Positions 1-38,409 of a stretch of 38,409 nt of DNA are shown piece by piece. Where the stretch lies: the IMG/VR virus record IMGVR_UViG_3300003885_000019, positions 1 through 38,409 of that record. One strand, written 5' to 3'. The position numbers and the translations under genes were made by a program. Every line of letters starts with the position of its first letter. Positions within the stretch are counted from its first letter, which is position 1. The notes beneath the pieces are model-generated. The model saw nothing but the letters and a program-made list of their open reading frames with translations. It was not told where the DNA came from and ran no database searches. Origin of the DNA: a virus.

Positions 1-46
1 AGTGAACGCGTGTGATGGCAAGAAATGAAGTTAAAGGGGAGAGACC

Positions 47-553
47 ATGGCCGCGAGAAATCGTGTTAAAGAGTTAAGGTGGGTTACGGCGTCCGAGTTG
101 ATCCCCCATCCTAAGAATTGGCGAGAGCATCCAAAAGCCCAACGGGATGCTATGAAAGGTGTGCTGGAAGAGATCGGGTTTGCGGATGCCGTGATTGCCA
201 GAGAGACGCCGGAGGGGTTGCAGTTGATTGATGGGCATCTGCGACAGGAGATATCCGATAGCCAACAGATCCCAGTGTTGATCGTGGACGTGAATGAGAA
301 AGAAGCGGAGAAGATGTTGGTCACGCTGGATCCGCTGGCGATGATGGCGAACGCGAACCAAGATAATCTGCTTGGATTGTTGGAGTCGGCTCAATTTAAG
401 TCGCAGGCCGTTAACGACATGCTGGAGGCATTGGCAAACGGGGAGCGATTGTCAACGCCGGACTTTTCATCTGTTGGGGTAGAGGAACAATCACGACTTG
501 ATGAGAAGAAACCGGTTGAATGCCCTGCATGTGGACATCATTTCACAACCTGA
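47..553 (+). CDS. ParB N-terminal-like domain protein
   Basis: 168 aa. Residues about 10-105 look like a ParB/Srx-type fold: an opening 'ASELIPHPKNWREHP' followed by 'LIDGHLRQ', equivalent to the ParB box that binds CTP or acts as a nuclease in phage relatives. No C-terminal partition domain is present, so plasmid-style segregation is unlikely. The tail ends in a short zinc-knuckle-like CPACGHH segment (about residues 159-165). ATG 47 is preceded by AGGGGAGA, a good ribosome binding site. The Mom-like gene begins inside its last 53 bases, so the two are translationally coupled. Phage ParB-like proteins often sit beside DNA modification genes near the terminases. A role in modification or DNA nicking is inferred. 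Confidence 0.75.
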   Translation: MAARNRVKELRWVTASELIPHPKNWREHPKAQRDAMKGVLEEIGFADAVIARETPEGLQLIDGHLRQEISDSQQIPVLIVDVNEKEAEKMLVTLDPLAMMANANQDNLLGLLESAQFKSQAVNDMLEALANGERLSTPDFSSVGVEEQSRLDEKKPVECPACGHHFTT

Positions 554-1274
554 GTTGAGATTGGATTGGTGTTCTCATGCTGCGGCTAAATACGCTGTTG
601 AACATTGGCACTATTCGGGGCGGATGCCTAAAAGTAAATTGGCTAAGATTGGCGTCTGGGAGGCCGGACGGTTCGTTGGTGCGGTCATCTACGGAGTCGG
701 AGCAGGTAATAGTACCAATGGAACTAGATTTGGATTGGCAAAACGGTTCGAGATGGCGGAGTTAGTAAGGGTGGCTTTATCGAGGCGGGAAGCACCGACG
801 AGCCGTATTGTTGCGATATCAATCAGGATGATTCGGCGTGAGTTCGCAAAATTGCGATTATTAACATCATTTGCAGACGAGGAACAAGGCCATATCGGCA
901 CTATTTATCAAGCGTCTGGTTGGATGTACTTAGGTCGCAAAACAGAATCGAACGCATATTATATAGTTAATGGCCGGCGTCAGTTCCCCAGGACGTTGTA
1001 TGATCGGTATGGAGTCGGTGGACAATCAATTCCTTGGTTGAGAGAACACATCGACTGCGACGCAACGAGTTGCGTCGCAGTCCGTTACCATTATGTTTAC
1101 CCATTAGATGACGACATGAGTGGTCGTTTACACTCCTTGGCCCAACCCTATCCAAAGCGTCCGAAGGATTCCAGCGAACCGTTCGGCATCCTGCCGGAAG
1201 AGGGCGGGGCAGCACCGACCCGGACGCTCCAAAACTTATTCCCATTGAGGACGAGATTCCATGGCGGGAGTTAA
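501..1274 (+). CDS. Mom-like DNA modification protein (GNAT-related)
   Basis: About 257 aa. The stretch HYSGRMPKSKLAKIGVWE (about residues 36-55), followed by GRFVGAVIYGVGA, and the later RREFAKL and PYPKR segments match my memory of the phage Mu Mom family, which converts adenine to N6-carbamoylmethyladenine and protects phage DNA from host restriction. Placement just before the terminases suits a protein acting on DNA about to be packaged. ATG 501 overlaps the ParB-like gene by 53 bases; a TTG at 498 or GTG at 531 are other possible starts. The 3' end overlaps the small terminase by 14 bases. The family call is from pattern recognition, without an alignment; a generic acetyltransferase is the main alternative. 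Confidence 0.75.
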   Translation: MRRNRLNALHVDIISQPELRLDWCSHAAAKYAVEHWHYSGRMPKSKLAKIGVWEAGRFVGAVIYGVGAGNSTNGTRFGLAKRFEMAELVRVALSRREAPTSRIVAISIRMIRREFAKLRLLTSFADEEQGHIGTIYQASGWMYLGRKTESNAYYIVNGRRQFPRTLYDRYGVGGQSIPWLREHIDCDATSCVAVRYHYVYPLDDDMSGRLHSLAQPYPKRPKDSSEPFGILPEEGGAAPTRTLQNLFPLRTRFHGGS

Positions 1275-1752
1275 AGGCAGAAGCGGCGGTAAAGCTAAAC
1301 CAAGGGCAGCCAAGGAATTGTCGGGTACGTTCCGGTCAGACAGACACAACACGGACGAACCAGAGGTGGCGGCTTATGAGACCGCGCCTCGTTGCCCGGT
1401 TGGCTTGAAAGGTGAAGCAACAAAGGTGTGGCCTAGGATGGCTAAATTGTTGACGTTGATGGGTGTGTTGACTGCATCTGATTTGGACGCATTGGAAGCC
1501 TACTGTGTCGTCTATGCCCGATGGAAAGACGCTGAGGCTAATTTAGCTCAGTATGGTGTAATGATGACTAAAGAGGGGAGTTTCTTCCCATCTCCATATC
1601 TGCGGATCGCGGAGGATTGCTTGAAGCAACTCAGGGCGTGGATGAACGAGTTCGGGATCACGCCGTCGAGCCGGTCGCGGGTGAAAGTGGAGAAGAAGGA
1701 GCCTGTGACGCCAGGCGGGAGGGATTGGTTTGGCGACTCTAACCGCAACTAA
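1261..1752 (+). CDS. terS: Terminase small subunit, P27 family
   Basis: 163 aa, usual for the P27 family. It opens with a basic GRSGGKAKPRAAKEL segment, then an all-alpha central region containing LTASDLDALEAYCVVYARW and a C-terminal 'SPYLRIAEDCLKQLRAWMNEFG' region, both typical of this family. It recognises phage DNA and positions the large subunit for packaging. It overlaps the Mom-like gene at its start (14 bases) and the large terminase at its end (23 bases). ATG 1261 is the natural start. Confidence 0.88.
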   Translation: MAGVKGRSGGKAKPRAAKELSGTFRSDRHNTDEPEVAAYETAPRCPVGLKGEATKVWPRMAKLLTLMGVLTASDLDALEAYCVVYARWKDAEANLAQYGVMMTKEGSFFPSPYLRIAEDCLKQLRAWMNEFGITPSSRSRVKVEKKEPVTPGGRDWFGDSNRN

Positions 1753-3346
1753 ATACTGGTTTGACCAGGACGCGGCGGATCGAGCGGTGGAGTTCTTCTC
1801 TACGTTCCTGAAGCACACGAAAGGGGAGCACGCGGGGCAGTTGTTCAAGTTGCTGCCTTGGCAGGAGAATGAAGTTGTTCGCCCACTCTTTGGGTGGAAG
1901 AGGGCGGACGGAACCCGGAAGTACAGGCGGGCATATGTGGAAGTGCCGAGGAAGTGCGGGAAAAGCCACCTCGCCGCTGGCGTCGGATTGTTGCTGACCT
2001 TTGTGGACGGAGAACCGGGTGCCGAGATTTACTCAGCCGCAGCAGATAGGGAACAGGCTGCCATCGTGTTCGAGGCGGCGAAAAGTATGGTGGAAGAGTC
2101 GCCGGAGTTGATGGGCAGAGCACAGATATACCGGCGGTCCATCGTGGTTGGAGCAACTCGGTCGAGCTACAAGGTGTTGTCGGCGGACGTTAAGACCAAG
2201 CATGGGTTGAATGCTCACGGTATCATCTTTGACGAGTTGCATACCCAGCCCAACCGAGACTTGTGGGACGTGTTGACGACTTCCACTGGTTCCAGAAAAC
2301 AGCCGTTGACGTTTGCGATTACAACCGCTGGCTACGACAAAAACTCCATCTGTTGGGAGATTCACGACTACGCGATCAAGTGTTTAGAAGGGACGATTGT
2401 TGACGAAGAGTTCCTGCCGGTGATTTATTCTGCGCCAGACGGTGCGGACTGGTCGGACCCGGAAGTATGGGAACAGGCTAATCCGAGCTTGGGGGTGACG
2501 GTCTCACGGGAGTATTTGGAGGCTGAATGCAACCGGGCTAAAGAAACGCCGGGGTATGTGAATACGTTTCGGCGTCTCTTCTTGAATCAGTGGACTGAGT
2601 CGAGTTCCCGGTGGCTGGACTTGGAAGCTTGGACCGAAGGGGGGGAGCCATTCGACCCAGCAGAGTTGGAGGGGCAGGTCTGTTGGGGAGGGCTGGATCT
2701 GTCGACCACGACAGACCTGTCGGCGTTCGTGCTGGTGTTTCCACGAAAGATTACGAATCCAAGTGTAATGGAAGGGATCGGCGGCCTCGCTGGAAGCGAG
2801 CTGAATGATGGGTTTAACGTCGTGGCGAAGTTCTGGATGCCGGAGGAGAACATCGCGCTCCGAGTGCGACGGGATCGGGTCCCTTATGACGTTTGGGTCC
2901 GGGAGGGTTGGATTGAGGCGACGGAGGGCAACGTTATTGATTACCATGTCATTCGGGAGCGGATCAAGGAATTGAGTTCTTTGTACCGGATTCAGGACAT
3001 GGGATTTGACCCTTGGAACGCGACGGGTTTGGTCAACGACCTGATGGAGGATGGGGCCAACATGGTGGAGGTCCGGCAAGGGTACGCCAGTCTGTCCGGG
3101 CCGAGCAAGGAATTGGAGAAGTTGGTGGCGTCTCGGCGGTTGTGGCATGGTGGGAACCCGGTGTTGACGTGGTGTGCGGCGAACGTAGTGGTGCAACAAG
3201 ACCCGACAGGGAATCTGAAACCGTCGAAGGATAAGTCTACGGAGCGTATCGACGGGATAGTGGCGTTGGTGATGGCGCTGAGCCGGGCGATAGCCGGGGA
3301 AGATGGGGAGAGTGTCTACGAGAGCCGGGGGTTGTTGGTGCTATGA
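1730..3346 (+). CDS. terL: Terminase large subunit (ATPase and nuclease)
   Basis: 538 aa. The packaging motor. A Walker A-like PRKCGKSH lies at residues 73-80, Walker B GIIFDE at 164-169, and the ITTAGYD coupling segment near 197-203. The nuclease half begins with CWGGLDLSTTTDL, giving a candidate metal-binding Asp near 323, and MGFDPWNA follows later. It belongs to the Terminase_1 / YmfN-like group. The start is TTG 1730, which keeps the conserved N-terminal KYWFDQDAADRA segment and overlaps the small subunit. The stop codon overlaps the ATG of the next tiny gene (ATGA). Confidence 0.95.
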   Translation: MATLTATKYWFDQDAADRAVEFFSTFLKHTKGEHAGQLFKLLPWQENEVVRPLFGWKRADGTRKYRRAYVEVPRKCGKSHLAAGVGLLLTFVDGEPGAEIYSAAADREQAAIVFEAAKSMVEESPELMGRAQIYRRSIVVGATRSSYKVLSADVKTKHGLNAHGIIFDELHTQPNRDLWDVLTTSTGSRKQPLTFAITTAGYDKNSICWEIHDYAIKCLEGTIVDEEFLPVIYSAPDGADWSDPEVWEQANPSLGVTVSREYLEAECNRAKETPGYVNTFRRLFLNQWTESSSRWLDLEAWTEGGEPFDPAELEGQVCWGGLDLSTTTDLSAFVLVFPRKITNPSVMEGIGGLAGSELNDGFNVVAKFWMPEENIALRVRRDRVPYDVWVREGWIEATEGNVIDYHVIRERIKELSSLYRIQDMGFDPWNATGLVNDLMEDGANMVEVRQGYASLSGPSKELEKLVASRRLWHGGNPVLTWCAANVVVQQDPTGNLKPSKDKSTERIDGIVALVMALSRAIAGEDGESVYESRGLLVL

Positions 3347-3498
3347 TAGAATGGCAAGAAGAACTCGGCATTGCAGTTGCGATTGTTGCGTTGATTGTTG
3401 GGTTGGGTATGATTTATCTTCCTTTGAGTTTGATTGTGCCCGGATCGGCCTTGCTTGGATGGGAAGCGTGGAGACGACGGGGAATGAGGCGTAAATAG
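3343..3498 (+). CDS. Small two-helix membrane protein
   Basis: 51 aa. The start ATG overlaps the terL stop (ATGA) and the stop directly abuts the TTG of the portal gene, so it sits exactly in the terminase-portal gap. Residues about 8-27 (GIAVAIVALIVGLGMIYLPL) and 28-42 (SLIVPGSALLGWEAW) are hydrophobic, followed by a basic tail RRRGMRRK, predicting one or two membrane segments with a cytoplasmic basic end. I do not recognise a family. The tight packing on both sides makes a real gene likely. Function is unknown. Confidence 0.6.
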   Translation: MIEWQEELGIAVAIVALIVGLGMIYLPLSLIVPGSALLGWEAWRRRGMRRK

Positions 3499-4992
3499 TT
3501 GGGATTCCTAACTAGGCTTCTCGAACCTAAAGCGGCGGCTAATTTTGGGCCGCTGGAAGATTTTTGGTATAAACAAATCGGAGCTTCTACGGTCGCAGGT
3601 GCGACGATAACGCCGGAGAAAGCTCTAGCCATCTCCACTGTTTTTTCCTGCGTCCGTATCATCTCCACAAGCCTAGCTATGCTCCCCTTGGTTGTCTATC
3701 GCAGACTGGACAATGGCGGTAAAGAACGAGCGACGAATCACCCAATCTTTGACATTCTCCATTCCAGACCTAACATCCGGCAATCTTCGTTCCAGTTCCG
3801 CGAGATGTTGATGGCGCACGCTCTGCTACGTGGCAACGCATTCGCTCGGATTGTGCCAGGGCAACGTGGGTTCGTTGACCAGTTGGTGCCGTTGCATCCT
3901 GATCGCATGAATCCATCGTTGGCGAGTGACGGGACCATTCATTACGATTACCGGCAACCGAACGGGCATACTGAAGTATTGCTACAAGATGAGGTCTTCC
4001 ACATCTCAACCTTGTCCGATGACGGTGTATCAGGATTGAGCCTCGTGGCCTTGGCTAAGGAATCGATGGGACTGGCGGTGGTCACGCAGGATCATGGGAG
4101 TCGGTTCTTCTCAGAAAATCAGACTCCTGCTGGTCTACTAAAGATGCCGGGAAAGTTGAGTCCTGAGGGAAGAGAGCGGCTGAAAGACGACTGGAAACAA
4201 CATCGAGGCGGTCACAGCACGGCTGTCTTGGAAGAGGGGCTTGAGTTCCAGGCGATGGGTCTGACTAACGAAGATTCGCAGTTCTTGGAGACTCGGATAT
4301 TTCAGGTAGAAGAGATTGCTTCTTGGTTCGGCGTGCCGTTGTCATTGCTCCAACATACAGAAAAATCGACCAGTTGGGGAACCGGAATCACTCAACTGAC
4401 GCTGGGGTTCGTACAGTTTACGATGCAGCCATGGTTCGCACGATGGGAGCAGGAAATTAGCCAGGACTTGATATTGGCTAAGGACCAGTTCTTTGCAGAA
4501 TTTGTCTTAGAGGGGTTGCTTCGCGGAGACCCGGAAACCCGATCCAAGTTCTACAACATAATGATTCGGACGGGCGTTTACACTCGCAACGAAGTACGGA
4601 AGCTAGAGAACTTAAACCCGTTGCCAGGATTAGACGAGCCGCTGGACCCGACCGTCACCAGAGAGCGAGGCACGTTAGGTGCGCCGACCAACGCATTGGC
4701 GCAGGAGTTGGCGGCGGATACGGCCGCGCGGATGGTGAGGAAAGAAACAGGCCAGGTCGAGAAGGCGGCTAAGAAATATGCCGATGACCCGGTGGGATGG
4801 GCTGATTGGATCGGGACGTTCTACGAGGGCTACCGGTCGGAGTTGGTCGAGGTCTGCAAGCTGGGTGAGCTGGCGGCGGGCGGCTATTGCGATGATGCCC
4901 GTGCGGAACTACTGACCAACGGGGTTGGCACCTACTTCGAGCAGTCCAGGCGGGCGGAAGATTTGGCGAGTCTGATGATGGAGAACACATGA
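3499..4992 (+). CDS. Portal protein, HK97 family
   Basis: 497 aa. It forms the dodecameric ring at the capsid vertex. Typical HK97 portal segments are visible: 'AISTVFSCVRIISTSLAMLPLVVYRR' near 45-70, 'NAFARIVPGQRG', 'VFHISTLSDDGVSGLS', and 'EEIASWFGVPLSLL' near 270-285, then the family's 'RNEVRKLENLNPLPGLDEPL' region. The last 100 residues form an extra helical region with KKYADDPVGWADWI. The start is TTG 3499, immediately after the preceding stop and with GAGG about 10 bases upstream, so initiation probably depends on coupling. It overlaps the protease gene by 4 bases. Confidence 0.94.
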   Translation: MGFLTRLLEPKAAANFGPLEDFWYKQIGASTVAGATITPEKALAISTVFSCVRIISTSLAMLPLVVYRRLDNGGKERATNHPIFDILHSRPNIRQSSFQFREMLMAHALLRGNAFARIVPGQRGFVDQLVPLHPDRMNPSLASDGTIHYDYRQPNGHTEVLLQDEVFHISTLSDDGVSGLSLVALAKESMGLAVVTQDHGSRFFSENQTPAGLLKMPGKLSPEGRERLKDDWKQHRGGHSTAVLEEGLEFQAMGLTNEDSQFLETRIFQVEEIASWFGVPLSLLQHTEKSTSWGTGITQLTLGFVQFTMQPWFARWEQEISQDLILAKDQFFAEFVLEGLLRGDPETRSKFYNIMIRTGVYTRNEVRKLENLNPLPGLDEPLDPTVTRERGTLGAPTNALAQELAADTAARMVRKETGQVEKAAKKYADDPVGWADWIGTFYEGYRSELVEVCKLGELAAGGYCDDARAELLTNGVGTYFEQSRRAEDLASLMMENT

Positions 4993-6047
4993 AATACGAA
5001 CACGTAGTTAATCTGGTTTATGACCAGCCTTGGGCGATCCTGGCATCTAAATATGCAATAATCATGGACTTGATTGCCTTCCGGGCAGCGGGGAATACGT
5101 TGACTGAGGAAGAGATTCAGGCCCGTATTGGTGCTGTTGCTCCACGTCAGCAGAGCCGGAGTGGGGCCGTGGCGGTGTTGCCTTTGCACGGGGTTATTTC
5201 GCAGCGGATGAACATGATGTCTGCGATGTCGGGTGGGACATCCACGGAGATGTTCGGGAAGGAATTTACAGCTGCGGTGGCGGACCCGGCCATCTCTGGA
5301 ATCGTGCTGGATATCGACTCGCCGGGAGGGTCTGTCTTTGGCGTACAGGAAGTGGTGCAGACCATTATGGCTGCTCGTGGAACCAAGCCGGTCGTAGCTT
5401 TTGCGAACAGCATGGCGGCGTCGGCGGCATACTGGATAGCGTCGGCGGCAGATGAGATTGTGGTGACTCCTGGTGGGCAGGTGGGGTCTATCGGGGTGTT
5501 GACGGCGCACAGCGACTTATCGGCGGCGTTGGAACAGGCTGGGGAGAAGGTCACGCTGATTAGTGCCGGGAAGAAAAAGGTGGACGGCAACCCCATTGAG
5601 CCGTTGTCCGACGCCGCCAAGGCGGATCTGCAAAAGAGTGTGGATGCTTACTACGCATCGTTTGTCGGCGCAGTTGCCAGAGGACGCGGTGTTGCACTGG
5701 CGGAAGTTCGTAACGGGTTCGGTGAAGGCGGCATGGTCGGGGCAGCGGAAGCGTTGCGGTCAGGGATGGTGGACCGGGTAGGGACTCTAGAAGTGGCCAT
5801 AGGCCGGGCGGCTGCTGGATCCAGGAAGCCGGTTCAAGCAATCAATGGGACAGGGGTTGTTCTCGATTCCGACAATCTGATTATGAGTTCGAAAGAAATT
5901 GTTGGCACTACTTTTACTCAGATTGAAACTACCGATGGTGAGCTTGTCTATGCCGCTAATGTAGAGCCTTCGGTGGAACCGGAAGATGTAAACGACACAG
6001 ACCTTCGGGATCGGCGGTTGGCGTTGCAAGAGTTGACAGGTCATTAA
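4989..6047 (+). CDS. Capsid maturation protease, S49 (SppA/protease C-like)
   Basis: 352 aa. It cleaves scaffold or capsid N-termini during head maturation. The ClpP/crotonase-type core shows LDIDSPGGSVFG (about 107-118) and SMAASAAYW (141-149), in which Ser145 is the likely nucleophile. The ISAGKKKVDGNP segment (191-202) supplies the candidate catalytic Lys of the S49 Ser-Lys dyad. The last 60 residues are acidic and unrelated to the protease core; they may be a scaffold-like or processing tail. The start overlaps the portal stop (ATGA). The neighbouring portal and HK97 capsid genes support the role. Confidence 0.9.
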   Translation: MKYEHVVNLVYDQPWAILASKYAIIMDLIAFRAAGNTLTEEEIQARIGAVAPRQQSRSGAVAVLPLHGVISQRMNMMSAMSGGTSTEMFGKEFTAAVADPAISGIVLDIDSPGGSVFGVQEVVQTIMAARGTKPVVAFANSMAASAAYWIASAADEIVVTPGGQVGSIGVLTAHSDLSAALEQAGEKVTLISAGKKKVDGNPIEPLSDAAKADLQKSVDAYYASFVGAVARGRGVALAEVRNGFGEGGMVGAAEALRSGMVDRVGTLEVAIGRAAAGSRKPVQAINGTGVVLDSDNLIMSSKEIVGTTFTQIETTDGELVYAANVEPSVEPEDVNDTDLRDRRLALQELTGH

Positions 6048-6132
6048 AGGCCAGTAGTATGATTCCCAATACATAGGGTCCGTTGTGGAAGTTGCCCGTA
6101 GGTAGCGGAAACGAGGGATGCGCGGTCTAGTT

Positions 6133-6224
6133 TAGTTCCGTTGAACTATTGAAGCCGCTAGGCAAGTTAGCTAACAGTTAAAAGCTGGAAGCTAGTTGGC
6201 CCGGCGGCTTTTTTGCGTGCCGGG
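6133..6224 (+). ncRNA. Structured leader with terminator-like stem before the capsid gene
   Basis: The 200-base gap before the major capsid gene has no convincing gene. TAGTTC (6133-6138) pairs with GAACTA (6143-6148). AAGCCGC (6152-6158) pairs with GCGGCTT (6204-6210), followed by six T residues, enclosing a second helix (6161-6172 with 6190-6201, including G-U pairs) and a capping hairpin. A competing helix, CCCGGC (6200-6205) with GCCGGG (6219-6224), cannot form at the same time as the terminator stem. This is attenuator-like architecture, or an intrinsic terminator or processing site controlling capsid mRNA. I do not recognise an RNA family. Confidence 0.5.
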
Positions 6225-6247
6225 AATCCTCCACAAGGAGACTAGAA

Positions 6248-7612
6248 ATGCCCGTAGATACCACTTATCAGGCGTTGATTCAAACAAGAGCCGACCTGAC
6301 GGCTGAAGCAAGAACGGCCATCGACGCCGCCATGGCGCGGGATGACCGCGCTCTGACGGATGAAGAGAAAGAGAGAGACGATGCAATCAACGTTGAGCTT
6401 GACTCTTTGAATGTGGCCATCGAAGTTATGGAGAAACAGCGGGACCGGGAACGTGCCGTGTCCGCCGATAAATTCAAGATGGCCGGCGGCGGAATGGACA
6501 TCAACCACGAGGTTCTGGGGCGTACCAAGCCGAACACTCCCAGCGGCGGACCGTTCGCCAGCTTTGGCGATCAACTCCAGACCATCCACCGGGCGCAGAT
6601 GGGCGATGTTGCGGCGAAGGATCGTTTGGTCCAGGTGGCTGAGTTCCATCAACACGAATTTCAGGCTGCGCCGTTCGGTTCTGGCATCGCTATCGACTCG
6701 GACGGTGGGTTCCTAGTACAGACTGACTTCTCTTCCGATATCATGCGTCGGATAAATGAGGTCGGTGGACTGATTAGCCGGGTTCGTATGTTGCCTCTCA
6801 GCGGTGACGCCAACGGCATCAAGTTGCCGATGGTGGATGAAAGCTCCAGGGTTGATGGTTCCCGGTGGGGCGGAGTACAGGGTTACTGGGTCGCTGAAGG
6901 AATCGCGCCCACCGCCTCGAACGCGACTTTTGCCCAATTGGCCTTGGAATTGCACAAGGTCGCGGCACTTGGTTACGCAACCGAGGAACTGCTCTCCCAC
7001 GTTTCGGCAATGACAGCATTCTTCACTGAGGCTTTCGCGGAGGAACTGCGGTTCAAGGTGGAAGATGCCATATTCGAGGGTGACGGTGCTGGAAAGCCTG
7101 AAGGTTTCACGAACTCTAACGCCATCATCTCCATCACTAAGGAGACTGGGCAGGCTGCGAACACTGTTCTCCATGAGAACTTGAGGAACATGTGGGCGCG
7201 GATGGATGCACGGTCAAGGGCTAACTCAGTGTGGTTCATCAACCAGGACGTTGAACCTGCTCTGGATGACTTGGCAAAGGTGATCGGAACTGCGGGCGTT
7301 GAGCCCAACTACGTGACCTTTACTCCCGAGGGCGTTCAACGAATCAAGGGGCGGCCAGTCGTACCTCTGGAGTATTGCTCCACGCTCGGTACGGTGGACG
7401 ATATCGTCTTGGCGGACATGAGCCAATACACCATGGTCGACCGGGGTGGAGTACAACAGGCCCAGTCATTGCACGTGCGGTTTACCACAGACGAGATGGC
7501 CTTCCGGGCCACCTACCGGGTGGACGGTGGTTCAACATGGAAACAGGCGTTGACTCCGTTCAAAGGGAGCAGCACGACTTCCCCATTTGTGACTCTGAAC
7601 ACGAGGGCTTAA
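6248..7612 (+). CDS. Major capsid protein, HK97 fold
   Basis: 454 aa. The first 85 residues form a charged coiled-coil delta domain ('DEEKERDDAINVELD') that should be cleaved off by the upstream protease. The rest is the HK97 fold, with 'DGGFLVQTDFSSDIMRRINE', 'GYATEELLSHVSAMTAFF' and 'IFEGDGAGKPEGF' being typical. Near the end are 'VPLEYCSTLGTVDDIVLADMS' and 'FRATYRVDGGS'. ATG 6248 has AAGGAG 7 bases upstream. Two further virion genes follow with short gaps. Confidence 0.95.
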   Translation: MPVDTTYQALIQTRADLTAEARTAIDAAMARDDRALTDEEKERDDAINVELDSLNVAIEVMEKQRDRERAVSADKFKMAGGGMDINHEVLGRTKPNTPSGGPFASFGDQLQTIHRAQMGDVAAKDRLVQVAEFHQHEFQAAPFGSGIAIDSDGGFLVQTDFSSDIMRRINEVGGLISRVRMLPLSGDANGIKLPMVDESSRVDGSRWGGVQGYWVAEGIAPTASNATFAQLALELHKVAALGYATEELLSHVSAMTAFFTEAFAEELRFKVEDAIFEGDGAGKPEGFTNSNAIISITKETGQAANTVLHENLRNMWARMDARSRANSVWFINQDVEPALDDLAKVIGTAGVEPNYVTFTPEGVQRIKGRPVVPLEYCSTLGTVDDIVLADMSQYTMVDRGGVQQAQSLHVRFTTDEMAFRATYRVDGGSTWKQALTPFKGSSTTSPFVTLNTRA

Positions 7613-7616
7613 CAAC

Positions 7617-8084
7617 ATGAGCAGACTTAGCGAACAATATAATATCGCGTACATCCTGAAACCCGCGGACCATGCTGCGGGCGTTTCGGGAGACTCAATC
7701 CACATGGGGCGGGTGTTTAGGACTTTGGTGGTCCTTCTTGCTGCGACCTTGACGGGGGACGCTGTGCTCACGATGTCCAGCGGCGCGTCAGAGGGGACCG
7801 AGACCACGTCCGAGACGTTCCGTTACCGTGTCGCCGATGGTGTGCAAGCTGCGGCCTCTGGGGATACGTATGCCGACTGGGCGACCTCGTCCAGCCTGAC
7901 GTTGACCGCGGCGACCTATTCAAACAAAACCCTGCTGATTGAAATCGACAGCGACGAACTGACTGTGGATCAGCCGTGGTTGACGATGGTTATCAGCTCC
8001 GCAGCGTCGGCTTTCAACGCGTCGGCGGTTGCGATGTCTGACCCCCGATATAGAGCTAACGACCCGTTGACCATCATCAAGTAG
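7617..8084 (+). CDS. Putative capsid decoration or head structural protein
   Basis: 155 aa, starting 5 bases after the capsid gene. Low-charge, Ala/Thr/Ser-rich composition with alternating hydrophobic residues suggests an all-beta virion protein. A region around residues 35-55 (RTLVVLLAATLTGDAVLTM) is hydrophobic but fits a beta sheet better than a membrane anchor. Position directly after the major capsid gene is where decoration or cement proteins usually lie. I do not recognise a specific family; function is from position. Confidence 0.5.
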   Translation: MSRLSEQYNIAYILKPADHAAGVSGDSIHMGRVFRTLVVLLAATLTGDAVLTMSSGASEGTETTSETFRYRVADGVQAAASGDTYADWATSSSLTLTAATYSNKTLLIEIDSDELTVDQPWLTMVISSAASAFNASAVAMSDPRYRANDPLTIIK

Positions 8085-8125
8085 CAACAAGGGTGTGAAT
8101 CCCGAAAAGCTGAGAGGTTAAAGAT

Positions 8126-9085
8126 ATGGCACTTCCAACGATTGTTGGGCAGCGTTCCGGGCTGTTTTACAGCCAGCAACGGGGCGGACTGCCGGTTATC
8201 CAAGATACCCACGTCTATACGGGGAATGTATTCTTCGTAATGACTGGAGGATCGGATACAGCGGGGAACGGGCAACATCCAGATAGTCCGTTCGCCACGG
8301 TTGACTTCGCTATCGGCCAGTGTACGGCGAGCCAGGGTGACACCATCTTCGTGATGCCTGGGCACACCGAGACTCTAACGAACTCGGCTCGGTGGACGGT
8401 AGATGTTGTGGGAGTCTCGATTATCGGTCTCGGTCACGGGACGACAAAGCCGACTATCACGTTGGGTACGGACGCGTCGGCGGACATCCTAGTAAGCGTA
8501 GCCAACGTGGTGATTCGCAACTTCCGGCTGGTGTCCGACGTAAATGATTTGGTCAACTTCCTGGATCTGAATGCTGGAAACTTCTTGCTTGAGGACTGCG
8601 ACTTCGTAACGTCCTCGGCCAAGGAAGCTCTCGGGTTCATCAACATGGCCACGACTGTTGACAACTTCACGTTCCGTGGCTGTACTTTCCTTCAGCCGAC
8701 CGACCCGGCTGGCACGGACGGCGGGGTCGATACTGGGGTGTTCTTCATGATTGATTCGGAGAACATCCTGGTTGAGGACTGTTCGTTCTATGGGAACTTC
8801 GAGACAGCGATATTCCACAACCGGACTACTGCGTGCAAGAACCTGTGGGTCAAGAACTGTCACGGGGTGAATATCCTGTCAGGTTCGGAGACCTTCCAAC
8901 TTGTAGACGGTGCTAACGGTGCACAGCTCGGCGGTGGGTTCATCACTCCCAACGAGGCAGCGGTCACAGAGGCAACTCTGGTTGGGACCATCGGGGCCAG
9001 CTTCTTCATTCTCTCTCCGGGAACCTATGCCAACGATGGCGGGGCTGGCGGTGGCGGTGGTATCGTAATCGCAACTCCGAGCTAG
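8126..9085 (+). CDS. Parallel beta-helix virion protein
   Basis: 319 aa. The N-terminal 'GSDTAGNGQHPDSPFATVDFAI' followed by 'GDTIFVMPGHTET' is the hallmark opening of pectate-lyase-like right-handed beta-helices. Repeated rungs such as 'VVIRNFRLV', 'FLLEDCDFV', 'FTFRGCTFL' and 'ILVEDCSFYG' follow at about 25-residue spacing. No clear catalytic residues are identified. A glycine-rich tail (GGAGGGGGI) ends the protein. Such proteins usually act in tailspikes, so its place among head genes suggests a head fibre or decoration. ATG 8126 has a GAGAGG-like site upstream. Confidence 0.65.
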   Translation: MALPTIVGQRSGLFYSQQRGGLPVIQDTHVYTGNVFFVMTGGSDTAGNGQHPDSPFATVDFAIGQCTASQGDTIFVMPGHTETLTNSARWTVDVVGVSIIGLGHGTTKPTITLGTDASADILVSVANVVIRNFRLVSDVNDLVNFLDLNAGNFLLEDCDFVTSSAKEALGFINMATTVDNFTFRGCTFLQPTDPAGTDGGVDTGVFFMIDSENILVEDCSFYGNFETAIFHNRTTACKNLWVKNCHGVNILSGSETFQLVDGANGAQLGGGFITPNEAAVTEATLVGTIGASFFILSPGTYANDGGAGGGGGIVIATPS

Positions 9086-9093
9086 TAATTAAG

Positions 9094-9125
9094 GGATGGG
9101 GTTCTTGCCTCCTAGAGCCCCATCC
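9094..9125 (+). other. Intercistronic hairpin
   Basis: GGATGGGG (9094-9101) and CCCCATCC (9118-9125) form a perfect 8-bp stem with a 16-base loop between the beta-helix gene and the next small gene. No T-run follows, so it is not a standard intrinsic terminator. It may stabilise mRNA ends or mark processing. Confidence 0.45.
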
Positions 9126-9139
9126 ACTCTGGAGGTAGG

Positions 9140-9436
9140 ATGGCTAACTCTGAAATTACAGGATTGATTTCGGGGTCGAAGACGGTCACAACAGCAGGTA
9201 CAGCCGTTGTGCTATCGACGGCCCAACGAGTTCAGTCGGTCGCCATTATCGCCAAGGTAGCGAACACCGGCAAGATATACATCGGTGGATCGGATGTTGC
9301 AAGCACGACCAACGAGGGGATGGACCCTGGGGTAAGTGTCAGCATCACGCTGAACAAGCCGTTTGATATCAACACCGTTTACATCGATTCATCGGTTGAC
9401 GGTGAGGGCGTGGACTTTTACGCGGTGAAAGTCTGA
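9140..9436 (+). CDS. Small all-beta structural protein
   Basis: 98 aa. Beta-rich sequence with the pattern 'SKTVTTAGTAVVLSTAQRVQ' then 'GKIYIGGSDVASTTNEGMD' and 'IDSSVDGEGVDFYAV'. Similar short proteins recur in phage head or tail fibre regions, in my memory, as small jelly-roll-like decoration or fibre-base proteins. It has a good site, GGAGG, before ATG 9140. Its stop overlaps the ATG of the fibre gene (TGATG), suggesting the two are made together and may interact. Confidence 0.55.
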   Translation: MANSEITGLISGSKTVTTAGTAVVLSTAQRVQSVAIIAKVANTGKIYIGGSDVASTTNEGMDPGVSVSITLNKPFDINTVYIDSSVDGEGVDFYAVKV

Positions 9437-10752
9437 TGCTGCGATACGACAACGCGGGCGGCAGCAAGGTCGTTTCTGACCGTACGTACAACGACGGCAT
9501 CCGACTTCTATTCGGCACAGACTCTGACGTAGTCCGGGTCCACGATAGTGCTGGACGTGCGGCCGGCGCGGCCTACGCGGGCGTCCTAGTCGGGACTCCG
9601 GTCTACGCCAACGCTATTCCAGCCAACTCTCTGATTGAGTCCAACGTCACGGCTGATGGCGACTTCGTTTGGTTCACCAACACGGGTGGGAACAGCATCG
9701 AGGGGATGAGGCTGGACGCCAGTGCGCGGCAAATGCTATTCCCTACTATAAATGACCCAGCAACTCCTACCATTGGTTTTGGGGATGGCACCTATGGATT
9801 TTATGGAGCGGCGGCTGGTGAAGTTAGATATTCATCTGCTGGTGTAGATGTATTTCGATTTAATGCCACGGGATTTAACGTTGAAGCTGCGACTGGGGGT
9901 GTTTTATTCAACAGGGCGGCAAGTGCCACACAAACAGCATTTGCCCCAAATAGAGCTGACGATAATACCGGCCTAGGCTCCGCAGCCGCCGATCAACTCT
10001 CCCACATCGCTGGTGGCTTCGAGATGCTCCGGCTCACAGAGAACACCGCCCTAGCCAACTACGTCGCGGCCCTGTTTGACGCACCAGACCAGGTAGACTT
10101 AACTTCTGCTAATGGCAGCACCTGGCGAATGTTCCAGACCCAGGCAGTTAACGTGGACTGGGACGGGGGCGTGCTCATCACGGCTTTGGATGGGCAAGGG
10201 CTCTTTATCAATGCCATCACCAACACCGCAGACCAAGCTACCACGGCAACGGATGTTTCGACGGTCTCAATCGCCGCTCCCATAGCTGGCACGAATATGA
10301 CCCACACACGGGATTACTCTTTGGATTTGCTCGGGTCAACCCGATTCCGCGGTTCCATCTTTGCTGAGTCAACCCCCACTGAGGGGACAGCCGGAGAGCA
10401 ACTACAGTCAGCAGGAACGGGCGCAGTTCCTATCTGGGCTGCTGCTGCCTCTCAACGCGAGAACAAGATAATTCACGATGAGTGGGCTATTCCTCAACTG
10501 CACGACGCCTTGGATACCATCATCAACACTCCGGTTTATCGGTTCAATTACGCTGAAGGAAAGCGAGGGACTGGGGACTTTGAGACTGAGTACGTAGGCG
10601 TCATGGCTGATGAAGCTCCGTGGGCAATGCACTACGGTGGAAGCGTCGTAAACCCGGTCAATACGCTTGGCTACATGGTGTTGGGTATGAGAGCATTAGA
10701 GCAGGAAAACACTGACCTGCGGGAGCGGGTAGCAGTATTGGAGGCTAAGTAA
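9436..10752 (+). CDS. Fibre protein with C-terminal S74 chaperone domain
   Basis: 438 aa. The middle is a beta-rich trimeric-fibre-like region. The final 100 residues are a peptidase S74 intramolecular chaperone: S339-Q-R-E-N-K344 matches the S-x-R-x-x-K self-cleavage dyad, followed by 'DALDTIINTPVYRFNY' and 'YVGVMADEAPWAM', and ending in a coiled coil (LEQENTDLRERVAVLE). The domain helps fibre trimerisation and is then released by autocleavage. The gene is linked to its neighbours by TGATG and TAATG overlaps. It lies among head genes rather than after the tape measure, suggesting a head or neck fibre. Confidence 0.8.
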   Translation: MLRYDNAGGSKVVSDRTYNDGIRLLFGTDSDVVRVHDSAGRAAGAAYAGVLVGTPVYANAIPANSLIESNVTADGDFVWFTNTGGNSIEGMRLDASARQMLFPTINDPATPTIGFGDGTYGFYGAAAGEVRYSSAGVDVFRFNATGFNVEAATGGVLFNRAASATQTAFAPNRADDNTGLGSAAADQLSHIAGGFEMLRLTENTALANYVAALFDAPDQVDLTSANGSTWRMFQTQAVNVDWDGGVLITALDGQGLFINAITNTADQATTATDVSTVSIAAPIAGTNMTHTRDYSLDLLGSTRFRGSIFAESTPTEGTAGEQLQSAGTGAVPIWAAAASQRENKIIHDEWAIPQLHDALDTIINTPVYRFNYAEGKRGTGDFETEYVGVMADEAPWAMHYGGSVVNPVNTLGYMVLGMRALEQENTDLRERVAVLEAK

Positions 10753-11051
10753 TGACTCAACCTGTGCGTCCATACATGAGTGCAGAAGAGGCTCAATACA
10801 CTAAAGACCACGGCGTCTATCCGCCATGGATGGGAGACGAGTGGAATCAACAACAGAAAGAATGGGACGATGAGAAGTTAATATTTGAACTAGCCCCAGC
10901 ATCATCATCGCAAGAGGTTTGGAGATTATCGCCTGGTCAAACAGCATTGCGCTATGGAGAGAGAAAGGTATTCATTTTCCCCAAATGGCTCCAATGGTTG
11001 GCACCTTTCGTTGGCTATGTATTGCGTCTTTTTTATACACTTAAGCACTGA
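10752..11051 (+). CDS. Hypothetical protein, possible C-terminal membrane segment
   Basis: 99 aa, overlapping the fibre stop (TAATG). The N-terminal half is acidic and aromatic (YPPWMGDEWNQQQKEWDDE); the C-terminal 'FPKWLQWLAPFVGYVLRLFY' stretch is hydrophobic with flanking basic residues, suggesting a peripheral or single membrane helix. No family recognised. Coupling to the fibre gene suggests a virion-assembly or fibre-associated role. Confidence 0.5.
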   Translation: MTQPVRPYMSAEEAQYTKDHGVYPPWMGDEWNQQQKEWDDEKLIFELAPASSSQEVWRLSPGQTALRYGERKVFIFPKWLQWLAPFVGYVLRLFYTLKH

Positions 11052-11065
11052 ATGGAGGCTAACTA

Positions 11066-11314
11066 ATGGCACTGACTAACGCAGACATCGTCGCGTTCTT
11101 CGGCAAGGTCTCTGGCTACCCAGAGGTCAAGACCGTTACGGCTGCTCACTTGACGCGGCTCCAAACGATGCTCAACAGGGAAATGAACCTAACAGGGGCA
11201 GATGCGGACGACGCTGGAGTGTTCATCTACCGGTATCTACGGGAGAGGATTCTCTACGGTGAGGACAGCCTCGCGGCAGACCAAGCACAGAACGCTCGCC
11301 CGACTGAACTTTAA
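11066..11314 (+). CDS. Hypothetical helical protein in connector region
   Basis: 82 aa. Mostly helical prediction, with 'VTAAHLTRLQTMLNREMNLT' and 'AGVFIYRYLRERILYGED'. ATG 11066 follows a GGAGG-like site (AATGGAGGC). It lies in a run of very short genes between the fibre and the head-tail adaptor. No function recognised. Confidence 0.5.
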   Translation: MALTNADIVAFFGKVSGYPEVKTVTAAHLTRLQTMLNREMNLTGADADDAGVFIYRYLRERILYGEDSLAADQAQNARPTEL

Positions 11315-11333
11315 GCCTACATAGGAACTCACC

Positions 11334-11552
11334 ATGTCGAATAAGACAAAGACTAAGCCAGCCAAGAATGGAGCCTCGGAGATTTCGCCTACCACTCCTG
11401 AGCCTCCCATGACGGCCATAACGGCGGACTATGAGAACTTAGTCACCGCCAATCCGGGACTGAGATTACCTTTAGTGAACATCATCCAGCAACGGCTGTT
11501 GGCTGAGAAGGACGTGGAGATTGCAGAATTAAAGGCGGCTATAGAGGAGTAA
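11334..11552 (+). CDS. Hypothetical protein with C-terminal coiled coil
   Basis: 72 aa. A Lys/Pro/Thr-rich disordered N-terminus is followed by 'LVNIIQQRLLAEKDVEIAEL', a likely amphipathic coiled coil. This layout is common in small phage assembly proteins, but the family is not recognised. It is in the same direction as its neighbours, with short gaps. Confidence 0.5.
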   Translation: MSNKTKTKPAKNGASEISPTTPEPPMTAITADYENLVTANPGLRLPLVNIIQQRLLAEKDVEIAELKAAIEE

Positions 11553-11555
11553 ATC

Positions 11556-11711
11556 ATGGCTAGGTACAAATCGTCTGGGTCTCAGACCCTGACATCTCAG
11601 GCTGCTTTGATTCAACATGAACACTCCAACACCGTGGCTCTCTACAAAGAATTGGCAACTATAAAAGCCAAAGATATGAAACGGGCGCGAGTCGCATTGA
11701 TCTCCGAGTAA
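11556..11711 (+). CDS. Small basic hypothetical protein
   Basis: 51 aa, starting at ATG 11556, 3 bases after the preceding stop; GAGGAG in the end of the upstream gene serves as its ribosome binding site. The sequence is Ser/Thr-rich then basic (KAKDMKRARVALISE). It fills exactly the space between two other small genes, with 3-base gaps on each side, which is the main support for it being real. Function unknown. Confidence 0.5.
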   Translation: MARYKSSGSQTLTSQAALIQHEHSNTVALYKELATIKAKDMKRARVALISE

Positions 11712-11714
11712 AAG

Positions 11715-11897
11715 ATGGAACTAGCTGGCGTGGTTGACCTAGACGAATTGAAGCGTTACTTGAATGCCATTCGAGCCGACGTACCGTTGGATGACATGGA
11801 CTCGGCGGCGCATGTCCGGTTCATGATGTTCGTTCGGAAGATATTCACCAATCCCGAATTGATGGACGCCATCCATATCTACGTAGAGCAGGAATGA
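11715..11897 (+). CDS. Hypothetical acidic helical protein
   Basis: 60 aa. 'VDLDELKRYLNAIRADVPLDD' and 'VRFMMFVRKIFTNPELMDAI' suggest two or three helices. The stop overlaps the start of the head-tail adaptor gene by 4 bases (ATGA), so expression is probably coupled. Family unknown. Confidence 0.5.
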   Translation: MELAGVVDLDELKRYLNAIRADVPLDDMDSAAHVRFMMFVRKIFTNPELMDAIHIYVEQE

Positions 11898-12736
11898 ACT
11901 CCTACGCGAACGTTGCGGAGTTCAAAGGGGCGTTGCTGACGAACGTAGGCGTTACGACTCATGACGCTAGATTGCGTGAGATTCTAGAGTCCGTCAGTCG
12001 AACGGTTGACGAATATCTGGGAAGGTTCATCCACAGCCAGATTGACACTCGTTACTTCTCAGGGAATGGCAATAGTCGGATGACCCTACCATGGGACTTG
12101 ATTGCCGTTACCACGTTGAAAGAAGACACGACCCAAGATGCTACCTACGATACGACCTGGGCAGCGACGGACTATTTACTGCGCCCATACGATGCAGTAC
12201 CGACTGGGCGAGCTTACTTGCCAAACACGAAGCCATATTGGCAGATAGAGATAGACCAGCGGAGCACGGGTAGCAAATCCAACTTCCCACAGAATCAGCG
12301 ACAGTTTGAGTTGGTTGGCAAGTTTGGGTACGCGGAGAGTAGCGTAGATAGTACCGGAACGGTAAATGAGACTTATACCTCGACTGACGTAACGTTGACC
12401 GTGAGCGACGGGACGTTGTTTAGCATCGCTCAGATGTTGTTGATTGAGAGCGAACAACTTTATATCACGGCAATCGCCACCAACGATTTGACGGTCCAAC
12501 GAGGAATAAACGGAACAACAGGAGCCAGCCACGCTTCAGGAGTAGCCATCAGCATCATCGAATATCCAAACCCGATTCGAGAGGCGGTATTGTTGGAGGC
12601 TGGGTTGTTGTTGGAAACGCGGGGATACCGGCGTCAATTGGGGAACTTCGAGCAAGGAATCATCACGCCGTTCGGACGAACATTCAGCGCGGAAACGAAG
12701 ATGAAGCTGGACCCGTTCAAGCTGTGGAGGACGTAG
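11894..12736 (+). CDS. Head-tail adaptor (gp6/connector-like), with inserted beta domain
   Basis: 280 aa. The N-terminal 'LREILESVSRTVDEYLGRFIH' and the C-terminal 'PNPIREAVLLEAGLLLETRGYR' helices match the gp6/gp15-type adaptors that dock on the portal. Residues about 150-215 form a separate Thr-rich beta domain ('TLTVSDGTLFSIAQMLLI ... ITAIATNDLTVQRG') inserted between them, lengthening the protein relative to the usual 100-200 aa. Its place just before the tail terminator-like gene fits. Confidence 0.7.
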   Translation: MNSYANVAEFKGALLTNVGVTTHDARLREILESVSRTVDEYLGRFIHSQIDTRYFSGNGNSRMTLPWDLIAVTTLKEDTTQDATYDTTWAATDYLLRPYDAVPTGRAYLPNTKPYWQIEIDQRSTGSKSNFPQNQRQFELVGKFGYAESSVDSTGTVNETYTSTDVTLTVSDGTLFSIAQMLLIESEQLYITAIATNDLTVQRGINGTTGASHASGVAISIIEYPNPIREAVLLEAGLLLETRGYRRQLGNFEQGIITPFGRTFSAETKMKLDPFKLWRT

Positions 12737-13174
12737 GTGGCTGGCGAAGTGACGAATATCAGAAACGGCATCGAGACCCGTTTGCTGACAATCAGCGGGT
12801 TGCAGGTTTACGACCATGAACCCGATGCAACTACAGTCACTCCAGCGGCCTCGATACGGTTGGTCTCTTTCACCCGCAATCAAACCTTCGAGTCTGCCAG
12901 CAATCCAGGGGATCGGACGTATAACTGGATTGTGTCCGTTCGATTGTCTGGAGTAGTGCCGGAAGAACAGTGGCAGGCTTTGGATGATTATCTGGCACCC
13001 ACTGGGACCAAATCCATTCAGGCGGCTATTGATGGCGACAAGACATTGGGCAGCACGGTTGATTGGGCAGTGGTCACTACGGTCGATGACATTGAAATAG
13101 CGGACCGGGAGTCTCGGGCTGATGGTTGGTATTACGTCTTAGAGATGCCAATTGAGAGTTACGTGTCAGGATGA
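12737..13174 (+). CDS. Putative tail terminator / tail completion protein
   Basis: 145 aa, GTG start directly after the adaptor stop. The layout 'IRNGIETRLLTISGLQVYDH' then 'ASIRLVSFTRNQTFE' then 'WIVSVRLSGVVPEEQWQALDDYLAP' and a final 'YYVLEMPIESYVSG' strand is the alpha-beta pattern of lambda gpU-like tail terminators, which cap the tail tube for joining to the head. The assignment rests on pattern plus order and is not certain. It overlaps the next gene by ATGA. Confidence 0.6.
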   Translation: MAGEVTNIRNGIETRLLTISGLQVYDHEPDATTVTPAASIRLVSFTRNQTFESASNPGDRTYNWIVSVRLSGVVPEEQWQALDDYLAPTGTKSIQAAIDGDKTLGSTVDWAVVTTVDDIEIADRESRADGWYYVLEMPIESYVSG

Positions 13175-13659
13175 CCAATCAGAACGTAATCATCGACGGC
13201 AGTTTCGAGCCGCTGATAAAAGGGCTCACGGACAAAACGCAGCGAGGGATTCTCCGCGCATCACTTAGGAGGGCCGCGCAACAGACGGTGTTGAAGCAGG
13301 CCCGGAAGAATGTCCGAGCGATTGGGGGAACCCAGGATGCCAAGAATTTGGTGGCCAAGTCGTCGGCCACGAACTTCAAGGCTCAAGCGCGCATCGGAGC
13401 CAAACGTCGGAGCCGGTGGGGAAAGATAGGGCACCTATTAGAAAAAGGGACTCAGGCCCATAGTATCCGGGCTAAAGGCAGACTGATGGTAGGGCGGAAG
13501 GACGGCATCATCTATGGCCGTGCGGTTGAACATCCAGGCTCAAGAGCTCGCCCATGGATGGCTCCGGCGTGGGACAAAGAGAAACGGCCAGCGGTGGATA
13601 AGTTTGGAGACTTCATCGTGGAAGAGATAGACAAGGCCATCGCCAAGGGGAAACGATGA
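13171..13659 (+). CDS. HK97 gp10-like neck / tail completion protein
   Basis: 162 aa, strongly basic. 'GHLLEKGTQAHSI' and 'VEHPGSRARPWMAPAWD' are the two signature segments of the HK97 gp10 family, which works at the head-tail junction. The start overlaps the preceding stop (ATGA) and the stop overlaps the next gene, so it is part of a coupled neck-tail cluster. Confidence 0.82.
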   Translation: MTNQNVIIDGSFEPLIKGLTDKTQRGILRASLRRAAQQTVLKQARKNVRAIGGTQDAKNLVAKSSATNFKAQARIGAKRRSRWGKIGHLLEKGTQAHSIRAKGRLMVGRKDGIIYGRAVEHPGSRARPWMAPAWDKEKRPAVDKFGDFIVEEIDKAIAKGKR

Positions 13660-13892
13660 ACGAAGAATCGGCGTCTCCAAAGGGGCAGGCAGACGTGCTG
13701 AAACGGATTCGCGCACAATTGACGGCTGTACAAAAGGGAGAACGAGTCATCGTCAATTACAGCGTTGACGTCTCGGTCGTTGAGATTACTCAAGACGGCG
13801 ATGATGCTCGGCAATGGGCTACAACTGATGTAGAAACGTGGTCTTTCACCACAGAGCCATCGACCGGGCGCGTAAGGTTTAACAAGCAATGA
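13656..13892 (+). CDS. Hypothetical small beta-rich protein
   Basis: 78 aa. ATGA overlaps on both sides place it firmly in the neck-tail transcript. The N-terminus is helical (ADVLKRIRAQLTAVQKGER); the remainder has alternating beta strands ('VIVNYSVDVSVVEI', 'DVETWSFTTEP'). Family unknown. Confidence 0.55.
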   Translation: MNEESASPKGQADVLKRIRAQLTAVQKGERVIVNYSVDVSVVEITQDGDDARQWATTDVETWSFTTEPSTGRVRFNKQ

Positions 13893-14089
13893 ACGAAGGA
13901 GCGTACTTGGGACCGTACATCGCACTAAAGGCACTGCGGATACCGCAGGGGAAGGGTGACGGCTTACTGAAGATATCTAAGGGGTCGGTGTTTAGTTTCG
14001 ATGGAGACGAAATGATAGATATCCGGGCACTGCTGAAGGGCCAGTCGATACAGCCCTATACGAAGTCGTTGGAAGGGTTGGAGGTATAG
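13889..14089 (+). CDS. Hypothetical small protein
   Basis: 66 aa, starting within the previous stop (ATGA) and ending immediately before the tail-tube-like gene at 14090. Contains 'YIALKALRIPQGKGDGLLKI' and 'GSVFSFDGDEMIDIRALL', reminiscent of short proteins that sit beside tail-tube genes. Function unknown. Confidence 0.55.
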   Translation: MNEGAYLGPYIALKALRIPQGKGDGLLKISKGSVFSFDGDEMIDIRALLKGQSIQPYTKSLEGLEV

Positions 14090-14839
14090 ATGTCTCGCAT
14101 ATCGGGCAAATCGTGTTTGCATCTCGTGGATGGCATCGACTTCAGTGGGGTTTCCAATAGCGCCGTGCTGGACTTCTCAGAGTCGCCGGCGGATGTGACG
14201 GCATTCTTGGATACCGACATGACCTATGTGGAAGGGAAGGCCACCTTCCGGTTCAACATCCAGGGGTTGTTCTCATCGGCCAGCCCGGATTATGACGGGA
14301 CGATGTTTACCAACTTGACCACCACCCAGCGGCGGGTCGGCGTTTATCCTGGCGGATCGGCTGAAGGAACAGTGGGCTATGAAGGCCGAACCAATATCAC
14401 GGCCACGCCTCGGGTTTCCACAACCGGAGCAGCGGTGGGATTGAATGTAGACTGGATCGGAGACCAAGCACCATCGCGAGGACAACTGCTATATAAGCAA
14501 GCGGCGGTTGCGGCCACTGAGAACGGCACCAAGTACCAAGTAGGGGCTGCTGCTGCGGGACAGACCACAGTTGGCATATTGCGGCTGCTATCGGCTCCAG
14601 GCGGTTCTGGGAACAATAACTGTGTGGTGACCATCGAGAGCGACGCCAATAGTTCAGCGGGCGGCGAGACGACTCGGTTGACGTTCACGACACTGACACA
14701 AGCCAGTGCGATACAGTTTGAACTCAAGGAATTAGCCGGAGCAGTTACGGATACCTGGTGGCGGGTAGTGGTGACGATCACCGGGGCTGGTTCGCGGACG
14801 TTCGACCTACTGCTGACACTGGGTATGAGAGCCACTTAG
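14090..14839 (+). CDS. Major tail protein-like (first of three tandem)
   Basis: 249 aa. It opens 'MSRISGKSCLHLVDGIDFS', and its 'VLDFSESPADVTAFLDTDMTY' parallels the 'FEVPEADIT' segment of the two following proteins, suggesting a distant relation. Beta-rich, with a later 'TIESDANSSAGGETTRLTF' Thr-rich section, as in tail tube proteins with surface domains. Likely a tail tube or tube-associated subunit. It is longer than the two downstream relatives. Confidence 0.65.
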   Translation: MSRISGKSCLHLVDGIDFSGVSNSAVLDFSESPADVTAFLDTDMTYVEGKATFRFNIQGLFSSASPDYDGTMFTNLTTTQRRVGVYPGGSAEGTVGYEGRTNITATPRVSTTGAAVGLNVDWIGDQAPSRGQLLYKQAAVAATENGTKYQVGAAAAGQTTVGILRLLSAPGGSGNNNCVVTIESDANSSAGGETTRLTFTTLTQASAIQFELKELAGAVTDTWWRVVVTITGAGSRTFDLLLTLGMRAT

Positions 14840-14852
14840 GAGGTTTTAAACG

Positions 14853-15275
14853 ATGCGACTCCACGGAAAAGATAGTAACTACTCATACAACGGGGTGGCC
14901 ATCGAGGGCGAGCTTAATAGCATCGTCATTAACTTTGAGGTGCCGGAAGCCGACATTACGTCATACCTGGACGCGTGGGGAAACTTTCTCGCCGGGAAGA
15001 AAAATGTCAAAACTGACATCGCTGGGAGTTGGGATGCTGTCTCTGGAGGTGGAGATGACACAATCTTTGCGGCCTTCGGAACGGGTCCGGTGACAACGGT
15101 GTTCGACCTGAGCGGCAGCGGACCTGGATCGGATGACCCGGAATACACCTGCACGGCCTCTGGGCTGACGGGGGTATTGATTGAGTCGTACAGCATCACT
15201 TTGCCGGTGGGCGGGGCAGCCACCTACGCGGCCTCACTTCAGCACAGCGGGAGCACTGTGCGCGCGGTAGCTTAA
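14853..15275 (+). CDS. Tail tube-like protein (second of three tandem)
   Basis: 140 aa. Begins 'MRLHGKDSNYSYNGVAIEGE' and carries 'NFEVPEADITSYLDAW' near 30-45; the fold appears all-beta. It is a close paralogue of the next protein. AGGAGG lies upstream of the ATG. Position before the assembly chaperones and tape measure matches a major tail tube protein. Which of the three builds the main tube cannot be decided here. Confidence 0.7.
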   Translation: MRLHGKDSNYSYNGVAIEGELNSIVINFEVPEADITSYLDAWGNFLAGKKNVKTDIAGSWDAVSGGGDDTIFAAFGTGPVTTVFDLSGSGPGSDDPEYTCTASGLTGVLIESYSITLPVGGAATYAASLQHSGSTVRAVA

Positions 15276-15326
15276 AGATATAGCCTAATTTAGCTCTTAC
15301 GAATAGCGTAAAAAGGACTGTGTATC

Positions 15327-15740
15327 ATGGCAAGAATCCACGGAAAAGATTCCGATCTAGTATTTAATTCAGTGGCTTTGGAAGATGAATTGAATACAAT
15401 CACGCTCAACTTTGAAGTACCGGAAGCCGACATCACAGCATTCGCCGACGCTTGGCAGAACTTCTTGGCGGGGAAGCCGACTGCAACATTGGACATCGGT
15501 GGTTCTTGGGACGGAGCGGCTTCGCAGGGTGACGCGACTATTTTCGCGGCTCTTGGCGGTGCGGCTGTGACCTGGGACTTCGAGCCTGGCGGCGGGACCA
15601 CGCTTGGATACAACGGGTATGCGTTCCCGACCAGTTACTCCATCACTTCAGGTGTGAACGGGCCGGTCACTTACGCGGCCAGCATGCGCCATAACGGTGG
15701 TTCTGCGGCAGCGGATGGCGCCGCTCCAACACGTGCCTAG
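15327..15740 (+). CDS. Tail tube-like protein (third of three tandem)
   Basis: 137 aa. Shares with the preceding gene the pattern R-x-HGKDS, N-x-VA-x-E-x-ELN, NFEVPEADIT, NFLAGK, and the closing 'SYSIT ... TYAAS ... H-x-G' segment. This shows a gene duplication. The gap between the two (51 bases) has no terminator. Likely a tail tube subunit or a minor variant. Confidence 0.7.
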   Translation: MARIHGKDSDLVFNSVALEDELNTITLNFEVPEADITAFADAWQNFLAGKPTATLDIGGSWDGAASQGDATIFAALGGAAVTWDFEPGGGTTLGYNGYAFPTSYSITSGVNGPVTYAASMRHNGGSAAADGAAPTRA

Positions 15741-15759
15741 CCCCCACGCGGGCATGATG

Positions 15760-15768
15760 TGTTATAAT
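15760..15768 (+). promoter_or_regulatory. Extended -10 promoter for the HNH gene
   Basis: TGT followed by TATAAT (15763-15768) is a consensus extended -10 element (TGnTATAAT). No good -35 box lies 17 bases upstream, which extended -10 promoters can do without. It sits right after the tail-tube stop and about 24 bases before the HNH start, suggesting the endonuclease has its own transcript. Confidence 0.55.
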
Positions 15769-15791
15769 AGAGGGCATGGGAGGTGGCAATT

Positions 15792-16286
15792 ATGGTCACT
15801 TTTATGTGCCCTCAGTGTGGGCAAGAACGAACGTACAACATTAAGCGGTGTTACGAATGTACTGGGTTTAAAGGAACGCCAGAGTCAGCTGAAAAGAATC
15901 GGCAAGCCAGTCTTCGGCAGCAGCCTCACACCGAGGAAAGACGGCGCAAGAATAGCGAATGGCATAAAGTACATGCCCAGAGTCCAGCATTTACAACTGC
16001 CGGGCTACAACCTCATAACTGGAGGCCAGTTGGTTCGGAAGGCGTCGGGAACGGTCATATCATAGTTAAATGCGACGACGGGAAGTGGCGTTACCGAGCG
16101 CGGTTGATGTGGGCGGATGCGAACGGGCCGATTCCGAAAGGGATGCTGATTCATCACATTAACGAAGACCCGTTTGACGACAGACTGGAAAACTTCGAGA
16201 TGGTAACGCGGGCCGAACACGCACGGCTTCATGCTGATCCAGACGCGATGAGAGAACGAGGGGCGAGAGCAAGGAGAACAAATTAA
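15792..16286 (+). CDS. HNH homing-type endonuclease with zinc ribbon
   Basis: 164 aa. An N-terminal CPQCG ... CYEC zinc ribbon (residues about 6-23) precedes a basic linker and an HNH core: 'MLIHHINEDPFDDRLENFEMVTRAEHARLH' gives HH, N and a final H. 'WRYRARLMWADANGPIPKG' is typical of HNH_3 homing enzymes. The start ATG 15792 follows GGGAGG by a normal distance; an in-frame GTG at 15783 would add three residues. It interrupts the usual tail tube-to-chaperone order and has its own promoter, so it is probably a mobile insertion. Confidence 0.85.
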   Translation: MVTFMCPQCGQERTYNIKRCYECTGFKGTPESAEKNRQASLRQQPHTEERRRKNSEWHKVHAQSPAFTTAGLQPHNWRPVGSEGVGNGHIIVKCDDGKWRYRARLMWADANGPIPKGMLIHHINEDPFDDRLENFEMVTRAEHARLHADPDAMRERGARARRTN

Positions 16287-16720
16287 TGGTCAAACAGATC
16301 GAGGAACTGATGGAGCCAAAGACTAAGTGGAAGATACCGCCAACCCAGGTGGCGTCTGACGATTGCGCCATCTACGTGGGGCGGGTTATCGAGGACGGGG
16401 AGATTACCGAGGACGGGACTCCCTACTACGTCCATGAGGGTGAGTGGATTGAGATATTCTCAACCCAGAACCTATCTGAGACCATGGCCTTGATCGACAT
16501 GAAGAACATGGTTGCAGAAGGATCCGGGGCATTGAGGAAATTGTGCCACGAGTTGAGCCAGCGAATCGTTGCTTGGAACTGGACAGACAACGGTGGTGAG
16601 CCACTGCCGCAGCCGCACAACGACCCAGAAGCCTTGGAGCGGTTGACCAACGACGAGCTGATGTGGCTGATGGGTGCGGTGGACGGGAAAGAAACTAGCG
16701 TTGACCGAAAAAACGGTTAA
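16286..16720 (+). CDS. Tail assembly chaperone, short form (gpG-like)
   Basis: 144 aa. Acidic and helical, with no recognised motif, but its position (after tail tube, before tape measure) and the slippery sequence at its end match lambda gpG. The start ATG overlaps the HNH stop (TAATG). Codons 141-143 read CGA AAA AAC, containing the canonical -1 heptamer A AAA AAC. The zero frame stops two codons later, and the downstream frame continues without interruption. Confidence 0.75.
   Translation: MVKQIEELMEPKTKWKIPPTQVASDDCAIYVGRVIEDGEITEDGTPYYVHEGEWIEIFSTQNLSETMALIDMKNMVAEGSGALRKLCHELSQRIVAWNWTDNGGEPLPQPHNDPEALERLTNDELMWLMGAVDGKETSVDRKNG
16708..16714 (+). promoter_or_regulatory. -1 ribosomal frameshift slippery site A AAA AAC
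   Basis: The heptamer AAAAAAC is aligned in the zero frame as cgA AAA AAC, the X XXY YYZ arrangement needed for tandem slippage. A shift back by one base enters the open frame that begins CGG at 16714. I did not find an obvious strong hairpin just downstream. Confidence 0.72.
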
Positions 16721-16965
16721 AGGCTCTCGCTGAGTTCATCCTCGGCGCAGGGCCTCAACCAGTGGAAGGCATTATCAGCGTGGTGTGCGAGGCGTTCGGT
16801 TGCACTCCAGACGTGGCGGTTAAACAGGACATGGCGTTGGTACGGAAGATACTGGATGTCCGGATGATGGAAGCAGCCCGATCTCAGCATAATCAGGATG
16901 CGGCTGGCATGAGCGAAGAACAGACTAAACTTTGGATGGAAGCAATGTCCGCATTGAACGATTGA
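16714..16965 (+). CDS. Tail assembly chaperone T-domain (made by -1 frameshift)
   Basis: 83 aa in the -1 frame, from the slippery site to the stop at 16965; it has no stop in between. The fused product would be about 226 aa. It contains 'ISVVCEAFGCTPDVAVKQDM' and 'VRKILDVRMMEAARSQHNQDA', resembling T-domains that bind the tape measure. The only own start is a GTG at 16762 lacking a clear ribosome binding site, which argues for frameshifting over independent translation. Confidence 0.72.
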   Translation, partial: RLKALAEFILGAGPQPVEGIISVVCEAFGCTPDVAVKQDMALVRKILDVRMMEAARSQHNQDAAGMSEEQTKLWMEAMSALND

Positions 16966-16977
16966 TGGAGGTTCTTT

Positions 16978-19356
16978 TTGGCTGATGTAGCGACACTTTC
17001 CGTTCTTTTGATTGCCCGTGACAAACTGTCTGGGGCGTTGAAGAAGAACCAAGCTGCGTTGCGTGCCACCGGACAGGCAGCGACGGCCATGGGAGCGTTG
17101 CTGGTTGGTTCTGCGGCTTTGTCGGTTAAAGCCGCGGTTGATTTTGAGTCGAGTTTCGCGGGGGTCCGGAAGACCGTAGATGCAACCGAGGCTCAGTTCG
17201 CGGAGTTGGCCTCAGGGTTTAGGAATCTAGCTAAAGAGATACCTGTAAACGTTAATGAATTGAACCGAATTGGCGAAGCGGCGGGACAGTTGGGCATCAA
17301 GCGGGAGAACATCATAGCGTTCACTGAGACCATCGCTAAATTGGGAGTCACAACGAATTTGACCGGTCAACAGGCAGCGACTCAGTTAGCTCGGATAGCA
17401 AACATCACTGGGCTTTCTCAGAAAGAGTTCGATCGGATGGGTTCAACTATCGTTGAGTTGGGCAACAACTTAGCCACTACCGAAGCGGAGATTGTCACCT
17501 TTACTCTTCGGATCGCTGGAGCCGGAAAGATTGCTGGACTGACGGAGACCGATATGCTGGCCATCGGTGGTGCCATGACGTCAGTGGGCGTCCAGGCTGA
17601 GGCAGGCGGGACAGCGGTACAGAAAGTGTTGCTGGGGATGAACCAAGCGGTCGTCGAGAGCGGCGCGGAATTGGAGGTGTTCGCTAAAACCGCTGGCTTG
17701 AGTGCGGTTCAGTTCGCTAAAGCGTTCCGTGACGATGCTGGTAAAGCGTTTACGCTCTTTGTCGAAGGACTCGGGAAAGCCGGAGATGACGCCATCAACG
17801 TCTTGGGACAGTTGGATCTGACCGACCAACGGTTGATTCGGTCATTTCTGTCGCTGTCCAATGCTGGTGGGCTGCTCCGCGATTCGATGAAACTATCTAG
17901 CGACGCCTTCGAGGCGAACACAGCGTTGACCAAAGAGGCGGAAGAACGGTTCAAGACGTTTGCTTCGCAATTAACTATTGCCAAGAATCAGGTGGTCGAT
18001 ATCGCCATCACGGTGGGGCAGATATTGATTCCGATCTTGCAAAGCATCATCGAGAAGGTTGGTCCAATCGTAGAGAAGATTAGCACTTGGGCCTCGGAGA
18101 ATGAAAAACTCACAAGCATCTTGGTCATAGGCGCGGCGGCAGTCGGTGGGCTGTTGCTAGTCCTTGGTCCGTTGCTGATTATGTTGCCGGGGATTGCTGC
18201 GGCAGTTGGCCTAGTATCGGCGGCTTCGCTTCCGCTGACTATTATCCCGTTGGCCATCGCGGCTGCTGTAGCTGCGTTGATTGTCGTATTCGTTAAGTGG
18301 GAGTCGATGTCTAAGAAGATTCAGATAACTATTTTGGCTGTTATGGGAGTGCTCACGGGAGGACTTCTGCCAGCGATATTCCTGATCGCCAAGAACTGGA
18401 AGTCTATTTGGGAGGGCATGAAGAAGGTTACGGAGACGGTCGTAAATAAAATCATTGACGCAATCAATGTGGTGATGAGAAAGGTTGGGGATTTTATTGC
18501 TGGGACGAACAAACTTCTGGACGCTCTCAATCCCTTCGGTGGCAATCCGTTTGGCAATGGAATGAATGAAGCTGCGGACTCGTTGCAGAACGTGCTTGGT
18601 CGCATCAGTCTGACAACTGATGCGACTCAGTTCATGACCCAGGGGATGGACGTGGCTGGGGATGCTGCGGAGAGATTAGCCACGCAGCAGATAAACGCGG
18701 CCAACGAGGTTGCAGAGATAACCGCAGCAGCAGTTTCTAATCGCATAGCGAGTGAGCGAACATGGGATGAGCAGACACAAGCAATCGCTGATTTGAACCG
18801 GCGAGCCCGTATCGAGATTGGGCAGAAGTTATTGGATGAACTTAGCCAACGCTCAGAAGACCGCAAGGCTATCGCTACAAGAGAAGCAGATGCAATCATA
18901 GCTGCCGAGCAACGAGCGGCGGACGCACGGGCACAGATATTTCGTTCCAGCACGGATCAGTTGATTGCTGAATTGACACGAGGTAACACGTTTCGCCAAG
19001 CATCCATCGCTAATCAAGGGGCGTTGTCCGCACAAGCGCAGGTGGGATTGGCGCAGAGGATAGGTGCCAACATCGGGGCAGGTGTATCTACTGGACCGAC
19101 AGACCAACAAATAATCGACCAAGCTGCGGGAATCATAGCGAGTGGAGGGCTGGGAAATGTCTCTGTTGGCAGCTCCTTTCTCGACCGTCTTGGTGGTATC
19201 GCCGCACCGAACTTGAATAATCCGCCAGTGTCGGTCGTCATTGACAAAATCACTCTTGAGATTGACGGAGACCGGCTTGAGACGAAGATAGTGGAAACCG
19301 TAGTTAAGACGCAACAAGGCGGGGGCTTCCAAGATGTCATCGAGAACGAAGGGTAA
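16978..19356 (+). CDS. Tape measure protein
   Basis: 792 aa. It sets tail length and passes DNA-injection functions. The opening 'RDKLSGALKKNQAALRATGQ' and 'FESSFAGVRKTVDATEAQFAELA' blocks followed by 'GEAAGQLGI' are typical of the phage tail tape measure core (TIGR01760-like). Residues about 380-440 form strongly hydrophobic membrane-like segments (VIGAAAVGGLLLVLGPLLIM, then two more). A coiled coil occupies the C-terminal third. The start is TTG 16978 with GGAGG upstream. Using about 0.15 nm per residue, the tail would be near 120 nm. Confidence 0.93.
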   Translation: MADVATLSVLLIARDKLSGALKKNQAALRATGQAATAMGALLVGSAALSVKAAVDFESSFAGVRKTVDATEAQFAELASGFRNLAKEIPVNVNELNRIGEAAGQLGIKRENIIAFTETIAKLGVTTNLTGQQAATQLARIANITGLSQKEFDRMGSTIVELGNNLATTEAEIVTFTLRIAGAGKIAGLTETDMLAIGGAMTSVGVQAEAGGTAVQKVLLGMNQAVVESGAELEVFAKTAGLSAVQFAKAFRDDAGKAFTLFVEGLGKAGDDAINVLGQLDLTDQRLIRSFLSLSNAGGLLRDSMKLSSDAFEANTALTKEAEERFKTFASQLTIAKNQVVDIAITVGQILIPILQSIIEKVGPIVEKISTWASENEKLTSILVIGAAAVGGLLLVLGPLLIMLPGIAAAVGLVSAASLPLTIIPLAIAAAVAALIVVFVKWESMSKKIQITILAVMGVLTGGLLPAIFLIAKNWKSIWEGMKKVTETVVNKIIDAINVVMRKVGDFIAGTNKLLDALNPFGGNPFGNGMNEAADSLQNVLGRISLTTDATQFMTQGMDVAGDAAERLATQQINAANEVAEITAAAVSNRIASERTWDEQTQAIADLNRRARIEIGQKLLDELSQRSEDRKAIATREADAIIAAEQRAADARAQIFRSSTDQLIAELTRGNTFRQASIANQGALSAQAQVGLAQRIGANIGAGVSTGPTDQQIIDQAAGIIASGGLGNVSVGSSFLDRLGGIAAPNLNNPPVSVVIDKITLEIDGDRLETKIVETVVKTQQGGGFQDVIENEG

Positions 19357-21548
19357 TGGCTGATACTCTCCCCACACTGCGCGTTGACTGGGATGGTTCC
19401 ACGGGCTTGGCTCAGACCGGGGCGGACGTGAGTGCCCGGCTGCTTGGCTTGCGTTGGAAGCGAGGGCGGGACTTTGCCAGCCAGTTGGTCGGGAAGAGCA
19501 ACGCTGGGTCGTTGGTAGCCGTCCTCAACAACAATAGCGGGGATTACTCGCCGGACAACACCTCCAGCCCTTTGACGGGGAACTTGGAGCCGGACACTAG
19601 CCAGAAGGTGCGGCTAACGCTGGACGGGCGGGCGGCACAGTTTGTCCGAGCTAACTCGGAGTATCTGTCTATCACGGACAACGCGAGCTTGAGTTTCGGC
19701 GATGAAGACTGGGCGATGGCTGGCCATTTTTATCTGGATTCCACGGGTGCCGACCGTGCAATGGCTGGTAAATGGTTAGGTGCTGGAAACCAACGCGGAT
19801 ATACGGTTTATTACGGTAATGGAGCAGATGCGTTTGTTGTCAGATTGAGTGGCGATGGATCAGCCAGTAGTTCATTACAGGCAACAACATTTGGGGCACC
19901 ATCATTGGGGACATGGTATTTCATCTACGCGGAACACGACGCGACGGCAAACACGATGAGCATTTCCATCGATGATGGCACACTGGACTCCCAGGCATAC
20001 TCTTTGGGAATCTTTGATAATACGGCTGAGTTCCGTGTTGGTGGTAGCTGGGCTAACCATGATGGACGCGTGGTTGCATTGGGCGTTTGGAGACGAACTC
20101 TAACTGCTGCCGAAGTAACGTTCTTGCACCATGACGGTGACGGGGTGATGTATGCGGACATTGGGTTAACCGGAGATGGCTCGGCCCTCAAGACCAGTCT
20201 CGAAGCGTGGTATGACTTACAAGAAGAGTCTGGGACTCGGGCCGACTCTGAGAACTCGAATGATTTGACCGACAACAATACCGTGACAGCTTCGGCAGGT
20301 ATCCCGAATTACACCATGTGGGCGGGATTCTTGGACTCCATCGAGCCGTTGCCCAGCACTTCTGGATTGAACGCGGCTAGATTGGTGGCAACGGGGCCGT
20401 TGGGCGCATTGAACCTGACAAAGCTCCGGCTGTCGATGGCGACTAGCGAACTCACTGGTACAGCGGTAGGACGGATATTGACCGAAGCAGGTTGGGCTGC
20501 TAATGACCGTACCGTAGATGCTGGACAAACAACCATGACACGGTTCTGGTTGGAGAACGAAGTCCGAACGATAACGGCGTTAAGACGTGTGGAGATAACT
20601 GAGACCGGGTTTATCGGGGAATCGAAGGATGGGCGGATATTCTTTGAGGACCGTCGCCATCGGCAGAACTCCCCGCACATCGTGAGCCAGGCGACGTTCA
20701 CCGATGCTAGCGGTGGAGCGTTGGCATATTCTCCACCGTTGCGCCGGTTGAACAGTCGGCAACAATTGTTCCATAACTTCACAGTTCCGATTCAGACATA
20801 CACCCCGGGGGCTCTTGCTACTCTGTGGACGCTGTCGGCCAGCGGTACAAGTTCTCCGGCGATACAACCTGGCGAGACGCTGACGTTCTGGGCGGAGTAT
20901 CCAAACCCAGGCTCCGCCACGGACGCACTAGCGGTTGATGCTTGGACCACGCCGGTAGAGAATACCGACTATGAGGCGAACACCGCTGCTGACGGAAGCG
21001 GCACGGACCGGAGCGCATCTCTTGGTTTCACCGTGACCAAGTTTGGGAACTCGATGAAGTTGGCCATCATCAACAATCATGCGACGGACATTATCTACTT
21101 AACGTTGCTCCAGGCGAGAGGGACTCCTATCACCAAGGATGACCCGGCTCGGGTTACAGTGGAAAAAAGTGCAACGCATCCACGGACCTTCCCCAATCCT
21201 CCTGAATATCTGCCGGACATCGCAGAGGGGTTCGACTGGTGCAACTGGCACGCCAACGTATTCTCGGTGGGGCAACCATTGTTGGAGATGACGGCGATAG
21301 GGAACCGGTCGCAAGCAGAGATGGAACAGGTTTTGGCTCGGGATATCAGTGATAGGATAACGTTCGTTGGCACCAACGATGCTGGACTTGGAATTAACGA
21401 GGACTTTTTCATCGAGTCACAACGATATACTATGGACCCTAAGACCAAGCTGATTAGAACTACTTGGGCCATCGCGGCAGCTAGTTCTCAACAAGCGTGG
21501 ACGTTGGGAACATCTGCATTGGGAACTGACACCCGACTCGCGTATTAG
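19356..21548 (+). CDS. Minor tail protein with LamG/concanavalin-like domain
   Basis: 730 aa, start overlapping the tape measure stop (TAATG). Residues about 90-265 form a LamG-like lectin fold: 'FVRANSEYLSITDNASLSFG', 'WAMAGHFYLDS', 'LGTWYFIYAEHDATANTMSI', 'VVALGVWRRTLTAAEVTFLHH'. The flanking regions resemble distal-tail or baseplate-hub proteins. The lectin domain may bind cell-surface sugars. Position after the tape measure fits a distal tail or tail-tip protein. Exact equivalence (Dit or Tal) is not certain. Confidence 0.75.
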   Translation: MADTLPTLRVDWDGSTGLAQTGADVSARLLGLRWKRGRDFASQLVGKSNAGSLVAVLNNNSGDYSPDNTSSPLTGNLEPDTSQKVRLTLDGRAAQFVRANSEYLSITDNASLSFGDEDWAMAGHFYLDSTGADRAMAGKWLGAGNQRGYTVYYGNGADAFVVRLSGDGSASSSLQATTFGAPSLGTWYFIYAEHDATANTMSISIDDGTLDSQAYSLGIFDNTAEFRVGGSWANHDGRVVALGVWRRTLTAAEVTFLHHDGDGVMYADIGLTGDGSALKTSLEAWYDLQEESGTRADSENSNDLTDNNTVTASAGIPNYTMWAGFLDSIEPLPSTSGLNAARLVATGPLGALNLTKLRLSMATSELTGTAVGRILTEAGWAANDRTVDAGQTTMTRFWLENEVRTITALRRVEITETGFIGESKDGRIFFEDRRHRQNSPHIVSQATFTDASGGALAYSPPLRRLNSRQQLFHNFTVPIQTYTPGALATLWTLSASGTSSPAIQPGETLTFWAEYPNPGSATDALAVDAWTTPVENTDYEANTAADGSGTDRSASLGFTVTKFGNSMKLAIINNHATDIIYLTLLQARGTPITKDDPARVTVEKSATHPRTFPNPPEYLPDIAEGFDWCNWHANVFSVGQPLLEMTAIGNRSQAEMEQVLARDISDRITFVGTNDAGLGINEDFFIESQRYTMDPKTKLIRTTWAIAAASSQQAWTLGTSALGTDTRLAY

Positions 21549-21556
21549 GCGTATTA

Positions 21557-22018
21557 ATGACCACAATGCCGAAGGGACAAATTCACGAACAACATGATTC
21601 GATGCCCGGCGTTTCCATGGTTGAATATGTTATTGCAGCGGCTACTCGACAAGGAACAACTATTCCACCACACGATAAGTTAGAAGGCAATATTCATGCC
21701 GAACTATATCGAGGGCTCTGGATCGCACGATGTACCTCCTGCTCTGGAGCGGTTGCCGTGACCTCTTTGGAGCCGTTGAGCATGTGCCCGGACTGTGGTG
21801 CTGGGTGGTTTCAAGTTATCTTCCCAAAGAACAAGCCGGAGATTGAAACAGAGTTAATGCGTCGCCCACAGATGCGTGGAGGGGTAATGAAATTTGCCAA
21901 TTGGGACCCAGTTGGAGGGAAGGCAGCGAGCGGTGAGCCTAACGGCAAACCTGAGTCGCTTGCTCAACTTCAAGGTGAGACTGAGGTATTGCTGGCTACT
22001 GCTAGGGGGGCCACCTAA
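21557..22018 (+). CDS. Zinc-ribbon protein in tail module
   Basis: 153 aa. A central zinc-ribbon, CTSC (residues about 59-62) and CPDCG (about 78-82), suggests metal-stabilised folding. No enzymatic motif visible. It is embedded between the LamG tail protein and the glycine-rich adhesin, so it may be a minor virion or assembly protein. There is no convincing Shine-Dalgarno before ATG 21557. The stop TAA leads into ATC of the next gene. Confidence 0.6.
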   Translation: MTTMPKGQIHEQHDSMPGVSMVEYVIAAATRQGTTIPPHDKLEGNIHAELYRGLWIARCTSCSGAVAVTSLEPLSMCPDCGAGWFQVIFPKNKPEIETELMRRPQMRGGVMKFANWDPVGGKAASGEPNGKPESLAQLQGETEVLLATARGAT

Positions 22019-23328
22019 TCGCCTACGTTACAAGAAGTACCCAAGTCACTGGATATGTCATTACCGCGTCGGATTGGAACGAATCGGTCAATAACGACTT
22101 GGCTGGGTCTCTGGCTACTTTCACAACCGATGGGGATATGTGGGTGGCGACTGCGGCTAACACTGGAAAAAGATTGGCCGCATTCTCCGGGGATGTCCTT
22201 TTGCAGGAGCTTGGCGCGTGGGAAGTGGACATCTCGGCCTTGACGACCAATGATGCTGTGGGCGGAGCGAGTGCGGGTGTTGCGGAGATTAAGACGCCGG
22301 TAACTCAGGCGGAAGCTGAGGCCGGGACTAACACCCGGTTTAGCCTGTGGTCGAGTCTTCGGGTAGCTCAGGCTATCGCCGCATTGGAAACTGGCGTGAG
22401 TGCGTTTCAAGCATTTACCGCTTCTGGAACATGGACTAAACCGACTGGGGCTACTTGGATAATAGTCGAAGCATGGGGCGGTGGCGGTGGCGGTGGCGGC
22501 GGCGAAGGTGGCTCAGCCGCCACCGCCAGATCGAGCGGCGGTGGTGGTGGCGGTGGAGTAAAGAACATCCAATATTTTGATGCGTCCCTTGCCGGAGCAA
22601 CGGAAACGATAACGATAGGTGGGGGTGGTGCGGGGGGGTCTGGTGGTAGTGCAGGAGCTGGGTCAGTGGGGGCAGCAGGAGGAAATTCTACTTTTGGTTC
22701 GTTAATGACTGGATTTGGAGGCGGAGGTGGTGCGGCCACAAATAATATGACAGGAGGGTCTGGCGGTGGAACTGGTCAAGCAGGGACGCTTGACTCGACA
22801 AATGGAGTCAATGGTGGTGGTCCTGGTGGTGGTATAAAACCTGGAGGTGATAGCCAAGGCTTCGGTGGTGGTGCTTCTGGTGGTGATGCCTCAGGCTTAT
22901 CGGCAGGGGGAAACGGTGCTGTTGGTGGTGGAGGCGGTGGATCAGGGATGGTTTCCGCTGGAGCAGCAGGGTCAGCCGGGGGGTCGTCAGGTTTAGGCGG
23001 TGGTGGTGGCGGTGGAGGTGGTGGGATAGACACCGGGAATACTGAATATGCTGGTGCTGCCGGTGGAACTGTTCCTGGTTTCTCGACGGGTGGTGGTGGG
23101 TCCGCAGGGGCTGTCAACGGCGGTGCCGGAGGTGTGGGCGCGGATGGAAGTGGAAACAATGGTGGGGCTGGAGGTGGAGGTGGTGGGGGTCAGGACTCTG
23201 GTACAGGCGGAGCTGGTGGGGCTGGGGGAACTCCCGCTGGCGCGGGAGGCGGTGGCGGTGGCGGAACTACTACTGGAGGAGCAGGGGGCAACGGTCAAGA
23301 CGGCGAGATAAGGATTTACAGCGTCTAA
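22018..23328 (+). CDS. Glycine-rich tail adhesin, probable AUC start
   Basis: 436 aa if it starts at ATC 22018; 409 aa from the first ordinary start, TTG 22099. The region just before TTG 22099 encodes 'AYVTRSTQVTGYVITASDWN', which resembles the conserved N-terminus of phage fibre or structural proteins, and no ATG, GTG or TTG precedes it after the in-frame TAG at 22003. A G-rich Shine-Dalgarno (GGGGGG) lies 7 bases upstream. From about residue 130 'FTASGTWTKPTGATWIIVEAW' introduces a long Gly-rich region, resembling polyglycine-II receptor-binding tips such as T-even gp38. It likely contacts the host. Confidence 0.7.
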   Translation: MAYVTRSTQVTGYVITASDWNESVNNDLAGSLATFTTDGDMWVATAANTGKRLAAFSGDVLLQELGAWEVDISALTTNDAVGGASAGVAEIKTPVTQAEAEAGTNTRFSLWSSLRVAQAIAALETGVSAFQAFTASGTWTKPTGATWIIVEAWGGGGGGGGGEGGSAATARSSGGGGGGGVKNIQYFDASLAGATETITIGGGGAGGSGGSAGAGSVGAAGGNSTFGSLMTGFGGGGGAATNNMTGGSGGGTGQAGTLDSTNGVNGGGPGGGIKPGGDSQGFGGGASGGDASGLSAGGNGAVGGGGGGSGMVSAGAAGSAGGSSGLGGGGGGGGGGIDTGNTEYAGAAGGTVPGFSTGGGGSAGAVNGGAGGVGADGSGNNGGAGGGGGGGQDSGTGGAGGAGGTPAGAGGGGGGGTTTGGAGGNGQDGEIRIYSV

Positions 23329-23344
23329 TGGCTCAGGGAGGCTG

Positions 23345-23617
23345 ATGACTGACAACGAGCGACTGGCCAACGAGATAGTCGAGCAGGCATATGCGCGGAT
23401 GGCTGAAGGGTCGTTGGAGCCGGGAGACAAGGTCGTCATCGTCCTGGCTCGGAATAATGACAGCGTCCAGAAACTTATCCACAAGCTATGTGCGTCCACA
23501 GGACGGCCATTAACGGCGTTGGACCGGGCCAAGGCAGCAATGAGTACCGTGGCGGTCAGTGGTGCCACCGTTGCCGTTCTCCTGACCTTGCTGGCCCTCT
23601 GGGACCAGGTGAGCTGA
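23345..23617 (+). CDS. Holin-like membrane protein 1
   Basis: 90 aa. A soluble, charged N-terminal part is followed by a hydrophobic C-terminal segment, 'MSTVAVSGATVAVLLTLLAL', with a short tail. Single-helix, late-operon-end position suggests a holin, spanin-like or membrane adaptor for lysis. GGAGG lies before ATG 23345. The stop overlaps the next small membrane gene (TGATG). Confidence 0.55.
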   Translation: MTDNERLANEIVEQAYARMAEGSLEPGDKVVIVLARNNDSVQKLIHKLCASTGRPLTALDRAKAAMSTVAVSGATVAVLLTLLALWDQVS

Positions 23618-23736
23618 TGCGCCAGATGCTCAAGGAAATCATTACCATCGTGGTCGGCGGCGTGCTGTTGCTGATCGCTATCGCGGCGGTGGCGTGGTTG
23701 GCCTTGAGCGTGTACGGAATGCCAATCCCGCCTTAA
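23617..23736 (+). CDS. Holin-like membrane protein 2
   Basis: 39 aa. Starts at ATG 23617, overlapping the previous stop. One long hydrophobic segment (ITIVVGGVLLLIAIAAVAWL) follows a short basic N-terminus (MRQMLKE), the typical design of a tiny single-helix holin or antiholin. It is the last gene before the bidirectional terminator. Functional assignment is by topology and position only. Confidence 0.55.
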   Translation: MRQMLKEIITIVVGGVLLLIAIAAVAWLALSVYGMPIPP

Positions 23737-23774
23737 ACAACGTAGAAGAACGATTAGGTGCAAGCATAGAAAAA

Positions 23775-23804
23775 GCCCCGAGGGCTACCAACTCGGGGCC
23801 TTTC
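23775..23804. terminator. Bidirectional intrinsic terminator
   Basis: GCCCCGAG (23775-23782) pairs with CTCGGGGC (23792-23799), a perfect 8-bp GC-rich stem with a 9-base loop. An A-run precedes it and TTTCT follows it, so it can stop transcription from both sides. It lies exactly between the end of the rightward late genes and the end of the leftward regulator genes. Confidence 0.85.
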
Positions 23805-23836
23805 TATTTGGGGCTCTCACACAGCGCCAGGGTTGT

Positions 23837-24109
23837 CTATTTGGGATGGCTGTGGGCAATCTCCAAGGCCAGAGACTTCACCAAGTCGCGAAACCAAGGC
23901 TGATCCGGGTCGTGGTCTGCGTGTCGAATCGCTTGCTTGCCGACCATGTTGGCCGTCTCGGTGGCGTTCTGTAAAGCTTGTAGAGCCACCTGGTTCAAGT
24001 TACGGGCGTGCGCCAACGACAAGTCCTGGTACTCGTCATAGGTCCGCTTGATATTGGCCTTCCAAGCCTCATCCATGCCTACTTCAAACTCGCGCTCGTT
24101 ATCTGCCAT
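23837..24109 (-). CDS. Hypothetical leftward protein
   Basis: 90 aa. Mostly helical; 'LSLAHARNLNQVALQALQNA' and 'MVGKQAIRHADHDPDQPW' are notable. No family recognised. The ATG is preceded on its strand by GAGAGG. It is downstream of the helix-turn-helix gene in the same direction and probably in the same transcript, so it may share in control of the phage life cycle. Confidence 0.55.
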   Translation of the reverse strand: MADNEREFEVGMDEAWKANIKRTYDEYQDLSLAHARNLNQVALQALQNATETANMVGKQAIRHADHDPDQPWFRDLVKSLALEIAHSHPK

Positions 24110-24136
24110 GGCGTACCTCTCTCTCTGTGCTGCTGA

Positions 24137-24331
24137 TTAGTTCTTGGGGCGGCTCAAGATGTGCTCCAGCACCAGTCTAACAGTCTTGGCCCTCGGGATC
24201 GCGGTGCGGCCGTGACGCCAACGATAGATAGTATGGCCGGTCACGTCGAACACCACCCCCACCGCTCTATCAGTCATTGTCTGATGCGCCTCTTCCAGCA
24301 ATTCAATCAGCGACTTCTCTTTTATTGTCAT
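24137..24331 (-). CDS. Helix-turn-helix regulator (repressor-like)
   Basis: 64 aa. 'AVGVVFDVTGHTIYRWRHGRTAIPRA' (residues about 23-48) is a helix-turn-helix with a clear recognition helix; 'RLVLEHIL' follows, as in small Cro/CI-like proteins. No oligomerisation or cleavage domain is present. It reads away from the early operon and ends 27 bases before the next leftward gene. AAAGGA precedes the ATG. Two CCTAGG palindromes sit immediately upstream, so autoregulation is plausible. Confidence 0.7.
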   Translation of the reverse strand: MTIKEKSLIELLEEAHQTMTDRAVGVVFDVTGHTIYRWRHGRTAIPRAKTVRLVLEHILSRPKN

Positions 24332-24353
24332 ACATTCCTTTGAAGTTTACTGA

Positions 24354-24373
24354 CCCTAGGGCTCGCACCTAGG
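24354..24373. promoter_or_regulatory. Paired CCTAGG operator-like sites
   Basis: Two CCTAGG palindromes (24355-24360 and 24368-24373), 13 bp apart, each followed by G, lie about 25-40 bp upstream of the leftward regulator's start. A third copy lies at 24633-24638. Binding by the helix-turn-helix protein is inferred. Confidence 0.5.
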
Positions 24374-24502
24374 GATGGTAGCTTTACGACGTTGCCCGTA
24401 TGCCATCACCATGCTCCAAAAGGACAGGGTCTATCTCAGGGTCGTATCTACCTCGTCGCCATACTAGCGTCTATCTTCCGCCACCAGTAATCTCCAAGCC
24501 AA

Positions 24503-24531
24503 ATGGTACATCTAGCCACGGAATTAGTCAA
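24503..24531 (-). promoter_or_regulatory. Candidate leftward promoter
   Basis: Read on the - strand: TTGACT (complement of 24526-24531), 17 bases, then TACCAT (complement of 24503-24508). This gives 5/6 and 4/6 matches to the -35 and -10 consensus and would transcribe the two leftward genes with a long leader carrying the paired CCTAGG sites. A weak -10 makes this tentative. Confidence 0.35.
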
Positions 24532-24570
24532 CAAGAATAAGCAGCATGTTCAAAGAGGTAACGTGCTCTG

Positions 24571-24590
24571 GCCCAAAATAGCCCAAAATC
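24571..24590. repeat. Tandem 10-bp direct repeat
   Basis: GCCCAAAATA is followed at once by GCCCAAAATC (9 of 10 identical), within the regulator-early gene gap. The CCCAAAA core also occurs in the origin-like repeats inside the initiator gene. It could be a regulatory or replication protein site. Confidence 0.4.
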
Positions 24591-24632
24591 AAGGGTTTTC
24601 AGACAGATCCAAATAAATTGGCCTGATTCGTG

Positions 24633-24672
24633 CCTAGGGAAGTTTGCATGGAATAGGCACCATGACTATAGT
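24633..24672 (+). promoter_or_regulatory. Early rightward promoter with adjacent CCTAGG site
   Basis: TTGCAT (24644-24649), a 17-base spacer, and TATAGT (24667-24672) form a good sigma-70-like promoter just before the first early gene. CCTAGG (24633-24638) lies 5 bp upstream of the -35 box, a placement suited to repression or activation by the nearby regulator. Confidence 0.6.
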
Positions 24673-24709
24673 AGGCATATCAGGCAACCAAATACAGAGA
24701 GGGAATGAG

Positions 24710-24910
24710 ATGACTACCGAGACAAAGACACAATTAAAAGAGCGGGTCCAGTCCGACATTACAGGGTACGCCCATAATTGGTTTGTAGCCACCTTAGAAA
24801 GCGAAGACCCTGAGTTGATGACTGATGCATATCAAGCAGAATTATGCAAACAGATGAAACGGTTGCAGCGGGCCTTCGGGTTCACCAGCTTTAACGGATT
24901 AGATTCTTAA
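24710..24910 (+). CDS. Hypothetical first early protein
   Basis: 66 aa from ATG 24710, preceded by AGAGAGGG. An upstream in-frame ATG at 24644 overlaps the promoter and is unlikely. The protein is acidic and helical ('LKERVQSDITGYAHNWFVAT', 'LCKQMKRLQRAFGF'). No family recognised. As the first gene behind the early promoter it may be a host take-over or regulatory protein. Confidence 0.6.
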   Translation: MTTETKTQLKERVQSDITGYAHNWFVATLESEDPELMTDAYQAELCKQMKRLQRAFGFTSFNGLDS

Positions 24911-24950
24911 TTAATTCCAAGCCCGGCCAGCAAATAAACGGAGGACAACC

Positions 24951-25202
24951 ATGGCAAGGCAGACAATCACAGAACGCCGGACAGAGGCGGCAAGCAAAGC
25001 AGAGGACTTAATCTCAGAGGCAACCGAGTTGGTGTCCGGTCTCTATCAGGCATTGGAGGAAATCCGAAGCAACATGGAAGAGAAGTTCTCCCAGACCGAC
25101 AAATATCAACGTCTCGAAGAACTTGTGTTTGCCGTTGAGGAGACCCACACGGCTCTCGAACTAGCCCAATCCAAACTGCCCTCTGATTTCCAGTACACGT
25201 AG
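24951..25202 (+). CDS. Hypothetical coiled-coil protein
   Basis: 83 aa. Acidic helical sequence ('ASKAEDLISEATELVSGLYQ', 'YQRLEELVFAVEETHTAL') with heptad-like spacing. GGAGG lies 7 bases before ATG 24951. Second gene of the early operon; function unknown. Confidence 0.6.
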   Translation: MARQTITERRTEAASKAEDLISEATELVSGLYQALEEIRSNMEEKFSQTDKYQRLEELVFAVEETHTALELAQSKLPSDFQYT

Positions 25203-25212
25203 GAGGCCAACC

Positions 25213-25332
25213 ATGAAGGTCAAGCAATTCGTAGCGATCCTGAACCAAGCAACCAGCTTTGCCCACCTGCGCAAGCTGCTAGCGGAAGCCAAGCAGCCCT
25301 ATCACACGGGCTCTTGGGACAACCGCCGATGA
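25213..25332 (+). CDS. Small basic hypothetical protein
   Basis: 39 aa. AGGAGG precedes ATG 25213 at ideal distance. Contains 'FAHLRKLLAEAKQPYHTGSW'. The stop overlaps the next ATG (ATGA). Small size makes the call uncertain, but the ribosome binding site is among the best in this stretch. Confidence 0.5.
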   Translation: MKVKQFVAILNQATSFAHLRKLLAEAKQPYHTGSWDNRR

Positions 25333-25403
25333 CACTCAAACTATTCATCCTGGGCGCCGTCGCGGGCTCCTGGGTCATCTTCAAACTGGAGGCCCTGCTA
25401 TGA
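25329..25403 (+). CDS. Tiny membrane peptide
   Basis: 24 aa, hydrophobic throughout ('LFILGAVAGSWVIFKLEALL'). It overlaps both neighbours by ATGA, so the reading frame is bracketed by coupled genes. A single membrane helix is likely. No known family; could also be a coupling peptide with no product of its own. Confidence 0.4.
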   Translation: MTLKLFILGAVAGSWVIFKLEALL

Positions 25404-25612
25404 CCACAGAAAGAATGTCGAGCGAGGTCGCATGTGCCCTGCTGCACGAGTTGGCAGCTTTGAATCTGAAAATCGGCGAGGCTAAACAAACGCATGACCT
25501 TGACCAATTCAACTGGATTGACCAGGAAAAGCGCATCATCGAGGTCCTGCTGACTGAGCTACTGGGCCGACCACCTCTCGATTCTGAGATTCAAGCGGCA
25601 ACGGCGATGTGA
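25400..25612 (+). CDS. Hypothetical helical protein
   Basis: 70 aa, ATGA with the preceding peptide. 'EVACALLHELAALNLKIGEA' and 'QEKRIIEVLLTELLGRPPL' indicate two helices. No family recognised. Confidence 0.55.
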   Translation: MTTERMSSEVACALLHELAALNLKIGEAKQTHDLDQFNWIDQEKRIIEVLLTELLGRPPLDSEIQAATAM

Positions 25613-25884
25613 TGGAACTAGGCCAGGCATACTTGATGTTGGAGAACTCACAGATGGCAAACAACGACTGGATGGACGAACACCAGCCCGGTGAGACCAT
25701 GAAGGATTGGCGTGGCAACTTCCAACGATGTTGGGCTTGCGGTGCCAGGAGAGCCGTGAGACCCATGGGAGTGGGGCTGTGGGACAAAGGCAATCATTGC
25801 GGCTCCCAACCCGAGACGCCCGCGCCAGTGCCAGCACAGCGGACCCAGCAGGAACTCTTAGACGACCTATTCAAGGCGGACTAA
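25612..25884 (+). CDS. Hypothetical Cys-containing protein
   Basis: 90 aa from ATG 25612 overlapping the previous stop (TGATG). A CWACG motif and later HCG suggest a metal site around residues 38-65. The rest is hydrophilic with a Pro/Gln-rich tail and 'QELLDDLFKAD' at the end. Function unknown. Confidence 0.5.
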   Translation: MELGQAYLMLENSQMANNDWMDEHQPGETMKDWRGNFQRCWACGARRAVRPMGVGLWDKGNHCGSQPETPAPVPAQRTQQELLDDLFKAD

Positions 25885-25902
25885 AACGACGGAGGACAGA
25901 AG

Positions 25903-26256
25903 ATGGAAGGCCAATACATCGATATCAGCGGAATGGACCTAGAGGAACTAGCCAAGCACATCAGTAAAACAACTCTGGATATTCTGCCGGCAGACTTAGC
26001 AGCCCAGTTGTTTTATCTTGACGCCGCCCATAGTGCCCAAGTGTTGAAGGCGCAATGGCAAGAGCAGCGTCCAGCTCCAACCATCCGCGTCCGCATCAAC
26101 GTCTCCGACAGCGTGAAAGGAATCCGTACAAGCGATACGACCCTGGAGGTCTACGGGGACTTGCGGGATTACGAGGTGGATGACATCGTAGCCCTTCGGG
26201 AAGAACTAAGCACCAAGGTGGACGCGGTCTACCCGCCGCCACATGGAGATAAATAA
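25903..26256 (+). CDS. Hypothetical protein, early module
   Basis: 117 aa, preceded by GGAGG (before ATG 25903). An acidic helical N-terminal half ('LEELAKHISKTTLDILPADL') and a beta-rich C-terminal half ('TIRVRINVSDSVKGI'). No family recognised. Confidence 0.55.
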   Translation: MEGQYIDISGMDLEELAKHISKTTLDILPADLAAQLFYLDAAHSAQVLKAQWQEQRPAPTIRVRINVSDSVKGIRTSDTTLEVYGDLRDYEVDDIVALREELSTKVDAVYPPPHGDK

Positions 26257-26257
26257 A

Positions 26258-26509
26258 ATGGCTATCGAGAAGATTACCAAGGAAGAGTTCGATGGGTTGA
26301 AGCTAAGCAATACCCGACGTAGTCCGGAAACCAAAGCAGTGGAAGCTCTTGCGATGGGAGAGGGATTAAAAATCACATGCCGTTGGAGCCACAGTAAAAG
26401 CGAGCAATGCTCTGGAAGATCGATCATAAATCACGCAGCCAAACGTAAAGGACAATCAATCTCAGCCACTTGCCGAGACGGGTTCCTCTATGTCTTGCGG
26501 GTGGAGTGA
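26258..26509 (+). CDS. Hypothetical small basic protein
   Basis: 83 aa from ATG 26258, with GGAGA upstream; an in-frame ATG at 26243 would add five residues but lies inside the previous gene. Contains 'EEFDGLKLSNTRRSPETKAV' and two Cys separated widely. Resembles short phage DNA-associated proteins but no family is recognised. Confidence 0.55.
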   Translation: MAIEKITKEEFDGLKLSNTRRSPETKAVEALAMGEGLKITCRWSHSKSEQCSGRSIINHAAKRKGQSISATCRDGFLYVLRVE

Positions 26510-26682
26510 TGATTTGCACACGCTGCAAAAAAACCATCAGCTTCTCCCAATGGCACGCTGGGCTCTGTTCCATGTGGACCGTTGATCAAAACCCCGACCA
26601 CCATTTAACGCCAGAAGACATCCGCCAAGCCTACGACCGGCACCTGCTAGAAGCCGCATACGCAAGGAGCAACACCCCATGA
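26509..26682 (+). CDS. Small zinc-ribbon protein
   Basis: 57 aa, ATG overlapping the previous stop (TGATG). Opens MICTRCKKTI, with further Cys/His (C near 26; HH near 37-38) that may complete a metal site. ATGA overlaps the next gene. Function unknown. Confidence 0.5.
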   Translation: MICTRCKKTISFSQWHAGLCSMWTVDQNPDHHLTPEDIRQAYDRHLLEAAYARSNTP

Positions 26683-26972
26683 CCGTACACAACCACGACC
26701 CCGGCCCCTGCGACACCTGCATGAACGACGGTGAGGAACAGACCTACATTCGCTACGCCACCATCGCCGTCGAAGTTAGTACGAATTGGCTGACTGACAA
26801 CGGACAAGCGAACGCCAAAGATGGATGGGAAGAGATAAAAAGCAATCTGGCACAGGCGGTGGAACGCTTGCCAACATTCCATTACCACAACCCTCCTATG
26901 TGGACATGGATAGAATGGACTTCTGAACCAGAATTGAAGGATGCCATCGCCAAGGCCGAAGGCAAACCATGA
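26679..26972 (+). CDS. Hypothetical protein with CxxC
   Basis: 97 aa. N-terminal HNHDPGPCDTC offers a metal site; the rest is mixed ('IRYATIAVEVSTNWLTDNG', 'LAQAVERLPTFHYHNPPMW'). Overlaps both neighbours by 4 bases. Function unknown. Confidence 0.5.
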   Translation: MTVHNHDPGPCDTCMNDGEEQTYIRYATIAVEVSTNWLTDNGQANAKDGWEEIKSNLAQAVERLPTFHYHNPPMWTWIEWTSEPELKDAIAKAEGKP

Positions 26973-28237
26973 TTTACCCAGCCCCGCCCGGCATCAAGGC
27001 CAACCGGTATATGTGCGGCGAGTGTGGTGCTGGGCTGGCGATGCCGTGGATGGAAACGGCCAAAGATGCTCATGGTTACAATTTTCAAATCTATGCGCTC
27101 AAGTGCGTCAACAACTCCACTCACGAGACCTACGTAGAAAAGAACAATGGCAGAACCAAAACACTATCCGGCCCAGATGGGCTAAAGATTGAGGTAGATG
27201 TAATGACCCAGAGACCAACGACCGGCGCGGACATTGTCCTGATTGAAAGCGAGGCATCGGCCCTAGCTGTGGTGAAGCGGCAAAACTCGCTGGCGACATG
27301 GCCCGACTCCAAGGACATGAACGAATCCCAGATGGCGGCTCTTGCCCACGTTGCGTACCACTACCAGATGGACATCATCATGGGCGAGATTATGCCGTTC
27401 CAGGGGAAACCGTTCATCACCATCAAGGGACGGCGTCGGCATGACAAGCGGGAAGGGCACCGGATGGGCATTACGTTTCGGATGCCTCGGGAAGATGAGC
27501 TTCAATTCTGGATGACTGCTGGGGCAATGAAAGCCGGAGACCTGATCCAGATCGCAGTGGGCACTGAACCGGACGGCCTAGTAACCGAAGCGATGGGCCG
27601 CGTGCTAGCATCCGAGAAACCGGCTACAGCCAAGGGCCAGGAGTTTCTACCTATCGAGGTCCGCAAACTTGAGATGGCTCAGAAGCGTGCCGAGTCCCGG
27701 CTACGGGAGATGGTGTTCGGTGCCATCGGCAAGCCCCAAGGGTTGAATCTTGAGACGCCCATCCTAAGTGAGGGCGAGGGGGTTGGTATCATCGAGGGAA
27801 CCTACCGTGAGATCCCACAGGACCAACCAGAATCAGAGCCCATGCCGGACTTCGGCGACTGCCCGGAGCACGGCGTCGAATGGCGCGTCGAGGCTGACAA
27901 GTACACCGGAGCCCCAAGGGCGGCGCATCCTGTTGGTCAGAGTGGCCCGTGGTGCAACATCAGCAAGGTCTACGCCCCGTTGTTCATGTCAGCATGGGCG
28001 GCTAAATTCGGAGAGCCTAACAAAAAAGACGTGGACGCTTGGCTGAAGGAAAGGTACGACGGCAAGACGTGGAGCAAGTTGGCCCACCTGGAGTGCATCG
28101 AGGCGTTCGATACGATGCGGGTTGATGATGCCACCGGCGAGGTTGAGGCCCAGCCCGAGCCCCAGGAAGAGTCCATCCCGATGCCCGACTACGACGAGCA
28201 AGAGCCTGAGTTGGTCGGCGACGAGGCAGGGATTTAA
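26969..28237 (+). CDS. Possible RecT-like single-strand annealing protein
   Basis: 422 aa. A short N-terminal CGECG ribbon is followed by 'ESQMAALAHVAYHYQMDIIM' then 'GEIMPFQGKPFITIKGRRR', a pattern similar to RecT/Redbeta-type annealing proteins ('...LDPLLGEVY...GKP..TIDG'). The acidic tail (after about 285) has CPEHGVEW ... HPVGQSGPWC, a possible zinc finger, and a Glu/Pro-rich end. It is the largest early protein before the replication genes, where recombination mediators usually sit. I have no alignment, so the family is tentative. Alternative: uncharacterised phage protein. Confidence 0.5.
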   Translation: MIYPAPPGIKANRYMCGECGAGLAMPWMETAKDAHGYNFQIYALKCVNNSTHETYVEKNNGRTKTLSGPDGLKIEVDVMTQRPTTGADIVLIESEASALAVVKRQNSLATWPDSKDMNESQMAALAHVAYHYQMDIIMGEIMPFQGKPFITIKGRRRHDKREGHRMGITFRMPREDELQFWMTAGAMKAGDLIQIAVGTEPDGLVTEAMGRVLASEKPATAKGQEFLPIEVRKLEMAQKRAESRLREMVFGAIGKPQGLNLETPILSEGEGVGIIEGTYREIPQDQPESEPMPDFGDCPEHGVEWRVEADKYTGAPRAAHPVGQSGPWCNISKVYAPLFMSAWAAKFGEPNKKDVDAWLKERYDGKTWSKLAHLECIEAFDTMRVDDATGEVEAQPEPQEESIPMPDYDEQEPELVGDEAGI

Positions 28238-28570
28238 ATGACCACCATAATCGCAGATCTGCGCGGCAACAGCGACTTCGCTGGACGCCAGTGGGACCAG
28301 TACGTCAAGGCTGTCCGGCGGATTGGGGACACCAAGTCTTTGCAAGAAGCCAACGAGGGATTGGGGTACAACTTGGTTAAAACCATCCCCGGCCTGCTGC
28401 AATGGATCCAGGAACTTCAGGAGACGAACACCAAGTTGAGCAAAGAACTCTACCTGCTGAGGGCTCAAGGCCAGGAGCCGATGCAAGCAATAGTGACCAT
28501 GCCCGACCCAAAGCGGCCACTCGGGATACCAGCGGGGCACATCATCTTGGACATCGTCGGAGAAGAATAG
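28238..28570 (+). CDS. Hypothetical coiled-coil protein
   Basis: 110 aa, starting right after the preceding stop. 'TIPGLLQWIQELQETNTKLS' suggests a coiled coil; the C-terminal 'PLGIPAGHIILDIVGEE' may be a small beta segment. Function unknown. Confidence 0.5.
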   Translation: MTTIIADLRGNSDFAGRQWDQYVKAVRRIGDTKSLQEANEGLGYNLVKTIPGLLQWIQELQETNTKLSKELYLLRAQGQEPMQAIVTMPDPKRPLGIPAGHIILDIVGEE

Positions 28571-28578
28571 GCGGCCTG

Positions 28579-28743
28579 ATGCGAACAATCAAACTATCTG
28601 AAGCTGAATATGAAGTCCTCAAGGATGTGTTGAAGGATATCGAAACAGCTAACGGCGCAACCACGACATGGAGCAACAGCCATATATGGCATTTCCTCAA
28701 CCTTCAACACAAGATTCATAACGCATCAAAAGAAAGACGTTAG
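28579..28743 (+). CDS. Small hypothetical protein
   Basis: 54 aa from ATG 28579, after GGCGGCC. Contains 'LSEAEYEVLKDVLKDIETAN', a likely helix. It is the last gene before the structured intergenic region. Function unknown. Confidence 0.5.
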   Translation: MRTIKLSEAEYEVLKDVLKDIETANGATTTWSNSHIWHFLNLQHKIHNASKERR

Positions 28744-28751
28744 CAACCAAC

Positions 28752-28840
28752 GGCAGAGTTTAGCCTCTGCCTCGGCTCGGTGGACAGGGGACGGTGTGGA
28801 CGCGGCAGGCCAGGGGTCGGCGTCAGGTGCCACCGAGCCG
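28752..28840 (+). ncRNA. Highly structured intergenic RNA candidate
   Basis: GGCAGAG (28752-28758) pairs with CTCTGCC (28765-28771), a 7-bp stem. Immediately after, CGGCTCGGTGG (28773-28783) pairs perfectly over 11 bp with CCACCGAGCCG (28830-28840), enclosing GACGC (28799-28803) with GCGTC (28820-28824). No gene is visible here. GC-rich nested stems suggest a folded RNA or processing element. No known family recognised. Confidence 0.5.
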
Positions 28841-28854
28841 GGAGAGGGACTGAG

Positions 28855-28883
28855 TTGACAGCCTAGAACCCTGAAAGTAGAAT
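28855..28883 (+). promoter_or_regulatory. Near-consensus sigma-70 promoter
   Basis: TTGACA (28855-28860), a 17-base spacer, and TAGAAT (28878-28883): a perfect -35 and 5/6 -10 at optimal spacing. Transcription should start near 28890, just before the extended hairpin and upstream of the replication genes. Confidence 0.75.
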
Positions 28884-28890
28884 GCCCTTG

Positions 28891-28957
28891 AATCGCCGCC
28901 TTGCACCGGTCGGCTATTGTGCAAGATGGCCAATCGGTAAACAAGGCGGCTCTTTTT
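28891..28957 (+). ncRNA. Short promoter-to-terminator RNA (attenuator or sRNA)
   Basis: GCCGCCTTG (28895-28903) pairs with CAAGGCGGC (28942-28950), followed by TCTTTTT. Inside, ACCG (28905-28908) pairs with CGGT (28935-28938), and GGCTAT with ATGGCC. This is a ~65-base transcript ending in an intrinsic-terminator-like hairpin, directly behind a strong promoter. The AAGG in its 3' arm could be the ribosome binding site of the next gene, whose ATG is at 28958, so it may be an attenuator. Confidence 0.55.
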
Positions 28958-29173
28958 ATGCCTAACGCAGACAGTCCCTTCCACGGCATCATTGAAGTGC
29001 AAGAAGTCGGATACAAAAAGGTCAACGAACTCATGACGGAAGGCTATGAGATTCTGGCCATCCACCCGGGATCACGGCTAATCAAAAGCAATCCCGAAGA
29101 CACCACGTCGGTTACGTACGTGCGACGCAGGCCGGTCTATGTGATGGGCAAACGAGAGCCCGATGATGAGTAA
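28958..29173 (+). CDS. Hypothetical protein behind the attenuator-like hairpin
   Basis: 71 aa from ATG 28958, immediately after the T-run of the hairpin. 'EVQEVGYKKVNELMTEGYEI' and 'YVRRRPVYVMGKREPDDE' suggest a small alpha/beta protein. Its ribosome binding site would be buried in the stem, so expression may depend on unfolding. Overlaps the initiator gene. Function unknown. Confidence 0.5.
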   Translation: MPNADSPFHGIIEVQEVGYKKVNELMTEGYEILAIHPGSRLIKSNPEDTTSVTYVRRRPVYVMGKREPDDE

Positions 29174-29921
29174 TTTTGATAGATTATTTTTCGATGAGGC
29201 TCCGTTATTGGTCAGACCTGCCTTGGCCGTCGCGGTCGGGCTGGAAGAATCAATCATTCTGCAACAACTACATTATTGGCTGACTGACGAGCAGAGTGGG
29301 CGTGAATACGAAGGGGACAAGTGGATTTACAACACCTACAAAATGTGGCATAGCAACTTCCCTTTCCTAAGCACAAAAACTATTGGGAAGATATTTCGTA
29401 AACTGGAGGCGCAAGGGTTGATTGTTTCGGGGAACTTCAATAATTCATCCTACGACCGGACGAAATGGTATCGGTTGGACTATCAGGCGATTGAAGGATT
29501 ATCGATAGTACCCAAAAGGGACAATGGAGAGTCCCAAATAGGGACTATCGATAATGCCCAAAAGGGACATTGTTCATTAGCAAAGACTACTACAGAGATT
29601 GCTTCAAAGATTACTTTAGAAAAGCCGCGACCGGCTAAACCCAAACGAATTCCATATTCTGAGGAACTAAAATCCGAACTGCTGGAAGTCTACAAAGACT
29701 TGCCGGACGCGTCCTTCCAGATCGACCTTGCAATGGCACATGATTCCGCTAAAAAATATTCGGACATGAACCTCTTTTTAAGAAATTGGCTCAACCGGGC
29801 ACGCAAGAACAACGGAGGCAACAATGGAAGACCTGGGAACCATTCTCCGGCGAGTGGTGGCGAAGGAGCTATCGCCAAGGCAGCTAGAGAGCAGGCAGAA
29901 CGCAACGACCAACCAAGTTGA
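29163..29921 (+). CDS. Replication initiator (winged-helix, O/DnaD-like)
   Basis: 252 aa. 'VGLEESIILQQLHYWLTDEQ' and 'WIYNTYKMWHSNFPFLSTKT' then 'KIFRKLEAQGLIVSGNFN' match the winged-helix N-terminal domain of phage replication initiators. The C-terminal half resembles a DnaD-type or loader-binding tail. Origin-like repeats lie within the middle of the gene (about 29498-29569), as in lambda O. Initial MM gives ATG 29163 or 29166. A helicase loader follows, overlapping by 98 bases. Confidence 0.78.
   Translation: MMSNFDRLFFDEAPLLVRPALAVAVGLEESIILQQLHYWLTDEQSGREYEGDKWIYNTYKMWHSNFPFLSTKTIGKIFRKLEAQGLIVSGNFNNSSYDRTKWYRLDYQAIEGLSIVPKRDNGESQIGTIDNAQKGHCSLAKTTTEIASKITLEKPRPAKPKRIPYSEELKSELLEVYKDLPDASFQIDLAMAHDSAKKYSDMNLFLRNWLNRARKNNGGNNGRPGNHSPASGGEGAIAKAAREQAERNDQPS
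29498..29569. repeat. Origin-like repeats inside the initiator gene
   Basis: Two copies of CCCAAAAGGGACA (29511-29523 and 29557-29569) surround a related palindrome GTCCCAAATAGGGAC (29531-29545). ATTATCGATAGT (29498-29509) is repeated inverted as ACTATCGATAAT (29544-29555). Such iterons inside the initiator gene suggest the replication origin. Confidence 0.62.
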
Positions 29922-30612
29922 ACGATGCCGCCGTTGCAAGGGCAGAGGATTTCTGTCTACCGGCCTGATTGCAAGTCCAACGGAGTCCGGGCAATCTGGT
30001 TATGTGTCCAATGCGTCCGAACATCCCTGCCCAGAGTGCAACCCTCGGGCTCCTCTGGGGCAAGGCAAGACATTTGATGATTTTGAAGTGATCCCTGGGA
30101 CGGAGCAAATGGTTGCTGTAGCCCAGGACTTTGCAGACTCGTTGGACTCAGTGGACCTGATTCCTGGAATGACCATCGTTGGGCAGAACGGCAACGGCAA
30201 GAGTCACATCGTGGAAGCTGTAGCGAACAGGGCCATCCAGCACGGAAAGTCACCGGCCTATGTCTTCATCCCAGATTTCCTAGACCAGCTTCGATCCAGC
30301 TTCGATCCAGAAAACGACTTGCAATATGCCCGGTTATGGGAATGGTGGTCCGGCACGGATCTGTTGATTCTAGACGACTTGAAACACGACGGCCGGCCAA
30401 CACCTTGGGCGATAGAGCAGATCGAAAGGATTGTGGACTTGAGATACCGAAAACGCCTGCCTTACATCGTGACCACAAATGGGACGTTGGCATCCATTGA
30501 AGCAGTTTGGCATCGCAGGTTGGCCGACCGGCTCTTTGATGAGCACAGTGGGACAGTCCAGGTGGTTTATAACACGGCGCCCAGCTATCGCACTCGAAAG
30601 TCTTGGAAATGA
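29824..30612 (+). CDS. DnaC-like AAA+ helicase loader with zinc ribbon
   Basis: 262 aa. An N-terminal zinc ribbon (C35, C38, C69, C72: CRRCKG ... CPECN) precedes an AAA+ core: Walker A GQNGNGKS (120-127), Walker B LLILDD (180-185), and the VTTNG sensor (216-220). It would load the host replicative helicase at the phage origin with the initiator. ATG 29824 is supported by GGAGG at normal spacing, despite a long overlap with the initiator gene. IstB-like ATPases are the alternative. Confidence 0.85.
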   Translation: MEDLGTILRRVVAKELSPRQLESRQNATTNQVERCRRCKGRGFLSTGLIASPTESGQSGYVSNASEHPCPECNPRAPLGQGKTFDDFEVIPGTEQMVAVAQDFADSLDSVDLIPGMTIVGQNGNGKSHIVEAVANRAIQHGKSPAYVFIPDFLDQLRSSFDPENDLQYARLWEWWSGTDLLILDDLKHDGRPTPWAIEQIERIVDLRYRKRLPYIVTTNGTLASIEAVWHRRLADRLFDEHSGTVQVVYNTAPSYRTRKSWK

Positions 30613-30615
30613 CTA

Positions 30616-30822
30616 ATGACAGGGCTTCAAAGGATACGGGAAGAGATGATCACTGAGTTATATGACTTCCAATCAGCCATTGTTGATTGGGCCGAACGGA
30701 AGAAACGGGTTGCAGTATTTGCTGATTGCGGCCTGGGTAAGACTCTCAGAGCCAGGACTCCGGACGCTTTGGCTAAGATATTGGAACAGCATCGAAAAGA
30801 GGATTGTAGCGGCCAGCTATGA
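30616..30822 (+). pseudogene. Truncated SNF2-type helicase remnant
   Basis: 68 aa. 'ELYDFQSAIVDWAERKKRVA' followed by FADCGLGKT (Q-motif-like region plus Walker A) matches the very beginning of SNF2-like phage helicases, usually 450+ aa. After Walker A the sequence changes to an unrelated helical tail (PDALAKILEQHRKED) and stops. No other helicase motifs follow. An internal deletion is the simplest explanation. It could still be expressed as a small nucleotide-binding protein. Confidence 0.5.
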
Positions 30823-30911
30823 GCTTTAAACAGGTTGGGAATGCTTTCACTCGGGCCAAGCAGGTTGACACGCTAGGGGCAGAAGACTACCAGCAGAAAA
30901 AGGGGAGTTGA
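30819..30911 (+). CDS. Tiny hypothetical peptide
   Basis: 30 aa, overlapping the upstream stop (ATGA) and the next start (TGATG). Contains 'VGNAFTRAKQVDTLGAEDYQ'. Bracketing overlaps support it weakly; it might be residue of the deleted helicase region. Function unknown. Confidence 0.35.
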   Translation: MSFKQVGNAFTRAKQVDTLGAEDYQQKKGS

Positions 30912-31138
30912 TGATTCAAGCTAGTGAGATAGTCGCCCAATGCCAAAAGCTGGAAGCGTTGCTAGGCCCAGTGGATATCCACGATGTCGAGACATGGACG
31001 ATGGCGGACTGTGAGGAAATCAAGGACGCTCTGTATAACCTGGGCATCAAGGCCAGCATCGTGTTCGTGTTTTGCATGACCGACGAAGAGATGGCCGCTG
31101 CCGAACGGGAGGGGATGGATCTCAATGACCAGTCTTAA
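30911..31138 (+). CDS. Hypothetical acidic protein
   Basis: 75 aa from ATG 30911, with AAGGGGAG upstream. 'IVAQCQKLEALLGPVDIHDV' and 'CEEIKDALYNLGIKASIVFV' indicate a small alpha/beta fold. It overlaps the VRR-NUC gene by 14 bases. Function unknown. Confidence 0.55.
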   Translation: MIQASEIVAQCQKLEALLGPVDIHDVETWTMADCEEIKDALYNLGIKASIVFVFCMTDEEMAAAEREGMDLNDQS

Positions 31139-31547
31139 CAACCAGATCAGCGAGAAGGAACTCGGACAGTTTCTCCATGAACTCGGGCAGGTCTGGTCTT
31201 GGTCTATGTATCATCAGGTTGACACGGGAGCTTGCCCCAACTGCCACCGGCCTAGCTATTCCAAGCGAGTCGGGCCTGGCTTCCCTGATTGGGTGATGGC
31301 ACACGAGAACGGACGGCTTCTTGCGATCGAACTTAAAAGTCAAAAAGGCTCGATACGGCCAGAGCAGGTTGCATGGCTCCAAACACTAGCGAGAGGCCCA
31401 GCCGAGGTCTATTTGTTCCGGCCTTCAGACATGGATACAATAACCCGCATCCTTGAGCCGTCCTACACAGCGCCTACAGGGGAGACACTGGTGCTTCCGG
31501 CCAAGTACAGGACCACTGAGACGGATGCCCCGGTTGACACGCCTTAA
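31125..31547 (+). CDS. VRR-NUC domain nuclease
   Basis: 140 aa. A stand-alone VRR-NUC (PD-D/ExK superfamily). 'SEKELGQFLHELGQVWSWSM' opens the domain; GFPD (D55), AIELK (E69, K71) and 'RPEQVAWL' (Q81) are the metal-binding and catalytic set, and 'YLFRPSDMDTITRIL' closes it. CPNC (37-40) adds a possible zinc loop. Acts on structured DNA in replication or recombination; common beside phage replication genes. Near-standard length. Confidence 0.88.
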   Translation: MTSLNNQISEKELGQFLHELGQVWSWSMYHQVDTGACPNCHRPSYSKRVGPGFPDWVMAHENGRLLAIELKSQKGSIRPEQVAWLQTLARGPAEVYLFRPSDMDTITRILEPSYTAPTGETLVLPAKYRTTETDAPVDTP

Positions 31548-31587
31548 ACGGCGTTAGGTGACGATTCTATCCAGCAGAGGTGCAACC

Positions 31588-32004
31588 ATGACCGAATCTA
31601 ACGTGCCAGACGAGGGATACCCCGTGGATGAAACCATTGGCGAAGTTGACTGGCTCCAAGGCTACAACGGGGATGGGAGTGAGGTTACTCGATATACCTA
31701 CGTTGCCGCCAAAGCTATTCGGCGCATCCGGGAGACTGAGGTGGCAAAGTTGGAGCAGCAAGCATACGTATCTAAAACTTGGGCTGATGAAACTATGCGC
31801 CGGATGATGTTGTTCGAGCAGCAACGTGACGCTGTCCGAGCGCAGTTGGCGGAATTGGTGGAAGCTGGAGGAAAATTACAGGTTGCACTCAAACAATACG
31901 AGATGGATGTAGATGAGGCCCCTCCGTTCAGACATAAGCAGATGATGGGCAATTGGGATTTCGCCATCGCCAAGATCAATCAATCTGAGGAGGAGCAACC
32001 ATGA
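31588..32004 (+). CDS. Hypothetical coiled-coil protein
   Basis: 138 aa from ATG 31588, after AGAGG. A helical centre, 'MMLFEQQRDAVRAQLAELVE', is flanked by acidic segments. Its first 31 bases around the start (31577-31607) are repeated almost exactly at 34468-34498 before another coiled-coil gene. Function unknown. An upstream TTG/GTG-like extension is possible but has no good site. Confidence 0.55.
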   Translation: MTESNVPDEGYPVDETIGEVDWLQGYNGDGSEVTRYTYVAAKAIRRIRETEVAKLEQQAYVSKTWADETMRRMMLFEQQRDAVRAQLAELVEAGGKLQVALKQYEMDVDEAPPFRHKQMMGNWDFAIAKINQSEEEQP

Positions 32005-32180
32005 CTACAGAGCTAGAACACCAAGTGGCTGAGATGCCGTGCCCCGTTTGTTGTGAATTCTGGGATGTCATGGTTGAGGCTCTGAGCGGTTCCTGCTCTG
32101 CTTGCCAAGGCATCGGACTGCGCTGGCCCCCGTTGTCGCTTCCTTGTGATGGAGAAGATAATGAACTTCCCTTGGAATAA
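32001..32180 (+). CDS. Small Cys-rich zinc-ribbon protein
   Basis: 59 aa, ATG overlapping the preceding stop, GGAGG upstream. 'EMPCPVCCEFWDVMV' and 'GSCSACQGIGL' give two CxxC groups, like a DnaJ-type or rubredoxin-like knuckle. The end overlaps the HNH gene by about 20 bases, so the insertion may have trimmed its tail. Confidence 0.55.
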   Translation: MTTELEHQVAEMPCPVCCEFWDVMVEALSGSCSACQGIGLRWPPLSLPCDGEDNELPLE

Positions 32181-32568
32181 AGTTGAGAAAACGCAAACGT
32201 GTTGGTTCTGGAGGGGCGGCACCAACGGTAAAGGCTATGGGTTAATCCGGACAAATGGACGGCGACGCGTTGTACACCGTGTAGCTTGGGAATCTTTACG
32301 TGGACCCATACCCACCGGCTTGGAACTGGACCATCTTTGTAGGGTACGGCTTTGTGTGAATCCTGAGCACCTCGAGGTTGTTACTGGAACAACAAATATT
32401 CTTCGAGGCATCAGCCCCACCGCTATTAATGCACGGAAAACGCAGTGTATTCATGGCCATAATTTTAATGCTGAAAATACATACATCGACCCTCGCGGCA
32501 AGAGGGCGTGTAAAGAGTGTCAGCGTATAAGACAACATTCAGGGGGGTATTTCAATGCCGCATCCTAA
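32161..32568 (+). CDS. HNH homing-type endonuclease
   Basis: 135 aa. 'CWFWRGGTNGKGYGLIRTNG' then 'HRVAWESLRGPIPTGLELDH' and 'LCVNPEHLEVVTGTTNILRG' are the HNH_3 signature (D-H ... N ... H). A zinc-like C-terminal 'CIHGH ... CKEC' follows. ATG 32161 has GGAG 6 bases upstream; ATG 32149 is an alternative. It lies inside the early cluster and is likely mobile. Confidence 0.88.
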   Translation: MNFPWNKVEKTQTCWFWRGGTNGKGYGLIRTNGRRRVVHRVAWESLRGPIPTGLELDHLCRVRLCVNPEHLEVVTGTTNILRGISPTAINARKTQCIHGHNFNAENTYIDPRGKRACKECQRIRQHSGGYFNAAS

Positions 32569-32782
32569 AACGTGTAAGTGCGACGGCTCGGGTCGCATAC
32601 CTGACGTAACCACCGACAAGGTGCTAAGGCTAGGTATCTGTTTGTGGTATGACGATACCAACTTTGCGGCTCCCACGTTTGTTGCCACGCATCGAACTGA
32701 CCCAACCAATCCTTTCTTCGGGGACACCCCGGAACTAGCTGCCTGCGCTGCTTTGCTGGCTAGCGTGGAGGTCAAGCCATGA
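32555..32782 (+). CDS. Hypothetical protein with CKC motif
   Basis: 75 aa; overlaps the HNH end by 14 bases. N-terminal 'PKTCKCDGSGRIPD' resembles one half of a DnaJ zinc knuckle. Then 'LRLGICLWYDDTNFAAPTF' and a helical end. Function unknown. Confidence 0.5.
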   Translation: MPHPKTCKCDGSGRIPDVTTDKVLRLGICLWYDDTNFAAPTFVATHRTDPTNPFFGDTPELAACAALLASVEVKP

Positions 32783-33138
32783 CCACATACCAAACAAGCC
32801 CAGACGTGATATTCCTGTCGGTGGTGATAACCATCAACGAGCGGCAAGGCGTGTCAATCATCATCTCCGACAGCCTGCCCGTGACGTACTTGGTGCGGTT
32901 CAAGGTGACGGGGAAGATTGTCAAGAAGTCTGGGAAGTTCCTGACTCACCTGCTCTACCCGCTGGACGGCTACCCGGAATTGAATCCCCGCGAAGAAGGT
33001 CACCTGGCACAGGCTCTCAACGATGCGGCGGCTTCCCAGGTGAGTATGCCGGTGTCCATCATCAAGAAAGGGATGATTAACACAGACGACGTAGGCCAGC
33101 TTGCTCGCCGCCAACTTCAACTGAGGATTGAACCATGA
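32779..33138 (+). CDS. Hypothetical alpha/beta protein
   Basis: 119 aa, ATGA on both sides. Beta-rich N-terminus ('DVIFLSVVITINERQGVSII') and helix-rich C-terminus ('GHLAQALNDAAASQVSMPVS'). No family recognised. Confidence 0.5.
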   Translation: MTTYQTSPDVIFLSVVITINERQGVSIIISDSLPVTYLVRFKVTGKIVKKSGKFLTHLLYPLDGYPELNPREEGHLAQALNDAAASQVSMPVSIIKKGMINTDDVGQLARRQLQLRIEP

Positions 33139-33365
33139 TGACTGACTGCAAACCTGGTGAGTCGGGGCCGCACATATTCGTGATCGCACCTGCTGACGGA
33201 CCGACCAGTTCCGGCGAGTGCCAGAATTGTCATTGGACAAAGGACTTTACCAACCACTCGCTGAGTCCACTCTGGGCTTCACCCGAGCAGATTGCTAACG
33301 CCAAGAAGAACGCTGCGGCTGAAAGAAAAGAACGGGCTAGACAAAAAAGGGAGCAGGTACTTTAA
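33135..33365 (+). CDS. Small zinc-binding protein, basic tail
   Basis: 76 aa. 'SSGECQNCHWTKDF' gives CxxCH; the tail 'KKNAAAERKERARQKREQVL' is strongly basic and may bind nucleic acid. The layout resembles short phage proteins of unknown role. Confidence 0.5.
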   Translation: MMTDCKPGESGPHIFVIAPADGPTSSGECQNCHWTKDFTNHSLSPLWASPEQIANAKKNAAAERKERARQKREQVL

Positions 33366-33367
33366 AT

Positions 33368-33421
33368 CGATGGTCCCAAACCCTCTCCTGCATGGGTTTG
33401 CATTGGGAGCCCGTGCCATCG
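33368..33421 (+). other. Nested hairpin in gap
   Basis: CGATGG (33368-33373) pairs with CCATCG (33416-33421), enclosing CAAACCC (33377-33383) paired with GGGTTTG (33394-33400). No T-run follows. It sits in the 92-base gap before the next gene and may be a regulatory leader. Confidence 0.42.
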
Positions 33422-33457
33422 TGAGAAAATAAGGGCAGGGCGCAAGAGGGTTGGTCG

Positions 33458-33727
33458 ATGCCTTCGGTGGGTCAACCCGCCATCGTGACGATTATAGATG
33501 AATACGACGACAGCCTGGAGCTTGCCTGTATCAAACGTGACGCCCTGGTTGACCGGCTGCTGGCCAGCAAGGACTATCGGCGTGGTAGCTCGGGCGCAGA
33601 CGCTCTCATGAAGTATCTGAGCGGACACCGGCACAGCAACCCGAACGGCATACCGACCCAACTGAGGCAGGCCCAGGAAGATGTCTTGGCCCTGCTGCCT
33701 GAAGGACTGGACCGATGGAAGACATGA
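33458..33727 (+). CDS. Hypothetical protein
   Basis: 89 aa, AGAGGG upstream of ATG 33458. Helical, with 'CIKRDALVDRLLASKDYRRG' and 'LRQAQEDVLALLPEGLDRWK'. Function unknown. Overlaps the next gene by 13 bases. Confidence 0.55.
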   Translation: MPSVGQPAIVTIIDEYDDSLELACIKRDALVDRLLASKDYRRGSSGADALMKYLSGHRHSNPNGIPTQLRQAQEDVLALLPEGLDRWKT

Positions 33728-33903
33728 TTGAGATTACGTTCCCTGGTGAATGGCGAGTTTGCGAGAAATGTGGTGGGGCCACCAGCCTTAAAAAATGCCT
33801 TTGCGAGATTCATAATCACGAAGCAGGGGTGATAAAGTGCGCCGCTTGCCGGTTAAGAAGGTGGCAAAGACAGTGGCAAGAACGAGGCGAAACGAAGACA
33901 TGA
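33715..33903 (+). CDS. Small zinc-ribbon protein
   Basis: 62 aa. CEKCGG, KKCLCE, and IKCAAC give three Cys pairs, and the end is basic (RLRRWQRQWQERGE). The stop overlaps the next ATG (ATGA). May bind nucleic acid; function unknown. Confidence 0.55.
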   Translation: MEDMIEITFPGEWRVCEKCGGATSLKKCLCEIHNHEAGVIKCAACRLRRWQRQWQERGETKT

Positions 33904-34157
33904 TTAAATTCGACTGTTTGAAGTGCCAAGCAACGTGGGAGCGGCCAGCCGAGCAAGATCCGGTCGGTGAATGTCCTTCTTGCGGGTCCGACGACTATGA
34001 CCGGCCCAGACGCGGGAGCAACTTCAAGACCTGCCCAGTCTGCTTGGAAGAGTACCCAGGTGCTACCAACGCCCACGGTGTGTCGGCGCCGTGTTCCCGC
34101 CAATGCCGTGATGTAGCTCGGAACCGTAGCCTGAAGAAGATCGGAGTATTTATCTAG
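33900..34157 (+). CDS. Double zinc-ribbon protein
   Basis: 85 aa from ATG 33900. CLKC ... CPSCG form one ribbon and CPVC ... CSRQC a second; the second resembles MYND-like or treble-clef knuckles found in HNH-associated phage proteins. Function unknown. Confidence 0.58.
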   Translation: MIKFDCLKCQATWERPAEQDPVGECPSCGSDDYDRPRRGSNFKTCPVCLEEYPGATNAHGVSAPCSRQCRDVARNRSLKKIGVFI

Positions 34158-34171
34158 CGAGGAGCAAGAAG

Positions 34172-34447
34172 ATGACGCAAGAGACCTGGAAACCGAAGCG
34201 ACTGCGGGAGTTGGCGGCAGAAATTGTACGCGTTAGGAATGATGGTGCGGATGCCAAGAGCATGATTGTCCAGATAATGGAGCGTCGCTGCGAGGACATG
34301 CAGGGCATCCTGGCCGACGTGGCTCCGGTGATGGCGGCAGCGAGAGCGACCCAAGCTGAAACTCATGAATGGTACTGTTCAGCAAGCCGACCTTGCCCTT
34401 TATGCCAAACTCTCCGTGACGCCCTATCCGCATTGGAGGAGGACTGA
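34172..34447 (+). CDS. Hypothetical helical protein with CPLC
   Basis: 91 aa. 'LRELAAEIVRVRNDGADAKS' and 'MQGILADVAPVMAAARATQA' are helical, then 'EWYCSASRPCPLCQTLRDAL' adds a possible metal site. GAGG lies upstream. Function unknown. An 11-codon frame (34447-34482) follows before the next gene. Confidence 0.55.
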   Translation: MTQETWKPKRLRELAAEIVRVRNDGADAKSMIVQIMERRCEDMQGILADVAPVMAAARATQAETHEWYCSASRPCPLCQTLRDALSALEED

Positions 34448-34478
34448 TGACCCAAGTAATCAAGATTGAGGTGCAACC

Positions 34479-35270
34479 ATGACTGAAGCTAACGTGCCCA
34501 ACTTTGCAAACCAAGTAATGGAGCTTATCGACCATGACTTTGAGCGCGGCGAAATTCTTGCTTTGGAAAACCTTGGGGCAAACCACGACGCTGACGTGGC
34601 CCAGGCCAACGCTCTGTACGAAGGGTCAGCCGAAGAAGCCCGAGTAGCGTTGCATGAATTGGCTGAAGTACAACAGCAATTAAAAACGGAACGCGACGTT
34701 TTACGAATCAAACGAGCTGTTGTAAATGATGTTTGTGACAATGCCTCTAAATATAAACAAGAACGTGACGCCGCCCAAGAGCAGTTGAAAGACCAGGTTA
34801 AAGCCACGGTGGTTGAAGCTACAAGAGTGGATGCACTGGAGACTGAGCTAGACGAGTTGAGAGAGAAACACGATGCGTGGTCAGAACTTTTTGCTGATAC
34901 TACCTTTGACGAGGACGGCAAACCGCCCTTGCAAACTGTTATGGCCGCTCTCGAAGCCGAACAGAATAAGGTAGCTGAATTACGGGACCAGTTTGAGAGA
35001 CTGGAACTCAAATATGCACAACTTCATATCCAGTGGCAACGAGTCACGGCTAAATGTGACGCCGCCCGTGAGCAAGTGGCGGAGTTGGTAGCGGCAGCGA
35101 TAAGATGGATAAAACGGCGTGAACCACATTACGCCATCAAGCCGTTAGAAGACGTCATCGCCAAGGTCAAGTCTGTCGCTACTACCGAGACTGGAATACA
35201 AGCTCTCGATGCTGGCGACTCCATGACCCTTGAGCAGCTAGCACAGGAGGCCCAAGATGAACATCAATGA
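34479..35270 (+). CDS. Large coiled-coil protein
   Basis: 263 aa. Long heptad-like region ('RVALHELAEVQQQLKTERDV', 'YKQERDAAQEQLKDQVKATV', 'ALETELDELREKHDAWSELF') from about 45 to 215. No membrane or catalytic motif. Its start region copies that of the coiled-coil gene at 31588, so the genes may share an origin. Role unknown; a scaffold-like or DNA-associated function is possible. Confidence 0.6.
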   Translation: MTEANVPNFANQVMELIDHDFERGEILALENLGANHDADVAQANALYEGSAEEARVALHELAEVQQQLKTERDVLRIKRAVVNDVCDNASKYKQERDAAQEQLKDQVKATVVEATRVDALETELDELREKHDAWSELFADTTFDEDGKPPLQTVMAALEAEQNKVAELRDQFERLELKYAQLHIQWQRVTAKCDAAREQVAELVAAAIRWIKRREPHYAIKPLEDVIAKVKSVATTETGIQALDAGDSMTLEQLAQEAQDEHQ

Positions 35271-35481
35271 TCTAGTCAAGGCTGACCTAGATGCTCGGCA
35301 AACGCTTGGGTCCAAGAAATATGGTCGGCCATTGACCACCGGTGAGCCATGTCACAACGGGAAGTCTGCTCTTCAGAATGCTTACGAGGAAGCGTTAGAC
35401 CTTGCAATGTATCTGAGGAAAGCCATCGAAGAATCCGCGAAACCCCCAGAGGCAGAGATATCATGGTCTTACAAGCGATAA
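35257..35481 (+). CDS. Conserved phage protein, possible MazG-like fragment
   Basis: 74 aa. 'DLDARQTLGSKKYGRPLTTG' then 'LQNAYEEALDLAMYLRKAIE' recalls a family common in phages of Gram-positive hosts, in which EEALDL and later helices resemble all-alpha NTP pyrophosphohydrolases. The metal-binding set appears incomplete, so activity is not certain. AGGAGG lies upstream. Confidence 0.5.
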   Translation: MNINDLVKADLDARQTLGSKKYGRPLTTGEPCHNGKSALQNAYEEALDLAMYLRKAIEESAKPPEAEISWSYKR

Positions 35482-36041
35482 TGAACGCCTTCGGGCGCAA
35501 CGCTAGAGACATCCAGGAACTCAAGGAATCCCGAGAGACTATCAAGCTCCTAGTCCACGTCATCACCGTGACCAATGACTGGATGGACATCATCACCAGC
35601 AGGAGAATCATGCAGTTGGTCGGTAAATTCTGGTCGGACATTGGCATTGAGATACAACCCAGCTTCTCCTTCAAGAGACCATCAACGCCGCTGACCTACG
35701 AAGACGACTCCATCGCTGTGTGGCACTACGAGAACGTCCACGGGCCTCGTTTGACGCTCTACATCGACCCTCAAGCTAGTACGGTAGGGTTTGGCTACTG
35801 GGGTCAAGTAGCGAGCCTCACAGGGGTTTACGGGACAGCCATCATTGCTGGGCTGAAACTCGATATGATTGTTGCCCAGATCGTCAACCATGAGATGGGG
35901 CATTGGCTTCTTGACGGCACCAACGACGACCACGAGAAGGGGACGTTCATGTGGGGAGATATTTTGGTTGTCAACACGAAGGTCACGCCAGAGCAGCAGG
36001 AGAAGCTGCGGGAAGGTGCTTACCGCTGGGGCGGGTACTGA
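35463..36041 (+). CDS. Metzincin-like metallopeptidase
   Basis: 192 aa from ATG 35463. H143-E-M-G-H147 is an HExxH zinc motif; H157 is a possible third ligand and 'GTFMWG' (M163) resembles the metzincin Met-turn. No signal peptide, so it is likely intracellular. Preceding 'HGPRLTLYIDPQASTVGFGY' supports a protease-type beta sheet. Target unknown. An alternative start at 35481 overlaps the previous stop and removes six residues. Confidence 0.6.
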   Translation: MVLQAIMNAFGRNARDIQELKESRETIKLLVHVITVTNDWMDIITSRRIMQLVGKFWSDIGIEIQPSFSFKRPSTPLTYEDDSIAVWHYENVHGPRLTLYIDPQASTVGFGYWGQVASLTGVYGTAIIAGLKLDMIVAQIVNHEMGHWLLDGTNDDHEKGTFMWGDILVVNTKVTPEQQEKLREGAYRWGGY

Positions 36042-36065
36042 TACATTGGATATTAGGAGTAAATA

Positions 36066-36311
36066 ATGAGAGACCTAGAACCTAAACTGAATCAGGCCAT
36101 GCGGGAAGTGCTGATTGAGTTTGCGAGAGCACAGGAGAAGTTCCCAACCTTCAGTTCACCCCACGAGGGTTATGCCGTTCTTCTTGAAGAGGTAGACGAA
36201 CTCTGGGATATCGTGAAACGGCAATACGCTGACCGACCTAAAGAAGAGATGCGCAAGGAGGCCATGCAGGTAGCCGCCATGGCTCTTCGGTTCATGTACG
36301 ACCTTACCTGA
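36066..36311 (+). CDS. MazG-like all-alpha NTP pyrophosphohydrolase
   Basis: 81 aa. 'EGYAVLLEEVDELWDIVKRQ' gives the E-x2-3-E metal-binding helix and 'EMRKEAMQVAAMALRFMYDL' the second helix, typical of small phage MazG-like proteins. Likely hydrolyses NTPs or (p)ppGpp-related nucleotides and may support phage growth. AGGAG precedes ATG 36066. Confidence 0.65.
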   Translation: MRDLEPKLNQAMREVLIEFARAQEKFPTFSSPHEGYAVLLEEVDELWDIVKRQYADRPKEEMRKEAMQVAAMALRFMYDLT

Positions 36312-36352
36312 TAGAACTTTGTCCAACTGGTAAGATAAGCGCAGCATGAAGT

Positions 36353-36451
36353 TCTTGGTGGGGATGGCCGGAAAGTCGCTGGGTCGAAAATGGGAGGCAT
36401 GGCTCTCGGAAGTACGCCCAGAGAGAGCAGGTTCGACTCCTGCCCCAAGAT
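36353..36451 (+). ncRNA. tRNA-like domain
   Basis: The 3' part has a perfect T-arm: GCAGG (36427-36431), loop TTCGACT, CCTGC (36439-36443). The next 7 bases CCCAAGA (36444-36450) pair in 6 of 7 positions with TCTTGGT (36353-36359). Between them CTGGG (36379-36383) pairs with CCCAG (36417-36421) and encloses another stem-loop. I cannot place a normal D-arm or anticodon, and 99 bases is too long for a regular tRNA. It may be a degenerate tRNA or a tRNA-like regulatory RNA. Confidence 0.4.
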
Positions 36452-36453
36452 TG

Positions 36454-36528
36454 ACTCAACGGGGTCTCCTCCCCGTAAGGATGGAGATGCAATGCCTTCG
36501 GACATTGGATTGGCCACCTCCGTTGAGC
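36454..36528 (+). ncRNA. Multi-branch structured RNA after the tRNA-like domain
   Basis: CTCAACGG (36454-36461) pairs with CCGTTGAG (36521-36528). Inside are a hairpin with ACGGGG/CCCCGT arms (competing with part of the outer stem) and CAATG ... CATTG closing a UUCG tetraloop. It lies in the leader of the dockerin gene; function unknown. Confidence 0.4.
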
Positions 36529-36550
36529 CTAAGAGAAGGAGAGAAAGAAG

Positions 36551-37150
36551 ATGAAAAGGTTAATCCTAGGTATCACATTCTTAGTCTTTGGAATCGGTCT
36601 CATGTGGACAGGCACACCATCTGCGTCCGTACTAGCGGGGCCGCAACCACCTGGGGACCTATTCCTAAGCCCAAATCAAGCCGTCTATCACGTTGGTGAT
36701 GAAGTGCTGTGGGGAAGCATATGCCACACAGGATGGAGTTGCACGAAGACCGTTACCTCGGGTCTCAATCCAAGGGCTCCCTGGCTGATCGATACAAGCA
36801 CACCCGGCGAGTATCAATACATTCTCATTGGAATACGTAATGCAGACGGCGCAGTGCAAACTACCACTCGAGACTTCACTGTGGAGATCAACCACCTCTG
36901 CGGGGACGTACACCCTAACGGACAGGGCAACGGCGTCGTTAACGTCTTGGATGCCCTACGGGTCTTGAAGATCGCAAACGGTCTAATCATACCGAATGAC
37001 CTAGAGCGGGTCATCGGGGACGTGCATCCAGAGAACGCCAATGGTCCTAACGGAGACGGCGATATTGACATACTGGACGCGCTAAGAGTGCTGAAGGCAG
37101 CGGTCGGGCTCATTGATCTACCTCCGTGGCCCGAAGGGTGTGGGGGGTAG
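36551..37150 (+). CDS. Secreted dockerin-type protein
   Basis: 199 aa. A signal peptide-like start (KRLILGITFLVFGIGLMW then ...SASVLAG) predicts export. Residues about 40-115 form a beta domain with two Cys. The C-terminal half has two dockerin/EF-hand-like repeats: GDVHPNGQGNGVVNVLDALR and, after a spacer, 'NGDGDIDILDALRVLKAAVG', each with Asp/Asn calcium ligands. Such repeats dock onto cohesins or bind calcium on the cell surface. GGAGA precedes ATG 36551. Probably a host-derived moron that alters the infected cell's surface. Confidence 0.78.
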   Translation: MKRLILGITFLVFGIGLMWTGTPSASVLAGPQPPGDLFLSPNQAVYHVGDEVLWGSICHTGWSCTKTVTSGLNPRAPWLIDTSTPGEYQYILIGIRNADGAVQTTTRDFTVEINHLCGDVHPNGQGNGVVNVLDALRVLKIANGLIIPNDLERVIGDVHPENANGPNGDGDIDILDALRVLKAAVGLIDLPPWPEGCGG

Positions 37151-37220
37151 TGATGCGGTGGTGCAACTATCATGCAGAGCTTCATCCTTGGTATCTCTGG
37201 ACAGCGGTCTGTAACTAGCC

Positions 37221-37490
37221 ATGGAATCGTTCATCTGCCTACGGTGTGGACACGCTTGGTCCGCTCCCGATTCCCCAACCGAATGCCGCAACCGAAGCTG
37301 CCGGTCGCACATCTGGGACGTCCCTAGGGTGTTAAGTCTGGTTTGCCCAAACTGCGGCAATCCGTTCGAGTTCCAGACTGGTTCGCCAGGGAAACGCAGG
37401 ACGTACTGCGATCCTCTATGTCAGAAAGCACATTGGGCTCGAACCCATTACCAAGGCGCCGGGCCAGTAGGGGTATCATATGCATCTTGA
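37221..37490 (+). CDS. Multi-zinc-finger protein
   Basis: 89 aa. CLRCG, CRNRSC, CPNCG, and CDPLCQ give about four Cys pairs, forming two or more zinc ribbons; 'RRTYCDPLCQKAHW' resembles a treble-clef knuckle. Likely nucleic-acid binding. The 70 bases before it hold nothing recognised. Confidence 0.6.
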   Translation: MESFICLRCGHAWSAPDSPTECRNRSCRSHIWDVPRVLSLVCPNCGNPFEFQTGSPGKRRTYCDPLCQKAHWARTHYQGAGPVGVSYAS

Positions 37491-37662
37491 GGGCGACGCC
37501 ATCGTGTTGGACGCAAAGGACGTAGAGGGATTCCTGAGAGAGATGTACACCGAGATATCTGGGTTCTTAGCGGACGGCCCAACCCGGTTGGTTATCCCAT
37601 TGGAGGGAGTGACGGTGTTGGGATTATCTGTTGTGAGCATGGAAAACGATCCGAAAGCGTAA
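37480..37662 (+). CDS. Hypothetical small protein
   Basis: 60 aa, overlapping the zinc-finger gene by 11 bases. 'AKDVEGFLREMYTEISGFLA' is helical and 'TRLVIPLEGVTVLGLSVV' beta-like. Family unknown. Confidence 0.5.
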   Translation: MHLEGDAIVLDAKDVEGFLREMYTEISGFLADGPTRLVIPLEGVTVLGLSVVSMENDPKA

Positions 37663-37747
37663 GCCTCTAGCTATCCGAATCTCGTAATTGAAAAAGGGAC
37701 GTCTCTGATTATTGGGACGATTATCGTAGAATGGCCAGTTGTTTAGG

Positions 37748-37933
37748 ATGAAGATGTTTCATTACTATTTGGCAAAGGTTTACAACAAGGGGGGATGGTG
37801 TCTGTCGAGGATGGCAAGGCTCTCTATCGATATCGGCCAATATAAAATTGCGGCCATTTGCCTTGATTTATCAGATTTCTTGGCAAATCAATCTGATATC
37901 CAATTAGCTCGATGCAATAAGGATGCGGGATAA
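37748..37933 (+). CDS. Hypothetical small protein
   Basis: 61 aa from ATG 37748 (an in-frame TTG at 37739 is also possible). Contains 'MFHYYLAKVYNKGGWCLSRM' and 'YKIAAICLDLSDFLANQSDI'. Weakly AT-rich compared with neighbours. Family unknown. The 85 bases before it include two similar GGGACG..ATTAT segments (37697-37724). Confidence 0.45.
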   Translation: MKMFHYYLAKVYNKGGWCLSRMARLSIDIGQYKIAAICLDLSDFLANQSDIQLARCNKDAG

Positions 37934-37942
37934 GGACTGCAT

Positions 37943-38248
37943 ATGCCTTACCGAGCCCCCACAGCATGTACCCAGCCTGGGTGCCGTGCTGTCACCTACC
38001 GCAGCCACAGGTGTCTTGACCACCAGCCTCCCCCAAGACCGAGCCCCTACAAACAAGGTTACGACCACGCATGGCAAAAGACGCGTATCGAACACCTATC
38101 CATAGAGCCACAGTGTAGAAACTGTGGGAGAGTAGCTAACGAGGTAGACCACATCATACCCAAGCGCCAGCGTGGAAGTAACGATCACAGCAACCTGCAA
38201 TCACTCTGTAAGCCATGCCATTCGAGGAAGACAGGAAGAGGAGAATAA
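37943..38248 (+). CDS. HNH endonuclease (terminase-associated type)
   Basis: 101 aa. Zinc-coordinating C58/C61 and C89/C92 flank the active site: EVDHI (D69, H70), N84 in 'NDHSNLQSL', and H93 in KPCHSRKT. Short HNH proteins of this type lie next to terminases in many HK97-like phages and are needed for DNA cleavage during packaging. If the window is circular, it is a few genes upstream of TerS. The stop overlaps the next ATG (TAATG). Confidence 0.9.
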   Translation: MPYRAPTACTQPGCRAVTYRSHRCLDHQPPPRPSPYKQGYDHAWQKTRIEHLSIEPQCRNCGRVANEVDHIIPKRQRGSNDHSNLQSLCKPCHSRKTGRGE

Positions 38249-38382
38249 TGTTGAAGTCATTTCTTTACGATTTACTGAGAATCAGCAACGATATTAATGC
38301 TGCCAAGAAGGGTAAAGTAGGACAGAGGGTAGGACGCCGGGCTGCTGGCAAGATATTTGGCCGATTCATGAACCGCTTTTAA
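38248..38382 (+). CDS. Small basic protein
   Basis: 44 aa, ATG overlapping the HNH stop. Strongly basic C-terminal part (AAKKGKVGQRVGRRAAGKIF). Similar short Gly/Arg/Lys-rich proteins occur in other phages and cells, in my memory, but with no known function. It may bind nucleic acid. Confidence 0.55.
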   Translation: MLKSFLYDLLRISNDINAAKKGKVGQRVGRRAAGKIFGRFMNRF

Positions 38383-38409
38383 AAGTTCACAACCTGGAAT
38401 TACTAGTAA

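Follow-up and report, generated by a model that had tools for sequence, protein, structure and literature searches.

A promoter match followed closely by a terminator-like hairpin in the leader of the replication genes of an uncultivated phage

The stretch at positions 28744-28957 holds a real, non-random site in which a strong promoter match is closely followed by a long hairpin and a T-run, just before the replication genes. The window, meaning the whole stretch of DNA that was analyzed, comprises 38,409 nt (IMG/VR record IMGVR_UViG_3300003885_000019) and belongs to an unclassified, uncultivated phage. The promoter match, hairpin, and T-run, together with their positions and rarity, were obtained directly by computation. 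The reading we favor, to which we give roughly an even chance, is that an intrinsic terminator, leaky or conditional in its action, lies close behind the promoter in the leader of a replication operon organized as in lambdoid phages. The coordinates of the features are summarized in Table 1.

Table 1. Features of the replication leader and its surroundings (positions in the window).
Feature	Position	Strand	Remarks
Small HTH-like gene	24140-24331	-	Weak Pfam matches, E ~0.02
Last small ORF of the upstream early gene block	28579-28743	+	54 aa, ATG start; left edge of the gene-free stretch
Hairpin 1, GGCAGAG-TTTAGC-CTCTGCC, 7 bp	28752-28771	+	z -3.9; 4/500 shuffles
Hairpin 2, outer stem of 11 perfect bp and weak inner helices	28773-28840	+	Fold z -2.3 to -3.1
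Sigma-70-type promoter match, TTGACA-17-TAGAAT, 11/12	28855-28883	+	Predicted start ~28890
Hairpin 3, 22 pairs in three helices (9+6+7)	28895-28950	+	-36.6 kcal/mol; basal stem GCCGCCTTG/CAAGGCGGC
AAGGCGG, Shine-Dalgarno-like (6/7)	28943-28949	+	8 nt before ATG 28958, in the 3' arm of hairpin 3
T-run TCTTTTT, directly after hairpin 3	28951-28957	+	Predicted transcript end
First ORF past the leader	28958-29173	+	71 aa; frame open back to TTG 28901
DnaD/O-like replication initiator	29163-29921	+	phrog_6493, E 8.5e-41
DnaC-like helicase loader	29824-30612	+	-

The 214 bases between the end of the upstream short ORF (coding score 0.08-0.10) and the ATG at 28958 were described earlier as being without a gene, and coding scores were indeed poor there, except in a short frame that continues into the 28958 ORF. 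A 102-aa minus-strand ORF over the region was rejected because of its poor coding score. The RNA of this stretch folds into three separate hairpins. The 11-bp perfect stem with inner helices that had been noted previously is present as hairpin 2, the outer stem of which pairs CGGCTCGGTGG (28773-28783) with CCACCGAGCCG (28830-28840) in 11 perfect pairs around a loop of 46 nt. Perfect 11-bp stems with a loop of up to 60 were found at five loci in the window, Markov copies averaged 0.61, and at least one such stem was present in 34 of 100 copies. Taken alone, the 11-bp stem of hairpin 2 is not beyond chance, and hairpins 1 and 2 exceed chance only modestly. Since hairpin 2 lies upstream of the promoter, it is absent from the short transcript. 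A 29-nt repeat between 8383 and 28771 (83%) was also rejected; it holds a 15-nt exact match, which we estimate to be at approximately chance level in 38 kb.

Hairpin 3 differs from shuffled sequence to a much greater extent. Folded alone, it gave a z of -6.5, and none of 500 shuffles was as stable. The 100-nt piece at 28881 ranked first among 657 pieces by fold z (-6.1) and was the most extreme of the window. The hairpin followed by TCTTTTT in the preliminary description is the strongest combination of hairpin and T-run in the window on either strand, and its GC-rich stem leads directly into the U-run, as is characteristic of intrinsic terminators. When the growing transcript was folded, a competing hairpin between 28895-28906 and 28919-28930 preceded hairpin 3. 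This fold, of GCCGCCUUGCAC with GUGCAAGAUGGC, has an energy of -15.4 to -15.7 kcal/mol. It is no evidence of a switch because equally good competitors arose in 18% of shuffles in which the 5' arm was kept, and a competing antiterminator fold is not claimed.

The promoter match is located between hairpins 2 and 3, with TTGACA at 28855-28860, a 17-bp spacer, and TAGAAT at 28878-28883, as previously proposed. It is the sole site of at least 11/12 in the window with both strands scanned, and none occurred in 30 Markov copies (one strand); these scores refer to the E. coli consensus, from which that of the host may differ. A start approximately 7 nt past the -10 box falls at about 28890, and the terminated RNA would therefore be ~66 nt. 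The short RNA of ~65 bases suggested earlier, ending before the replication genes, thus agrees with the present prediction and is supported by sequence statistics. Hairpin 3 would start at approximately +6 of this transcript and close ~56 of its 66 nt, leaving free a 5' end of ~5 nt and a 6-nt loop. A scan of 26000-32000 for plus-strand promoter matches of at least 9/12 revealed no other, and none between hairpin 3 and 32000. Since no promoter match separates hairpin 3 from the DnaD-like and DnaC-like genes, transcription of these genes, whether begun at the local promoter or in the early block, should pass over hairpin 3.

We propose a mechanism in which promoter activity, termination, read-through, and any regulation are all predicted from the sequence. 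The sigma-70-type promoter would start a transcript near 28890, and RNA polymerase would almost at once transcribe the 22 pairs of hairpin 3 and the T-run, which would act as an intrinsic terminator. Much of the transcription, both local and from the upstream early genes, would then end at about 28957. The 28958 ORF and the DnaD- and DnaC-like genes would need read-through, supplied by leakiness or by a stage-specific antitermination event. On read-through, hairpin 3 would cover AAGGCGG and could reduce translation of the 28958 ORF. As AAGGCGG lies in its 3' arm, the same hairpin could both stop transcription and mask a ribosome site; Shine-Dalgarno matches of at least 6/7 occur at 2.5% of random positions. 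A database match was sought for the product of the 28958-29173 ORF and none was found. The longer frame, which runs from TTG 28901 through hairpin 3, has a coding-like codon score, yet 4% of wrong frames matched this score, and a search for a clear start signal for it found none.

One point against a regulated gate is that an unregulated terminator, read through in part, would give the same picture. According to this alternative, hairpin 3 ends early transcripts and most local transcripts without regulation, and the replication genes depend on a fixed level of read-through. Hairpin 3 and its T-run suffice for this explanation, the competing fold is not significant, and no antitermination protein was recognized when 30 proteins were scanned with PHROGs. 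However, it leaves unexplained why the local strong promoter, the sole one in this part, is placed upstream and not downstream of the terminator, and we consider the plain terminator somewhat unlikely. Another possibility is that hairpin 3, ~5 nt from the 5' end of the RNA, serves as a translational gate or as a 5' stabilizer of the mRNA, with the T-run as a spacer. The placement of AAGGCGG before the ATG and the start of the hairpin at approximately +6 are consistent with this role. However, a GC-rich stem base adjoining TCTTTTT is the signature of an intrinsic terminator, and the 28958 ORF, which has no known homologue, may start elsewhere; a translational role is improbable.

The preliminary description left a choice between a small RNA, an attenuator, and an antitermination signal. 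An attenuator or conditional terminator, with predicted regulation, fits best, and the small RNA is disfavored. A trans-acting regulatory RNA of ~66 nt, from promoter to T-run, would have its own promoter and terminator to define a transcription unit, and lambda OOP RNA offers a known case of a short RNA close to replication genes. However, OOP is antisense, whereas the predicted phage RNA is sense, and Rfam covariance models gave no match to the site at the gathering threshold (best sub-threshold E ~7). Moreover, an accessible region for target pairing was not found. Since nearly all of the predicted RNA is closed in hairpin 3, the usual antisense-type small RNA is disfavored, and we regard this role as highly improbable. 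Hairpins 1 and 2 may also be read as an antitermination RNA of the put type, which would pass polymerase from upstream over hairpin 3, while local polymerase, lacking them, would stop. They form two stem-loops, one or two unpaired nt apart, just before the terminator, and the put RNA of HK022 likewise consists of two stem-loops of ~70 nt that need no dedicated protein (PMC9378689). However, the two hairpins exceed chance only to a modest degree, span ~89 nt, and are ~4 kb away from the presumed early promoter, and the chance that they act in this manner appears very slim.

A leaky or conditional terminator in the leader is supported by the wider gene layout, which is lambda-like. A minus-strand HTH-like gene is followed by divergent promoter matches, a rightward early block, the leader with its terminator, and the initiator and loader genes. 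The divergent matches (24503-24531 on the minus strand and 24643-24672 on the plus strand) are weak, at 9/12, and are approximately as numerous as expected by chance. A further small leftward ORF (23840-24109) and a leftward terminator-like hairpin (23786-23774) were observed nearby, and 23774-24672 is a possible immunity-like regulatory region. Within the DnaD/O-like initiator gene, three imperfect repeats with 23-bp spacing and inverted symmetry (ATTATCGATAGT...) occupy 29496-29572 and resemble an origin of the lambda type, in which iterons are located within the initiator gene. At 58 loci from distant phages, strong terminators upstream of DnaD-type initiator genes numbered 0.28 per kb, compared with 0.19. 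A general terminator at this position was rejected because enrichment was not clear, which argues that the promoter-terminator arrangement is not general to the DnaD replication type and counts against the favored reading.

Two further observations concern the right end of the window. A secreted-looking protein is encoded at 36551-37150 and has a weak match to dockerin type I (E 0.005, below the Pfam cut-off). The HNH gene at 37943-38248 matches genes located just upstream of terminase genes in ~30 related contigs, and the terminase-gene end of the window is at 47-3346. These matches suggest that the window represents a nearly complete genome, opened between HNH and terminase.

Searches by protein, alignment, DNA pattern, and locus comparison yielded no relative that has the site. 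Scans with the initiator, the DnaC-like protein, and the protein of 26969-28237 revealed no relative of the site; such single-sequence scans need exact 8-residue matches and have low sensitivity. Two alignments of distant homologues recovered distant replication genes only, and a gapped pattern of hairpin 3 with its T-run had no match. When the leader and neighboring ORFs were compared with 250 loci at the DNA and protein levels, none was found, and a search of 398 genomes from the Sporotomaculum phylum gave distant initiator matches only. A terminase and a capsid gene that are distantly related to those of the phage are present in Sporotomaculum. By terminase, the closest relatives (68-77% identity) are represented by short contigs that lack the replication region, and one locus (L011) with a DnaC-like gene of ~37% identity has a different initiator.

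A second leader, at 6071-6225 before the capsid gene, resembles the replication leader in layout. Both terminator-like sites lie in intergenic leaders behind a TTGACA promoter match, which for the capsid leader is at 6033 (10/12). Its hairpin is the second-strongest terminator-like site on the plus strand of the window, and each leader has a structured RNA and a strong terminator with GGCGGCT and a T-run, then a gene. The capsid leader is conserved in three relatives found via terminase (L002, L003, and L006), with TTGACA upstream and the same fold; the loci are 6033-6247 in the window, 5313-5455 in L003, 5821-5962 in L002, and 4669-4813 in L006. Its stems covary: in seven predicted pairs, both partners are changed in one or more of the sequences, of which there are only four. 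Two mutually exclusive folds are predicted: a terminator pairing AAGCCGC..AGGC with GCCCGGCGGCTT, and an alternative of two helices, GCGCGG/GCCGC and GCCCGGC/GCCGGGC, across the U-run. Since these segments are nearly invariant in sequence, their conservation indicates constraint and not covariation. No Rfam match of the capsid leader was obtained at the gathering threshold. A pattern scan of viral contigs gave mostly chance matches, and the leader with its T-run was shared only by L002, L003, and L006.

The preliminary description had compared the two leaders because both end in GGCGGCT followed by T. This is literally true (6204-6210 and 28945-28951), and the likeness concerns layout, without evident homology. 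When the window, L002, L003, and L006 were used to build a covariance model for the capsid leader, the model gave 143.5 bits at 6071-6225; at 28945-28962, with filters off, the score was approximately -0.7 bits. Because the model matches the capsid site only, the two leaders share layout and not descent, as far as can be judged from sequence. The capsid leader also differs in sequence and fold, in its conserved mutually exclusive folds, and in having its own separate Shine-Dalgarno sequence. It is a better lead than the replication leader. We speculate that both operons may be gated alike, by a host-type promoter, a terminator leader, and an antitermination signal, with the capsid leader as a new class of switching RNA; we consider this proposal unlikely at present. 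If the replication gate is real, it would be a small regulatory unit, and its pairing with the conserved capsid leader may provide a route to a factor that opens both.

In lambda, early and late genes alike are timed by terminators. Should the replication gate prove real, a phage that is uncultivated and has no close described relative would use a terminator to time its replication. The late leader of lambda, pR'-tR' (6S RNA), consists of a strong promoter, soon followed by an intrinsic terminator and then the operon; it depends on Q and yields an RNA of ~194 nt by default. The phage leader likewise has a promoter and, closely behind it, a terminator before an operon. However, lambda pR'-tR' precedes the late operon and gives ~194 nt, whereas the phage leader precedes the replication operon and would give ~66 nt, and lambda has Q, whereas no Q-like protein was recognized among the 30 phage proteins scanned with PHROGs. 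The likeness to HK022 put lies in hairpins 1 and 2, two neighboring stem-loops upstream of the terminator. HK022 putL and putR lie at and ~270 nt from their promoters (PMC9378689). In contrast, the phage pair is longer (~89 nt), does not adjoin the presumed early promoter, and is only weakly significant. With leaders that carry intrinsic terminators or attenuators, the phage site shares a GC-rich stem and U-run in the leader, before the first gene, but its stem is unusually long (22 pairs), and no competing antiterminator fold of significance was found. Phage leaders in which a promoter is followed by a terminator are ordinary elements, and the present site is a new example of this known kind.
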